A stretch of DNA of 41,067 bases, taken from assembly GCA_020720045.1 (NCBI GenBank), contig DYPH01000043.1:1-41067 (forward strand), read 5' to 3'. Below, one piece after another: positions 1 through 41,067 of the stretch. Position numbers and translations under genes: made by a program. The notes beneath the pieces were generated by a model. The model saw only the letters and a list, made by a program, of their open reading frames with translations. It searched no databases and was not told where the DNA came from. The DNA is from Sorangium cellulosum. Its GTDB lineage: Bacteria > Myxococcota_A > Polyangia > Polyangiales > Polyangiaceae. The first letter of the stretch is position 1; every line of letters starts with the position of its first letter.

Positions 1-94
1 ACGTACAGCGCGCCGTTTCCTCACCGCCTCCGGCGGTTCCGGGCGGACGCGCAAGCTAGAGACATCCGGCGCGGCGTCGGCTACCTCGCTCTCC

Positions 95-985
95 ATGCGT
101 TTTGTCTTTGATCGAACGACGATGCTCGGGCTCGATGGCGCGGCCGTCGTCGCCTACCGGACCGCCGACGAAGAGCCGACCTGGTGCGTGAACGCCGCCG
201 CGCCAACGGTCGCCGTCGCCCTCGCCGGCCCCTACGGAATGCTGCTGACCGTCGACGGGACCGTCCAGTGGTTTGAAAGCGGCTCCGGGCGCCCGGTTTC
301 CCAGGGGCGCGCGCCGGCCTATCCGCTCGATCTTGCTGCAAACGCGAGCGGTGGCGTCGCCGTCGTCGCCGAGCGGGGGGTCACACTCATCGATGGCGCC
401 GGCGTCCGAACCGCCCCCGCGCCCGCCCCGCTCACGACCGCCGCCTTTGGGGCCGATGGCGCCGTGGTCGCCGTCGGCGATCGCCTGGGGAACGTTCACC
501 TTTTGGCGGTGAGTGCGCTGAATCAGGGCGCGCCGACCTGGCTTGCGACGGTGGCGCTCCCCCTCCCGGCACCGATGCCGGTCGCCGGAATTGCCGCCGC
601 CGGCCCGGGGCGCTGGCTCGTGACGGCGGGCGACAGCGTGTTCGACGTCCGCGCCAATCAAAGTGGCCCCCAGGCGACCCGCCTTACCGGGGTCTCCGGG
701 ATGACCCTCGGCGCGATCGTCGCCGACGCCGCGGTTGGCGCGTTCGGCGTCCAACTCGCCCCGCAACGCGCGGTTTTCCTCGATCTTCGGACCCTCGAAA
801 CCCGCCTCTCAGCGACCTATGCCGACCGCACGGTCACCGGCCTCGGCGTCGTCGGCGAGCACGGCTTCTGCATCGGCCTCGATCTCGGCGACGCGAACCG
901 CTTCAACAGCGCCGGGCAGACCTGCCGTACGGAGCCGCACCCGGGGCGGCCACGAAACCGTTGGGTCCTGAGCGTCGGCCGATGA
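95..985 (+). CDS. Beta-propeller-like protein of unknown function
   Basis: The 296-residue protein is rich in short Gly/Ala/Val strands with recurrent turns such as AFGADGAVVAVGD and VGEHGFCIGLD, which suggests a WD40-like or PQQ-like propeller. I see no enzyme motif and no signal peptide. The ATG at 95 is the first good start, but the same frame stays open to the window edge, so the gene may begin upstream and be partial here. Its stop TGA (983-985) overlaps the ATG of the next gene as ATGA, so the two are probably translationally coupled and co-transcribed with the nucleotidase. The fold is inferred from composition only. Confidence 0.65.
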   Translation: MRFVFDRTTMLGLDGAAVVAYRTADEEPTWCVNAAAPTVAVALAGPYGMLLTVDGTVQWFESGSGRPVSQGRAPAYPLDLAANASGGVAVVAERGVTLIDGAGVRTAPAPAPLTTAAFGADGAVVAVGDRLGNVHLLAVSALNQGAPTWLATVALPLPAPMPVAGIAAAGPGRWLVTAGDSVFDVRANQSGPQATRLTGVSGMTLGAIVADAAVGAFGVQLAPQRAVFLDLRTLETRLSATYADRTVTGLGVVGEHGFCIGLDLGDANRFNSAGQTCRTEPHPGRPRNRWVLSVGR

Positions 986-2619
986 CCACGCCCCGTCCGC
1001 CGGTCGCGCTCCGGATTGTCGCGATCAACGATGTCTACACGCTGGAGCATTTCCCCGCGCTGGCGACGCTCCTCGGGCGCCTCCGCAACGACCCGGCGGT
1101 GCCGGTGCTGGCGACGCTCGCCGGCGATTTCCTGGCGCCGAGCCTCCTGTCGAGCCTCGATACTGGCCGCGGCATGGTCGACTGCCTCAACGCGCTCGGC
1201 TTCACCCACGTCTGCTTTGGGAACCACGAGGACGACGTCCCTCTGGCCGACATCCGCGCCCGCGCCGCGGAGTTTTGCGGGACCTGGCTCGCAACGAATA
1301 CGCCGGAGTTTGCCGACGCCAACGGCCGGAAATTGCCGACGAAAGACCGGATCACCGTCGTCGATCCGAGCACCGGCCAGCCGCGCACCATCGACCTCAT
1401 CGGCGTCGTGATCGACGACCCCAGCGCCTACCGGCAGGCCCCTTTTGGCGGCGTCCCGGTCGCGCCGCCGAACGCAACCGTTCTTGCCTCCCTCGCCGCC
1501 TGCGACGCCGACATGCTCCTCCCGCTCACCCACCAAGCGGTCGCCCAAGATCGCGCGTTGCTTGCCCAATTGGCGGCAGAGCCCCAGGGGTTTCGGGTGC
1601 CTCTCGTGCTCGGCGGGCACGACCACACCGTCTTCGACGAGGCGGTCGATAGCCGCGATCCCTCGGCAACGGCGTCGACGCGCCTTCTGAAAGCGGGGGC
1701 CGATGCCGTCTACGCCTGGGTGGTCGACGTCGGGTTTGCCGGGGAGATCCCGGTCATCGTCGCGCACACGCTCACCAGGTGCTCGGATTTCCCGGAAAAT
1801 CCGCAGATGCGCGCTCGCGTCGACCACCATATGCTGGCGATCAAGCGCCTCGAGGAGGCGACGCTCTTCTTCCTCGCCCCCGGGGAGACGCTCTCGTCGG
1901 TCGGCACGCGCAGCCGGCAAACCTCGCTCGCGACGTTCCTCTGCAGCAAGCTCCGCGACGCGACCGGCGCCGACGCCTGCATCTTCAACGGTGGCGGCAT
2001 CCGCGCGTCGAAGGTGTACGGCCCCCTTTCCGAGGGGCAATTCACCTACGGCGATCTCGCCGGTGAGCTCCCTTTCGACAATGAATTGACCATTGTCGCG
2101 ATGCCGGGGGCCGTGTTGGCGGCGGCAATCACGTTTTCCCGATCTTTCGCCCCCGAGGAGCGCGGCTGCTTCCTCCACACCGACGACCGCCTCACCGTGG
2201 ACGCGATCGATCCCGCGCGGACCTACCGGGTCGCCCTCGTGCGGAACCTGCTCTTCGGGATGGACCACATCACGCCGCTGGTCGACTGGGCCCGGGGGGT
2301 CGGTGAGGCCTCGGCCCCGCCTCTTCCCCCCGCCGGTGCGGGGCGCGAAGTGAAAGTCTTGTTGATCCAAGCTTTTGGCGAGGAACTCTGGCGCCAACTC
2401 TGTGCGCCGCCGGGGAGCTTTGACGGCATCGACACCGACCACAACGGCGTCATCACGGAGACCGAGCTCCACGCTGCGCTCGTCGCAAAAACTGGAATTT
2501 CTTCCGAAATGACGACGACCCTCGTCAAAGGGGCCCTCGACACGAACCGCGACGGCGTCATCGACAGGAGTGAAGCGGCGCGTGTTGAAGCGGCGCGTGA
2601 CAGACCGGGCGACACATGA
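982..2619 (+). CDS. 5'-nucleotidase-family metallophosphoesterase with two C-terminal EF-hands
   Basis: The 545-residue protein shows the 5'-nucleotidase/UshA order of motifs. The metallophosphoesterase part carries AINDVY (residues 14-19), GDF (48-50), GNHE (80-83), LTHQ (182-185) and GGHDH (211-215). The 5'-nucleotidase C-terminal substrate domain carries FNGGGIR (335-341). After this come two EF-hand loops, DTDHNGVITETE (484-495) and DTNRDGVIDRSE (520-531), both with acidic residues at the calcium positions. The expected activity is metal-dependent phosphate-ester hydrolysis on nucleotides or similar substrates. Unlike UshA there is no signal peptide, so it appears cytoplasmic unless a start was missed. 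The ATG at 982 is preferred over an in-frame TTG at 961 because it forms an ATGA overlap with the upstream stop. Its own stop overlaps the next ATG at 2616. Confidence 0.9.
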   Translation: MTTPRPPVALRIVAINDVYTLEHFPALATLLGRLRNDPAVPVLATLAGDFLAPSLLSSLDTGRGMVDCLNALGFTHVCFGNHEDDVPLADIRARAAEFCGTWLATNTPEFADANGRKLPTKDRITVVDPSTGQPRTIDLIGVVIDDPSAYRQAPFGGVPVAPPNATVLASLAACDADMLLPLTHQAVAQDRALLAQLAAEPQGFRVPLVLGGHDHTVFDEAVDSRDPSATASTRLLKAGADAVYAWVVDVGFAGEIPVIVAHTLTRCSDFPENPQMRARVDHHMLAIKRLEEATLFFLAPGETLSSVGTRSRQTSLATFLCSKLRDATGADACIFNGGGIRASKVYGPLSEGQFTYGDLAGELPFDNELTIVAMPGAVLAAAITFSRSFAPEERGCFLHTDDRLTVDAIDPARTYRVALVRNLLFGMDHITPLVDWARGVGEASAPPLPPAGAGREVKVLLIQAFGEELWRQLCAPPGSFDGIDTDHNGVITETELHAALVAKTGISSEMTTTLVKGALDTNRDGVIDRSEAARVEAARDRPGDT

Positions 2620-3129
2620 CCCCGTACCGGGAAGGGAAACTCCTCGCGCCGACGACCTTTCAGCTCGGCCTCAGCCATCCAAGGCTGCGAATCGGCTTGG
2701 CTTTGTGCGTCGCCACCGTGCGCTTCGCGATCGCCATTGCGCTGCTGCCTTTCCTCACGCTCCTCACGCTGATGTACGCAAGGGACGGGCGCATGGTCAG
2801 CAACCTCGGCATGATCGCCGGCCGCTTCGGCGTCTTCCCGAAGCTCCTTTGGGCGACCCCTCGATCCTCTCGGCGAAACGCTCACCGTCACCGTGAAGCG
2901 CCCCTTCCGGCGCGCCGAGGACTGGACGCTCCCAAAGGGTCAAATTCGTAGAATTTTCGTCGAGCCCCTCGAAGTCGACCAGGCGACGCCGGACCACGCG
3001 CTCCTCCTCGATTGCCGGACCTACGACCTCACCGTCGGCCTCCGCCGGAGCGAAGCCGAGCTCGAAGCGGAGCGTGAGGCGCTCGTCGACTACCTGAGCG
3101 CGGCCGGATTTTTCACCAAGGACAGCTAG
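2616..3129 (+). CDS. Small membrane protein, interrupted by an apparent +1 frameshift
   Basis: The gene starts at ATG 2616, overlapping the nucleotidase stop. The first frame encodes a hydrophobic segment (about residues 25-55, containing FAIAIALLPFLTLLTLMYA) and then degenerates into Arg-rich sequence. A second frame takes over with good coding character (LDPLGETLTVTV, then IFVEPLEVDQATPDHALLLD) to the stop at 3129. Removing one C from the four-C run at 2857-2860 joins the two into one protein of about 170 residues: a membrane anchor followed by a soluble C-terminal part. No family is recognised. It may work with the upstream nucleotidase, to which it is coupled. The frameshift may be a sequencing error or a real mutation. 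Confidence 0.55.
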
Positions 3130-3154
3130 CAACAATGCGGCGTAAACTCGACCG

Positions 3155-4606
3155 ATGCGCTAAGCCCGCCCGCTCGTCTTTGCCGCCTTCGCTTCCCTTT
3201 CCGCCGCCGGATCGCTCCATTGCGGCGGCGGGGCGCAAACGTCCATCGCCGACGGTCCCGATGGCGGCGACGCCTCGACGAACCCGACCGACGCCTCCAC
3301 GAACCCGACCGATGCGCCGCCGGGGCCGACCGACGGTGGCCCGACCGACGTCCTTCAGTTCGGGTACTTCGGGAACGCCGACGCACAAATCGAAGTCGAT
3401 CTGCGCGGATGGCAGAATGTTTTGGATGAGCTTCACGGACGCGGCAACGTCGTTCTTATGAACTATCTGTCCGAAGAAGATCTGGAAAACCTTCGCAAGT
3501 CCGGGATTAAGGTCGCGGCCAACGTCAATGCGGACGACCTCCTTGTTGCAAAAATGCGAGCGGCCCGGGGGCGGGAGTTTGGCAGCGTACTCGTGCTCGC
3601 GTCGGTCTTCTTTGAGGGCGGAAAGCTCGCGCAGCTCCGCCCCGATTACAAAGCCCGCTGGGCGCACCTCAAAGACGTACTGACGCGGAACAATCTCTTG
3701 GACGACGTCGTCGCCGAGTACACCTTCGATGAGCCCTACTACAACGGGAAGGCGCAAGGGGTCAGCGCCGCGACGGTGAAGGCGCACCTGGAGACGATCA
3801 ATGCGTTTCTTGCGACGGAACTCCCGGGGGCAAAACGCCTCCTGGTTGAGTCGTATTCGGCCATCGGTACCGACTACCAACCGCCGGCTGGGTACGCATT
3901 TATCGGTTTAAATTGCTACGGTTCGTTCACGCGCTGCGGTCCGGAAGGTGTGTCGATTCCGAGCTACATCGCTCGGCTCAAGGCGCGCGCCACCGGCGGG
4001 GAGAAAATTGCGCTCATCCCCGACGCCTTCGTTTTCCAAACGGAAAAAAATGCCGATCCGAACTACCGGAAACGGGTCACCAATACCGCGCAGGAATACA
4101 TCGACTACGCGGACGCACAAGCGGCGTCGATCGGCGCGTTTATTCCGTTTCTCTTTAACATGTCTGACGAACCCGGTGCCAATCCAGAAGGCCTCGTTGC
4201 CGCAAACCGAATGGCGGAGGTCACGCAGGTCTACGATCGTTATTTCGCGCGCAAGAACGTCGAACTCGGTCGAAAGTTGGTGCCTCTCGACTTCGATCTC
4301 CACGTTCAATATACGGCACAAGACCGCTCGGTGGTCTTCGGATCGACGGCGATGGCGAGCGACCGTATCTTGACGATTGCGCCGGCCGCCGGGAGCGCCA
4401 TCGAGCTGTCCTTCGCGCGACCGTTGGGCGCCCAGTTTTCGCGATGCACCTGGGCAGGCCCGAACGGCGCGTCGATCGACTGCACGAGTACCGTGTTTGA
4501 GAAAGCGCGCGTGCCCGCCGATGAGACGCCGGCCGGCATCTGGACGGTCACGGTGACCTACGACGGCGTTTCGACGAGCCGTACCCTCAACGTCCAGAAG
4601 CCGTGA
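3155..4606 (+). CDS. Lipoprotein with TIM-barrel glycosidase-like domain; in-frame TAA at codon 3
   Basis: From ATG 3155 the frame reads Met-Arg-stop, then ARPLVFAAFASLSAAGSLHC, a clear lipoprotein signal peptide with lipobox Cys at residue 23. A Thr/Asn/Pro/Asp linker and a long domain follow. No ATG, GTG or TTG lies between the TAA (3161-3163) and TTG 3422, so without read-through the signal peptide is lost. The body has barrel-like features: a strand ending VVAEYTFDEPYYNG, a possible acidic catalytic loop, plus FIGLNCYGSF and IGAFIPFLFNMSDEP. The C-terminal 100 residues look like an Ig-like beta domain. A glycoside-hydrolase-like surface protein is plausible, but no family is assigned. The codon-3 stop may be a sequencing error, since the rest is intact. 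Confidence 0.65.
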
Positions 4607-4677
4607 CGGCGTTTCTGACGCTTAGTGCAATTTGCAAGCATCTTGCCTGCGCCCCTCGGTTGTGCGACAGACCGGCG

Positions 4678-5262
4678 ATGCGTCGCCCGTTTTTCGCCCT
4701 CGCCGTCTCCTTCGCAACCCTTGGAATCGCGTGCGGTTCGTCGTCGGATTCTTCGGCCCCCGCCGATGCCGGCGTCGCCGATAGCGCGCTCGCGACCGAC
4801 GCAGCGGTCACCGACGGCGCTGTGACCGATGGGGCGTTGACCGACGCTTCCCCCGTCGACGGCGGCGGAAACGACGCCGGTTGCACGGTCAACGAATGCG
4901 GCGCGCCGCCTCCGGTCGCCGCCTGCCCCGGCGGCATCGGCCCGAAGGTCGTCTGCGAAGCCCAAGCGAAAGGGGCCTGCGGCTGGACCGTCTCCCCCTG
5001 CCCGGCCGCCGGCGAAACCGACGGAACCTGCGGGGGGCGCAGCGGCATCAAGTGCAGAAATGCTAACGATTTCTGCAACATTCCCGAAGCGAACGCCTGC
5101 GGCGCGACCGACGGCGGCGGTACCTGCACCGCGCGCCCGGCCAACTGCGTCGAACCTGTGGCGACCGTCTGCGGCTGCGACGGGATGAGCTACAACAGCG
5201 CCTGCGAAGCGGCCCGCGCCGGCATTTCGATCGCCGACTCGGCGCGCGGCTGCAGGAACTAG
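4678..5262 (+). CDS. Kazal-type protease-inhibitor-like lipoprotein
   Basis: The 194-residue protein begins with MRRPFFALAVSFATLGIAC (lipobox Cys19). A low-complexity linker with repeated Ala-Val-Thr-Asp-Gly units follows, then two Cys-rich segments. The last segment contains VCGCDGMSYNSACEAARAG, the Kazal signature of a conserved C-x-C-D-G-x-x-Y and a following Cys. Kazal domains inhibit serine proteases or serve as adhesion modules; in myxobacteria they are common on secreted lipoproteins. The start at 4678 is chosen because it gives a proper short n-region; an upstream in-frame ATG adds an implausible leader. A papain-like protease lipoprotein lies immediately downstream, but no functional link is shown. 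Confidence 0.85.
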   Translation: MRRPFFALAVSFATLGIACGSSSDSSAPADAGVADSALATDAAVTDGAVTDGALTDASPVDGGGNDAGCTVNECGAPPPVAACPGGIGPKVVCEAQAKGACGWTVSPCPAAGETDGTCGGRSGIKCRNANDFCNIPEANACGATDGGGTCTARPANCVEPVATVCGCDGMSYNSACEAARAGISIADSARGCRN

Positions 5263-5354
5263 CGAAAACAACGTGTTGGCTCCGCCCGGCGGTGCCGAAA
5301 CCGAGGACGATTTTTCGTAGGCAACGGGGGCGAGGCCGCGTATTTTCCGCCGCC

Positions 5355-7079
5355 ATGCGCCTCCGCTCCGCTTCGTCGTTCTCGCTCCTCCCCCTCGCTG
5401 CCGCATCGCTCGTCTTTGCCGCGTGCGGAACGGACGGGGCCGCCACGACCGCCGCCGAAGACGACGTCACCTCCGGCGCCGACACCGTCGTCAAGGAGCA
5501 AACCATCGGAAACTGTTGGCTTTATGCCACGGCCGCCTGGACGGAAGCGCTGCATCTCAACGCGACCGGCCAGACCGTCGACGTCTCCGAGGGCTACTGG
5601 AGCTTCTGGTACTGGTTCGAAGAGGTCGTCGGCGGCGATCTCGCCCTCCGCGAACTCGACGTGAACGAGCCGATCACCGAGGGGGGTTGGTGGGGCGTCG
5701 CCGCCGAAATCGTCGGTCGTTACGGGTGGATGCGCGAGCAGGATTTCCGTTCGGACGTCGTCGGGACCAAGGCGACCTGGCACAAAGAAGCGGTCGAGGC
5801 GATGAACGCCTCCCTCCAGAGCGGGCTCCTCGCCGATCCGCTCGTCCGCACCGACCGCGTGAAGGTGCTGCGCGAGCTCGCGCGCATCTGGAAACTCGAC
5901 GCCGGCCTCCTTGCCGAGCTCGAGAAGGTCTTCGGCGTCGGCGCGGTGAAGACCTTCGGCCGCGGCGCCTCCCCATCCCCCCGGATCCAGCTCGCCGACA
6001 CCCTCCGAAGCATCGGAAGTGATGGCAAAAAAGTCGTCACCCTCGCCGACGTCCTCGGCAAGCAGGAGGTCGGCTCGACGATCGGCGAAGGGCGCCGCAC
6101 CGGCGCGGAGGCGTGGTCCGAGGTCCGTTACCAGTTCGCGAATGACGACGCTGGCGCGAAGACCCGCCGCGCGATCCTGGCGAACGTCCAGAACACGCTC
6201 CACCACAAGACGCCGGTTCCGATCGCCTGGGGCGTTGGCAATGCGGTCAACGGCGTCTACGGCGGGACGCAATACTACGTGAACGGGCTCCACGAGTCGG
6301 TCCTCGTCGACTACGCAGCGACCGACGTGCCGGGCGCGGGGGCGTTGGAGCTCGGCGTCCCGGTGACCGACGAAAAGATCCTGGAAGCGGCCCTCGATCC
6401 GGCGGCGAAGATCACGCATTTCCGCCTGAAGAACTCTTGGGGATCGGATCCGTTCTATTCGGAAGAAGAATGGCGCCAGTTTGGCCACGGTGGAGCGCCC
6501 CCGACGGAGGCGAAATCCTCCTATTTGCCGGCAAAGCCGGGGTACAACGACCTCGACATCGCCTACGCCGACTCGCGTCTCCAGGGGGTTGAATCCTGGT
6601 ACGGGTTGAATTCCCACACTATGTTGGCGGTCGCCCTGCCGAATGCGCTCCGCTTCCCGGTGGCCCGTCAGGCGCTCAAGCGCGCATTTGTGACGTTTGA
6701 CGGTTATCGCGCTTCCGACTTTTCGTTCACCGGCGGCGCCGACGGGACCTGCGCTTCGGCGGCGAAGAAGAGCGGTTTGACCGGGAGCTGGGGGGCGCTG
6801 ATCACCCAGGGGACCGTCGACAGCAAAACGACGTTTCCGACGGAAGGCGTCCTCTACCGTGCGATCCATTTGAAGCGGGGCACCTACCGCGCTTCGCCGA
6901 TCGCCCTTGGCGCCTACCCGGGGGTGACCCAGTACGGCGTAGCGACGACGAACGACGTCTGGAGCACCATCGACGCTGGCGGCGCCTGCGCCACGAATGG
7001 AACGGCAACGAGCGCCACCGGCGCGACGACCTCGGTCGCCTGCAACCAACGGCGCTCGCTGATTTGCGTCGAGCGCTAG
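5355..7079 (+). CDS. Papain-like (C1/bleomycin-hydrolase-type) cysteine peptidase lipoprotein
   Basis: The 574-residue protein has a lipobox signal (LVFAAC, Cys24). The peptidase core begins with EQTIGNCWLYATAAW (residues 48-62), matching the family's oxyanion Gln (Gln49) and catalytic Cys-Trp (Cys54). A candidate catalytic His is in LHESVLVDY (His313) and the catalytic Asn in LKNSWG (Asn360), giving the complete Gln-Cys-His-Asn set. The wording resembles the CWLFA of bleomycin hydrolase-like C1B peptidases more than classical papain. The C-terminal 110 residues (from AFVTFDGYRAS to the RRSLICVE end) look like a C-type-lectin/endostatin-like module with a final Cys strand. Predicted role: outer-membrane-anchored protease acting on peptides or proteins outside the cell. 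The start at ATG 5355 gives the signal peptide. Confidence 0.85.
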   Translation: MRLRSASSFSLLPLAAASLVFAACGTDGAATTAAEDDVTSGADTVVKEQTIGNCWLYATAAWTEALHLNATGQTVDVSEGYWSFWYWFEEVVGGDLALRELDVNEPITEGGWWGVAAEIVGRYGWMREQDFRSDVVGTKATWHKEAVEAMNASLQSGLLADPLVRTDRVKVLRELARIWKLDAGLLAELEKVFGVGAVKTFGRGASPSPRIQLADTLRSIGSDGKKVVTLADVLGKQEVGSTIGEGRRTGAEAWSEVRYQFANDDAGAKTRRAILANVQNTLHHKTPVPIAWGVGNAVNGVYGGTQYYVNGLHESVLVDYAATDVPGAGALELGVPVTDEKILEAALDPAAKITHFRLKNSWGSDPFYSEEEWRQFGHGGAPPTEAKSSYLPAKPGYNDLDIAYADSRLQGVESWYGLNSHTMLAVALPNALRFPVARQALKRAFVTFDGYRASDFSFTGGADGTCASAAKKSGLTGSWGALITQGTVDSKTTFPTEGVLYRAIHLKRGTYRASPIALGAYPGVTQYGVATTNDVWSTIDAGGACATNGTATSATGATTSVACNQRRSLICVER

Positions 7080-7116
7080 CAGCGCTAGTCCGCTCGCACA
7101 GCTAGGGGCGCTGAAC

Positions 7117-7320
7117 TTACCGGAGGGCGCCGGCCGCTTCGCGGAGCTTCTTCGCGGCGGCGGCGGCGGCGTCCCAGGTCGGGAACTCTTCGCGGGAGAG
7201 GTCCTCGTTGGACACGTGGCCGCGCCAGCCGTGGCCGGTCACGTCGCTTGAGGTCTTCCCCTGGGGGCCCGTGAGGACGACCGGCTCCGCGAACTTCCCT
7301 TTTTTGTACACGTTAAACAT
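7117..7320 (-). CDS. Small conserved-looking protein, 67 residues
   Basis: A short minus-strand frame starts at ATG 7320 and reads MFNVYKKGKFAEPVVLTGP and onwards, ending with an alanine-rich helix (DAAAAAAKKLREAAGALR). The composition is that of a small cytoplasmic protein: a beta-rich, Lys/Gly-containing first half and an amphipathic C-terminal helix. A longer in-frame extension upstream exists but is Arg/Pro-rich shadow sequence. The spacing to neighbours is normal and the coding register has high third-position GC. No family is recognised. Confidence 0.6.
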   Translation of the reverse strand: MFNVYKKGKFAEPVVLTGPQGKTSSDVTGHGWRGHVSNEDLSREEFPTWDAAAAAAKKLREAAGALR

Positions 7321-7487
7321 CGGTTCACTTTCGCGTCGCCATCGGAAATTCGGAGCGACAGGTGCCCGTCCGCCGGAGTCGCCAACGGCGACCACGCGGC
7401 AAGCACGGATGACCGGCGGGACCGTACGCCCTTCTGCGCCCACGCGCCGAAGAAGGTGAAGGTCGGTCGAAGATGGGTGAGGCCCCG

Positions 7488-8384
7488 TCACTTCCCAAAA
7501 AACGGAAACACCGCTTCGCAGCGGGCTCGGCAGAGCTCTTCTTGCTCGACGCAGGTGAGGAAGGCGTTCCGGCCGGGGCCCGAGAGGCGCTGGCAGCGGG
7601 TTTCGACGATGCCGCAGGCGCTTAGGCAGCTCATGTGGTCCTTCGGCATCGGGATGTCGGGCGGAAATGCGAGGCCGGTGCCGCCGTCGGTCGCTTCGGT
7701 GTTTGCGTTCGGGGGCGCCGGCGTCGGTGCCGGGGGCGGGATCGGCACGAGGGGCGGCGCCGAGGGGATCGGCTCGGTGCCGGCGGTCGGACCGGGCATC
7801 GGGACCGGCGCGACGGTCGCCGCCGTCGGGATGGCGGTCGCAGTATCGCCGAGTCTCCGCTCGGCGCCGCCGTCGACGGGGACCCAGCGCCCGGAAAGCG
7901 CCTGGCACGTGCCGGTGGCAACGATGACAATGCCCATTTGCACCCGCGAGAGCGTCCCCGTGCAGGGGGCGAGCTTATGGGCGTCGTCGCCGGCGAGCGT
8001 GAAAATGCAGGAGCGGTCGGCCGCGGAGCCTTCGCAGGAAACCTTCGAAAACATTCGCGAAGATACCACGCTACGCAGCGGCTCTGCGGTGAGCGCGAGG
8101 TTTCCACCGGCCTGGGCGGTCGCGGTGGCGGGCGCTCCCTTCGGCGCGTTTGTGAAGAGGTTTGCGAAGAGCCCGAGGTCGAGGGCGCCGGAGAGCCGCA
8201 CCACCGTGAGGACCATGCCCCCCTTCGCGAAGCTCAACTCGGCCCGGATCTCCGGCGGGAGATCGCCGGAGCGCGTGTAGGAACCGACGAGCTCCGGGGG
8301 CAGCTCCCCCTTTCCACAGCCGGCGGTCGCCGCGGAAACAGCGAACGCGAGCGCAAGCAGGCCGGTCGGTGCACGTGTCTTCAT
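7488..8384 (-). CDS. Lipoprotein with a symmetric six-cysteine C-terminal helical hairpin
   Basis: The 298-residue protein starts at ATG 8384 with a lipobox ATAGC (Cys23). An N-terminal domain with two Cys pairs follows (KVSCEGSAADRSCIF, and APCTGTLSRVQ with GTCQALSGRW). It reads like a lipocalin/beta-barrel-type domain reporting on small effects, but the family is unknown. A long Pro/Ala/Thr linker leads to a C-terminal segment (residues 253-289) with cysteines spaced C-x3-C-x6-C-x13-C-x6-C-x3-C, a mirror-symmetric pattern resembling twin CX3C helical hairpins held by disulfides. This fits export to an oxidising compartment. Function is unknown. Confidence 0.8.
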   Translation of the reverse strand: MKTRAPTGLLALAFAVSAATAGCGKGELPPELVGSYTRSGDLPPEIRAELSFAKGGMVLTVVRLSGALDLGLFANLFTNAPKGAPATATAQAGGNLALTAEPLRSVVSSRMFSKVSCEGSAADRSCIFTLAGDDAHKLAPCTGTLSRVQMGIVIVATGTCQALSGRWVPVDGGAERRLGDTATAIPTAATVAPVPMPGPTAGTEPIPSAPPLVPIPPPAPTPAPPNANTEATDGGTGLAFPPDIPMPKDHMSCLSACGIVETRCQRLSGPGRNAFLTCVEQEELCRARCEAVFPFFGK

Positions 8385-8582
8385 CGCAACGACGCTACGC
8401 TTATCCCGAAGGGTGCGTGGCGTTTCTCGTCGAGTTGCGGGGAGGCGCCACAATCGCCGGGCCGCATTTTGTTGAGGGATTCACGCAAATTGCGGGGTCT
8501 CGCGACTTGTGAGTCGAACCGTTGGGGCGCTCAGGGGCAGTTCCGCTAGCTCTTCTTCGGTGGCTCGTGACGGGCTCTACGT

Positions 8583-8912
8583 TCAGCAGCGGTCGAGAAT
8601 GAGCGCGTGGGTCCAAGGATAGGCGCTGCCCGGTGACTCCGGTCGCCAGCCGGCGCAGAGGGCCTCCGCGATGATGGCGCGAATCGTGGCCGGTTTCAGC
8701 GCCGTCTGGTGGGGGTTGCCCCAGTTGTCGGGGCGGCTCACGGACAGGTTGACGAGGAGAACCGTGCCCGGCGCGTCGGCCACACGCTCGATGGCTACCG
8801 TCATCGGCGTCCGGAACGCCGCCTGGGTATACGTAGGGCACCGGCGAACGTGCCACCGGTACAGGTGCTCGCCTTGAGAAACCGTGCGGGAGCCTTTCCG
8901 GGGGATCGACAT
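8583..8912 (-). CDS. Conserved hypothetical protein, about 109 residues
   Basis: The minus-strand frame from ATG 8912 encodes a compact protein with a basic strand HLYRWHVRRCPTYTQ, a central VLLVNLSVSRPDNW and a helix PATIRAIIAEALCAGWRPE. This order (strand, PTY, then a Pro-Asn-Trp loop, then an A-GWRP helix) matches small uncharacterised proteins I recall from myxobacteria and other large-genome bacteria, but no function is known. Third-position GC is somewhat lower than in the neighbours. It sits between two copies of a 19-bp near-identical sequence (8548-8566 and 8969-8987) and beside a broken plus-strand gene, so it may be an insertion. Confidence 0.65.
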   Translation of the reverse strand: MSIPRKGSRTVSQGEHLYRWHVRRCPTYTQAAFRTPMTVAIERVADAPGTVLLVNLSVSRPDNWGNPHQTALKPATIRAIIAEALCAGWRPESPGSAYPWTHALILDRC

Positions 8913-8921
8913 GGCGCACGC

Positions 8922-9216
8922 ATGAAAGCATGGCAGCTGGCTTTCGGCGACGCCGCGACCAGTTGCTCAGCTCTTCTTCGGTCGCTCCTGGGAAACGACC
9001 GACTACATCGTCCAGAAAAACTTCTTTCATTACCGAATCTTCTACGCGACGACCTCCTTCGAGCACTTCCTCGTGCGGAGCCCCGTCGGCGGCGCGACGA
9101 ACCTCGACCGCGTCGTTGCCCAAGCGCACCCGACGCCGACCTGGCCCGCGGTAGATCCCGGCGACTGGCGCCCGGGAGACGCCTTTCATCGTGGCGTTGC
9201 GGCGAAGCCCCGCTAA
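8922..9216 (+). pseudogene. Remnant or frameshifted small protein gene
   Basis: A plus-strand frame open from about 8926 to TAA 9216 has strong coding character, with high third-position GC and aromatic-rich text such as LFFGRSWETTDYIVQKNFFH and RIFYATTSFEHFLVRSPVGG, but it has no ATG, GTG or TTG. An ATG at 8922 in another frame (MKAWQLAFGDAAT) would supply a start if one base were removed around 8955-8970, giving about 97 residues. It may be a frameshifted gene or the 3' part of a gene broken by insertion of the neighbouring minus-strand gene. The product is unknown. Confidence 0.4.
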
Positions 9217-9226
9217 GAGCAGCGCT

Positions 9227-10178
9227 GTGAAGGTAGTTGCCATCACCGGAAGCAAATTCGCGAGTTTCGGCCCCTACGTGCCGGCAGTAAGCGGCGATCG
9301 GACGCTCTTCTACGCCAAGCGCGCGGGGACCGGCGACGACGCGATCTTCGCGAGCAACGCCGACGGCTCCGAAGAATGCCTCCTCCCCACCGGCGCGGTA
9401 AGCCACCCGGTCGCCGGCGACACCCGCTGGGCGGTCTTCGCCGCGGGTATGAAGCCTGGTGCGCGTCGATTCCTCGTCATCAACGGCGAGAGCACGCCTT
9501 TCGTCGCCGGACCGCTCGGGCCGACCCTCGACTTTGGCCGAATCGCCTTTCGCGGTAGGCCCGCCGACTCTCGCGACGCCGCTGAGGGCATCTTCGCGGA
9601 AGACGGGCCGCTTCCGGGTCGTCGCGGCGCTTGGGGGCTCTAGCGGCGCCGGCTGGTCGGCCTTTCATGGGCTCCCCGTCGGTGACGCTGCCGGCAACGT
9701 CTATTTTCGCGGTGTATACGAGGGGAAAGAGGTGCTCGCCCGCGCGGAAGTCGGCGCAGAAACGTCGGAAATCCTTGTTCGCCTCGGGGAAGGCGCGGGG
9801 CGCTTCCCGGCGGTCGCCGCCGACGGAACCTGCGCCTGCGCGGCCGGCGGGGAGAGCGTCGTCCTTGGGCGGTCGGGGGAGGCGGTCGAAATCCTTCGAT
9901 TTCCAGGGTTTGCCGTACACGGCGTGCTCCTTGGCCCCGCAGGTGGGCCGATGATCCTCTTCGCGACGAACGCCGGCCGTTTCGGCATCTTTGTCGTAGG
10001 GCCGGGGCGACCGCCGGTGCCGCTCCTCCGCGTCGGCGACGTCGTCCCCTTCCCCGGCGGTCCGCCGGCGGCGATCACCGCGTTTGCCGCCAACCGGGTC
10101 TCCTGGGGCGGTGGGAGCGACGGCCTCGCCGTCCGCGTGGAGGCCGGCGACCGGGGAGCGATCGTGCGGGTTGGCTAG
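9227..10178 (+). CDS. Beta-propeller-like protein with an apparent frameshift
   Basis: Two overlapping frames make one protein. From GTG 9227 (VKVVAITGSKFASFGPYVP and onwards) the frame is good until GIFAEDG; the adjoining frame then continues with RFRVVAALGG to the stop at 10178. Removing one G from the GGG at 9605-9607 joins them into about 316 residues. The sequence has repeated turns of the type G-x-V/I-A-F-R-G and GIF/GNVYFRG, seen in bacterial propeller proteins that report 'if true' values (DUF7453-like or PD40-like). No signal peptide is seen at this start. Function is unknown; the frameshift is probably an assembly error or a recent mutation because the second half is intact. Confidence 0.55.
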
Positions 10179-10334
10179 AGGCGACGTCGCCGAGAAGCCC
10201 GAGGTGTTTCCTCGCAATTCGACCCGCCGCGCGAGAACGGGAACGTGACCTTCCGCAAAAAGGATCCTATCGGGCCCCTCGGGCGGTGGCACGATTAGAA
10301 TTCGGCCGTTTGCCCGGAAACGGAGTCCCGTCTG

Positions 10335-11783
10335 TTGAATGCGTCTCCCCTTCACCTGCATCAGTTTTCGCTCCGCTACCCGACGGCGACCGTCCTCGAT
10401 CGGCTCGACCTCGCGATGAAGCCGGGCGTCGTGCACGCCTTGCTGGGGCCGGAGGGCGCCGGAAAAAGCTCGCTTCTTCGCTATCTTGCAGGCCGGGCGT
10501 TTGGGGCAGCATCGTCGGGGAGCGCCCTTCTCGGCGACATCCCGGTCGGCCCGGGGAACCACGCGACGCTCTTCGATCCGCGGGCGGAAGCGGGGCCTAT
10601 CGCCGCGCGCCTCCTGTACCTTGTTCACGTCGCGACCCACCGACCGCGCCTCCTTGCCGTCGACGAACCGACCGCCGGCCTCGACGAGGCGGCCTCGCGG
10701 GCGATGATCGATGCACTTCGCGAGCTTTCCGAGCAGATCCCGGTACTTGTTGCCACGCGGAGCGCCGAGACTGCGAGCGCCTTTCGCGGGACGACCTCGA
10801 TCCTCGCGCGGGGGCGCGTCGTCAATCGCAGCCCACTCGCGCCGCCGGAGGGCGTGGCGGAAGACGGGCCGGTTTCGCCGGAACCGATCGGCCCCGACAC
10901 CCGCCCGACCCGCAAGGTGCGCCTTTCGGAAGTTGCCGAGGCCGAGGCGCTCCCCCGGACGGTCCGCCGCCCGGTCGCCTTTTCGCGACTTCCGACCGCG
11001 CGGTCTGCGCCACGCCCCTCGGCCACCGACGACGACCGTCCGACGCCGATCTGTGCGTTCCCGGCTTTTGCGCCGGGCGACGATTCCGTCGACGAGCTTG
11101 CCGTCACGCGGGAGGTCGATGCGGCCTATCCACCGGTGGCCGCCGAGGAGGCACAGGAGGCGCCCCGAACCGATCCACGCCCATCCCCGCAGGTATTTGC
11201 ACCGAAATTACGGCCGATCTGGGTGTACGAACACGCGATGGGGCCTGGCGTAGCCCGGTTTGGCGGCTGTCGGCGGCCGGGCCTCCTCGGCGACGTGGAC
11301 GCGGAGCTTCGCAGCCTCCGCGAGTGCGGCGTCGACGTGCTGATCTCCCTCGAGTCCGAGCATCACCTCTCGGGGAGTTCCGTCGCCGCCGCCGGAATTC
11401 TCCATCGGGAGGCCGGCTTCGCCGACATGCGCGCCCCGGCGGCCCACGACATGATCGACCTCTGCATGGAGCTCGATGCGCTCTTCGCCGCCGGAAAGTC
11501 GGTCTGCGTCCATTGCAAGGCCGGGCTCGGTCGCACCGGCACCGTGCTCGCCGGGTATCTCATTTGGCGCGGGCAAAAGGCGACGGCGGCGATTCAGGCG
11601 ATTCGCGCCAAGCAGAACCGATTTGTGAGCACCGACGCCCAAGAGCGCTTCTTGGCGGCCCTCGAGGTCGCGATGCAAGACGCGCCCGTCCGCGAAGGGG
11701 GAGACGGCGCGGAGTTCGATGCCACCGCGCCCGTCCGCGAAGCGGGAGACGGCGCGGAGTTCGATGCTACCGCGCTCCTCTAA
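10335..11783 (+). CDS. Fusion of ABC-ATPase-like domain and dual-specificity/tyrosine phosphatase, with C-terminal 15-residue repeats
   Basis: The 482-residue protein has three parts. Residues 5-165 form an ABC-type nucleotide-binding domain with Walker A GPEGAGKS (38-45) and Walker B LLAVDEPTAGLD (106-117). The stretch before Walker B (EAGPIAARLLYLVHVATH) lacks a recognisable LSGGQ signature, the Q-loop region is shortened, and the H-loop position reads VATRS, so transport coupling is doubtful. Residues 166-295 are a Pro/Arg/Ala-rich linker. Residues 296-445 are a dual-specificity phosphatase with VCVHCKAGLGRTGT; the catalytic HCx5R is His393-Cys394 to Arg400, and a candidate general-acid loop is near GFADMRAPA. 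Residues 451-480 are two copies of PVREAGDGAEFDATA encoded by the dispersed 45-bp repeat. The start is TTG 10335, with GGAG nine bases upstream. No permease neighbours it. A soluble ATP- and phosphate-signalling protein is inferred. Confidence 0.8.
   Translation: MNASPLHLHQFSLRYPTATVLDRLDLAMKPGVVHALLGPEGAGKSSLLRYLAGRAFGAASSGSALLGDIPVGPGNHATLFDPRAEAGPIAARLLYLVHVATHRPRLLAVDEPTAGLDEAASRAMIDALRELSEQIPVLVATRSAETASAFRGTTSILARGRVVNRSPLAPPEGVAEDGPVSPEPIGPDTRPTRKVRLSEVAEAEALPRTVRRPVAFSRLPTARSAPRPSATDDDRPTPICAFPAFAPGDDSVDELAVTREVDAAYPPVAAEEAQEAPRTDPRPSPQVFAPKLRPIWVYEHAMGPGVARFGGCRRPGLLGDVDAELRSLRECGVDVLISLESEHHLSGSSVAAAGILHREAGFADMRAPAAHDMIDLCMELDALFAAGKSVCVHCKAGLGRTGTVLAGYLIWRGQKATAAIQAIRAKQNRFVSTDAQERFLAALEVAMQDAPVREGGDGAEFDATAPVREAGDGAEFDATALL
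11679..11761 (+). repeat. Two in-frame copies of the 38/45-bp hairpin repeat
   Basis: Copies at 11679-11716 and 11724-11761 lie in the same orientation, 45 bp apart, inside the 3' end of the ABC-phosphatase gene. Both contain the core CCGTCCGCGAAG and GAGACGGCGCGGAGTT. They match the tandem array at 40460-40828 and encode the repeated PVRE(A/G)GDGAEFDAT. Confidence 0.9.
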
Positions 11784-11870
11784 TCACGCCCGAATCCTGG
11801 CTCTTCGCGCAAACGCTGTTACCGTCGCCGGCGGTTCTGCTTTCTCCGCTTCCAAGAGTCAGGATTTTCT

Positions 11871-12761
11871 GTGCTTTCGACCCGCGTTTTCGGTCTGTTT
11901 CTCGCAGGAATCGCCGCTGCCGCCGGCCCCCTCGCCTGCTCGGGGGACGACGGTTCGGTCACCACGACCGACGACGCTGGCGCCGGCGGGGACGCCGCGG
12001 GCCTTGATGGGGGCGGCGGCGGCAGTGACAGCGCCGCTCCGGCGACGTTGACCTGGGCCGCCGGGACGATCACCGGCGACGGCGCCGCGAACGTCGGCGG
12101 GATCTCGGCGATGGCCTTCGGCGGCGGGAAATTCGTCGCCTTTGCGACCGCAGCCCGCGGCGCCGTCGACAACAACGGCTACGCGCTCACAAGCACCGAC
12201 GGCAAAGCGTGGACCGTTGCCCAGAAATACGCACTCAATTCGACGATGCGCGGCATTGCCTACACGGGGACCGGCTTCTTCGCGATCGGGCTCTCCCCGG
12301 ACGGTGCCGGCGGTCGCAAGGCGGTCTACGCATTTAGCCGCGACGGCTCCGTGTGGACCTTCAAAGACGCCCCCGGCCCGGGAACAAACGCGATTGCAGC
12401 GACGGCGGCGCTCAGCACCTGGGGTGGCGAAGAGGGGAAAACGACGACGCTGGAGACGGCGACGCCGGTCGCCAAGGGGACCGATCCATTGCCGATTACC
12501 GTCTACAGCATGTGCGCGGTCGGCGACCGGTTCCTCGCTTCCGGGCAGATTTTGCCCTCGAAGCCGGCCACGTCGCCGCTCTTTTATTACAGCGATGGGC
12601 CGAAGACCGGCCCCTGGACCGCCGGCAAAGATCCGAACCCGGTCGCGCGAGAAGCGTCAAGGATCTTGGATTTGTACTGCGACGCCACCGAGCAGATCGC
12701 CGCGTCGGGCGGCACCTACAACGACGGCGTCAACGGCGTGATCCGCTGGACGAGCCCCTGA
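11871..12761 (+). CDS. Lipoprotein of unknown function, beta-propeller-like
   Basis: The 296-residue protein starts at GTG 11871, with AGGA seven to ten bases upstream. The signal peptide ends GPLAC (Cys23), followed by a Gly/Asp/Ser linker. The body has repeats of the style MAFGGGKFVAFATAARG, YTGTGFFAIGL and CAVGDRFLASGQI, where a Gly-rich turn precedes a hydrophobic strand. This is typical of sialidase-like or Kelch-like propellers on myxobacterial surfaces. No catalytic motif was seen. The stop overlaps the ATG of the next lipoprotein by one base (TGATG), so the pair is probably co-translated. Confidence 0.75.
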   Translation: MLSTRVFGLFLAGIAAAAGPLACSGDDGSVTTTDDAGAGGDAAGLDGGGGGSDSAAPATLTWAAGTITGDGAANVGGISAMAFGGGKFVAFATAARGAVDNNGYALTSTDGKAWTVAQKYALNSTMRGIAYTGTGFFAIGLSPDGAGGRKAVYAFSRDGSVWTFKDAPGPGTNAIAATAALSTWGGEEGKTTTLETATPVAKGTDPLPITVYSMCAVGDRFLASGQILPSKPATSPLFYYSDGPKTGPWTAGKDPNPVAREASRILDLYCDATEQIAASGGTYNDGVNGVIRWTSP

Positions 12762-13381
12762 TGCGTTTGCATCAAACGCCGCGCCGTCTCCCGCTTCGCG
12801 GACGGACGCGGTTGTCTCCGGCTGCTCTCGCCGGAATTGCCCCCCTTTTCGCGGCGCTTGTGGCGCTGGCGGCGTGTGCTTCCGGTCCGCCGACCGGCAC
12901 GTCCCAGGTGGCGGCGCGGTTTCCGGGTGGGGCGTCGATCGCCGACCTCTCGGCGACCCGCTGCGTCGGCCAGAAGGCGACCTCGGTCCACCCGCCGCCG
13001 GAAAACCGCGTGACGCTCCGCGACGGCACCTGCCTCTGCTACGCGCCCCCCTGGCGCGGCGGCGTCCCCGACCCGGAAGAGCGGGAAAAACAGCGACGTA
13101 GCGACTTCGACGGCGTCTTCCTCTGCCGCCCGGCGCGTGCCACTCCGGCGGGACCCGAAGCAGGACCGGTCTCCGAGGAACGCACCGGGGACCGCGCGTG
13201 CCCGAAGACGATGCCGATCCCTTCGGCGCACTGCTCGATGGAGGCCGCGCAGCTCCGCAACGGCGACTGCCTCTACCTGGCCGAAGATCTTGAAAACCCG
13301 GCCTATTTCCGCTGCGATCGCGGGGTGTGGGTCCGCCGAAATCCCCGCGAGGTCGACGATGAAGCTGCAAAAATCCCCTAA
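12761..13381 (+). CDS. Lipoprotein with a repeat-derived signal-peptide n-region
   Basis: The 206-residue protein starts at ATG 12761. Its first 18 residues (MRLHQTPRRLPLRGRTRL) are translated from the dispersed hairpin repeat; they are followed by a hydrophobic core and lipobox ALAAC (Cys39). This n-region is unusually long and Arg-rich. The mature part has several Cys (RCVGQ, GTCLCYAP, FLCRP, RACPK, AHCSM, GDCLYL, FRCDRG), suggesting disulfide-stabilised folding outside the cytoplasm. No family is recognised. It overlaps the following lipoprotein ATG at 13359 by 23 bp, so three lipoprotein genes (11871, 12761, 13359) appear to form one operon. Confidence 0.75.
   Translation: MRLHQTPRRLPLRGRTRLSPAALAGIAPLFAALVALAACASGPPTGTSQVAARFPGGASIADLSATRCVGQKATSVHPPPENRVTLRDGTCLCYAPPWRGGVPDPEEREKQRRSDFDGVFLCRPARATPAGPEAGPVSEERTGDRACPKTMPIPSAHCSMEAAQLRNGDCLYLAEDLENPAYFRCDRGVWVRRNPREVDDEAAKIP
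12775..12813 (-). repeat. Dispersed hairpin repeat at a gene start (reverse orientation)
   Basis: This copy of the 38-bp element is in reverse orientation relative to the plus strand, with core CCGTCTCCCGCTTCGCGG. The flanking ATGCGTTTG corresponds to ACGCGTTTG in the tandem array, so the start codon of the 12761 gene lies in the repeat flank. It encodes residues 5-18 of that lipoprotein. Confidence 0.85.
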
Positions 13382-13787
13382 ACCGCGACGTTTCGGGGCC
13401 CTCGCTGCCATCGCCCTCGCACTCACGGCGCCGCTCACCGGCTGCTCGGTCTGCTCGGATTCCATGGCCGGATCGCCGGTCACGGTCGACCGGACGCTCC
13501 CGCTCGCGAAAGCCGACGCCCAGCGGCTGACCTACCAGCTCTGCGTCGACCGCTGCGTGGTTCTCGTCCCCGGCGCCGAGTCGAGCTTCGACGGGAAGGT
13601 CACGCTCACCGAAGACGGGCCGAACGCGACGAAAATCCACGTCGATTTCACCGTTTGGGAGCGAAAATCGACGGCGCGGGTCACCTTCCGCGCCTCCGAG
13701 GGGGCGGTCATTCGCCTCGAGGTCGTCGGCAACGTCCCCTTCACCGACGACGGCTGCCACACGAAGGCGACCGTCAGCGAACTGTAG
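13359..13787 (+). CDS. Small lipoprotein, 142 residues
   Basis: It starts at ATG 13359 inside the end of the previous gene. The n-region is Lys/Arg-rich (KLQKSPKPRRF), the core is hydrophobic, and the lipobox is PLTGC (Cys29). The mature part shows two closely spaced cysteines (SVCSD, then LCVDRCVVLV) and a beta-rich C-terminal half (TKIHVDFTVWERKSTARVTF), ending with a further Cys in TDDGCHTKA. It looks like a small secreted beta-sandwich. No family is recognised; it is the third gene in the lipoprotein operon. Confidence 0.75.
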   Translation: MKLQKSPKPRRFGALAAIALALTAPLTGCSVCSDSMAGSPVTVDRTLPLAKADAQRLTYQLCVDRCVVLVPGAESSFDGKVTLTEDGPNATKIHVDFTVWERKSTARVTFRASEGAVIRLEVVGNVPFTDDGCHTKATVSEL

Positions 13788-13799
13788 CGATTACGCCAG

Positions 13800-14255
13800 C
13801 TAGGGCTGGGTGCGCGGCAACAGCGCATGGCGCTTCTCCCGCTCGGGGAGCGTGAGGGCCGCCCAGGGGTAGAGCACGCGGTCTTCGTGGGCGGCGTGGT
13901 GCTGGAGCTCTTCGAGAAATTCAGCAAAATCCTCAGCGCGGAGCGTGTGCAGCGCCGTCGCGAGGCCGAGCTCTTCGAGGCGCTTCCGCATGTGGGCGTG
14001 CTCGGCGAGGAGCTGGGTCGCGTCGACGGGGTGGCTCGCGACAAACTCCGGAAAGAGCTGCGCTTCTTCTGCATCGAGGTGCGCAAGAAGCGCGTTCTCG
14101 AAGGTCCGCCAGGCCTCCTGGGTCGCCGGCGGGTCGTCCTCCTCGATTTGCGTCAGCAGCGAGGAAAAGAGGCGGCGAAGCTCAGCGTGGTCGAGGACCG
14201 ATGCGGGGTCCCAGTGGGGCGCTTCGGCAGGCGGCGGGGCGGCAGGGGCGGTCAT
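13800..14255 (-). CDS. Hemerythrin HHE cation-binding domain protein
   Basis: The 151-residue protein is an all-helical hemerythrin-type domain with iron ligands in the expected order: DHAELRR (His23), LAHLDAEE (His59 and Glu63), LLAEHAHM (His86/88), and QHHAAHEDRVLYP (His119/120, with Asp125 in an HxxxxD pattern). A short Pro/Ala N-terminal tail precedes it. Such domains bind a di-iron centre and sense or carry oxygen, or take part in nitric-oxide or oxidative-stress responses. It is cytoplasmic with no signal peptide. It stands alone between convergent lipoprotein genes, so the sequence gives no pathway context. Confidence 0.9.
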   Translation of the reverse strand: MTAPAAPPPAEAPHWDPASVLDHAELRRLFSSLLTQIEEDDPPATQEAWRTFENALLAHLDAEEAQLFPEFVASHPVDATQLLAEHAHMRKRLEELGLATALHTLRAEDFAEFLEELQHHAAHEDRVLYPWAALTLPEREKRHALLPRTQP

Positions 14256-14304
14256 GGAGGCTGCATCAGCAAGGATGCGACCAGTCCCGTGCTAAGCGCC
14301 GCGC

Positions 14305-15627
14305 ATGCGTTTGCTCAGAACTCCGCGCCGCCCGCGGCTTCGACGACGGACGCGTTTTGTTGTCCTAGCTGCCCTTGGTGGGGCGTTTTTGGTGCTCGCG
14401 TGTCAAAAAGCCCCGCCGGCCCCTACCCTCGCGTCGGCGTCTCCGGAAGCGACGGCCGCGCCCGAGGCGTCTGCAGAGAACTCCGCGCCGTCTCCCGCTC
14501 CGCGGACGGACGCGTCTGCGGCCCCTTCGAGCGCGCCGGCGGCGGCGGTCGTGCCGGTCGTGGACGAGGCGGGGTTCACGGCGGCCCTTGAGCAGGGGCG
14601 TGCCCTCGCAAAAGCCCGAAAATACAGCGAGGCGGCGACCGCTTTCGGGCGCGCCCTCGACATCCACGATGATCCGCGGGCCCGCGCCGAGCGCGGCTAC
14701 GCGCGCCATTTTTCCCACGACGAAACAGGCGCCGCCAGCGACCTCGCCCTCGCCGCCCACACGGAGACCGATCGCGGCCGCCTTTCCGAGATCTGGTTCC
14801 ACCGGGGCCTCGTCGCCGCCGCCGGCGGGGATGGAGATGCGCGTCCGCCCGGAACCGCCGCAGGCGGTGAGGAAACGGCGCGCAGGGATGGCGCTGGTGC
14901 TGGTGCCTTTGCCGTTTCCTACGAATTCCGCCCCTCGAAGCTCGCGAAGGACAAACTCGGCGGCGACCCGTGCATCGTCCAGGTGACCGCCTACCCGGCC
15001 GGCGGCACCGCCGTCGCCAGCGCCGATCGCGTGTCGCAACTCGACAGCCTCCGTGCCGGCTGCGTCGCCGCGAGCGGCCCGGTGACCGACGCCACGCCCC
15101 TCCCCGTCGTCTGCACGACCGGGAGCGTCGGGTCCGGCGAGAACGCCTGGCTGATCGCGAAAGCGCCCCAAAAGCGCGTCTACGAAGCGCCCCTCGGCGG
15201 GACGACGGCGATGTGGGGGCGGAGCGGCGCCCTGATCGCGACCCTCCGGCCGACGGCTGCCGGCTGGGTTTCGGCAAGCTCGGCGAGCGACGGCATCGGC
15301 GAAGCGCCCGGGAGCGCCCCCGGCGGCCGAGGGACCATCGATACGCTCGGCGCCGAAAGCATAGCGTTTATCCACCTCGCGACCGGCGATGCCTACCTGG
15401 CCCACTACCCGAGCCCGGCCCCCGCCACCGAAGAAAACGTCCCGCGCCCGACGTTCACCCCTTCGGCGGCCGGCCTCCGCGTCGACGGGCTCGGCTGCCA
15501 CGGGATCCTCGCCACGCTCCCCGCCGCTACCCCCTCGGCAAGCGCGCCGAGCTCGGCAAGCGCCGCGAGTTCGGGGAGTTCGGCCCCCGCCGCAAAACCG
15601 GCCCCGGCACCGAGCGCGCCGCCTTAG
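14305..15627 (+). CDS. Lipoprotein with TPR-like region and C-terminal propeller-like domain
   Basis: The 440-residue protein has n-region MRLLRTPRRPRLRRRTRF, derived from a degenerate copy of the hairpin repeat, then a hydrophobic core and LVLAC (Cys33). The Ala/Pro/Ser linker contains NSAPSPAPRTDA, a second copy of the repeat in a different frame. A TPR-like helical segment follows (FTAALEQGRALAKARKYSEA, AATAFGRALDIHDDPRARAE). The region around 14820-14930 is Gly/Ala-rich and poorly ordered; a pair of compensating indels there is possible. The rest has beta-rich text with Cys pairs (GCVAASG, VVCTTGSVG, GLGCHGILA) and ends in an Ala/Ser/Pro tail. Function is unknown; it is probably periplasmic or surface-exposed. 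Confidence 0.75.
   Translation: MRLLRTPRRPRLRRRTRFVVLAALGGAFLVLACQKAPPAPTLASASPEATAAPEASAENSAPSPAPRTDASAAPSSAPAAAVVPVVDEAGFTAALEQGRALAKARKYSEAATAFGRALDIHDDPRARAERGYARHFSHDETGAASDLALAAHTETDRGRLSEIWFHRGLVAAAGGDGDARPPGTAAGGEETARRDGAGAGAFAVSYEFRPSKLAKDKLGGDPCIVQVTAYPAGGTAVASADRVSQLDSLRAGCVAASGPVTDATPLPVVCTTGSVGSGENAWLIAKAPQKRVYEAPLGGTTAMWGRSGALIATLRPTAAGWVSASSASDGIGEAPGSAPGGRGTIDTLGAESIAFIHLATGDAYLAHYPSPAPATEENVPRPTFTPSAAGLRVDGLGCHGILATLPAATPSASAPSSASAASSGSSAPAAKPAPAPSAPP
14319..14356 (-). repeat. Degenerate dispersed hairpin repeat at a gene start
   Basis: This is the same length as the canonical element without indels but with several substitutions in the central hairpin (CCCGCGGCTTCGACGACGG instead of the TCTCCCGCTTCGCGGACGG centre). 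The ends AACTCCGCGCCG and GACGGACGCGTTT are conserved. It lies directly after the ATG of the 14305 lipoprotein and encodes its basic n-region. Confidence 0.75.
14479..14516 (-). repeat. Dispersed hairpin repeat inside a lipoprotein linker
   Basis: A nearly canonical copy (one change, CTCCGCGG for CTTCGCGG, in the loop region) lies in frame inside the linker of the 14305 lipoprotein and encodes NSAPSPAPRTDA. The reading frame differs from that used by the copy 160 bp upstream in the same gene. Confidence 0.85.
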
Positions 15628-16274
15628 GGCTTCCGTTCGACAATTCTCGCGTTTCGCGCCTCAGGGAAGCTCTCGTCAAGGCCGGTGAGCAGCTCGACGA
15701 TGTGCTTCGTCAGGCTCCCATGCTGGTCCTCAAACGATTGTGCGACGGCGTCGGTCACCCGCAACGATGCAGGCCTCCACGCCGGGCCATGGACGCGCTG
15801 CACCAACGCAATTGATTCGTCGGTCAGCGAATAGGTGGAGCCGAGCTCGTCGCGCTCTTGACGAATTTCGACGGTCGGCGCCGCGAAGACTTGGATGGAC
15901 GCTCCAATCAACCGCTCCAGAAGCTCCTTGGATCGCGGCTCGTTTGGCTGAACAAACCACCGAAAGGCGCCACTGTTTCCAAGGAGACCGTCGGTTTCTC
16001 CGGCGAGGATCCTTCCGCGAACCTCTTCAAAGTGCCTCTCTGCCTGGTCGGCATCCCCGTCGAAAAGAAGTTCGACAGCGGCGAGCACCCGATTGCCGCC
16101 GGGCCGAACGGCGAGCGTTTGCGCATCGAGGTACTTCGCACACTCACCGACCGCGTCGAACGCGGCGGAGGCGCTCGTCGGTAACCGGGTGAGATCGACC
16201 GAATACCGGCGTGTATTGGCCCCCTCTTCCTTCGAAAGGGGGGCGAGGACCCATTGGGAAACCAGCAGATTCAT
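15624..16274 (-). CDS. Unknown 216-residue protein, last gene of a GNAT-containing operon
   Basis: It starts at ATG 16274, overlapping the preceding stop as ATGA. The N-terminus is MNLLVSQWVLAPLSKEEGA; there is no signal peptide. A middle helix LLFDGDADQAERHFEEVRGR and a C-terminal helix SFEDQHGSLTKHIVELLTGL are visible. The overall appearance, with a conserved-looking SGAFRWFVQPNEP and THR-type C-terminal helices, vaguely recalls sporadically distributed TIGR04255-like proteins, but I cannot assign it. Tight coupling with 16271-17017 suggests a partner protein. Codon use is less GC-biased than in the lipoproteins, hinting at horizontal acquisition. Confidence 0.7.
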   Translation of the reverse strand: MNLLVSQWVLAPLSKEEGANTRRYSVDLTRLPTSASAAFDAVGECAKYLDAQTLAVRPGGNRVLAAVELLFDGDADQAERHFEEVRGRILAGETDGLLGNSGAFRWFVQPNEPRSKELLERLIGASIQVFAAPTVEIRQERDELGSTYSLTDESIALVQRVHGPAWRPASLRVTDAVAQSFEDQHGSLTKHIVELLTGLDESFPEARNARIVERKP

Positions 16275-17017
16275 GCGGCAACATCCTCAAGGCGCGGAGC
16301 CGTAGAACCTTTCACGGGCGCGGCGAGTACTTCGCCAGCCTCCCGAATGGCAGTGAGGTCGAGGCCTTCGCGCATCACGATCTCTTCAAGGGCGTTTGTC
16401 GACTTTCCTTCGGAGGAAAGGGCCGCCCATTCCACGATCGCGATCTCGCTGTCGCGTTTCGCATCCTCGTCGAGTTGGAGCGTCAAACGCCGCGCTCGCG
16501 TCGTCGTCGCGAGGGTCTGCTTCCAGTCGGCTCCAACAAACGTACGCGCGGCGATGACCAGTTCGTCGACCCAGCCATTCAAGATCGCTTCGGCTCGCTT
16601 TTCGGTGACAAGCGCCAACACCGTCGTCAGGTCGGCGAAGTGAATCAATTCGGGAACCCGAGAGAGCGCTGGGGTTGCTTTCGTCTTTCGAAAATTGTCG
16701 ATGCTAACGCGAAGGACGACGAGGTCTTCGGCAGCTTCGACGGGGGACTCCAACGTCACAGTAAAGTAGTTTTCCCCCTCGCAAACGGCGACGCCTTGGT
16801 CCTTATCAAGCCAACGGGGACGCTCGGTCTCGACGCCGCGCGCGAGCCACGGACATTGGAGCTTCACGATGCGTGGATCGCCACCGACGATCGCATCCCT
16901 CCGCGGAGAAGGTTCAGAGCCCGAAGCGCCGATCGCCCCCGCGAGAAGCGGAGACGGGAGCCCTTCTTCGCTGTGCGCGAGGAGCCCTTCGGAGGGCGAT
17001 TCATTGTGCGGCTTCAT
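16271..17017 (-). CDS. Unknown 248-residue protein, middle gene of the operon
   Basis: It starts at ATG 17017 inside the end of the GNAT gene (17 bp overlap). The first 45 residues are low-complexity (Ser/Pro/Gly/Glu). The main domain begins with IVKLQCPWLARG and has alternating strands (GENYFTVTLESPVE, DLVVLRVSIDNFRK), a helical section (IHFADLTTVLALVTEKRAEA, LNGWVDELVIAART) and a final strand ARRLTLQLDE. No motif is recognised and there is no signal peptide. The overlaps on both sides imply stoichiometric expression with its neighbours, as in toxin-antitoxin or defence pairs, but this is an inference from arrangement alone. Confidence 0.7.
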   Translation of the reverse strand: MKPHNESPSEGLLAHSEEGLPSPLLAGAIGASGSEPSPRRDAIVGGDPRIVKLQCPWLARGVETERPRWLDKDQGVAVCEGENYFTVTLESPVEAAEDLVVLRVSIDNFRKTKATPALSRVPELIHFADLTTVLALVTEKRAEAILNGWVDELVIAARTFVGADWKQTLATTTRARRLTLQLDEDAKRDSEIAIVEWAALSSEGKSTNALEEIVMREGLDLTAIREAGEVLAAPVKGSTAPRLEDVAA

Positions 17018-17546
17018 CGAACCTCTCCCTGAGCTTGAGTGTTTCTACTGGGGAAAACCAGAGGGCGGTGGTGCCCTTCGGTGGTTTCCAGGACTTCGGC
17101 GCGGTTCCGGCACCGAGATTTCGATACCATCGAACCAATCCGGAGGCTTGGGAAGAGCCTAGTACGATCGCATCAGCATCCAACGACGCAGCCAGATGGG
17201 CGATCGCGGCGATGGCGATCGCTCCGACTCCCTTGCGACGCATTCCCGGAGCGACCTCAAAGAACGTCAATACAAGCGCGCAACAACGTGCGCTCCCCAC
17301 GAGCAGCGTAACGTTTTTCGGTCGAACGGCGACGAGAGCGAGCGGGCCCAGGGCGTTGCAGAGGCCATACACGAAGTCGCCGTTCTCTACGCGCACGTCA
17401 CGCCAGGCAAACTTGCCTTGCCAGCATTGGTCAACAGGGTCGATCTCCCCCAAGTAGAGCGCGCGCCAATGAACGTTGCGTCTCAACGGCTCGGGACGCC
17501 ACTCGATGGCGGGCGGAGTTGGAGGGTTGGCGATCGGAATGCGCAC
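17001..17546 (-). CDS. GNAT-fold acetyltransferase-like protein
   Basis: The 181-residue protein carries a GNAT motif-A-like segment: a strand ALVLTFFEVAPGM followed by RRKGVGAIAIAAIAHLAAS (residues 103-121). Here RRKGVG corresponds to the acetyl-CoA pyrophosphate loop (Q/R-x-x-G-x-G/A). A motif-B-like strand and helix follow (DADAIVLGSSQASGLVRWYR with NLGA, where substrate C-terminal aromatic residues normally sit). The N-terminal third (YLGEIDPVDQCWQGKFAWRD) is less typical. Predicted: acetyl transfer from acetyl-CoA to an unknown amine, protein or small molecule. It is first in an overlapping three-gene operon. Its ATG lies inside the end of the upstream frameshifted lipoprotein gene (64 bp overlap), so either that gene ends earlier or translation is coupled. 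Confidence 0.7.
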   Translation of the reverse strand: MRIPIANPPTPPAIEWRPEPLRRNVHWRALYLGEIDPVDQCWQGKFAWRDVRVENGDFVYGLCNALGPLALVAVRPKNVTLLVGSARCCALVLTFFEVAPGMRRKGVGAIAIAAIAHLAASLDADAIVLGSSQASGLVRWYRNLGAGTAPKSWKPPKGTTALWFSPVETLKLRERFDEAAQ

Positions 17547-18812
17547 ATCCGCGAGCTAGCAGAGAAGCCGACCGGGGGGAGCGCCTTGGCACCATCGGCG
17601 GTCCAGGCGACGAAACCGCCGCTCCCTGACGCGATCGGGTTCCCGTCGGAAAATGCGACCGCCCCTCCGGGTTCGAGGCGACCAAGCGCCATCGCCAGGA
17701 GGCCCGTCGTCCGGAGAACGGCGCCGCCGCGGACGGCAGCCCCGGACTCGACGACAAGAACGTCGTTGTCCTGGTTGCGGACGAAGCCGTGAACCCCCGT
17801 CGCCCCCCGCAACGACGCCGAGGTGAACGGCGTCGTCGTGACGCCGGGGGCGCCGTTGCTCGCGGCGAGGCGCACCCCGGTCCCATCGGCGCTGTAAAAG
17901 GTGTCGGAACCTCGCGTCACTTGCGTCCCGGCGATCGAAACCGTGCCGAGTTTTTGGGGCGGGGTGCTGAGCGACCAGACGTCGGTCGTCGCCGCGTTGT
18001 CCCGGCGAACGAGGACGCGTCCGGGGAGGTAGGTCCACTCGCTGAGCGCGCCGAGGGGGATGCGCCCCTTCCCGGTCACAAGGAACGCGTTGCCGGTGGC
18101 GGGATCTTGCGCAAACACGACGCGCTCTTCGGGGAACAGCCCCTCGTTCGACAACCCGCTGACGTCGACCCCCTCCGCCCCGTTCGGCCCCTCAAAGCGG
18201 ACGGTGCTTCCCGCCGGCGAGAGCGCCCCCCAGCTGCCATCGTCCCCGACGGAGAACCGGTAGGTGTTCGGGTCGAGCGAAGCGGCCGGCACGAGGGTTC
18301 GTCGCGCCGCCGGCGCCAACGTCGTAGAGCGCCATTCCGGCAGTCCCCGCAAAGGCAACGATCTTCCCACGCGGCGATGCCGCCCGAAAGGTGCCGGCGA
18401 TCGGCGTCCCGTCGTAGAGGCTCACCCGCGAGAGCGCGCTGCCACGCGTCGTGAGGTCGATGACGTAGGACGGGGCGTCGCCGGCAAAGGACCGGGCCTT
18501 CGCAACGACGGTCTGGTCGAAGACCTCGAAATCGAAGGAACCTTGATTGTCCCACGGCAAAAACCGCACTTCCCAAGACGCGGCAGAAATAGCGGCGTCG
18601 GTCGTCGGCGAACTATCGGCCGTTGCGGCGTCCGCTTGCGCGTCCGGGATGAGCCCACCGTCCGGCGACCCGTCGCTGGGGACGCTGGCGTCGGTGGTGG
18701 TGGTGGAGTTGGCGACGTCGACGATCGATCCGCAGGCGGTCACCCCGGCAACGGCAGCGAGGACGACGGCGAGGGTCGGCGCGAAAAACCGGAAGGGGCG
18801 CTGCAGGTTCAT
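17483..18812 (-). CDS. Beta-propeller-like lipoprotein with an apparent frameshift
   Basis: From ATG 18812 the first frame gives a signal peptide ending GVTAC (Cys27), a Thr/Asp/Ser/Gly linker and the start of a propeller-like domain, up to FAGTAGMALYDVGAGG. The adjoining frame then continues with RRTLVPAASLDPNTYRFSVG through many blade-like repeats (for example TFYSADGTGVRLAASNGAPG, GLLAMALGRLEPGGAVAFSD). Removing one base around 18303-18312 joins them into about 442 residues. The upstream region shares a conserved element with a second locus at 20.3 kb. Function is unknown; surface lipoprotein is inferred. The last 60 residues overlap the GNAT gene and may not be authentic. Confidence 0.6.
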
Positions 18813-18814
18813 AT

Positions 18815-18853
18815 CGGCGGATGGCCCTTCCCCGGGGCGACGGCTCACAAAAG
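18815..18853 (-). promoter_or_regulatory. Conserved leader element upstream of a lipoprotein gene, copy 1
   Basis: Read on the minus strand, CTTTTGTGAGCCGTCG, then 12 variable bases, then GCCATCCGCCG, ends two bases before the ATG at 18812. The same arrangement with identical spacing recurs at 20315-20353. Conservation of both blocks while the spacer differs suggests a promoter, operator or leader shared by paralogous lipoprotein genes; recent duplication is the alternative. Confidence 0.5.
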
Positions 18854-18870
18854 TGATCGCCCCGATCGGA

Positions 18871-20055
18871 TTACTTCGCGATGCGGATCACGCTCGTCGT
18901 GGCGGGGCTGTTTCCGCCGCGGACGTAGAGGTGATCGCCGTCGGCGTCGAAATCGTAGACGTTCGCAAACGGGAGCGGGTCGCCAAGGAACGTGCCAGTG
19001 AGCTCGGAGGCGGCGAGCGCGGCGTCGTCCCAGTAAATTACCTGGGCGCGCCCGGCGATGGCGCGGAGGGCGTAGACGCGGCCATGGGCGCCGAAGAAGG
19101 GGCCGAAGACGCCGCGGGCGATGGGGCCGCCGTCGCTGACGTTGTCGCGGCAGTCGAGGTTCGTGTCGGGGCAGCTTAGAACGCCAAAGGATTCGCCCGT
19201 CTGCGTGATCGCGACGATGCGTGTGTCGGTCGCAAGGAGTTCGGTCGCGAACGCGAGCGTCCTCCCGCCCACGCCTTTCGACGTCGCCGGGGCCGGCAAG
19301 AGCTCAAGGAGTATCGGAATTTGCGCATGCCCTCGGTAGAAGGTCTGCCCATTCGTGCGCGTGGTGAGCGCATGCGCGAGGTGGGCGGTGCCGTGCTTGC
19401 CGAAGGCGCTGCCGTAATCCCCGGCGAGCGCCTCTTCGACGCCGCCGGCCTGCGTCGGGTAGCGGACCGCGTTTACGTAGCCGTTCTGCGGCTCCGAGTA
19501 CTCGCCGACGGCGCGCCCGTAGACGCGGCGGAGGAACGGGGTCTGCGTCGGCCGTTCAGAGACGGTCTGCCAGGGCTCCTGGAGATCCATCGAGGTGACG
19601 AAGACGCCGGCGGTGCGCGTCGCCGGATCGCCGCTTCGGGCGACATAGACGCGGCCGCCCGCGCTCAAGATCGCGTAGCCGGTCGCTCCGAAGGCATCGA
19701 TATCTTTGCCGGAAAGCCCACCCGCCACCGCGCAGCCCGCGTAAGGGCACGCGACCGCCGTCGCCGCGGTGATGATGTGGATCCCGGCGCAGTTCTCGGC
19801 GACGGAGAAGGCAACCGGCGCGAACCCCTCTTCAACGACGGTGACCTGGGTCCCTGCCCGCTCGCCGAAGTTGCTGCAGCGGGTCGGCTCGACGGGACCG
19901 CTTTCGGGAACGAGGACGCCGCTGTCGACGGTGCCGGCGTCTGCCTGCGGGGCCGGCGCCGAGGTGCTGCCGACGGTGGAAATCTCACCGCACGCGCCGA
20001 GCATTGCGAGAGCGATCGCGGCGAGGGGCAGCCGCGGAAGAAGAGGCATCGTCAT
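18871..20055 (-). CDS. Lipoprotein of 394 residues, propeller-like
   Basis: The signal peptide runs from MTMPLLPRLPLAAIA to AMLGAC (lipobox Cys22). A short Asp/Ala/Ser/Pro linker leads to a domain with a Cys pair (NCAGIHIITAATAVACPYAG), several blade-like strands (KDIDAFGATGYAILSAGGRV, YVARSGD) and an Asp-rich turn FDADGDHLYVRGG near the end. A second Cys pair lies in CPDTNLDCRD. It reads as a six- or seven-bladed propeller on the cell surface. No catalytic residues are assigned. It is upstream of, and on the same strand as, the 18812 lipoprotein, 58 bp away. Confidence 0.8.
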   Translation of the reverse strand: MTMPLLPRLPLAAIALAMLGACGEISTVGSTSAPAPQADAGTVDSGVLVPESGPVEPTRCSNFGERAGTQVTVVEEGFAPVAFSVAENCAGIHIITAATAVACPYAGCAVAGGLSGKDIDAFGATGYAILSAGGRVYVARSGDPATRTAGVFVTSMDLQEPWQTVSERPTQTPFLRRVYGRAVGEYSEPQNGYVNAVRYPTQAGGVEEALAGDYGSAFGKHGTAHLAHALTTRTNGQTFYRGHAQIPILLELLPAPATSKGVGGRTLAFATELLATDTRIVAITQTGESFGVLSCPDTNLDCRDNVSDGGPIARGVFGPFFGAHGRVYALRAIAGRAQVIYWDDAALAASELTGTFLGDPLPFANVYDFDADGDHLYVRGGNSPATTSVIRIAK

Positions 20056-20170
20056 GACTCAAAGGTATCTCTTGTGGCGCCGCAGATCGACGATGAAAGC
20101 GAATACCCGTAGTCGTTACGAGCGGATAGCGGCATGAACGCAGCCCGGAGTGCCACGATGCGGCGGCCCG

Positions 20171-20312
20171 TTACTTCGCGACAAGCAACGCGGCGCCGTC
20201 CTCAAGACCGAGGAGGCCGCGATCGCGGGTCGCGTCGAGGGCGACCGATTGGACGCCGGGGATGAGGCGCTCAAAGACCTTCTCCCGGCGACCGCGGCCG
20301 GTTTAGGGTCAT
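20171..20312 (-). pseudogene. Gene remnant: conserved leader and start fused to a C-terminal fragment
   Basis: ATG 20312 is preceded by the conserved leader. Its own frame stops after 13 codons, but an adjoining frame encodes EKVFERLIPGVQSVALDATR followed by DRGLLGLEDGAALLVAK and TAA at 20171-20173, a typical end of a propeller lipoprotein. The signal peptide and body are missing. I interpret it as a lipoprotein gene that lost its middle by deletion. The rest of the 20056-20376 interval has no gene I can support. Confidence 0.45.
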
Positions 20313-20314
20313 AA

Positions 20315-20353
20315 CGGCGGATGGCGCTCCGAACGTACGACGGCTCACAAAAG
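20315..20353 (-). promoter_or_regulatory. Conserved leader element, copy 2
   Basis: Minus-strand CTTTTGTGAGCCGTCG, a 12-base spacer and GCCATCCGCCG, two bases before the ATG of the remnant at 20312, are arranged exactly as at 18815-18853. The sixteen- and eleven-base blocks are identical between the copies. Confidence 0.5.
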
Positions 20354-20376
20354 CGCCGCTTCCCGAGCAACGTGCG

Positions 20377-21060
20377 TCACGGCGCCGGGACGAGCGGGAC
20401 GTCGACGGTCGCGTGCATCCACGACCCCTCGCCGCGCCCGCAGCCCGGGGGCGATCCGTAGGAGGTCTGCATCTTGAAGACCAGTTTGGCGCTCGTGCCG
20501 TCGGCCGTCGGGGTGACCGTGAGCTTCGAGGCGGCGTCCAAGGCCAGGGCGTACCCGCCGCCGCCGAAGAACATCATGCCCCACGCCTTCGCCACGCGGG
20601 TCAGCGCCCCGCTATTCCCTTCCGAAATTTGAGCACTTGCAACTCCCGGCGCGCCGGCGCCGAGCGGCGCGCAGGCCGATTCAGCCCCCGCTTCGAGGCA
20701 GACGAGGCCCCCCTGCTTCACGACGATGCGCGCGGCGTTCGGATAGACCTTGTTGGTGGCCGTAAAGCAGCAGACCTGGGCCGCACCACTCGGGTTACCC
20801 CCAAGGGGCGGCGCCATGCAGATCGGGTCCGACGGCGAGGTCAGCGTCATGAACTGGGACCGGCTGTAGGTCGTCGTGGCCGGCATCGTGCCGATGGCAA
20901 TCGTCGCCGGCGCTCCGGCGTCGGTGGGGCCGGCATCGAGGACCGCTTGCCCGTCGGTCGCCGCGTCGCTGGCTCCGTCGACCGTCGCTTGTCCGTCCGT
21001 CGCAGCGTCGTTTTCTGCGTCGCGGGTGGCCGCGTCGATCGGGCCCGGATCGCTTGCGTC
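20377..21060 (-). CDS. Lipoprotein, 5'-truncated (no signal peptide)
   Basis: The minus-strand frame from about 21060 to TGA 20377 begins inside a typical Asp/Ala linker (DASDPGPIDAATRDAEND and a repeated DAATDGQ). It continues into a folded domain with IAIGTMPATTTYSRSQF, AAQVCCFTATNKVYPNAARI and a strand GMMFFGGGGYALALDA. In this frame the upstream 220 bp is antisense to the neighbouring plus-strand gene and holds no signal peptide, lipobox or credible start. The gene has therefore probably lost its 5' end. The product is unknown; family resemblance to other window lipoproteins is by linker style only. Confidence 0.6.
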   Translation of the reverse strand, partial: DASDPGPIDAATRDAENDAATDGQATVDGASDAATDGQAVLDAGPTDAGAPATIAIGTMPATTTYSRSQFMTLTSPSDPICMAPPLGGNPSGAAQVCCFTATNKVYPNAARIVVKQGGLVCLEAGAESACAPLGAGAPGVASAQISEGNSGALTRVAKAWGMMFFGGGGYALALDAASKLTVTPTADGTSAKLVFKMQTSYGSPPGCGRGEGSWMHATVDVPLVPAP

Positions 21061-21061
21061 T

Positions 21062-22993
21062 TTGCGAGGTGATGGCGAGCTGCCGAGCGCGGAGCTTGCC
21101 GAAGCGACGGGCGCTACCTGCTTTGATATCCCGACGAACTTCGGCCCCAACGCGCCGGTCACGAAGGTTACCCTCGACGACAAATGCCAGTTCAAGGTGC
21201 CAGCGAGCCCGCACGCATTTGCCTTTGAGCGCTCCAAGCCACCCGCCGTCGGCAGCAACGCCGACAAAGCGACCTGCATCACAGAAGCGGGCGTGCGTCG
21301 CTGTTTGACGGTCCTCGACGCCCCCGACCCGGCCGACCCCTTCGCCGTCTATTCGGTCAAAGACGGCACCGCGACGTTTGCCGCCGCTTTTTGTGCGGCG
21401 CTCAAAGCCGGAACCGCCGTCGGCGGCACGATCCCGAAGGGGCTCTACCTCACGACCGCCCGTGCAAAAGACGCCCCCGTGTGCGCCCCGTGGTCGAGCG
21501 TCCAGAATGACGCGAATCCGTACAAGGATTTCACCGACGGCGGGGTGCTCACGCTCAACGGCGCAGTGACGTTCCTCCCCGAGGGGGCGACCCTCAACGT
21601 CGACATCAACGGCGTCGAGAAAACCCTCAAAAGCGGCCAGTTTTCGTTCACGATCCCGGCGGTCCCGTGGACGGCGAAGGTCTCCGCGCAACCGTCGGTC
21701 AACGGCAAGCCGACGGGCCAGTACTGCACCTTCCTCAACGCGGCCGGACTGGCGGTCTCCGCCAACGGCCTGGAAGTCCGCTGCGTCCTCGCAACGACCA
21801 CCTACGGCGGCGATTCCGGCAGCGTCGCGTCGCGCACGCTCGCTCCGGGCGTCACCGCGTCGATCCCCGAGTTCCCCGCGCAAACGCTCGACTTGCCGAG
21901 CACGAGCGACGTCCTTTTCCTCCTCCAAATTCCGACCGTCTCCTACGCCGCCGGCGGCCTCGAGCCGGAGGTCCGCTTCGGGCTCCTGATTGACGGAAAT
22001 CGGACCGCCGAACTCTCCACGGTGAAGCTGCGCGCCGACCGCGAAGGCACGCCGACGGCAGGGAACGCGCTCGTTTCGCTCGGGGCGGGCCCGCATACGT
22101 TCCAGCCGACGTGGCTCACAAGCGGCGGGAGCGTCGTCCTCTTCCCCAACGATCGCCGCGGGGCGCTTCAGCCGGCCCTCACGACGATCGTGCTCAACTC
22201 GGTCAGCAGCTTCCGCAGCCTGAGCTGGGGGACGAGCGACCCAGGGCCAAGAGCCGCTTCGTCCATCTCGCGTGCGCTGCCCACCGGCGACCTCGGCGAA
22301 TCGCTCTTTCTTTTCGGCGACGGCGTGTCGGTGGCCGACCCGGGCAACAACGGCTTCACGGCGACGGTCAGCGCCGCGGGGGCGACGGTGGCCAAGCTCT
22401 CCTCGGGGTCGACGACCGGAAACGGCGCACCTTCTCGGAACGTGCCTTTCTTCGCGTTCCTGGAGAAGCGCCTCACCGCCGCTCCGCTCCGCGTCGACTA
22501 CGTGGCGGGGACGGCCACCAACACGCTCGCCCTCGCGCTACGAAACGGGAGCGCGCTCGGGGGGGTCGCGCTGAGCGCGAACGTGTTGGCGGCGACAGCC
22601 TCAAACGTCGCCGACGTCCCCGTCCGCGCGGTGGCAGCCCCGGAGGTCCCCGCAAGTCTGCCGGCCCCGACGGCGCTCTTGCAAGTGAACCTCGATACGG
22701 TGGAGGATGGGCGGCCGGTCCTCGTCTTTTCGACAATCGAGTCGACGCTGTGCGCGGGGAACGGCGCCGCCCACGCCTACCTCGCTGTCGATGGCACCGC
22801 CGAGGAGCCGCGCAGCTTCTTCCTCAGCGGTTCCAAGGAGTACGCGATGCCCCACCTCTTCGCGACCGTCGCGACGAAAAAGCCCGGCGTCCCGTTTCAC
22901 GCGACGACGAACCTCCGTGCGCTGAATCTCTTAAACGCGCCGACGACCTGCTACGCGAAGGGGCGCGCCGACCTCACCGCGTGGGCGCTGTAG
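21062..22993 (+). CDS. Large exported-type protein, 5'-truncated
   Basis: From TTG 21062 the frame runs 643 residues to 22993. The first residues (GDGELPSAELAEATGA) look like mature protein rather than an N-terminus, and no signal peptide precedes them; in-frame ATGs upstream lie in sequence antisense to the neighbouring lipoprotein linker. Visible features: Cys pairs (ATCFDIPTNF, DDKCQFKV, ATCITEAGVRRCLTV), beta-rich blocks (GAVTFLPEGATLNVDINGVE), a DUF4397-like pair of segments (LFLLQIPTVSYAAGG, LLQVNLDTVEDGRP) and a final VFSTIESTLCAGNG. The two 'reporting' blocks recall bacterial surface proteins with repeated Ig-like or DUF4397 domains. It faces the truncated lipoprotein head-to-head with no intergenic space. 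Confidence 0.6.
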   Translation: MRGDGELPSAELAEATGATCFDIPTNFGPNAPVTKVTLDDKCQFKVPASPHAFAFERSKPPAVGSNADKATCITEAGVRRCLTVLDAPDPADPFAVYSVKDGTATFAAAFCAALKAGTAVGGTIPKGLYLTTARAKDAPVCAPWSSVQNDANPYKDFTDGGVLTLNGAVTFLPEGATLNVDINGVEKTLKSGQFSFTIPAVPWTAKVSAQPSVNGKPTGQYCTFLNAAGLAVSANGLEVRCVLATTTYGGDSGSVASRTLAPGVTASIPEFPAQTLDLPSTSDVLFLLQIPTVSYAAGGLEPEVRFGLLIDGNRTAELSTVKLRADREGTPTAGNALVSLGAGPHTFQPTWLTSGGSVVLFPNDRRGALQPALTTIVLNSVSSFRSLSWGTSDPGPRAASSISRALPTGDLGESLFLFGDGVSVADPGNNGFTATVSAAGATVAKLSSGSTTGNGAPSRNVPFFAFLEKRLTAAPLRVDYVAGTATNTLALALRNGSALGGVALSANVLAATASNVADVPVRAVAAPEVPASLPAPTALLQVNLDTVEDGRPVLVFSTIESTLCAGNGAAHAYLAVDGTAEEPRSFFLSGSKEYAMPHLFATVATKKPGVPFHATTNLRALNLLNAPTTCYAKGRADLTAWAL

Positions 22994-23008
22994 AGCCAGG
23001 ACCGGTCG

Positions 23009-23575
23009 TTACTTCGCTGCCGCGGCGAGACCGCTGACAAAGGCGCGCAGCGCGGGGGTGCACGGCGCTGTCTCCGGGAAGTGCGTCTGGAAAATCGTCT
23101 GTTCGTTTTCGTCGCGAAATTGAACGGTCACATACACAATATCGGTCGGCCCCGACGGGCAGCTCGGCTTCGCCTTCCGGAGCGCTTCCGCGTCGGCGAA
23201 GAAGCCGTCGCGCGCCTTCTCTTCGAGGCGGAAGACGCCCATCGACGGTTTTGGCGGCGCCGCCCCCTTCCCAAGTTCGTACACCGTCGACACCAGCTTC
23301 CCGGCGCGATCGAGCGTGAGTTTCCGCGGCTTGCAGGAGCCGAGGCAGCCGCTCCAGTCGACGTCGACAAACGCGATTTCCCGCGAAACCGCTGGCGCGC
23401 TCGCGACCGGGCTCGGGCTTGACGCACTCGCACTTGGCGCGCTTGGAGCCGCGGAAACGCTTACCGCTACGGAAACTGACGGCGTCGCCGGGACGTCGGC
23501 GGGCGGCGGCTCTTTGGCGCGCGTGCAAGAAACCGCGGAGAAAACGACCAAGAGCCCGAGCGCCAGCGTTCGCAT
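23009..23575 (-). CDS. Lipoprotein with DUF6438-like domain
   Basis: The 188-residue protein starts at ATG 23575, signal peptide ending FSAVSC (Cys17). A long Ser/Ala/Pro/Val linker follows. The domain from about residue 66 contains FVDVDWSGCLGSCKPRKLTL and a strand GKLVSTVYE, a G-C-x-G-x-C pattern followed by a beta strand as in DUF6438 proteins, with two more cysteines (AKPSCPSGP, TAPCTPALR) that could pair. The C-terminal helix is ALRAFVSGLAAAAK. The function of that family is unknown. It is convergent with the 21062 gene, 15 bp apart. Confidence 0.75.
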   Translation of the reverse strand: MRTLALGLLVVFSAVSCTRAKEPPPADVPATPSVSVAVSVSAAPSAPSASASSPSPVASAPAVSREIAFVDVDWSGCLGSCKPRKLTLDRAGKLVSTVYELGKGAAPPKPSMGVFRLEEKARDGFFADAEALRKAKPSCPSGPTDIVYVTVQFRDENEQTIFQTHFPETAPCTPALRAFVSGLAAAAK

Positions 23576-23649
23576 CGCCCGAGCCTCCTTCGAAGGGGCC
23601 GCCACTTCAAGCGCTTTCCTTTCGGCGTGCAACCGGCGACGCTGCCGGG

Positions 23650-24552
23650 ATGCGCCTGTTTCCGATCGCGTTCGTGCCATGCACGCTTCTCCCCCTCGCC
23701 GTTTTTGCCTGTGGCGACGCGAACTCGACCGTCGACGCCGGCCCGGAAACCGACGCCGCCGCGACCGTCGACGGAGCCCCCGCCGGCGATGCGAGCACGA
23801 CGACCGATGGCGCTGCAAGCGATGGCGCCGCGAGCGATGCCGACGGAGGCCCTCGGCTCGACGGCGGAGCGGCGCCAACCGCGGCAGGGACGATTGTCCC
23901 CCTCTACGACTACCCGACCGGGGCGAATTGGACGGCGATCGTTGCCGCAAAGAGGGCCCACCCGCGGGTGACCGTCGAAGCGATTGTGAATCCGGACAAC
24001 GGCCCGGGCGCCGCCCAAGATGGGACGTTTGTTTCTGCCCTCGGAAAGCTCACGGCCGTCGGCATTGTGCCCTTCGGCTACATCGCGACGAACTACGGGA
24101 AGAAAGGTTCGGCGGCGGTCAAGCTCGAGATCGACGCCTACCGGCGCATGTACCCAGCGGTTACCGGAATCTTTTTTGATGAAATGAGCGACGTTGCCGC
24201 CGACGCCGCCTACTACCGAGCTCTCACCGCCTACGCGAAACAGAAGGGCTTTTCTCGCACCGTTGGCAACCCGGGGACCGACGTCCCCGAGAGCCTCATC
24301 GGCGCCGTTGACACGCTCTTTATTTACGAATCGGCGGGGACGCCGGCGCTGGCCCCCCTCGCCGGCTGGCATGCGTCCTATCCGGCGAAAAACTTCGGAA
24401 TCATCCCCTACAAAGTGGCAACGCTCGACCCCGTTTTCGTGCAGCGAGCGCGAGCGACCATCGGCTTTATTTACCTCACCAACGACGACCTCCCCGACCC
24501 CTGGGACACGCTCCCCCCCTACTTCGACGCGCTCCTCGGCGCCCTCGAGTAG
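23650..24552 (+). CDS. Spherulin-4-like cell-surface lipoprotein
   Basis: The 300-residue protein has lipobox AVFAC (Cys21) and an Asp/Ala/Thr/Gly linker. The domain begins IVPLYDYPTGANWTAI and includes EAIVNPDNGPGA, GIVPFGYIATNYG, and the strongly conserved GIFFDEMSD after a helix containing YRRMYP. These are the hallmarks of the spherulation-specific family 4 (spherulin-4) TIM-barrel proteins, related to polysaccharide-modifying enzymes; Asp/Glu of FFDE is the likely catalytic region. Predicted role: surface-anchored action on an exopolysaccharide. It is divergent from the 23575 lipoprotein with 74 bp between starts, so the two may share a regulatory region. Confidence 0.85.
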   Translation: MRLFPIAFVPCTLLPLAVFACGDANSTVDAGPETDAAATVDGAPAGDASTTTDGAASDGAASDADGGPRLDGGAAPTAAGTIVPLYDYPTGANWTAIVAAKRAHPRVTVEAIVNPDNGPGAAQDGTFVSALGKLTAVGIVPFGYIATNYGKKGSAAVKLEIDAYRRMYPAVTGIFFDEMSDVAADAAYYRALTAYAKQKGFSRTVGNPGTDVPESLIGAVDTLFIYESAGTPALAPLAGWHASYPAKNFGIIPYKVATLDPVFVQRARATIGFIYLTNDDLPDPWDTLPPYFDALLGALE

Positions 24553-24564
24553 CCCGGCCGGCGC

Positions 24565-24835
24565 CTAGCGGGCCTCCTCGCGGCGCCGCGTGCGGATCCG
24601 CCAGGTCGCACCGACGATCCCGCCGATAATTCCAAGGAAACCGCCAAGAATGCTGCCAAAGATCGGGAAGGCGAGGTCCGTCGGTGCCGGGGGCGGTTCC
24701 GCCATCGGCGGGCGTACCGCCATCACCGACGAGGCCGCCGTCGTCGACGGAAAGAGTTCCGTTGGAACCGCCGCTGCATGCAAAGGCGGAAATGGACGAG
24801 GCAACCACAAGCGCGAGCGGCGTAAGCGACTTCAT
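24565..24835 (-). CDS. Short lipoprotein with C-terminal membrane segment, apparent frameshift
   Basis: ATG 24835 begins a signal peptide ending ISAFAC (Cys20), followed by a Gly/Asp/Thr linker. The frame then loses coding character, while the adjoining frame supplies LAFPIFGSILGGFLGIIGGI and an Arg-rich end (TWRIRTRRREEAR). Removing one G (plus-strand CC at 24678-24679) joins them into about 89 residues: lipobox, linker, transmembrane helix and basic tail. The hydrophobic-plus-Arg C-terminus resembles a C-terminal sorting signal, but the MYXO-CTERM cysteine motif is absent. It is divergently arranged with the TetR gene. Confidence 0.5.
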
Positions 24836-24934
24836 GGCAGTGAGTGTACGCGCCGAGTCGCACCAGTCGCCGCAAAACCGATGAAACCACGTTGCCCCCA
24901 GGCGCCGGGGGACGGTCCCTCGCATCGCCGCCGA

Positions 24935-24957
24935 CCAGACTATACCGTATGGTTTGG
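24935..24957. promoter_or_regulatory. Candidate TetR-family operator (imperfect palindrome)
   Basis: CCAGACTATAC, a central C, then GTATGGTTTGG form a 23-bp palindrome with 9 of 11 base pairs matched and a perfect ATAC-C-GTAT core. It lies in the divergent region 136 bp before the TetR start and 100 bp before the minus-strand lipoprotein start. TetR regulators commonly autoregulate through such sites; binding is inferred. Confidence 0.5.
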
Positions 24958-25092
24958 TTGACCGTTGGATGAGGCGCCGGGCGACGCCCGTCGAAGTCGG
25001 CCCGTCGTGGATTCGCGCCAGAACGGTCGAGTCGTTTCCTGGCCGTTGTGCCTTGCTCTCCGGGCAGCGCTCCTGCTCTTGGTCAAGGCCGA

Positions 25093-26088
25093 ATGACGCC
25101 CCCGACGGTTTTCGACTGGATTGACACCGGCCTCCTCGTTTTGCGTGACGTTGGGGCCGCTGGCCTCACCGTAGAACGCATCTGCAAGGAAATGCGACGC
25201 ACCAAGGGCTCGTTTTATCATCACTTTCACGATGTCGAGTCCTTTCACGGCTCCGTCCTCGCGGAGTGGCGCGCGCTGCAGTCACGCCCCCCAACCGACG
25301 AAGGGCTTGTCGCCGATCGTCTCCGCAACGACGACCGGCTCGACCACGCCGTTCGCGCGTGGGCGCTCTACGATCCCACCGCCCGCCGCGCGCTCGACGA
25401 AGTAGACGCCCAACGCCTCGCAGTCTTGGAGACCCGGCATGCCGCCGCCGGTCACGAGGCGCCACGCGACCTCGCGCTGCTGGAATACGGGCTCATCCTC
25501 GGCCTTCAAGCGCTCGGGGTCGCGCCGGACGTAGGCGCACGTGTGAGGGCTCGTTTGGGAAAGTCAGCGCTCTGGCCTGGGCGAGGCCGCTACCAGCCCA
25601 TCCGTTGCGCCGGATTCTTGGCCGCGCGCCGCCGGAACCGTAGCGTCGCCGCACCGATGAACACCACGATCGTCCCCTACCTGAACTTCCCCGACGGCCT
25701 TTGCGACGAGGCGATGTCCTTCTACGCACGCATCCTCGGCGCCGAGACCGTCATGCGGATGACCTTCGGCGACAGTCCGATGCCCTGCGACGACGCCCAC
25801 AAATCCTGGCTCATGCACATCACCATCAAGGCGCCGGCGCTGACGTTGATGGCCTCCGACTGCCCGCCCGGCCAGCCCTACGTCCGCGGGACGAATGTCA
25901 CCCTGTCCTTGAATTTCGTCGACGCGACCGAGCAGGACCGCGTCTGGGCGGGGCTCGGCGAAGGCGCCAAGATCTTGATGCCGCTCGGCGAACAGTTTTG
26001 GGGGGCACGTTTCGGCATGCTCGAAGACCGGTTCGGCACGCTCTGGATGGTGAACTTCGACGCTCCGAAGCCCGCCACGAAGGGGTAG
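25093..26088 (+). CDS. TetR-type regulator in frame with a PhnB-like VOC protein (331 residues)
   Basis: One open frame covers two complete domains. Residues 1-188 form a TetR regulator: helix-turn-helix AGLTVERICKEMRRTKGSFY (residues 23-42) followed by HHFHDVESF, then an all-helical ligand domain. From Met189 (ATG 25657) starts a VOC/glyoxalase-fold protein of the PhnB type: TIVPYLNFPDGLCDEAMSFY, ARILGAE, a HITIK strand, and the closing RFGMLEDRFGTLWMVNF. The segment between them (GKSALWPGRGRYQPIRCAGF) is Arg-rich and looks like translated spacer, so the regulator stop codon may have been lost or altered by an indel. Alternatives are two genes or a genuine ligand-sensing fusion. ATG 25093 is preferred over GTG 25048 because it gives a normal TetR N-terminus. 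Confidence 0.7.
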   Translation: MTPPTVFDWIDTGLLVLRDVGAAGLTVERICKEMRRTKGSFYHHFHDVESFHGSVLAEWRALQSRPPTDEGLVADRLRNDDRLDHAVRAWALYDPTARRALDEVDAQRLAVLETRHAAAGHEAPRDLALLEYGLILGLQALGVAPDVGARVRARLGKSALWPGRGRYQPIRCAGFLAARRRNRSVAAPMNTTIVPYLNFPDGLCDEAMSFYARILGAETVMRMTFGDSPMPCDDAHKSWLMHITIKAPALTLMASDCPPGQPYVRGTNVTLSLNFVDATEQDRVWAGLGEGAKILMPLGEQFWGARFGMLEDRFGTLWMVNFDAPKPATKG

Positions 26089-26117
26089 CCGACCGCTGCC
26101 GACCGTCGATCGAGCGA

Positions 26118-26275
26118 ATGTTCCGTCGGAAGGAACGATTTGGGAGTTTTTAGCAAGATCGTTCCTTCCAGAGGAACGATCGAGCCAAATTCTCGCTTTT
26201 CGTAACTTCTGACGGAACGAAGTCGCATTCCGGCATCGAGTTCGTTCCGTCCAGAGGAACGATCGAGCCAAATTT
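26118..26275. repeat. Three-unit cluster of short hairpin repeats
   Basis: Three related stem-loops occur in the 326-bp gap between genes: 26120-26137, 26157-26181 (perfect 9-bp stem GATCGTTCC/GGAACGATC) and 26243-26261. Units 2 and 3 share CCAGAGGAACGATCGAGCC plus AAATT, 82 bp apart. A further 11-bp inverted repeat pairs GACGGAACGAA (26211-26221) with TTCGTTCCGTC (26241-26251). No protein gene is seen in 26089-26414. Confidence 0.75.
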
Positions 26276-26414
26276 CGCAATTCGGACCTTCCCAGCCTCC
26301 CCGCCCCTCAAACGAGCGCCGAGGAGGTTCCGAAGGTCCTTCGCGCGAAGGTTCCGACACACTCCCGCAACGCCGCTAGTTGCCTTCTGGCGGGGATTCT
26401 TGGATGTTCGCCCC

Positions 26415-28904
26415 ATGCGAATCGCGAAGAGATGGGGGCTGTTGGCGATGGTGTTGTTGGGCTGCCGGAAGGGGGCGCCAAATGGCACCGAGGATGCGGG
26501 GACCGCTTCAACCCCGGTGGTTCGGCTGCCCGAGGGGCGCGATGGGTCGGTCGCTGTCCCCCTGGATGGCGGCGGGAGCCTCGTCGCCTCGGGGACGGCG
26601 CGGTGGACGCTCGTCGGTGCGAAGGTGACCTTCGGCCCCGACTTTCCCGAGGAAATTACGCGAGTTCGCGGGAGCGTCGCCGACGGCTTCTGGTTCTGGG
26701 GGGCGGCGCCGAACGGCCACCTCTGGTATGCGCCGAGCGCGCTTGCGCCGGCGGAGCGGGTCGCCGACGGGAAAGCGGTGACCGTCGGGCGCTTCGCCAT
26801 CGTCGCCGCGGGGATCGCCGGGGGCGAACTCCGTGTCTTCGAGCGCGGGCGCGAGATCCCCTCGCCGATCCCCGCCGCAAAAACCGGGATCCGACTCGTG
26901 ACGCTCACCTTCGGGAAGCCGGAAGTGACCAAGTCCTACCTGGTCCCGACCGACGGCGGCGCGTTCCGTCCGTCGGAGTTTGTTCTCGAAAATGGACAAC
27001 TTGCCCTAAAGCCGGTCCCCGAAAACGAACGCGACCCGGTCGGCGTCGCCCTCGCCACCCACGACCGCCCGGCGGCCGCCCACGACGCTGCACTCCCGGG
27101 AATGCCTCGAGAGACGAACCGCGTGGTGATCCACCGCTTTGACGACGGCTCGCGGCTCCGCATCGACGAGCGCGCCTGCGCAGGTTGCATCGACGGGACT
27201 GTCGACGCCGTGCAACGCCCCTACCTTGTCGCGGCCGGCGGCGACGTCGGGCGCCCCCTGTCCGAGCGCGGGGTTCCCGTCGGCACCAACCTCTACGACT
27301 GCGCGCTGCTGAGCGACCACGGCCCGACGGCCCACCTCTTGTGCGCTGTCGGAAAAGACCCCCTCCGGCAATCGATCCGGGTGACGGCAAGCGGCAAGGT
27401 GACGATGGAGCAAAAATTCGCGAGCGACCAGCGCGCACCGTTCCCGGGCAGCCCGGTGCTCGCCGGGGCCTGCGACCCCGACGGCGAGGGAAAGGTGCAG
27501 GACCTGCAAGCGGCCGTCTGCGTTTTCGAGGCAAAAAAGGGGCGCTGGCAGACGTACACGTACCCGAAGGCGGGTTTGCTGGGCGCCTTTCCGGGCGACG
27601 GGACCGAGCCGTTCATCGTCACTTCCCAAAACAAAAACGTGCGCGTCGCACGCGGCAACGCTGAGATTGCGCAGGTATTTTGGACCCCTGATGGCGATGT
27701 TCTCGCCGTGAACGCCGACGGAACGCTCTTCACGCGAGCGTTCCGCAAGCAGATCCCACAGATGCTGGCGGTCGAACGCGACCTCGACCTCGAACGCGGA
27801 CCGCTCACGGCCACCTCCCCGAGCACGACGACACCGCTGCTCCCGAACGTCCCCCCCACCGACGTTGGAATGGCCGGGCGCGAGATCGCCGTGCACCGCT
27901 CCATCGACGGCGCCGAGGTGCTGGTGATCGGCCACCTCCGCGAAGACTCTCCCGCAATTGCCTGGACCGGTACGATCCCCCTCCATCGTGCAACCGGCCC
28001 GAGCGCCGTCGCTTGCGACCGCTACGGCTGCGAGCTCGGCCCCTTCCGCTACCCGTGGAGCACCGCGCGCCCCCTCACCGCCGCGCCCGCCGATGGGAAA
28101 ATTCCCGGCAGCGCCATCCCGCCGGTGGCCCCCGTTGCCGAAGAGCTCGCCCGCTTTGCGAACTTCCGCTGCACCGCCGGCACGCCGACGACCCGCGCGT
28201 ACAAGTACGAGGAGGGGATCTTACATCATCCGCCCACGGAAAAAGGGGAGCTTTCCTTCTCGGTCTTCGACGCCGGCCGCACGGCCCCCTTTCCCCGCGA
28301 CGAGGGCCTGCTCCGAACGCTCCCGGTCGTGAGCAACCTCCCACGGGCCTACGCCCGGGTTGGCGGCCGGTACCGACCGACGATGCTCTACGTGGGGTCT
28401 CGCACGGCCACTGTGAACGAGGAAATCGGACGCGAAATCGACCATATCGGCCCCGGCGGCGAGATCCCCGCACCGGGGACGTCGATCGCGGTGAACGCCA
28501 AGAGCGGCGCCGTCCTGAAGCCCCGCCTCCTCCGCCCGATCGGCGCCCCCGCGACCGCGCTCACGCCGTACCGCTTCGAGGGGCCCGTCGAAAAGGTACC
28601 GCAAGTCCTTGCAACCAGCCTTGAAATCGACGGTCAGGGGCGCTGCACCGCCATCGCCGACGACGACGTCCGCTTCATCCCCGGCCCGGAAGCCTGGGAC
28701 CCGGCCTTCGGAAGGGGCCGCCAGCGCCTCCTCGTGCGCGGCAACGCCACGCGCCTCTGCCTCGAAGCGCTCGAAGTCTCCGAAGAACCGGACGCCCGCG
28801 AGGGGCGCCGCGTCACCCTCCGCTTCAGCGACCCGGGAAAAGCCCCCTACGGAAGCCTCGTCGACCGGGATCGCGTCTTCCCGGTCGCCTGCGCGGCGAA
28901 GTAG
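26415..28904 (+). CDS. Large lipoprotein, 829 residues, unknown function
   Basis: It starts at ATG 26415; the signal peptide MRIAKRWGLLAMVLLGC ends with lipobox Cys17. The first half is propeller-like (GSLVASGTARWTLVGAKVTF, VADGFWFWGAAPNGHLWYA). The middle has many cysteines in CAGCIDGT, YDCALLSDHG and LLCAVGKD, and a VFWTPDGDVLAVNADG turn. The C-terminal part contains RCTAGTPTTRAYKYEEG, CDRYGCELGPFRYP and a final FSDPGKAPYGSLVDRD. Repeated single cysteines suggest disulfides in the periplasm or outside. No enzyme motif was found. GC3 is high and the frame has no disruption over 2.5 kb, unlike several neighbours. Confidence 0.8.
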   Translation: MRIAKRWGLLAMVLLGCRKGAPNGTEDAGTASTPVVRLPEGRDGSVAVPLDGGGSLVASGTARWTLVGAKVTFGPDFPEEITRVRGSVADGFWFWGAAPNGHLWYAPSALAPAERVADGKAVTVGRFAIVAAGIAGGELRVFERGREIPSPIPAAKTGIRLVTLTFGKPEVTKSYLVPTDGGAFRPSEFVLENGQLALKPVPENERDPVGVALATHDRPAAAHDAALPGMPRETNRVVIHRFDDGSRLRIDERACAGCIDGTVDAVQRPYLVAAGGDVGRPLSERGVPVGTNLYDCALLSDHGPTAHLLCAVGKDPLRQSIRVTASGKVTMEQKFASDQRAPFPGSPVLAGACDPDGEGKVQDLQAAVCVFEAKKGRWQTYTYPKAGLLGAFPGDGTEPFIVTSQNKNVRVARGNAEIAQVFWTPDGDVLAVNADGTLFTRAFRKQIPQMLAVERDLDLERGPLTATSPSTTTPLLPNVPPTDVGMAGREIAVHRSIDGAEVLVIGHLREDSPAIAWTGTIPLHRATGPSAVACDRYGCELGPFRYPWSTARPLTAAPADGKIPGSAIPPVAPVAEELARFANFRCTAGTPTTRAYKYEEGILHHPPTEKGELSFSVFDAGRTAPFPRDEGLLRTLPVVSNLPRAYARVGGRYRPTMLYVGSRTATVNEEIGREIDHIGPGGEIPAPGTSIAVNAKSGAVLKPRLLRPIGAPATALTPYRFEGPVEKVPQVLATSLEIDGQGRCTAIADDDVRFIPGPEAWDPAFGRGRQRLLVRGNATRLCLEALEVSEEPDAREGRRVTLRFSDPGKAPYGSLVDRDRVFPVACAAK

Positions 28905-28980
28905 GCGGCGTCACAGTCGCGATGTGGCGAGCGCTTCGCTTTTGTTCGCAACAAAATGCGCGACCGGCCGATGGGGGGCC

Positions 28981-29865
28981 ATGAATCGTTCCCCCCTCAC
29001 GCTCGCCCTTCTCCTCGCCCTCTCCAGCTTCCTTGCGACCGGCTGCGCCGCCGAAAGTGACGACCCGTCAAGCGGCACGGGTGACGAACTCCGCGGCGGC
29101 TACGTCGATGCAAAGAACCAGATTTCAAGCGTAATTGCGTTTACTGGCGTGGGAGGCTACGCGAAATGCACCGCCACGCGCGTCTCCGTCGACACCTTCC
29201 TCACCGCCGCCCATTGCGTCCTCGCCGGCCCGTCGACGCTGCTCCACACCGGCCCGATCCCGATTTACGGCAATCGCTCCATCGGCTTTCTCCCCGGAGA
29301 CATTCAGCTTTGGGCGCCGAACCCGCAAGGCCGCGCCAGCGACACGGTCACTCCGGAAAATGCGCTTGAGATTGCGGCGACCGAGGTCCACCCGAGCTGC
29401 TCCGCCTGCGCACCCAGCGTCGGCAATTGGCTCAACGGCGGGACGAACGACTTGGCGCTCGTGCGCGTCCGCTTCATTCCGTTCATGAACACCTATTCGC
29501 GGATTTCCGCGACGCGCGTGCCGGCGGGATCGACGGTGACCGTGGTGGGGACAGGAGATGTTGGAAACCCGGAGGTCGCCGCGCTTCGCAAATTCGCGTT
29601 CTTGCCGACGATCGCCTCCCCGTTCCCCAACTACCTCACGACGGTCGGGCGCGGCGCGGGAGCAAGTGCCTCTGCCGCCCCCGGCGATTCCGGGGGCCCG
29701 GTTTTCGATCCCCGCGGGAACGTCGTCGCCGTGAACTCCTATGCTCTCGGCACCGCCGATCCGAGCGTGAAAGACGCGAACTACGCCGCCCACGCCGAAA
29801 CGGCGTCGCCGACCGCGCTTGCGTGGCTCCGTGCACGCCTTCCGGCAACCTCCTTCGCGCCGTGA
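28981..29865 (+). CDS. Trypsin-like (S1) serine protease lipoprotein
   Basis: The 294-residue protein has lipobox LATGC (Cys22). The chymotrypsin-fold catalytic triad is visible: FLTAAHCV (His78), TNDLALVRV (Asp157) and APGDSGGPVF (Ser237). The start of the domain, GGYVDAKNQISSVIAFTGVG, resembles the IVGG-type activation region but lacks a standard cleavage-site Arg, so activation is uncertain. Cys pairs (AKCTAT/AAHC and SCSACAP) could form disulfides. Predicted role: cell-surface or secreted proteolysis, as in predatory or saprophytic myxobacteria. A G-rich stretch (GATGGGGGGCC) precedes ATG 28981. Confidence 0.92.
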   Translation: MNRSPLTLALLLALSSFLATGCAAESDDPSSGTGDELRGGYVDAKNQISSVIAFTGVGGYAKCTATRVSVDTFLTAAHCVLAGPSTLLHTGPIPIYGNRSIGFLPGDIQLWAPNPQGRASDTVTPENALEIAATEVHPSCSACAPSVGNWLNGGTNDLALVRVRFIPFMNTYSRISATRVPAGSTVTVVGTGDVGNPEVAALRKFAFLPTIASPFPNYLTTVGRGAGASASAAPGDSGGPVFDPRGNVVAVNSYALGTADPSVKDANYAAHAETASPTALAWLRARLPATSFAP

Positions 29866-29926
29866 TCCGAGCGACGCGCGCCGACGGAGTCGCGTAGCCG
29901 GCGTCCGACTGCGGTAGTCTTCTGCC

Positions 29927-30886
29927 ATGCCCCCCAGATTCCTCGTTGGCCTGCCGTTGCTCGCGTTTGCCTGTACACCGTCCCCCGAGCCCGCCGTCTC
30001 TTCGGTGCCGCGAACCGCTGTCGATTCGGTGACTTCTGTCGGTTCCGCGACGGCGCCCGCGTCGACGGCGCCCGCGGCCACGAAGCCGGTCGCGCGGTTC
30101 ACCGCCGAGCGGCCGGCGCTTGCCGCGGTTCGGTGCAAGGCCGCGGCACCAACAGCACCAAGCGCTCAAACTCACGAGCTCGGCTTCGCCGCCTGGAAGA
30201 AGACCGGCCGCGCCGTCGGCATCTTCCCGATCGCCGGAATCGGCGGCGCTTCGCTCGGCCCCGTCCCGGGAGGGACGTTCACCACCGCCGACGGCAGCGC
30301 GCTCAGTCTTTTCGCCGAGGTCTGCGACAACAGCTACCAGGCACGTGTCGACCTGAAACCGGCACAACCGTCAACGGCGACGTGCATGCCGGCGACCGTC
30401 TGCTTCCCGCTCGCAGGCGGCGCCCCAGTCGCAGGCGGCGTGATTTACGCGGTCGCGCTGGCCGACGGGAGCCCCTACGACCTGCTCCTCGGTAGCGCCT
30501 ACGCGATGGAAGACCTGAACTTCGAAGCGGCCCTCGGCGCAAAACCGCTCGATGACGCCCTCGCCGCGATCTCCGCGACCCCGCTCCCAGTCGCGAAGAC
30601 GGCGTGCCTCACCGCATTTCCCCAACAAAAACCGGAGACAGCAAAGCTCGGCGCGCTCGTAGGGGACCGCCAAACCACCACCTGCGGCGCCGCGGTCGCG
30701 AGCGCGGGGAAGCCGCCGGCCCTCACCGCCGACATCGTTGCCGTCTCCACCCAGGGGGCCTTCCCAAACGTGGAAACACGCCCCACACGAACCGCCGAAG
30801 TCGACCGCCCCTTCGTGAACGTCGTCGCGCTCCGGGCCAGGAAAACCGGCGCCTATGTGGCGATGATCCGAATGCCGATCCGCTGA
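29927..30886 (+). CDS. Lipoprotein of 319 residues, unknown function
   Basis: It starts at ATG 29927 with a short signal ending LAFAC (Cys16), then a Ser/Val/Ala/Thr/Pro linker to about residue 60. The domain has VRCKAAAPTA, a strand GRAVGIFPIAGIGG, EVCDNSYQARVDLKP and CMPATVCFPLAGG. A strongly hydrophobic strand (AGGVIYAVALADG) and paired cysteines (KTACLTAFP, TTTCGAAVA) follow. It ends in VNVVALRARKTGAYVAMIRM. No family is recognised. Confidence 0.75.
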   Translation: MPPRFLVGLPLLAFACTPSPEPAVSSVPRTAVDSVTSVGSATAPASTAPAATKPVARFTAERPALAAVRCKAAAPTAPSAQTHELGFAAWKKTGRAVGIFPIAGIGGASLGPVPGGTFTTADGSALSLFAEVCDNSYQARVDLKPAQPSTATCMPATVCFPLAGGAPVAGGVIYAVALADGSPYDLLLGSAYAMEDLNFEAALGAKPLDDALAAISATPLPVAKTACLTAFPQQKPETAKLGALVGDRQTTTCGAAVASAGKPPALTADIVAVSTQGAFPNVETRPTRTAEVDRPFVNVVALRARKTGAYVAMIRMPIR

Positions 30887-30970
30887 CGGAGGTGCGCGTC
30901 TGTCGGCCCCCCTCACGCATTCGAGAATCGACGTTGTGCTCCTCCTTCAGGGCAGTTAGCGTTCAGCCCC

Positions 30971-32404
30971 ATGACGGATGCGCCCCTCTTCGCCGACCTC
31001 CCCGCCCCGCTTGCCGAGGCCATCCGCGAACTCGACGCGACCGATCGGGAGTACTTCGCGAAGGTGGGGCGCATCTTCGAGAGCGTCACCTTTCCGACAG
31101 ACCCTACTGGCGTGCGCGCGGAGACGCTCACCGCCGAGCAGCGTGCCGTCGCGATCGCTCTGACCGAGCTCGATCTGCGCGGGCCGCTGCGCAGCACCAC
31201 GTTTCCGTGTCACCGCGCGGTGCGAAGGCGCTGGCTGGGGCTCGACCCCGCCGGCCCGCTTGAGCAGAGCACCACCTTCACGATCGGCGACGTGACCTAT
31301 GTGGAGCCCATCTGGCGCATGGCAAGGATCATCGCCCACATGTGGAACCAGGTGCCGCTGGAGGACTACCGCGCGCTCCGTCAGCGCTTCGATGCACAGT
31401 TCACGATCGAAGAACGGCTACGGCTCTGGGGCGAGGTCAACGTCACCTACCCACACAGCTGGGACCTGCCTCCCGATGCATTCTTCAACTACGGGGAGCA
31501 GCACGAGCTGATCGACCAACTCCATGGCGAGGGGGCCGCATGGGCAGCGGGCTACCTCGATGGCATCCTTGCCGATCCGAGCCACCTGGGAGGCTCCGAG
31601 CATTTTGTCGCCTTCATCGCGCTTGTGCGTGCGGGCACTCCGCTCGATGAAAAGTGGGATCCGATTTTCGCGCTCTACGGCCGCCATGCGCGTGAGCTCC
31701 TGCTCGCCTTGCCCGAACCGCGACGGGTCGCCGCGGCGTTGCCAGCGCTCAAGCGCCTGCATCCGAGCTCCGCACTCCGCGTGGTCATCGACGTCTTGCC
31801 GGAGGTTCCCAGTGTCGCGCTTGCCGAGGTCGCGCTGACGTGCATTCCCAACACGGTTGGCTCGCCGCGCAAGCACCGTCGCGCCCTCCGTGAGGCGGCT
31901 GGCACCCATGCAGAACTCCTCGCTTTGCTCGACGCCGCCGATGCCGCAGCGGGCCCGCCGCTCGTGCTCACCCCCACGCGTGAACGCTCCATTGCCGAAG
32001 AGGGGACAAACGCCGTCTTTTCCGAACTCGACAAAGAACAGATCGTCGTCGCCGGCAAGCGCTACCTCGGTGGCAAAGGGGCGCCGCTCGAGGTGCTGCT
32101 TGCCGAAAATCCCGAAGGCCCCGACGAGGAACGCAGCCTGCGCGCACAGCTCTTCTATCGCGCCATCGCCGATGCCAAAGGCAAGCACATCTACGATGCC
32201 TGGCTCTATCAAACCGATAGCGGCACCATTTTCAAAGCAGGTACCTCACGGGTCGCGGCGGAGGTCGTGCACTTCAGCGTGACCTGCAAAGACGACCGAC
32301 TCGCCGAGGCGCTCGAAGAGGCGCTTCGCGCGGAACCAAAGCCGGTCGCTGAGGTGCCTGCACCCAAAAAGAAGACCGCCAAGAAGGCCGAGAAACGCTC
32401 GTAG
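30971..32404 (+). CDS. Uncharacterised 477-residue protein with Lys-rich C-terminal tail
   Basis: A cytoplasmic protein without a signal peptide. Its N-terminal half is alpha-helical (PAPLAEAIRELDATDREYFA, WRMARIIAHMWNQVPLEDYR); the centre has HEAT-like Ala/Leu-rich helices (ALPEPRRVAAALPALKRLHP, ALRVVIDVLPEVPSVALAEV). The last 20 residues contain PAPKKKTAKKAEKR, a basic tail like those of DNA- or RNA-associated proteins. No catalytic motif was found. Such proteins occur as paralogous families in large myxobacterial genomes, which is knowledge from memory rather than proof here. GC content is slightly lower than in the lipoproteins, and it borders the low-GC island downstream. Confidence 0.7.
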   Translation: MTDAPLFADLPAPLAEAIRELDATDREYFAKVGRIFESVTFPTDPTGVRAETLTAEQRAVAIALTELDLRGPLRSTTFPCHRAVRRRWLGLDPAGPLEQSTTFTIGDVTYVEPIWRMARIIAHMWNQVPLEDYRALRQRFDAQFTIEERLRLWGEVNVTYPHSWDLPPDAFFNYGEQHELIDQLHGEGAAWAAGYLDGILADPSHLGGSEHFVAFIALVRAGTPLDEKWDPIFALYGRHARELLLALPEPRRVAAALPALKRLHPSSALRVVIDVLPEVPSVALAEVALTCIPNTVGSPRKHRRALREAAGTHAELLALLDAADAAAGPPLVLTPTRERSIAEEGTNAVFSELDKEQIVVAGKRYLGGKGAPLEVLLAENPEGPDEERSLRAQLFYRAIADAKGKHIYDAWLYQTDSGTIFKAGTSRVAAEVVHFSVTCKDDRLAEALEEALRAEPKPVAEVPAPKKKTAKKAEKRS

Positions 32405-32428
32405 TCGCGCGCTGAAGCCTCCGTCCTG

Positions 32429-33798
32429 TTACGTCGCCAGCGCATACAATCGCGCACGGATTTCGTTCTTAAAGGCGACGCTTTGCCGACCTTCAAAGAG
32501 GATTTCCTCCCATTCCCCAGAGTCAATCTGGGAAGAATGCTCGCGCAGTACCGACTCAACCCATGGTTCCCAGCGCGCCGTCGCCAGATTGACCCAATGG
32601 ACCTGCGAAGCAAATTCGCGAACTTGATCTTCTGTGAGCCAAACCATTCGACTCCAGTCAAACTTCGCTTGATGGAGAAGAAGGAACTCCGTGGTCAGGT
32701 TTCGCGCATTCGCAAAGCCGCCCCAAGAAATACGCTCGGGGAACGCGGAAGCGAGGTCAACCAGGTTCGGTGCGTTCCAGGAAATGCTGTTCCAGTTTAG
32801 TTGGACCGCATGCGTACGCAAAAACTCCACGGAGCGCGCGGCGGGACTGGTGCTGAGCTGTTCCCAGGAAATTCGATCGCAAAACTCCTCGATAAATGGC
32901 TCAGACAGCTGCTGACCCATCGAGACAGCGGGCCAATCTACCTGATCTCGGAAGTCGCGAATGACGCTCTCCGGCAAACGAGAATTCCGGGAGACGTGAA
33001 GCCAGTTGAGCCTGCCAGCAAACTCACGGATAAAGTCTTCCGAGAGATCGTCGCACACCTGATCCCAATCCACATGCTCTTGGTTCTCTCGGACGCACGC
33101 TTCTGACAGCTTGCGTGAAGCGGCTCGAAGGTCGGCAGGAGTTCGCGCAAACTCGCGAACAAAATCATCGGAACGCCGCTCCGACTGCCACACATGTCGC
33201 CACGTATCCGGCCCAAAAGCATGTCTGTACCGACGGACGAACGCTTCCGAAATGTGCGGGTAGTTGTGCTCGGCGAATAGTGCATCCCACCCATCGTGCG
33301 TCTGGGGGGTGCCGGACTCCGTTTGAAAGCCAACAAGGCGCCGAACAAAAGGTGCCTCTTCGACGAACAACAGTGTCGCATCGGTGAGAGGCACGCGCTC
33401 TGCAAAGTCTATGGCCTTTGCGAGTGAGGCTAGGTAGGGGTCCTCCGATTTGGCCGAATCAACGGAAAAAAACGGTCGTGCCAGCGGAGGTTAACGCCGA
33501 TGTTTTGCGTTGTCCCGTGGGCAAAAATGCAGCCGTTTGTAGCTCCGTCAAGGAGCCAAAGATCATACAAGACAACGTCGGGACGCTCGCTCGCAACGAC
33601 GGCATATGCGAGCGCCGAGAGCCATGGGAGCTTGAGAAAGCGTTCCGCTTGCTCAAGCGGCCCTTCGATCGGAGCCCCATCTTTGGGCGGCTCCTGGGCG
33701 TCGACCGTTCGCAGGTATTGCGATTGCGAAATCGGTGGAAGCAACCGAAATTGTGCAATTGTCGACACGGAACGAAGGTGGAGAAGTTGAAGTTGCAT
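32429..33798 (-). CDS. FIREF/W-repeat protein with a homopolymer frameshift
   Basis: ATG 33798 starts a 122-residue frame (MQLQLLHLRSVSTIAQFRLL and onwards) that ends shortly after WHDRFF. The adjoining frame continues as SVDSAKSEDPYLASLAKAID and then 330 residues to the stop at 32429. One extra T in the seven-T run (plus-strand A7 at 33466-33472) would make one 456-residue protein. The C-terminal part is built of about 23-residue units: LSEDFIREFAGRLNW, LPESVIRDFRDQVDW, LSEPFIEEFCDRISW and more degenerate ones. This pattern (Leu-Ser-Glu ... Phe-Ile-Arg-Glu-Phe ... Asp-Trp) is also known from giant-virus and scattered bacterial repeat proteins and forms a helical solenoid. GC is clearly lower than the surroundings, suggesting transfer. 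Function is unknown. Confidence 0.7.
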
Positions 33799-33859
33799 AA
33801 GCCCTCGTAGCTTGTGATTGCCTGCCCCTGGCGGGGGCCGGAACAGCTCACAAATGGCG

Positions 33860-34324
33860 CTAAGTCAACGTATTTGCTAAAAACTCCGCGCCGTCTCCCG
33901 CTTCGCGGACGGACCCGTAACGGACAGAAATCCAACTGGACCCGGCCCGGCGGTCAAACACGGCACCTACGCTGCCCCAAGGAAAATCCCGTCGCGTAGA
34001 CCCGAGCGTCTCATCGAGCCAACGGCTGTACTTCGCTTGCATCGCGAGCTCTGCTGATTCCGACCAGGACTCCCAGGTCGCCTCCGTTGTCAGCGCGAGG
34101 CGGATGTCGTGAAGCCGTTCCCCTTCAAACGTCAAAAACAAACGCCAAGACTCACTGCCCATTTGCACGGCTAGCGAGCAAGAGAACCAAGAAGGCGCCC
34201 ATTCCCGCTCGCACGTGGCCCTTGCTCCGCACGTCGAGAGCAAGAACGCAGCGCGCGGCGTCGTCGGCTCAAGTCGAACGCCGTCGTCGAAACAGAGCGC
34301 GCCTGTGGAAGCTTCAATACTCAT
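33860..34324 (-). CDS. Small unknown protein whose C-terminus is a hairpin-repeat translation
   Basis: The 154-residue protein starts at ATG 34324. The core has beta-rich text with Cys residues (ALCFDDGVRLEPTTPRAAF, LSTCGARATC), a strand WRLFLTFEGERLHDIRLALT, a helix SWSESAELAMQAKYSRWLDE, and a GSVGAVFDRRAGSSWISVRY end. This resembles small proteins often found beside polymorphic toxins or other accessory genes, possibly immunity proteins. The last residues, SVREAGDGAEFLANTLT, come from the dispersed repeat. GC is lower than the flanks. It lies 60 bp from the repeat-protein gene on the same strand. Confidence 0.65.
   Translation of the reverse strand: MSIEASTGALCFDDGVRLEPTTPRAAFLLSTCGARATCEREWAPSWFSCSLAVQMGSESWRLFLTFEGERLHDIRLALTTEATWESWSESAELAMQAKYSRWLDETLGSTRRDFPWGSVGAVFDRRAGSSWISVRYGSVREAGDGAEFLANTLT
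33882..33920 (-). repeat. Dispersed hairpin repeat at the 3' end of a gene
   Basis: A near-canonical copy with core CGCCGTCTCCCGCTTCGCGG on the plus strand lies inside the last codons of the 34324 gene. Relative to that gene it is in the same orientation and frame as the copies in the ABC-phosphatase, giving VREAGDGAEF. Confidence 0.85.
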
Positions 34325-34428
34325 AGACTGCGCGAGGTCCTTCGAGGCCGCTTCAATAGGCAGAAAACACGAAACCGACCGCCCTCAAACGAGGATGGTC
34401 GGCTTCTAGCGAGTCACTCAACCGTTGG

Positions 34429-35091
34429 TCAGTGGTGACCGGCTTCGCGGGTGACGCCCGGGAAGCCCTTGTCGCCGGGCTCATGACGGGTGTTGCCGGT
34501 CGTCTGCTTGCCGTTACGATCGGTGAAGGACATGAGCATGTCCTTCGCGTAGATGAACAGGTCGCGGCTGTCGTAGGGGACGGCGTGGACGCCGGTGTCC
34601 ATACGGATCGCGTCGACGGGGCACGCCTCGACGCAGAAGCCGCAGAAAATGCAGCGCAATTCGTCGATCACGAACTTCACCGGGAAGCGTTCGTAGCCAC
34701 GCCGCGGGTCGCCGGCCGGGTACTCGCCCGCTTCGATGAAGATGCACTGGGCCGGGCAGGCGGTGGAGCAGCAGAGGCAGGCGACGCAGCGCGGGTCGCC
34801 ATTCTCGCGGTGGGTGAGGCGGTGAACACCTCGGAAACGCTCAGGATACGGGCGCTTCTGCTCCGGGTAGGAGATGGTACTGATGCCGATGTCGTAGCGC
34901 TCGAGAACCGGGTCGGGGCGCTCCCCGTGAACCATGTCTCGCGTGTTCGTGAAGAAGTGCTTCAACGAAACGGCGAGCCCTTTGAAAATGGCCGGGAGGT
35001 AGCTCTGGGTCGCGAGGTCCTTCTTCGTGTAGGCGACGACGACCGCGTTCGGGGTGCTAGCAGGCTTCTTGGGGAACGCCGCAGTGCTCAT
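34429..35091 (-). CDS. nuoI: NADH-quinone oxidoreductase subunit I
   Basis: A 220-residue iron-sulfur protein of respiratory complex I that carries two [4Fe-4S] clusters (N6a and N6b) in the peripheral arm and passes electrons towards quinone. Ligand motifs are complete: CVACLCCSTACP (Cys102, 105, 108, 112) and CIFCGFCVEACP (Cys147, 150, 153, 157). The preceding LKHFFTNTRDMVHGERPDPV and RFRGVHRLTHRENGDPRC are typical of NuoI. Start at ATG 35091 with GGAG about eight bases upstream. It is the last gene of the nuoG-nuoH-nuoI operon. The C-terminal 30 residues (GKQTTGNTRHEPGDKGF) are an extension not needed for cluster binding. Confidence 0.97.
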   Translation of the reverse strand: MSTAAFPKKPASTPNAVVVAYTKKDLATQSYLPAIFKGLAVSLKHFFTNTRDMVHGERPDPVLERYDIGISTISYPEQKRPYPERFRGVHRLTHRENGDPRCVACLCCSTACPAQCIFIEAGEYPAGDPRRGYERFPVKFVIDELRCIFCGFCVEACPVDAIRMDTGVHAVPYDSRDLFIYAKDMLMSFTDRNGKQTTGNTRHEPGDKGFPGVTREAGHH

Positions 35092-35175
35092 CGAGGGCTC
35101 CAAATCTAACGAAAATCAAGAAGTAAAGAGGCGAGAAGCCCGCCGAAACCGACGGGCGCCAGGGAGCAGAACCGT

Positions 35176-36576
35176 TCAGGCCTGCATCGCCCCTTCGACG
35201 GTACCACCGGCCGCATTGGCGAACTTCGCCGAGGAGCCGACAAGCGTCTTGTCCTTGTCGCGGCTCCCGCCGAGCCAGAGGAAGAAGCGGACGACACCGT
35301 AGATGCCTGCGACCGCAACGACCGCCTGGGTGAGATGCCCCGCGAGAGCGAGCGTCGCGTCGACCTTCGTGCCGGCTTCCTGGAGAAGAAGAATGACAAC
35401 GCCGGTGACCATGACGTTCACGAGGGAGGCCGGGAGGAGAACGAGCCACCCGAGCTTCATGAGCTGGTCGTAGCGGAAGCGGGGGAGCGACCAACGGATG
35501 ACCGCCTGGAAGAGGCACATCAGGAGCGTCTTCCCGAAGAAAGTCACTACGTTGAGCGCGATCATCACGACGTGGGGGAGCTGCTTCGCGTAGAACACGT
35601 TCGTTCCGAACTCGACGGTGATGCCATCGCGGTGGAAGAACGGGAGCTGCCAGCCGCCGAGGAAGATGGTCACGAGCAGCATCGAGCCGGTGACGATTTC
35701 CATGTATTCGGCGAAGTAGAACATGCCGAACTTCATACCCGAGTACTCGGTGAAGTAGCCGGACACGAGCTCCGATTCCGCTTCCGGCAAGTCGAAGGGA
35801 ATACGCTTGTTTTCCGCAATCGACGCGACGAAGAACAGGATGAACGCGAGCGGCTGCACGAAGATGCCCCAGGCGTTGTCCCCCTGCCAGCGGACCATCT
35901 CATCAAGACGGACCGTCCCGTAGACCATCATCGCGCCGACAAGCGACAGGCCGATGGCGACCTCGTAGGAGACCATCTGGCTCGCGGCGCGGAGGGCGCC
36001 CATGAGCGAGAACTTGTTGTCCGAGGACCAGCCGGCGATCGCCGCGCCGACGATCCCCTGCCCTGCCATCGCGAAGACGTAGAGAATGCCGACGTTCAGC
36101 GGCGAAATGGCGAGGTCGACCGCATTCATCTGAACGCCGCCCCCCTTCACCGCGATGAACTGCTGGCACATGCCGACGCGGGTCGCGATCGGCCAGAGGG
36201 TCTGGCCGGCCTCCTGAAAAGAGCGGACCTTGTTGAGGCAGAGCGTGTCGCCCATCGGGATGACCCCGAGGAGGCCAAGCACCGGAATCATCGAGAGGAT
36301 CGGGGCGAGGGCGAAGAGGAGCTTGTCGGCCTTCGGCGGGACGAAGTCCTCTTTGAAGAAGAATTTCACGCCGTCGGCGGCGGCGTGAAGCAGACCGATC
36401 GCACGAATCTCAAAGCCGAAAATCGAAATGTTCGCGCGGTTGGGACCGATGCGGTCCTGGATCATCGAGCTCTGTCGCCGGTCGACCCAGGTCAAAAGAC
36501 CGCCGACGTTGAACACGAAGCCGACCATCACGAGGACTTTGATGAGCGCGGCGAGAAGTTGCGCAGGGGTGATCAT
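35176..36576 (-). CDS. nuoH: NADH-quinone oxidoreductase subunit H
   Basis: A multi-span membrane subunit of complex I at the quinone site and the junction with the peripheral arm. The start is MITPAQLLAALIKVLVMVGF, preceded by AAAGGATT. Conserved blocks: RRQSSMIQDRIGPNRA (first loop), MNAVDLAISPLNVGILYVFA, ASQMVSYEVAIGLSLVGAMM, and ENKRIPFDLPEAESELVSGY with FTEYSGMKFGMFYFAEY. At 466 residues it is longer than E. coli NuoH (about 325); the extra length lies in an insertion around GDTLCLNKVRSFQEAGQTLW and in the C-terminal helix and tail after LGGWQLPFF. The gap to nuoG is 16 bp and to nuoI 84 bp. Confidence 0.97.
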   Translation of the reverse strand: MITPAQLLAALIKVLVMVGFVFNVGGLLTWVDRRQSSMIQDRIGPNRANISIFGFEIRAIGLLHAAADGVKFFFKEDFVPPKADKLLFALAPILSMIPVLGLLGVIPMGDTLCLNKVRSFQEAGQTLWPIATRVGMCQQFIAVKGGGVQMNAVDLAISPLNVGILYVFAMAGQGIVGAAIAGWSSDNKFSLMGALRAASQMVSYEVAIGLSLVGAMMVYGTVRLDEMVRWQGDNAWGIFVQPLAFILFFVASIAENKRIPFDLPEAESELVSGYFTEYSGMKFGMFYFAEYMEIVTGSMLLVTIFLGGWQLPFFHRDGITVEFGTNVFYAKQLPHVVMIALNVVTFFGKTLLMCLFQAVIRWSLPRFRYDQLMKLGWLVLLPASLVNVMVTGVVILLLQEAGTKVDATLALAGHLTQAVVAVAGIYGVVRFFLWLGGSRDKDKTLVGSSAKFANAAGGTVEGAMQA

Positions 36577-36592
36577 CGGAATCCTTTGGGAA

Positions 36593-38188
36593 TCAAGCCG
36601 AGGCCTCGGGGGCCGAGGCCTCCGGAGCGGTCGAGACGGCGGGAGCGGCGCTGGCGAGGCGGGCGCGCACTTCCTTGAGTTTGGCAAAGCCGAGATCGTG
36701 GCCGAGGGCGGCGCCAAGCTTGGCGATCACTTCCCAGCCGGGGCGCGCGGACCCCTGCGGTTCGAGTGCTTTTTCGCTCACTTGCGCGTGACCGCCGATG
36801 TTCACGAACGTCCCCGAGCACTCGGCCCAGGCGGCGATCGGGAGGACGACGGTGGCCGCCTTCGCGACCGGGCCTTCGTGGACGGCGAGCGCAATCGTCT
36901 TCGCGCCGCGGAGGTCGCTGATCGCCCCGTCGTCGTCGCTGGGGACGCTCGTGCCGAGCACGAGGACCGCGGAGATGTCCCCTTTGGAGACCGCCTTGCG
37001 CAACGCCGCGAAATCACCCGCTTTGGGGGCGAGGAGCGCGACGCCAGCCGTGTTCGAATTCTTGTCGGCCTTGATGAGGATGTCGTCGGCGAAGCCGTCG
37101 GCGGCACCGGTCACGAAGACCTTCGCACCAAGCGCTTCGCCGAGCGCCGCGAGGGCGACGTTGTCCTCTTGGGACTGCTGGCGGCCATGCACAATCGCGA
37201 TGCCGGAGGCGCCTGCGAGCAGCCCCTTCGCCGCTTCTACGGCCGCCTGGGTCGACGCGTGTTTGCCATTGACCATCGGTTCCAACAGGCGGTTTTCATG
37301 GACCGCCTTGTAGGAGAGCATGCCCGGATCGCACATCCAGTAGCTGTTGACCGCGTGGTTGTCGCGCGCCCGGTAGCGGTACGCCTTGTTGTAACGCGGG
37401 TCGAAATCGAGGTGGGCGTTGCAGCCCTGCGCGCAGCCCTGGCAGATCGTCTTCGCGCTTCGAAGGAACCAGACGCGCGCCTTGAAGCGGAAGTCGGTCG
37501 AGGTGAGCGCGCCGACCGGGCAGACGTGCTCGACCATAAGCGTGTAGTTGCCTTCAAGCTTTCGCCCAGGGGCCACGCTGATTTCGTTCAGGTTTCCGCG
37601 CTCACGCATCTCGAGGACCGGGTCTTTCGCGACCTCCTCCATGAAGCGCACGCAACGGGTGCACATGACGCAGCGCTCGCCGTCGTAGACGATGCTCTCG
37701 CCGAACTGCACGCCCTTCGGCTTGTGGACCGGCTCCTCGCGCATCCGCTTCTTCGTGCCCTGGTGGGCAAGCCAGTAGTCCTGGAGCTTGCACTCGCCGG
37801 CCTGGTCGCAGATCGGGCAGTCGACCGGGTGATTGAGGAGCAGCGCCTCCTGGACGTAGGAACGCGCCTGAATCACGTGGGGTGACGTCTCGGCGAGCAC
37901 TTCCTGGCCGTCGACGGCCTGCATTTGGCAGCTCGGGAGCAACTTCGGCTTCTTCACCGTCCGGTAGGCCTGCGCCTCTTCGTCCCAGGCGACGATGTCG
38001 AGCTGGAGCCCCCGCTGCCCTTCCGGCGGCTTGATCTCCACGAGGCACATGCGGCAGTTCGCTGGCGACGAGAGGCCCGGATGCCAGCAATAATGCGGTA
38101 CTTCGATCCCCTGCTTCCACGCAGCGCGGATGATGCTGTCACCGGGTTCGAAGGGGATTTCCCGTCCGTCGAGCTTGAAGCTGGGCAT
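36593..38188 (-). CDS. nuoG: NADH-quinone oxidoreductase subunit G (short form)
   Basis: A 531-residue iron-sulfur subunit of complex I. Domains in order: [2Fe-2S] ferredoxin-like (Cys34, Cys45, Cys48, Cys87, in HYCWHPGLSSPANCRMCLVE and LLPSCQM); NuoG His-Cys cluster HPVDCPICDQAGECKLQDY (His120, Cys124, 127, 133); [4Fe-4S] CVMCTRCVRF with HVCPVGA (Cys173, 176, 179, 223); and the N7-type site CQGCAQGCNAHL (Cys249, 252, 256). The molybdopterin-oxidoreductase-like part is abbreviated compared with the roughly 800-900-residue enterobacterial protein. It ends in an Ala/Pro/Glu-rich tail. Start at ATG 38188 gives the conserved MPSFKLDG; the upstream in-frame extension is ignored. It is first in the operon; nuoE and nuoF are not in the window. 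Confidence 0.96.
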   Translation of the reverse strand: MPSFKLDGREIPFEPGDSIIRAAWKQGIEVPHYCWHPGLSSPANCRMCLVEIKPPEGQRGLQLDIVAWDEEAQAYRTVKKPKLLPSCQMQAVDGQEVLAETSPHVIQARSYVQEALLLNHPVDCPICDQAGECKLQDYWLAHQGTKKRMREEPVHKPKGVQFGESIVYDGERCVMCTRCVRFMEEVAKDPVLEMRERGNLNEISVAPGRKLEGNYTLMVEHVCPVGALTSTDFRFKARVWFLRSAKTICQGCAQGCNAHLDFDPRYNKAYRYRARDNHAVNSYWMCDPGMLSYKAVHENRLLEPMVNGKHASTQAAVEAAKGLLAGASGIAIVHGRQQSQEDNVALAALGEALGAKVFVTGAADGFADDILIKADKNSNTAGVALLAPKAGDFAALRKAVSKGDISAVLVLGTSVPSDDDGAISDLRGAKTIALAVHEGPVAKAATVVLPIAAWAECSGTFVNIGGHAQVSEKALEPQGSARPGWEVIAKLGAALGHDLGFAKLKEVRARLASAAPAVSTAPEASAPEASA

Positions 38189-38217
38189 GTAGCGGAGTCC
38201 GTTGGTGGGTACGAAAG

Positions 38218-38284
38218 CGGCCTTCAAGTGGCCGAATTACCAGAGGAGATGGGGAGCGAAGCGGCCGGAAGAAGGCCGCTCCCC
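38218..38284 (-). promoter_or_regulatory. Two hairpins in the leader of nuoG
   Basis: Upstream of nuoG lie CGGCC-TTCAAGT-GGCCG (38218-38234) and a longer stem at 38251-38284, with GCGGCC/GGCCGC around GGAAGAA and an outer GGGGA/TCCCC separated by a GCGAA bulge. No T-tract follows in either direction, so a terminator is not clear. They may shape the 5' leader of the nuo transcript. The remaining 38285-38472 interval shows no gene. Confidence 0.4.
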
Positions 38285-38472
38285 TCCACAGGCAATCTGC
38301 GCGGAGGCAAGCGCGCTTCTGCCACGAAGCATGGCTTCTGAGAAGAGCGTTTCTGCGGAAAAGTTGGCGGTTCAGCAACCTTTTCGAGCGACTTCACCGG
38401 GGAAGTTCGCCGCAAACCGCACCGCGACCATGGCGTGGCCGCACCGTTCATTTCTATCGTAATATTAAATAG

Positions 38473-39073
38473 CTACGAGGAATTCTTTAAAAAGAATCCT
38501 ACCGTCTTCAACGCGAAGAAGAAGAAGCCGGTCCCGCTGACGCCACACGTGAGCATCATCGCGAGGAAGGCCCGCTTGAGCTTTTCCTGGGTCACGATGA
38601 TACCGATGGCGCCAAGGACCAGCGAAAGCTGAAGGAAAAGCGTGCCGAGGTCGAAGCGGTCGCCGGCGAGGCCGTCCAACCGCTTTGGATCCCTCGAGAA
38701 TCTCCTTTTTCTCTTTTCCATAGCGGTCGACGCGTGCCGAGAGAACCTCGACCTGCTTGAGGACGCCCGTCGCCTTCTCCGTCGGGACGATCCCGGCCTC
38801 CACAAAGGCCTTCATCATGTCCCGCTGCCCCTCGACCTCGGTCTCCTTGATCCCTTTCGACTGGTACCAAAGGTACGCCGACGTCCGCTCCGCCGAGGCC
38901 TGGAGCTCGTCATCGCCGTACTTGCCGCTCGCGAGTTCGTTCAGCGCGAGAACGGCGGCGAAAATCGTGACGATGAGCCCGAAGAGGATCTCAAAGCGAC
39001 GCTTCATCCGCTCTTGCGGGGTCAGTTCTTCGGGGGCGTCTGCGGGGGCGGCCGGTCCAGGTGCATGCGACAT
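38473..39073 (-). CDS. DUF4337-like membrane protein, apparent frameshift
   Basis: ATG 39073 starts a frame with a Pro/Ala-rich head, a first membrane helix (FEILFGLIVTIFAAVLALNE), a conserved LASGKYGDDELQASAERTSA, and WYQSKGIKETEVEGQRDMMK, up to KEKKEILEGSK. The adjoining frame then supplies RLDGLAGDRFDLGTLFLQLS and two further helices (LVLGAIGIIV; LKRAFLAMMLTCGVSGTGFF) to the stop at 38473. Removing one A (plus-strand TTT at 38684-38686) gives about 199 residues, the expected length and topology of DUF4337 proteins: one N-terminal and two C-terminal helices around a soluble domain. The function of that family is unknown. Confidence 0.65.
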
Positions 39074-39161
39074 GGCGCCGTCCGGTGCCTCAAAGGCCCC
39101 CCAGCCGTCAACCCAACGCCGTCCGAGGGGGCAGATTCTAAACGAATTTTAAGCGTTCAGG

Positions 39162-39587
39162 TCACGGCCGAAGGAACTGAACCCAGCGGATCTTGCCGTC
39201 GGCGGCCGAGTAGCGGACGAGGACCTCCCCGGCGAAGCGCTCCGCGGTCGTGGGGTCGGTCCGCGACCACGACTCTCGCTCAACGACGTGGGGCTCGAGG
39301 TGAACGCGTTCGCTGACCGTCGCGCGGACATCCCGAAATCCTTTAAAAAGCGCCGCGTAGCGCGCTCGGAAGGCATCGATTCCGTCGACGACCGGCTTCC
39401 CGTCGGCGTCGAGGACGCTCACTCGTTCGTGGAAGCATTCGCAGAACGCATCGACGTCGGCCCGGTTGTACGCCTCGAGCTGGCGGGCGGCGAGGAGGAG
39501 GATCGTGTCGTTGGAGCCGTTGGAGACGGGCGCAAGGTTCGCGGTCACGGCGGAGCGGTAGCACCGGTAGGTGTGATAGGCCACCAT
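39162..39587 (-). CDS. NTF2-fold (SnoaL-like) protein
   Basis: The 141-residue protein matches the SnoaL/steroid-isomerase-like NTF2 fold: helix LLLAARQLEAYNRADVDAFC, then ECFHERVSVLDADGKPVVDG, helix DAFRARYAALFKGF, and a curved sheet VRATVSERVHLEPHVVERES, ending FAGEVLVRYSAADGKIRWVQF. Members bind or isomerise small hydrophobic molecules or act as uncharacterised accessory proteins; no catalytic Asp pair is assigned here. ATG 39587 leaves only four bases to the divergent rbgA start, so an internal GTG at 39548 is a likely alternative start. Confidence 0.75.
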   Translation of the reverse strand: MVAYHTYRCYRSAVTANLAPVSNGSNDTILLLAARQLEAYNRADVDAFCECFHERVSVLDADGKPVVDGIDAFRARYAALFKGFRDVRATVSERVHLEPHVVERESWSRTDPTTAERFAGEVLVRYSAADGKIRWVQFLRP

Positions 39588-39591
39588 CCCT

Positions 39592-40461
39592 ATGGCGATT
39601 CAGTGGTTTCCCGGGCACATGACGAAGGCGCGGCGTCTCATCGCCGAGACGCTCCCGACGCAAGACGTCATCATCGAAGTGGTCGACGCGCGCGCCCCGG
39701 CGGCGAGCAGCAACCCGCTCCTCCACGAGCTCCGCGGCCGCAAGCCGTGCGTGAAGGTCCTCGCCAAAGGGGACTTGGCCGATCCGGAGATCACCGATCG
39801 TTGGGTCGCCTACTTCGCCGGACTTCCACGAGATTTTGTCCCGACGCCGAACGGTCCTCAACCGCGCGGCATGCTTAAGCCGCTCGTGATTCGTTCCGAC
39901 CGCGCCTCGGACACGCGAAAGGCGGTCGTTGCAGCTTGCAAGGAACTCGCAACCCACCCGAGCGGCCCTGGAAAGACGGTCCGCGCGATGGTCGTCGGGA
40001 TTCCAAACGTCGGCAAATCGACGCTCATCAATACGCTCATGGAGCGCAAAGTCGCGAAGACGGGTGACGAACCGGCCGTCACGAAGTCGAAGCAGCAGGT
40101 CATCCTGAAGAACGGAATGACGCTCCTCGACAATCCCGGCATCATGTGGCCGAAAATCGAAGAACCTGAAGCCGGCTATCGCCTCGCGTTTGCCGGTGCC
40201 ATCCCCGATTCTGCCATCGATTACGAGGACATCGCGCTTTGGGGGGCCCAGTTCTTGCTCGACGCTTACCCGGAATTGATCGTCGAGCGCTACCACCTGA
40301 AAGAGCTCCCCGAAAGCGGCGACGAACTCCTCAACGAGATCGGAAAGCGTCGCGGCGGGCTCCGTGCAGGAGGGGTGATCGATCGCCACAAAGCCGCCGA
40401 TGCGTTGATTCACGATTTCCGCTCGGGGGCGATCGGCCGGATCTCCCTCGAAGCGGTCTAA
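39592..40461 (+). CDS. rbgA: Ribosome biogenesis GTPase RbgA/YlqF
   Basis: The 289-residue circularly permuted GTPase begins MAIQWFPGHMTKARR, the family signature. Motif order is permuted: DARAPAASSNP (about 33-42), the G4 region LAKGDLAD (57-64), G1 GIPNVGKST (136-144), a G2 Thr near AVTK (162-165) and G3 DNPG (180-183), then a C-terminal helical RNA-binding domain with LPESGDELLNEIGKRRGGLR. RbgA acts late in 50S subunit assembly. In the G4 motif the usual Asn of NKxD is Ala (AKGD), which could weaken guanine selection. The stop TAA (40459-40461) lies at the first bases of the downstream repeat array, so the array forms the 3' untranslated region. Confidence 0.93.
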   Translation: MAIQWFPGHMTKARRLIAETLPTQDVIIEVVDARAPAASSNPLLHELRGRKPCVKVLAKGDLADPEITDRWVAYFAGLPRDFVPTPNGPQPRGMLKPLVIRSDRASDTRKAVVAACKELATHPSGPGKTVRAMVVGIPNVGKSTLINTLMERKVAKTGDEPAVTKSKQQVILKNGMTLLDNPGIMWPKIEEPEAGYRLAFAGAIPDSAIDYEDIALWGAQFLLDAYPELIVERYHLKELPESGDELLNEIGKRRGGLRAGGVIDRHKAADALIHDFRSGAIGRISLEAV

Positions 40462-40828
40462 CGCGTCCGTCCGCGAAGCGGGAGACGGCGCGGAGTTCCC
40501 TGCAAACGCGTCCGTCCGCGAAGCGGGAGACGGCGCGGAGTTCTCCACAAACGCGTCCGTCCGCGAAGCGGGAGACGGCGCGGAGTTCTCCACAAACGCG
40601 TCCGTCCGCGAAGCGGGAGACGGCGCGGAGTTCTCCACAAACGCGTCCGTCCGCGAAGCGGGAGACGGCGCGGAGTTCTCCACAAACGCGTCCGTCCGCG
40701 AAGCGGGCAACGGCCCGGAGTTATTCACAAACGCGTCCGTCCGCGAAGCGGGCAACGGCCCGGAGTTATTCACAAACGCGTCCGTCCGCGAAGCGGGAGA
40801 CGGCCCGGAGTTATTCACAAACGCGGTC
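40460..40828 (+). repeat. Tandem array: eight 45-bp units plus a partial ninth
   Basis: Units start at 40460, 40505, 40550, 40595, 40640, 40685, 40730 and 40775, with a truncated unit at 40820. Each holds a 38-bp imperfect hairpin. The stem pairs AAC/GTT, GCG/CGC, CCGTC/GACGG and CGC/GCG around a GAA loop, with two GGA bulges on the 3' arm. Units 2-5 are identical, units 6-7 are identical with GGGCAACGGCCCGG, and unit 8 is a hybrid, which indicates growth by unequal crossing-over. The array is open in several frames because 45 is a multiple of three and lacks stops, but it is not a credible gene. Confidence 0.95.
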
Positions 40829-41067
40829 TCCGCTCCAGCGTCTCGCCGGGCGGGGGCAACCGCCTAGTACCGCGACCAAAGCAGTGCGAAGACCGCTGCA
40901 GAAGCTCGCAAGCTCTCGGCAGAGCTCTGCCCGACGCGAACCTCGGAATGCGGCGGCGGAGGCACCTCGTTGCGTGCTGGCTTCGGCGCGGAACGAACCC
41001 GGGTTTGTCGTTGGCTAGGTAGCTGCTCGGAATCTCCTTTTCGGAGTGCGACACGTCCTCGCGAAAC
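40829..41067. other. Intergenic end of the window without a recognised gene
   Basis: No coding frame with normal character was found between the array and the window end. A perfect 14-bp palindrome GGCAGAGCTCTGCC is at 40918-40931. A gene could begin beyond the window. Confidence 0.4.

Follow-up and report, generated by a model that had tools for sequence, protein, structure and literature searches.

The analysed stretch of Sorangium cellulosum DNA (41,067 nucleotides, hereafter the window) carries an open reading frame whose product joins an ABC-type nucleotide-binding domain (NBD) to a C-terminal dual-specificity phosphatase (DSP) domain (Table 1). Pfam searches with this product returned ABC_tran (3.2e-07, residues 21-55) as well as the DSP families Tc-R-P (7.6e-20) and DSPc (8.6e-09), the matches to DSP families spanning residues 311-442. 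Structure prediction with AlphaFold2 (54 sequences) resulted in a model with two confident domains, i.e., the NBD (residues 2-175, pLDDT about 82-98) and the DSP (residues 288-455, above 85), which are separated by a disordered linker and followed by a tail that is disordered too.

Table 1. Features of the NBD-DSP fusion gene; coordinates are those of the window.
Feature	Position	Strand	Evidence
NBD-DSP fusion ORF, orphan paralogue, 482 aa, TTG start	10335..11783	+	sequence, Pfam, tree, AlphaFold2
Shine-Dalgarno-like GGAG, 9 nt 5' of the TTG start	10322..10325	+	sequence
ABC nucleotide-binding domain core, residues 1-175, helical subdomain deleted	10335..10859	+	AlphaFold2, PDB matches, alignment
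Walker A GPEGAGKSS, residues 38-46	10446..10472	+	alignment
Walker B LLAVDEP, residues 106-112	10650..10670	+	alignment
H-loop His position occupied by Arg, residue 142 (VATR)	10758..10760	+	alignment
Linker, predicted disordered, residues 176-287	10860..11195	+	AlphaFold2
Dual-specificity phosphatase domain, DUSP23/CDC14-like, residues 288-455	11196..11699	+	Pfam, AlphaFold2, PDB matches
Phosphatase loop HCKAGLGRT, residues 393-401	11511..11537	+	sequence, alignment
C-terminal tail, two in-frame copies of a 45-bp dispersed repeat	11681..11775	+	repeat search

When the predicted domains were compared with PDB structures, the NBD matched CbiO and MalK (Z about 20 over about 170 residues), with the alignments gapped where the helical subdomain belongs, and the DSP matched human DUSP23 best (Z 22.3), followed by Tk-PTP and SsoPTP; PTEN and PTPMT1 were also among its fold matches. 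Alignment with relatives revealed intact Walker A and Walker B motifs, the absence of the LSGGQ signature, Arg at the position of the H-loop His, and a complete DSP with its phosphatase loop, general-acid Asp and conserved Gln. The intact Walker motifs, the missing signature and H-loop His and the complete phosphatase loop had been proposed in the original prediction, made from the sequence without database searches, and each was confirmed. As to the proposed absence of a nearby permease, none was recognised in the seven ORFs neighbouring the gene, where the sole recognised domain was hemerythrin; an unlinked permease is conceivable.

The tail had been regarded as a repeat-coded add-on to the protein. 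It is repeat-coded, but the element is a dispersed genomic repeat, which the paralogues of the window copy lack and which lies outside the family. The 45-bp unit consists of a 32-bp core (CCGTCCGCGAAGCGGGAGACGGCGCGGAGTTC) plus about 13 bp, and the first half of the latter segment varies between loci and is mostly uniform inside one array. The repeat gave 81 match rows in the own genome (G000), where it forms arrays of 2-8 copies and occurs in single copies too; within the window it was found in the tail and, additionally, at positions 40460-40825. It resembles a small element, mobile or amplifying, which often extends into ORFs, and the tail of the window gene is best seen as an insertion that is read through and contributes no functional domain.

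Homologous single ORFs, about 95 in number, were identified in Myxococcota and Beta- and Gammaproteobacteriaand, more sparsely, in Acidobacteriota and Planctomycetota. The query search gave a match in 42 of the 379 Myxococcota genomes, and the fused protein was present in 24 of the 379 (23 of these were read as single ORFs, and G029 was judged by the span of the match). When GTDB genomes were scanned with alignment A1, 80 named, mostly proteobacterial loci were obtained, distributed among Myxococcota, Beta- and Gammaproteobacteria, some Alphaproteobacteria, Acidobacteriota and Planctomycetota; with few exceptions, the NBD and the DSP share one frame in them. The family reaches cultured Comamonas, Delftia, Microbulbifer and Marinobacter. 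For the 80 named loci, conservation of the catalytic Cys follows in part from the way they were found, namely with the HCxAG[LI]GRTG pattern; among 32 loci picked by homology alone the Cys was kept in 31. As the same fusion occurs in single ORFs of many genomes, it is neither a chance nor an assembly product, and the concern that homologues would be split into two genes is answered by the many independent single-ORF fusions. The window gene is thus almost certainly a member of a conserved NBD-DSP fusion family.

This family is widespread in bacteria and apparently undescribed. The original prediction knew of no described family with this architecture, and that part still stands for the open-access literature searched, in which we found no description of the architecture or of the operon; nevertheless, the protein is not isolated, being part of a broad, multi-phylum family. 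Novelty was judged against this literature and the Pfam, NCBIfam and PADLOC models. The published study of the myxobacterial phosphatome catalogued COG2453 PTPs, and ABC appears nowhere in its main text (PMC2887360). Two other assignments were rejected, namely an anti-phage system, for which PADLOC returned generic ATPase-domain matches only, and a polymorphic toxin (hinted at by the Pfam name Tc-R-P), for which no toxin architecture was seen. Some relatives have tandem NBDs or have lost Walker A. In three loci (L049, L054, and L061), two tandem NBDs, the second of them degenerate, are located ahead of the DSP, and the L061 protein has an additional long N-terminal region without a Pfam match.

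The alignment enabled the traits of the family to be separated from those of the window copy. Among 104 relatives, the Walker A Lys was kept in 94, the Walker B Asp in 98 and the Walker B Glu in 99, the Q-loop Gln in 87, and the H-loop His in 93, and the general-acid Asp and the conserved Gln of the DSP were found in all 104. A canonical LSGGQ at the aligned position was found in none of the 106 family sequences, so the loss of the signature is a family trait. Its absence from the window copy is explained by a deletion of about 55 residues in the helical subdomain, which leaves Walker A and Walker B 66 residues apart, compared with about 108-129 in most relatives. Since the H-loop His is kept in the great majority of relatives, the window copy is degenerate rather than typical. 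A few other lineages (G183, G372, L120, and L127 among them) have a reduced stretch between the Walker motifs too, yet they keep the H-loop His, and the combination of the shortened stretch with the H-loop Arg is specific to the window copy. Moreover, the PstB-like RTGSC segment which follows the NBD was lost in it.

Besides the window copy, the own genome encodes two further members of the family, so there are three paralogues: the window copy, C169 (560 aa) and C202, the last of which is broken across the ends of contigs C304 and C202 and was joined via overlapping protein ends. The DSP tree places the window copy and C202 as sisters (100/90) inside a genus-only clade (100/100). The NBD of the window copy shows 40-43% identity to those of the paralogues, compared with 54-62% among the others, whereas for the DSP the corresponding values are 63-68% and 65-70%. 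These identities indicate that the window NBD has diverged faster than the NBDs of its paralogues and that its DSP has not, a pattern which might also mark a domain that is decaying before it is lost. The other genome of the genus holds an NBD paralogue (L145:883-1827) whose frame ends without a DSP, with the H-loop His changed to Glu and the Walker B Glu changed to Asp.

Comparison of the neighbourhoods revealed that in most loci a protein of about 133 residues is encoded beside the fusion gene. It shows 63-91% identity across the first eight sequences aligned and has no NCBIfam match above cut-off; eight A2-type proteins of this kind were scanned with Pfam and gave no match above cut-off, Robl_LC7 included. 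Its AlphaFold2 model (pLDDT 90) has a roadblock/LC7 fold, with a Foldseek match to 3kye (E 1e-7) and Z 15.8 to Myxococcus xanthus MglB (6hjm). Roadblock (MglB-like) proteins usually work with small GTPases. The gene of this roadblock partner is present in 75 of the 80 named loci, which were chosen without regard to it, and in 64 it lies within 200 nt of the fusion gene on the same strand. In Myxococcota, the partner was found in all 24 fusion genomes and in only 3 others (Fisher 5e-35, ignoring phylogeny). The pairing of the family with a protein of predicted roadblock/LC7 fold is therefore near-obligate, as judged from gene linkage. In the own genome the partner is encoded once, beside C169, and it has no match in the window. 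No permease was recognised among the conserved neighbours of the relatives.

Further genes accompany the fusion in part of the named loci, i.e., a small GTPase (30/80), a Pfam Robl_LC7 gene (28/80) and a match to a ferredoxin-globin protein (30/80), and an Arf-like GTPase gene lies near several Myxococcota loci. In L073 (5318-5965), L136 (8293-9643) and about 30 proteobacterial loci, an operon was observed which comprises a small GTPase (PF03029), the divergent roadblock protein, NBD-DSP, Robl_LC7 and a 2Fe-2S ferredoxin-globin fusion; the presence of the globin hints at a redox or gas input. The roadblock-fold family that Pfam and NCBIfam do not recognise (L039:4816-5217, A4 members) is sometimes present in two copies per locus (e.g., L079 and L085).

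As a whole, these data lead us to a reading which we favour by a modest degree: the window gene would be an orphan, NBD-eroded paralogue of a family built of a PstB-type NBD and a DUSP23/CDC14-like phosphatase, with an NBD that binds nucleotide without cycling and an active phosphatase, the ordinary members of the family being linked to a roadblock/GTPase pair. That ordinary members work with such a pair is, taken separately, probable. Their NBD may bind ATP and would not energise transport, because neither a signature motif nor a linked permease was seen; it would rather serve as a nucleotide-dependent docking or regulatory module, through which a roadblock/small-GTPase switch would be coupled to the phosphatase and phospho-signals would be erased as the nucleotide or GTPase state dictates. 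Nevertheless, it is conceivable that ordinary members form an unusual dimer that hydrolyses ATP, or that they have an unlinked permease as a partner. The window copy, which no longer has the helical subdomain, the H-loop His or the roadblock partner gene, would retain a non-cycling ATP-binding sensor or scaffold together with an active phosphatase, now outside the roadblock circuit; membership of this copy in such a circuit is doubtful, since no roadblock or GTPase gene is linked to it. Its phosphatase is likely to be active, and its NBD is slightly more likely than not still to bind nucleotide. An ATP-binding sensor or scaffold controlling the phosphatase, as was originally proposed, remains our best functional guess for this protein.

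The main competing explanation, which we consider doubtful, is that the window copy is a phosphatase only, and its NBD is a decaying relic without a role. The helical subdomain, the H-loop His and the RTGSC segment have been lost, the NBD has diverged at a faster rate than the DSP, and the partner gene is absent, all of which agrees with decay, as does the L145 paralogue, in which H-loop and Walker B residues were lost as well. On the other hand, a relic need not keep Walker A and Walker B exactly, nor need its core be predicted to fold with high confidence, and other lineages with a shortened helical subdomain still keep the H-loop His, which indicates that the shortening is tolerated in otherwise conserved proteins.

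It is also conceivable, but in our opinion unlikely, that the DSP acts on a non-protein substrate (a nucleotide, an inositol phosphate or a phospholipid), with the NBD sensing energy or phosphate status and no GTPase circuit involved. Lipid and inositol phosphatases exist among DSPs of such fold, PTEN and PTPMT1 are among the fold matches of the window DSP, two relatives gave weak Pfam PTPlike_phytase matches, and a connection to phosphate is suggested by the putative descent of the NBD from PstB; the best fold matches are, however, the protein phosphatases DUSP23, Tk-PTP and SsoPTP, and the nearly obligate roadblock linkage of the ordinary members likewise speaks against this reading. That the window protein is a PstB-like ABC transporter ATPase subunit with an attached regulatory phosphatase is highly improbable, despite its closeness to PstB and its fold matches to importer NBDs, since the family has no LSGGQ, no permease was recognised in the tested neighbouring ORFs or among the conserved neighbours of relatives, and the permease-contacting helical subdomain of the window copy is gone.

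Returning to the eroded paralogue of a roadblock-linked family, the module as a whole may be viewed as a bacterial system of a small GTPase, a divergent MglB-like roadblock protein and a signature-less, PstB-derived NBD-DSP protein. The phosphatase would be gated by the ATP and GTP states together, and the window paralogue would be escaping from this system; we hold the prospects of this extended proposal to be evenly balanced. If it is true, one conserved module spanning at least four phyla joins the switches of an ABC ATPase, a roadblock/small GTPase pair and a protein phosphatase, the family shows how signalling came to employ an ATPase domain taken from a transporter, with natural intermediates of its erosion at hand, and bacterial MglB-like proteins outside motility gain a testable output.

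Three kinds of known system come closest to the family. The NBD looks PstB-derived: the best NCBIfam match of full-length family NBDs was PstB TIGR00972 (6.9e-34 for L073 and 1.8e-21 for the paralogue C169), and PstB has Walker A and Walker B in common with the family, as well as the Q-loop and H-loop in the majority of relatives. However, all TIGR00972 scores are far under the cut-off (117 or less compared with 343), and the family differs from PstB in having no LSGGQ, in the fused DSP and in that no PstA/PstC permease was seen. The MglA/MglB switches and the conservons (CvnA-D) are similar in that the partner has the MglB fold and a small GTPase accompanies it in the 30 loci mentioned above; in contrast, MglB systems have no NBD-DSP protein, and the partner of this family is missed by Pfam Robl_LC7. 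No gene of this kind is mentioned in the passages considered of a survey of prokaryotic small GTPases (PMC4316618). Finally, the DSP looks DUSP23-like, as it has the fold, the HCxxGxGRT loop, the acid Asp and the distal Gln in common with DUSP23/VHZ, Tk-PTP, SsoPTP and CDC14 (Pfam DSPc, Tc-R-P, and PTP-SAK), but, unlike in these phosphatases, it sits behind an ABC NBD and is genetically linked to a roadblock protein.
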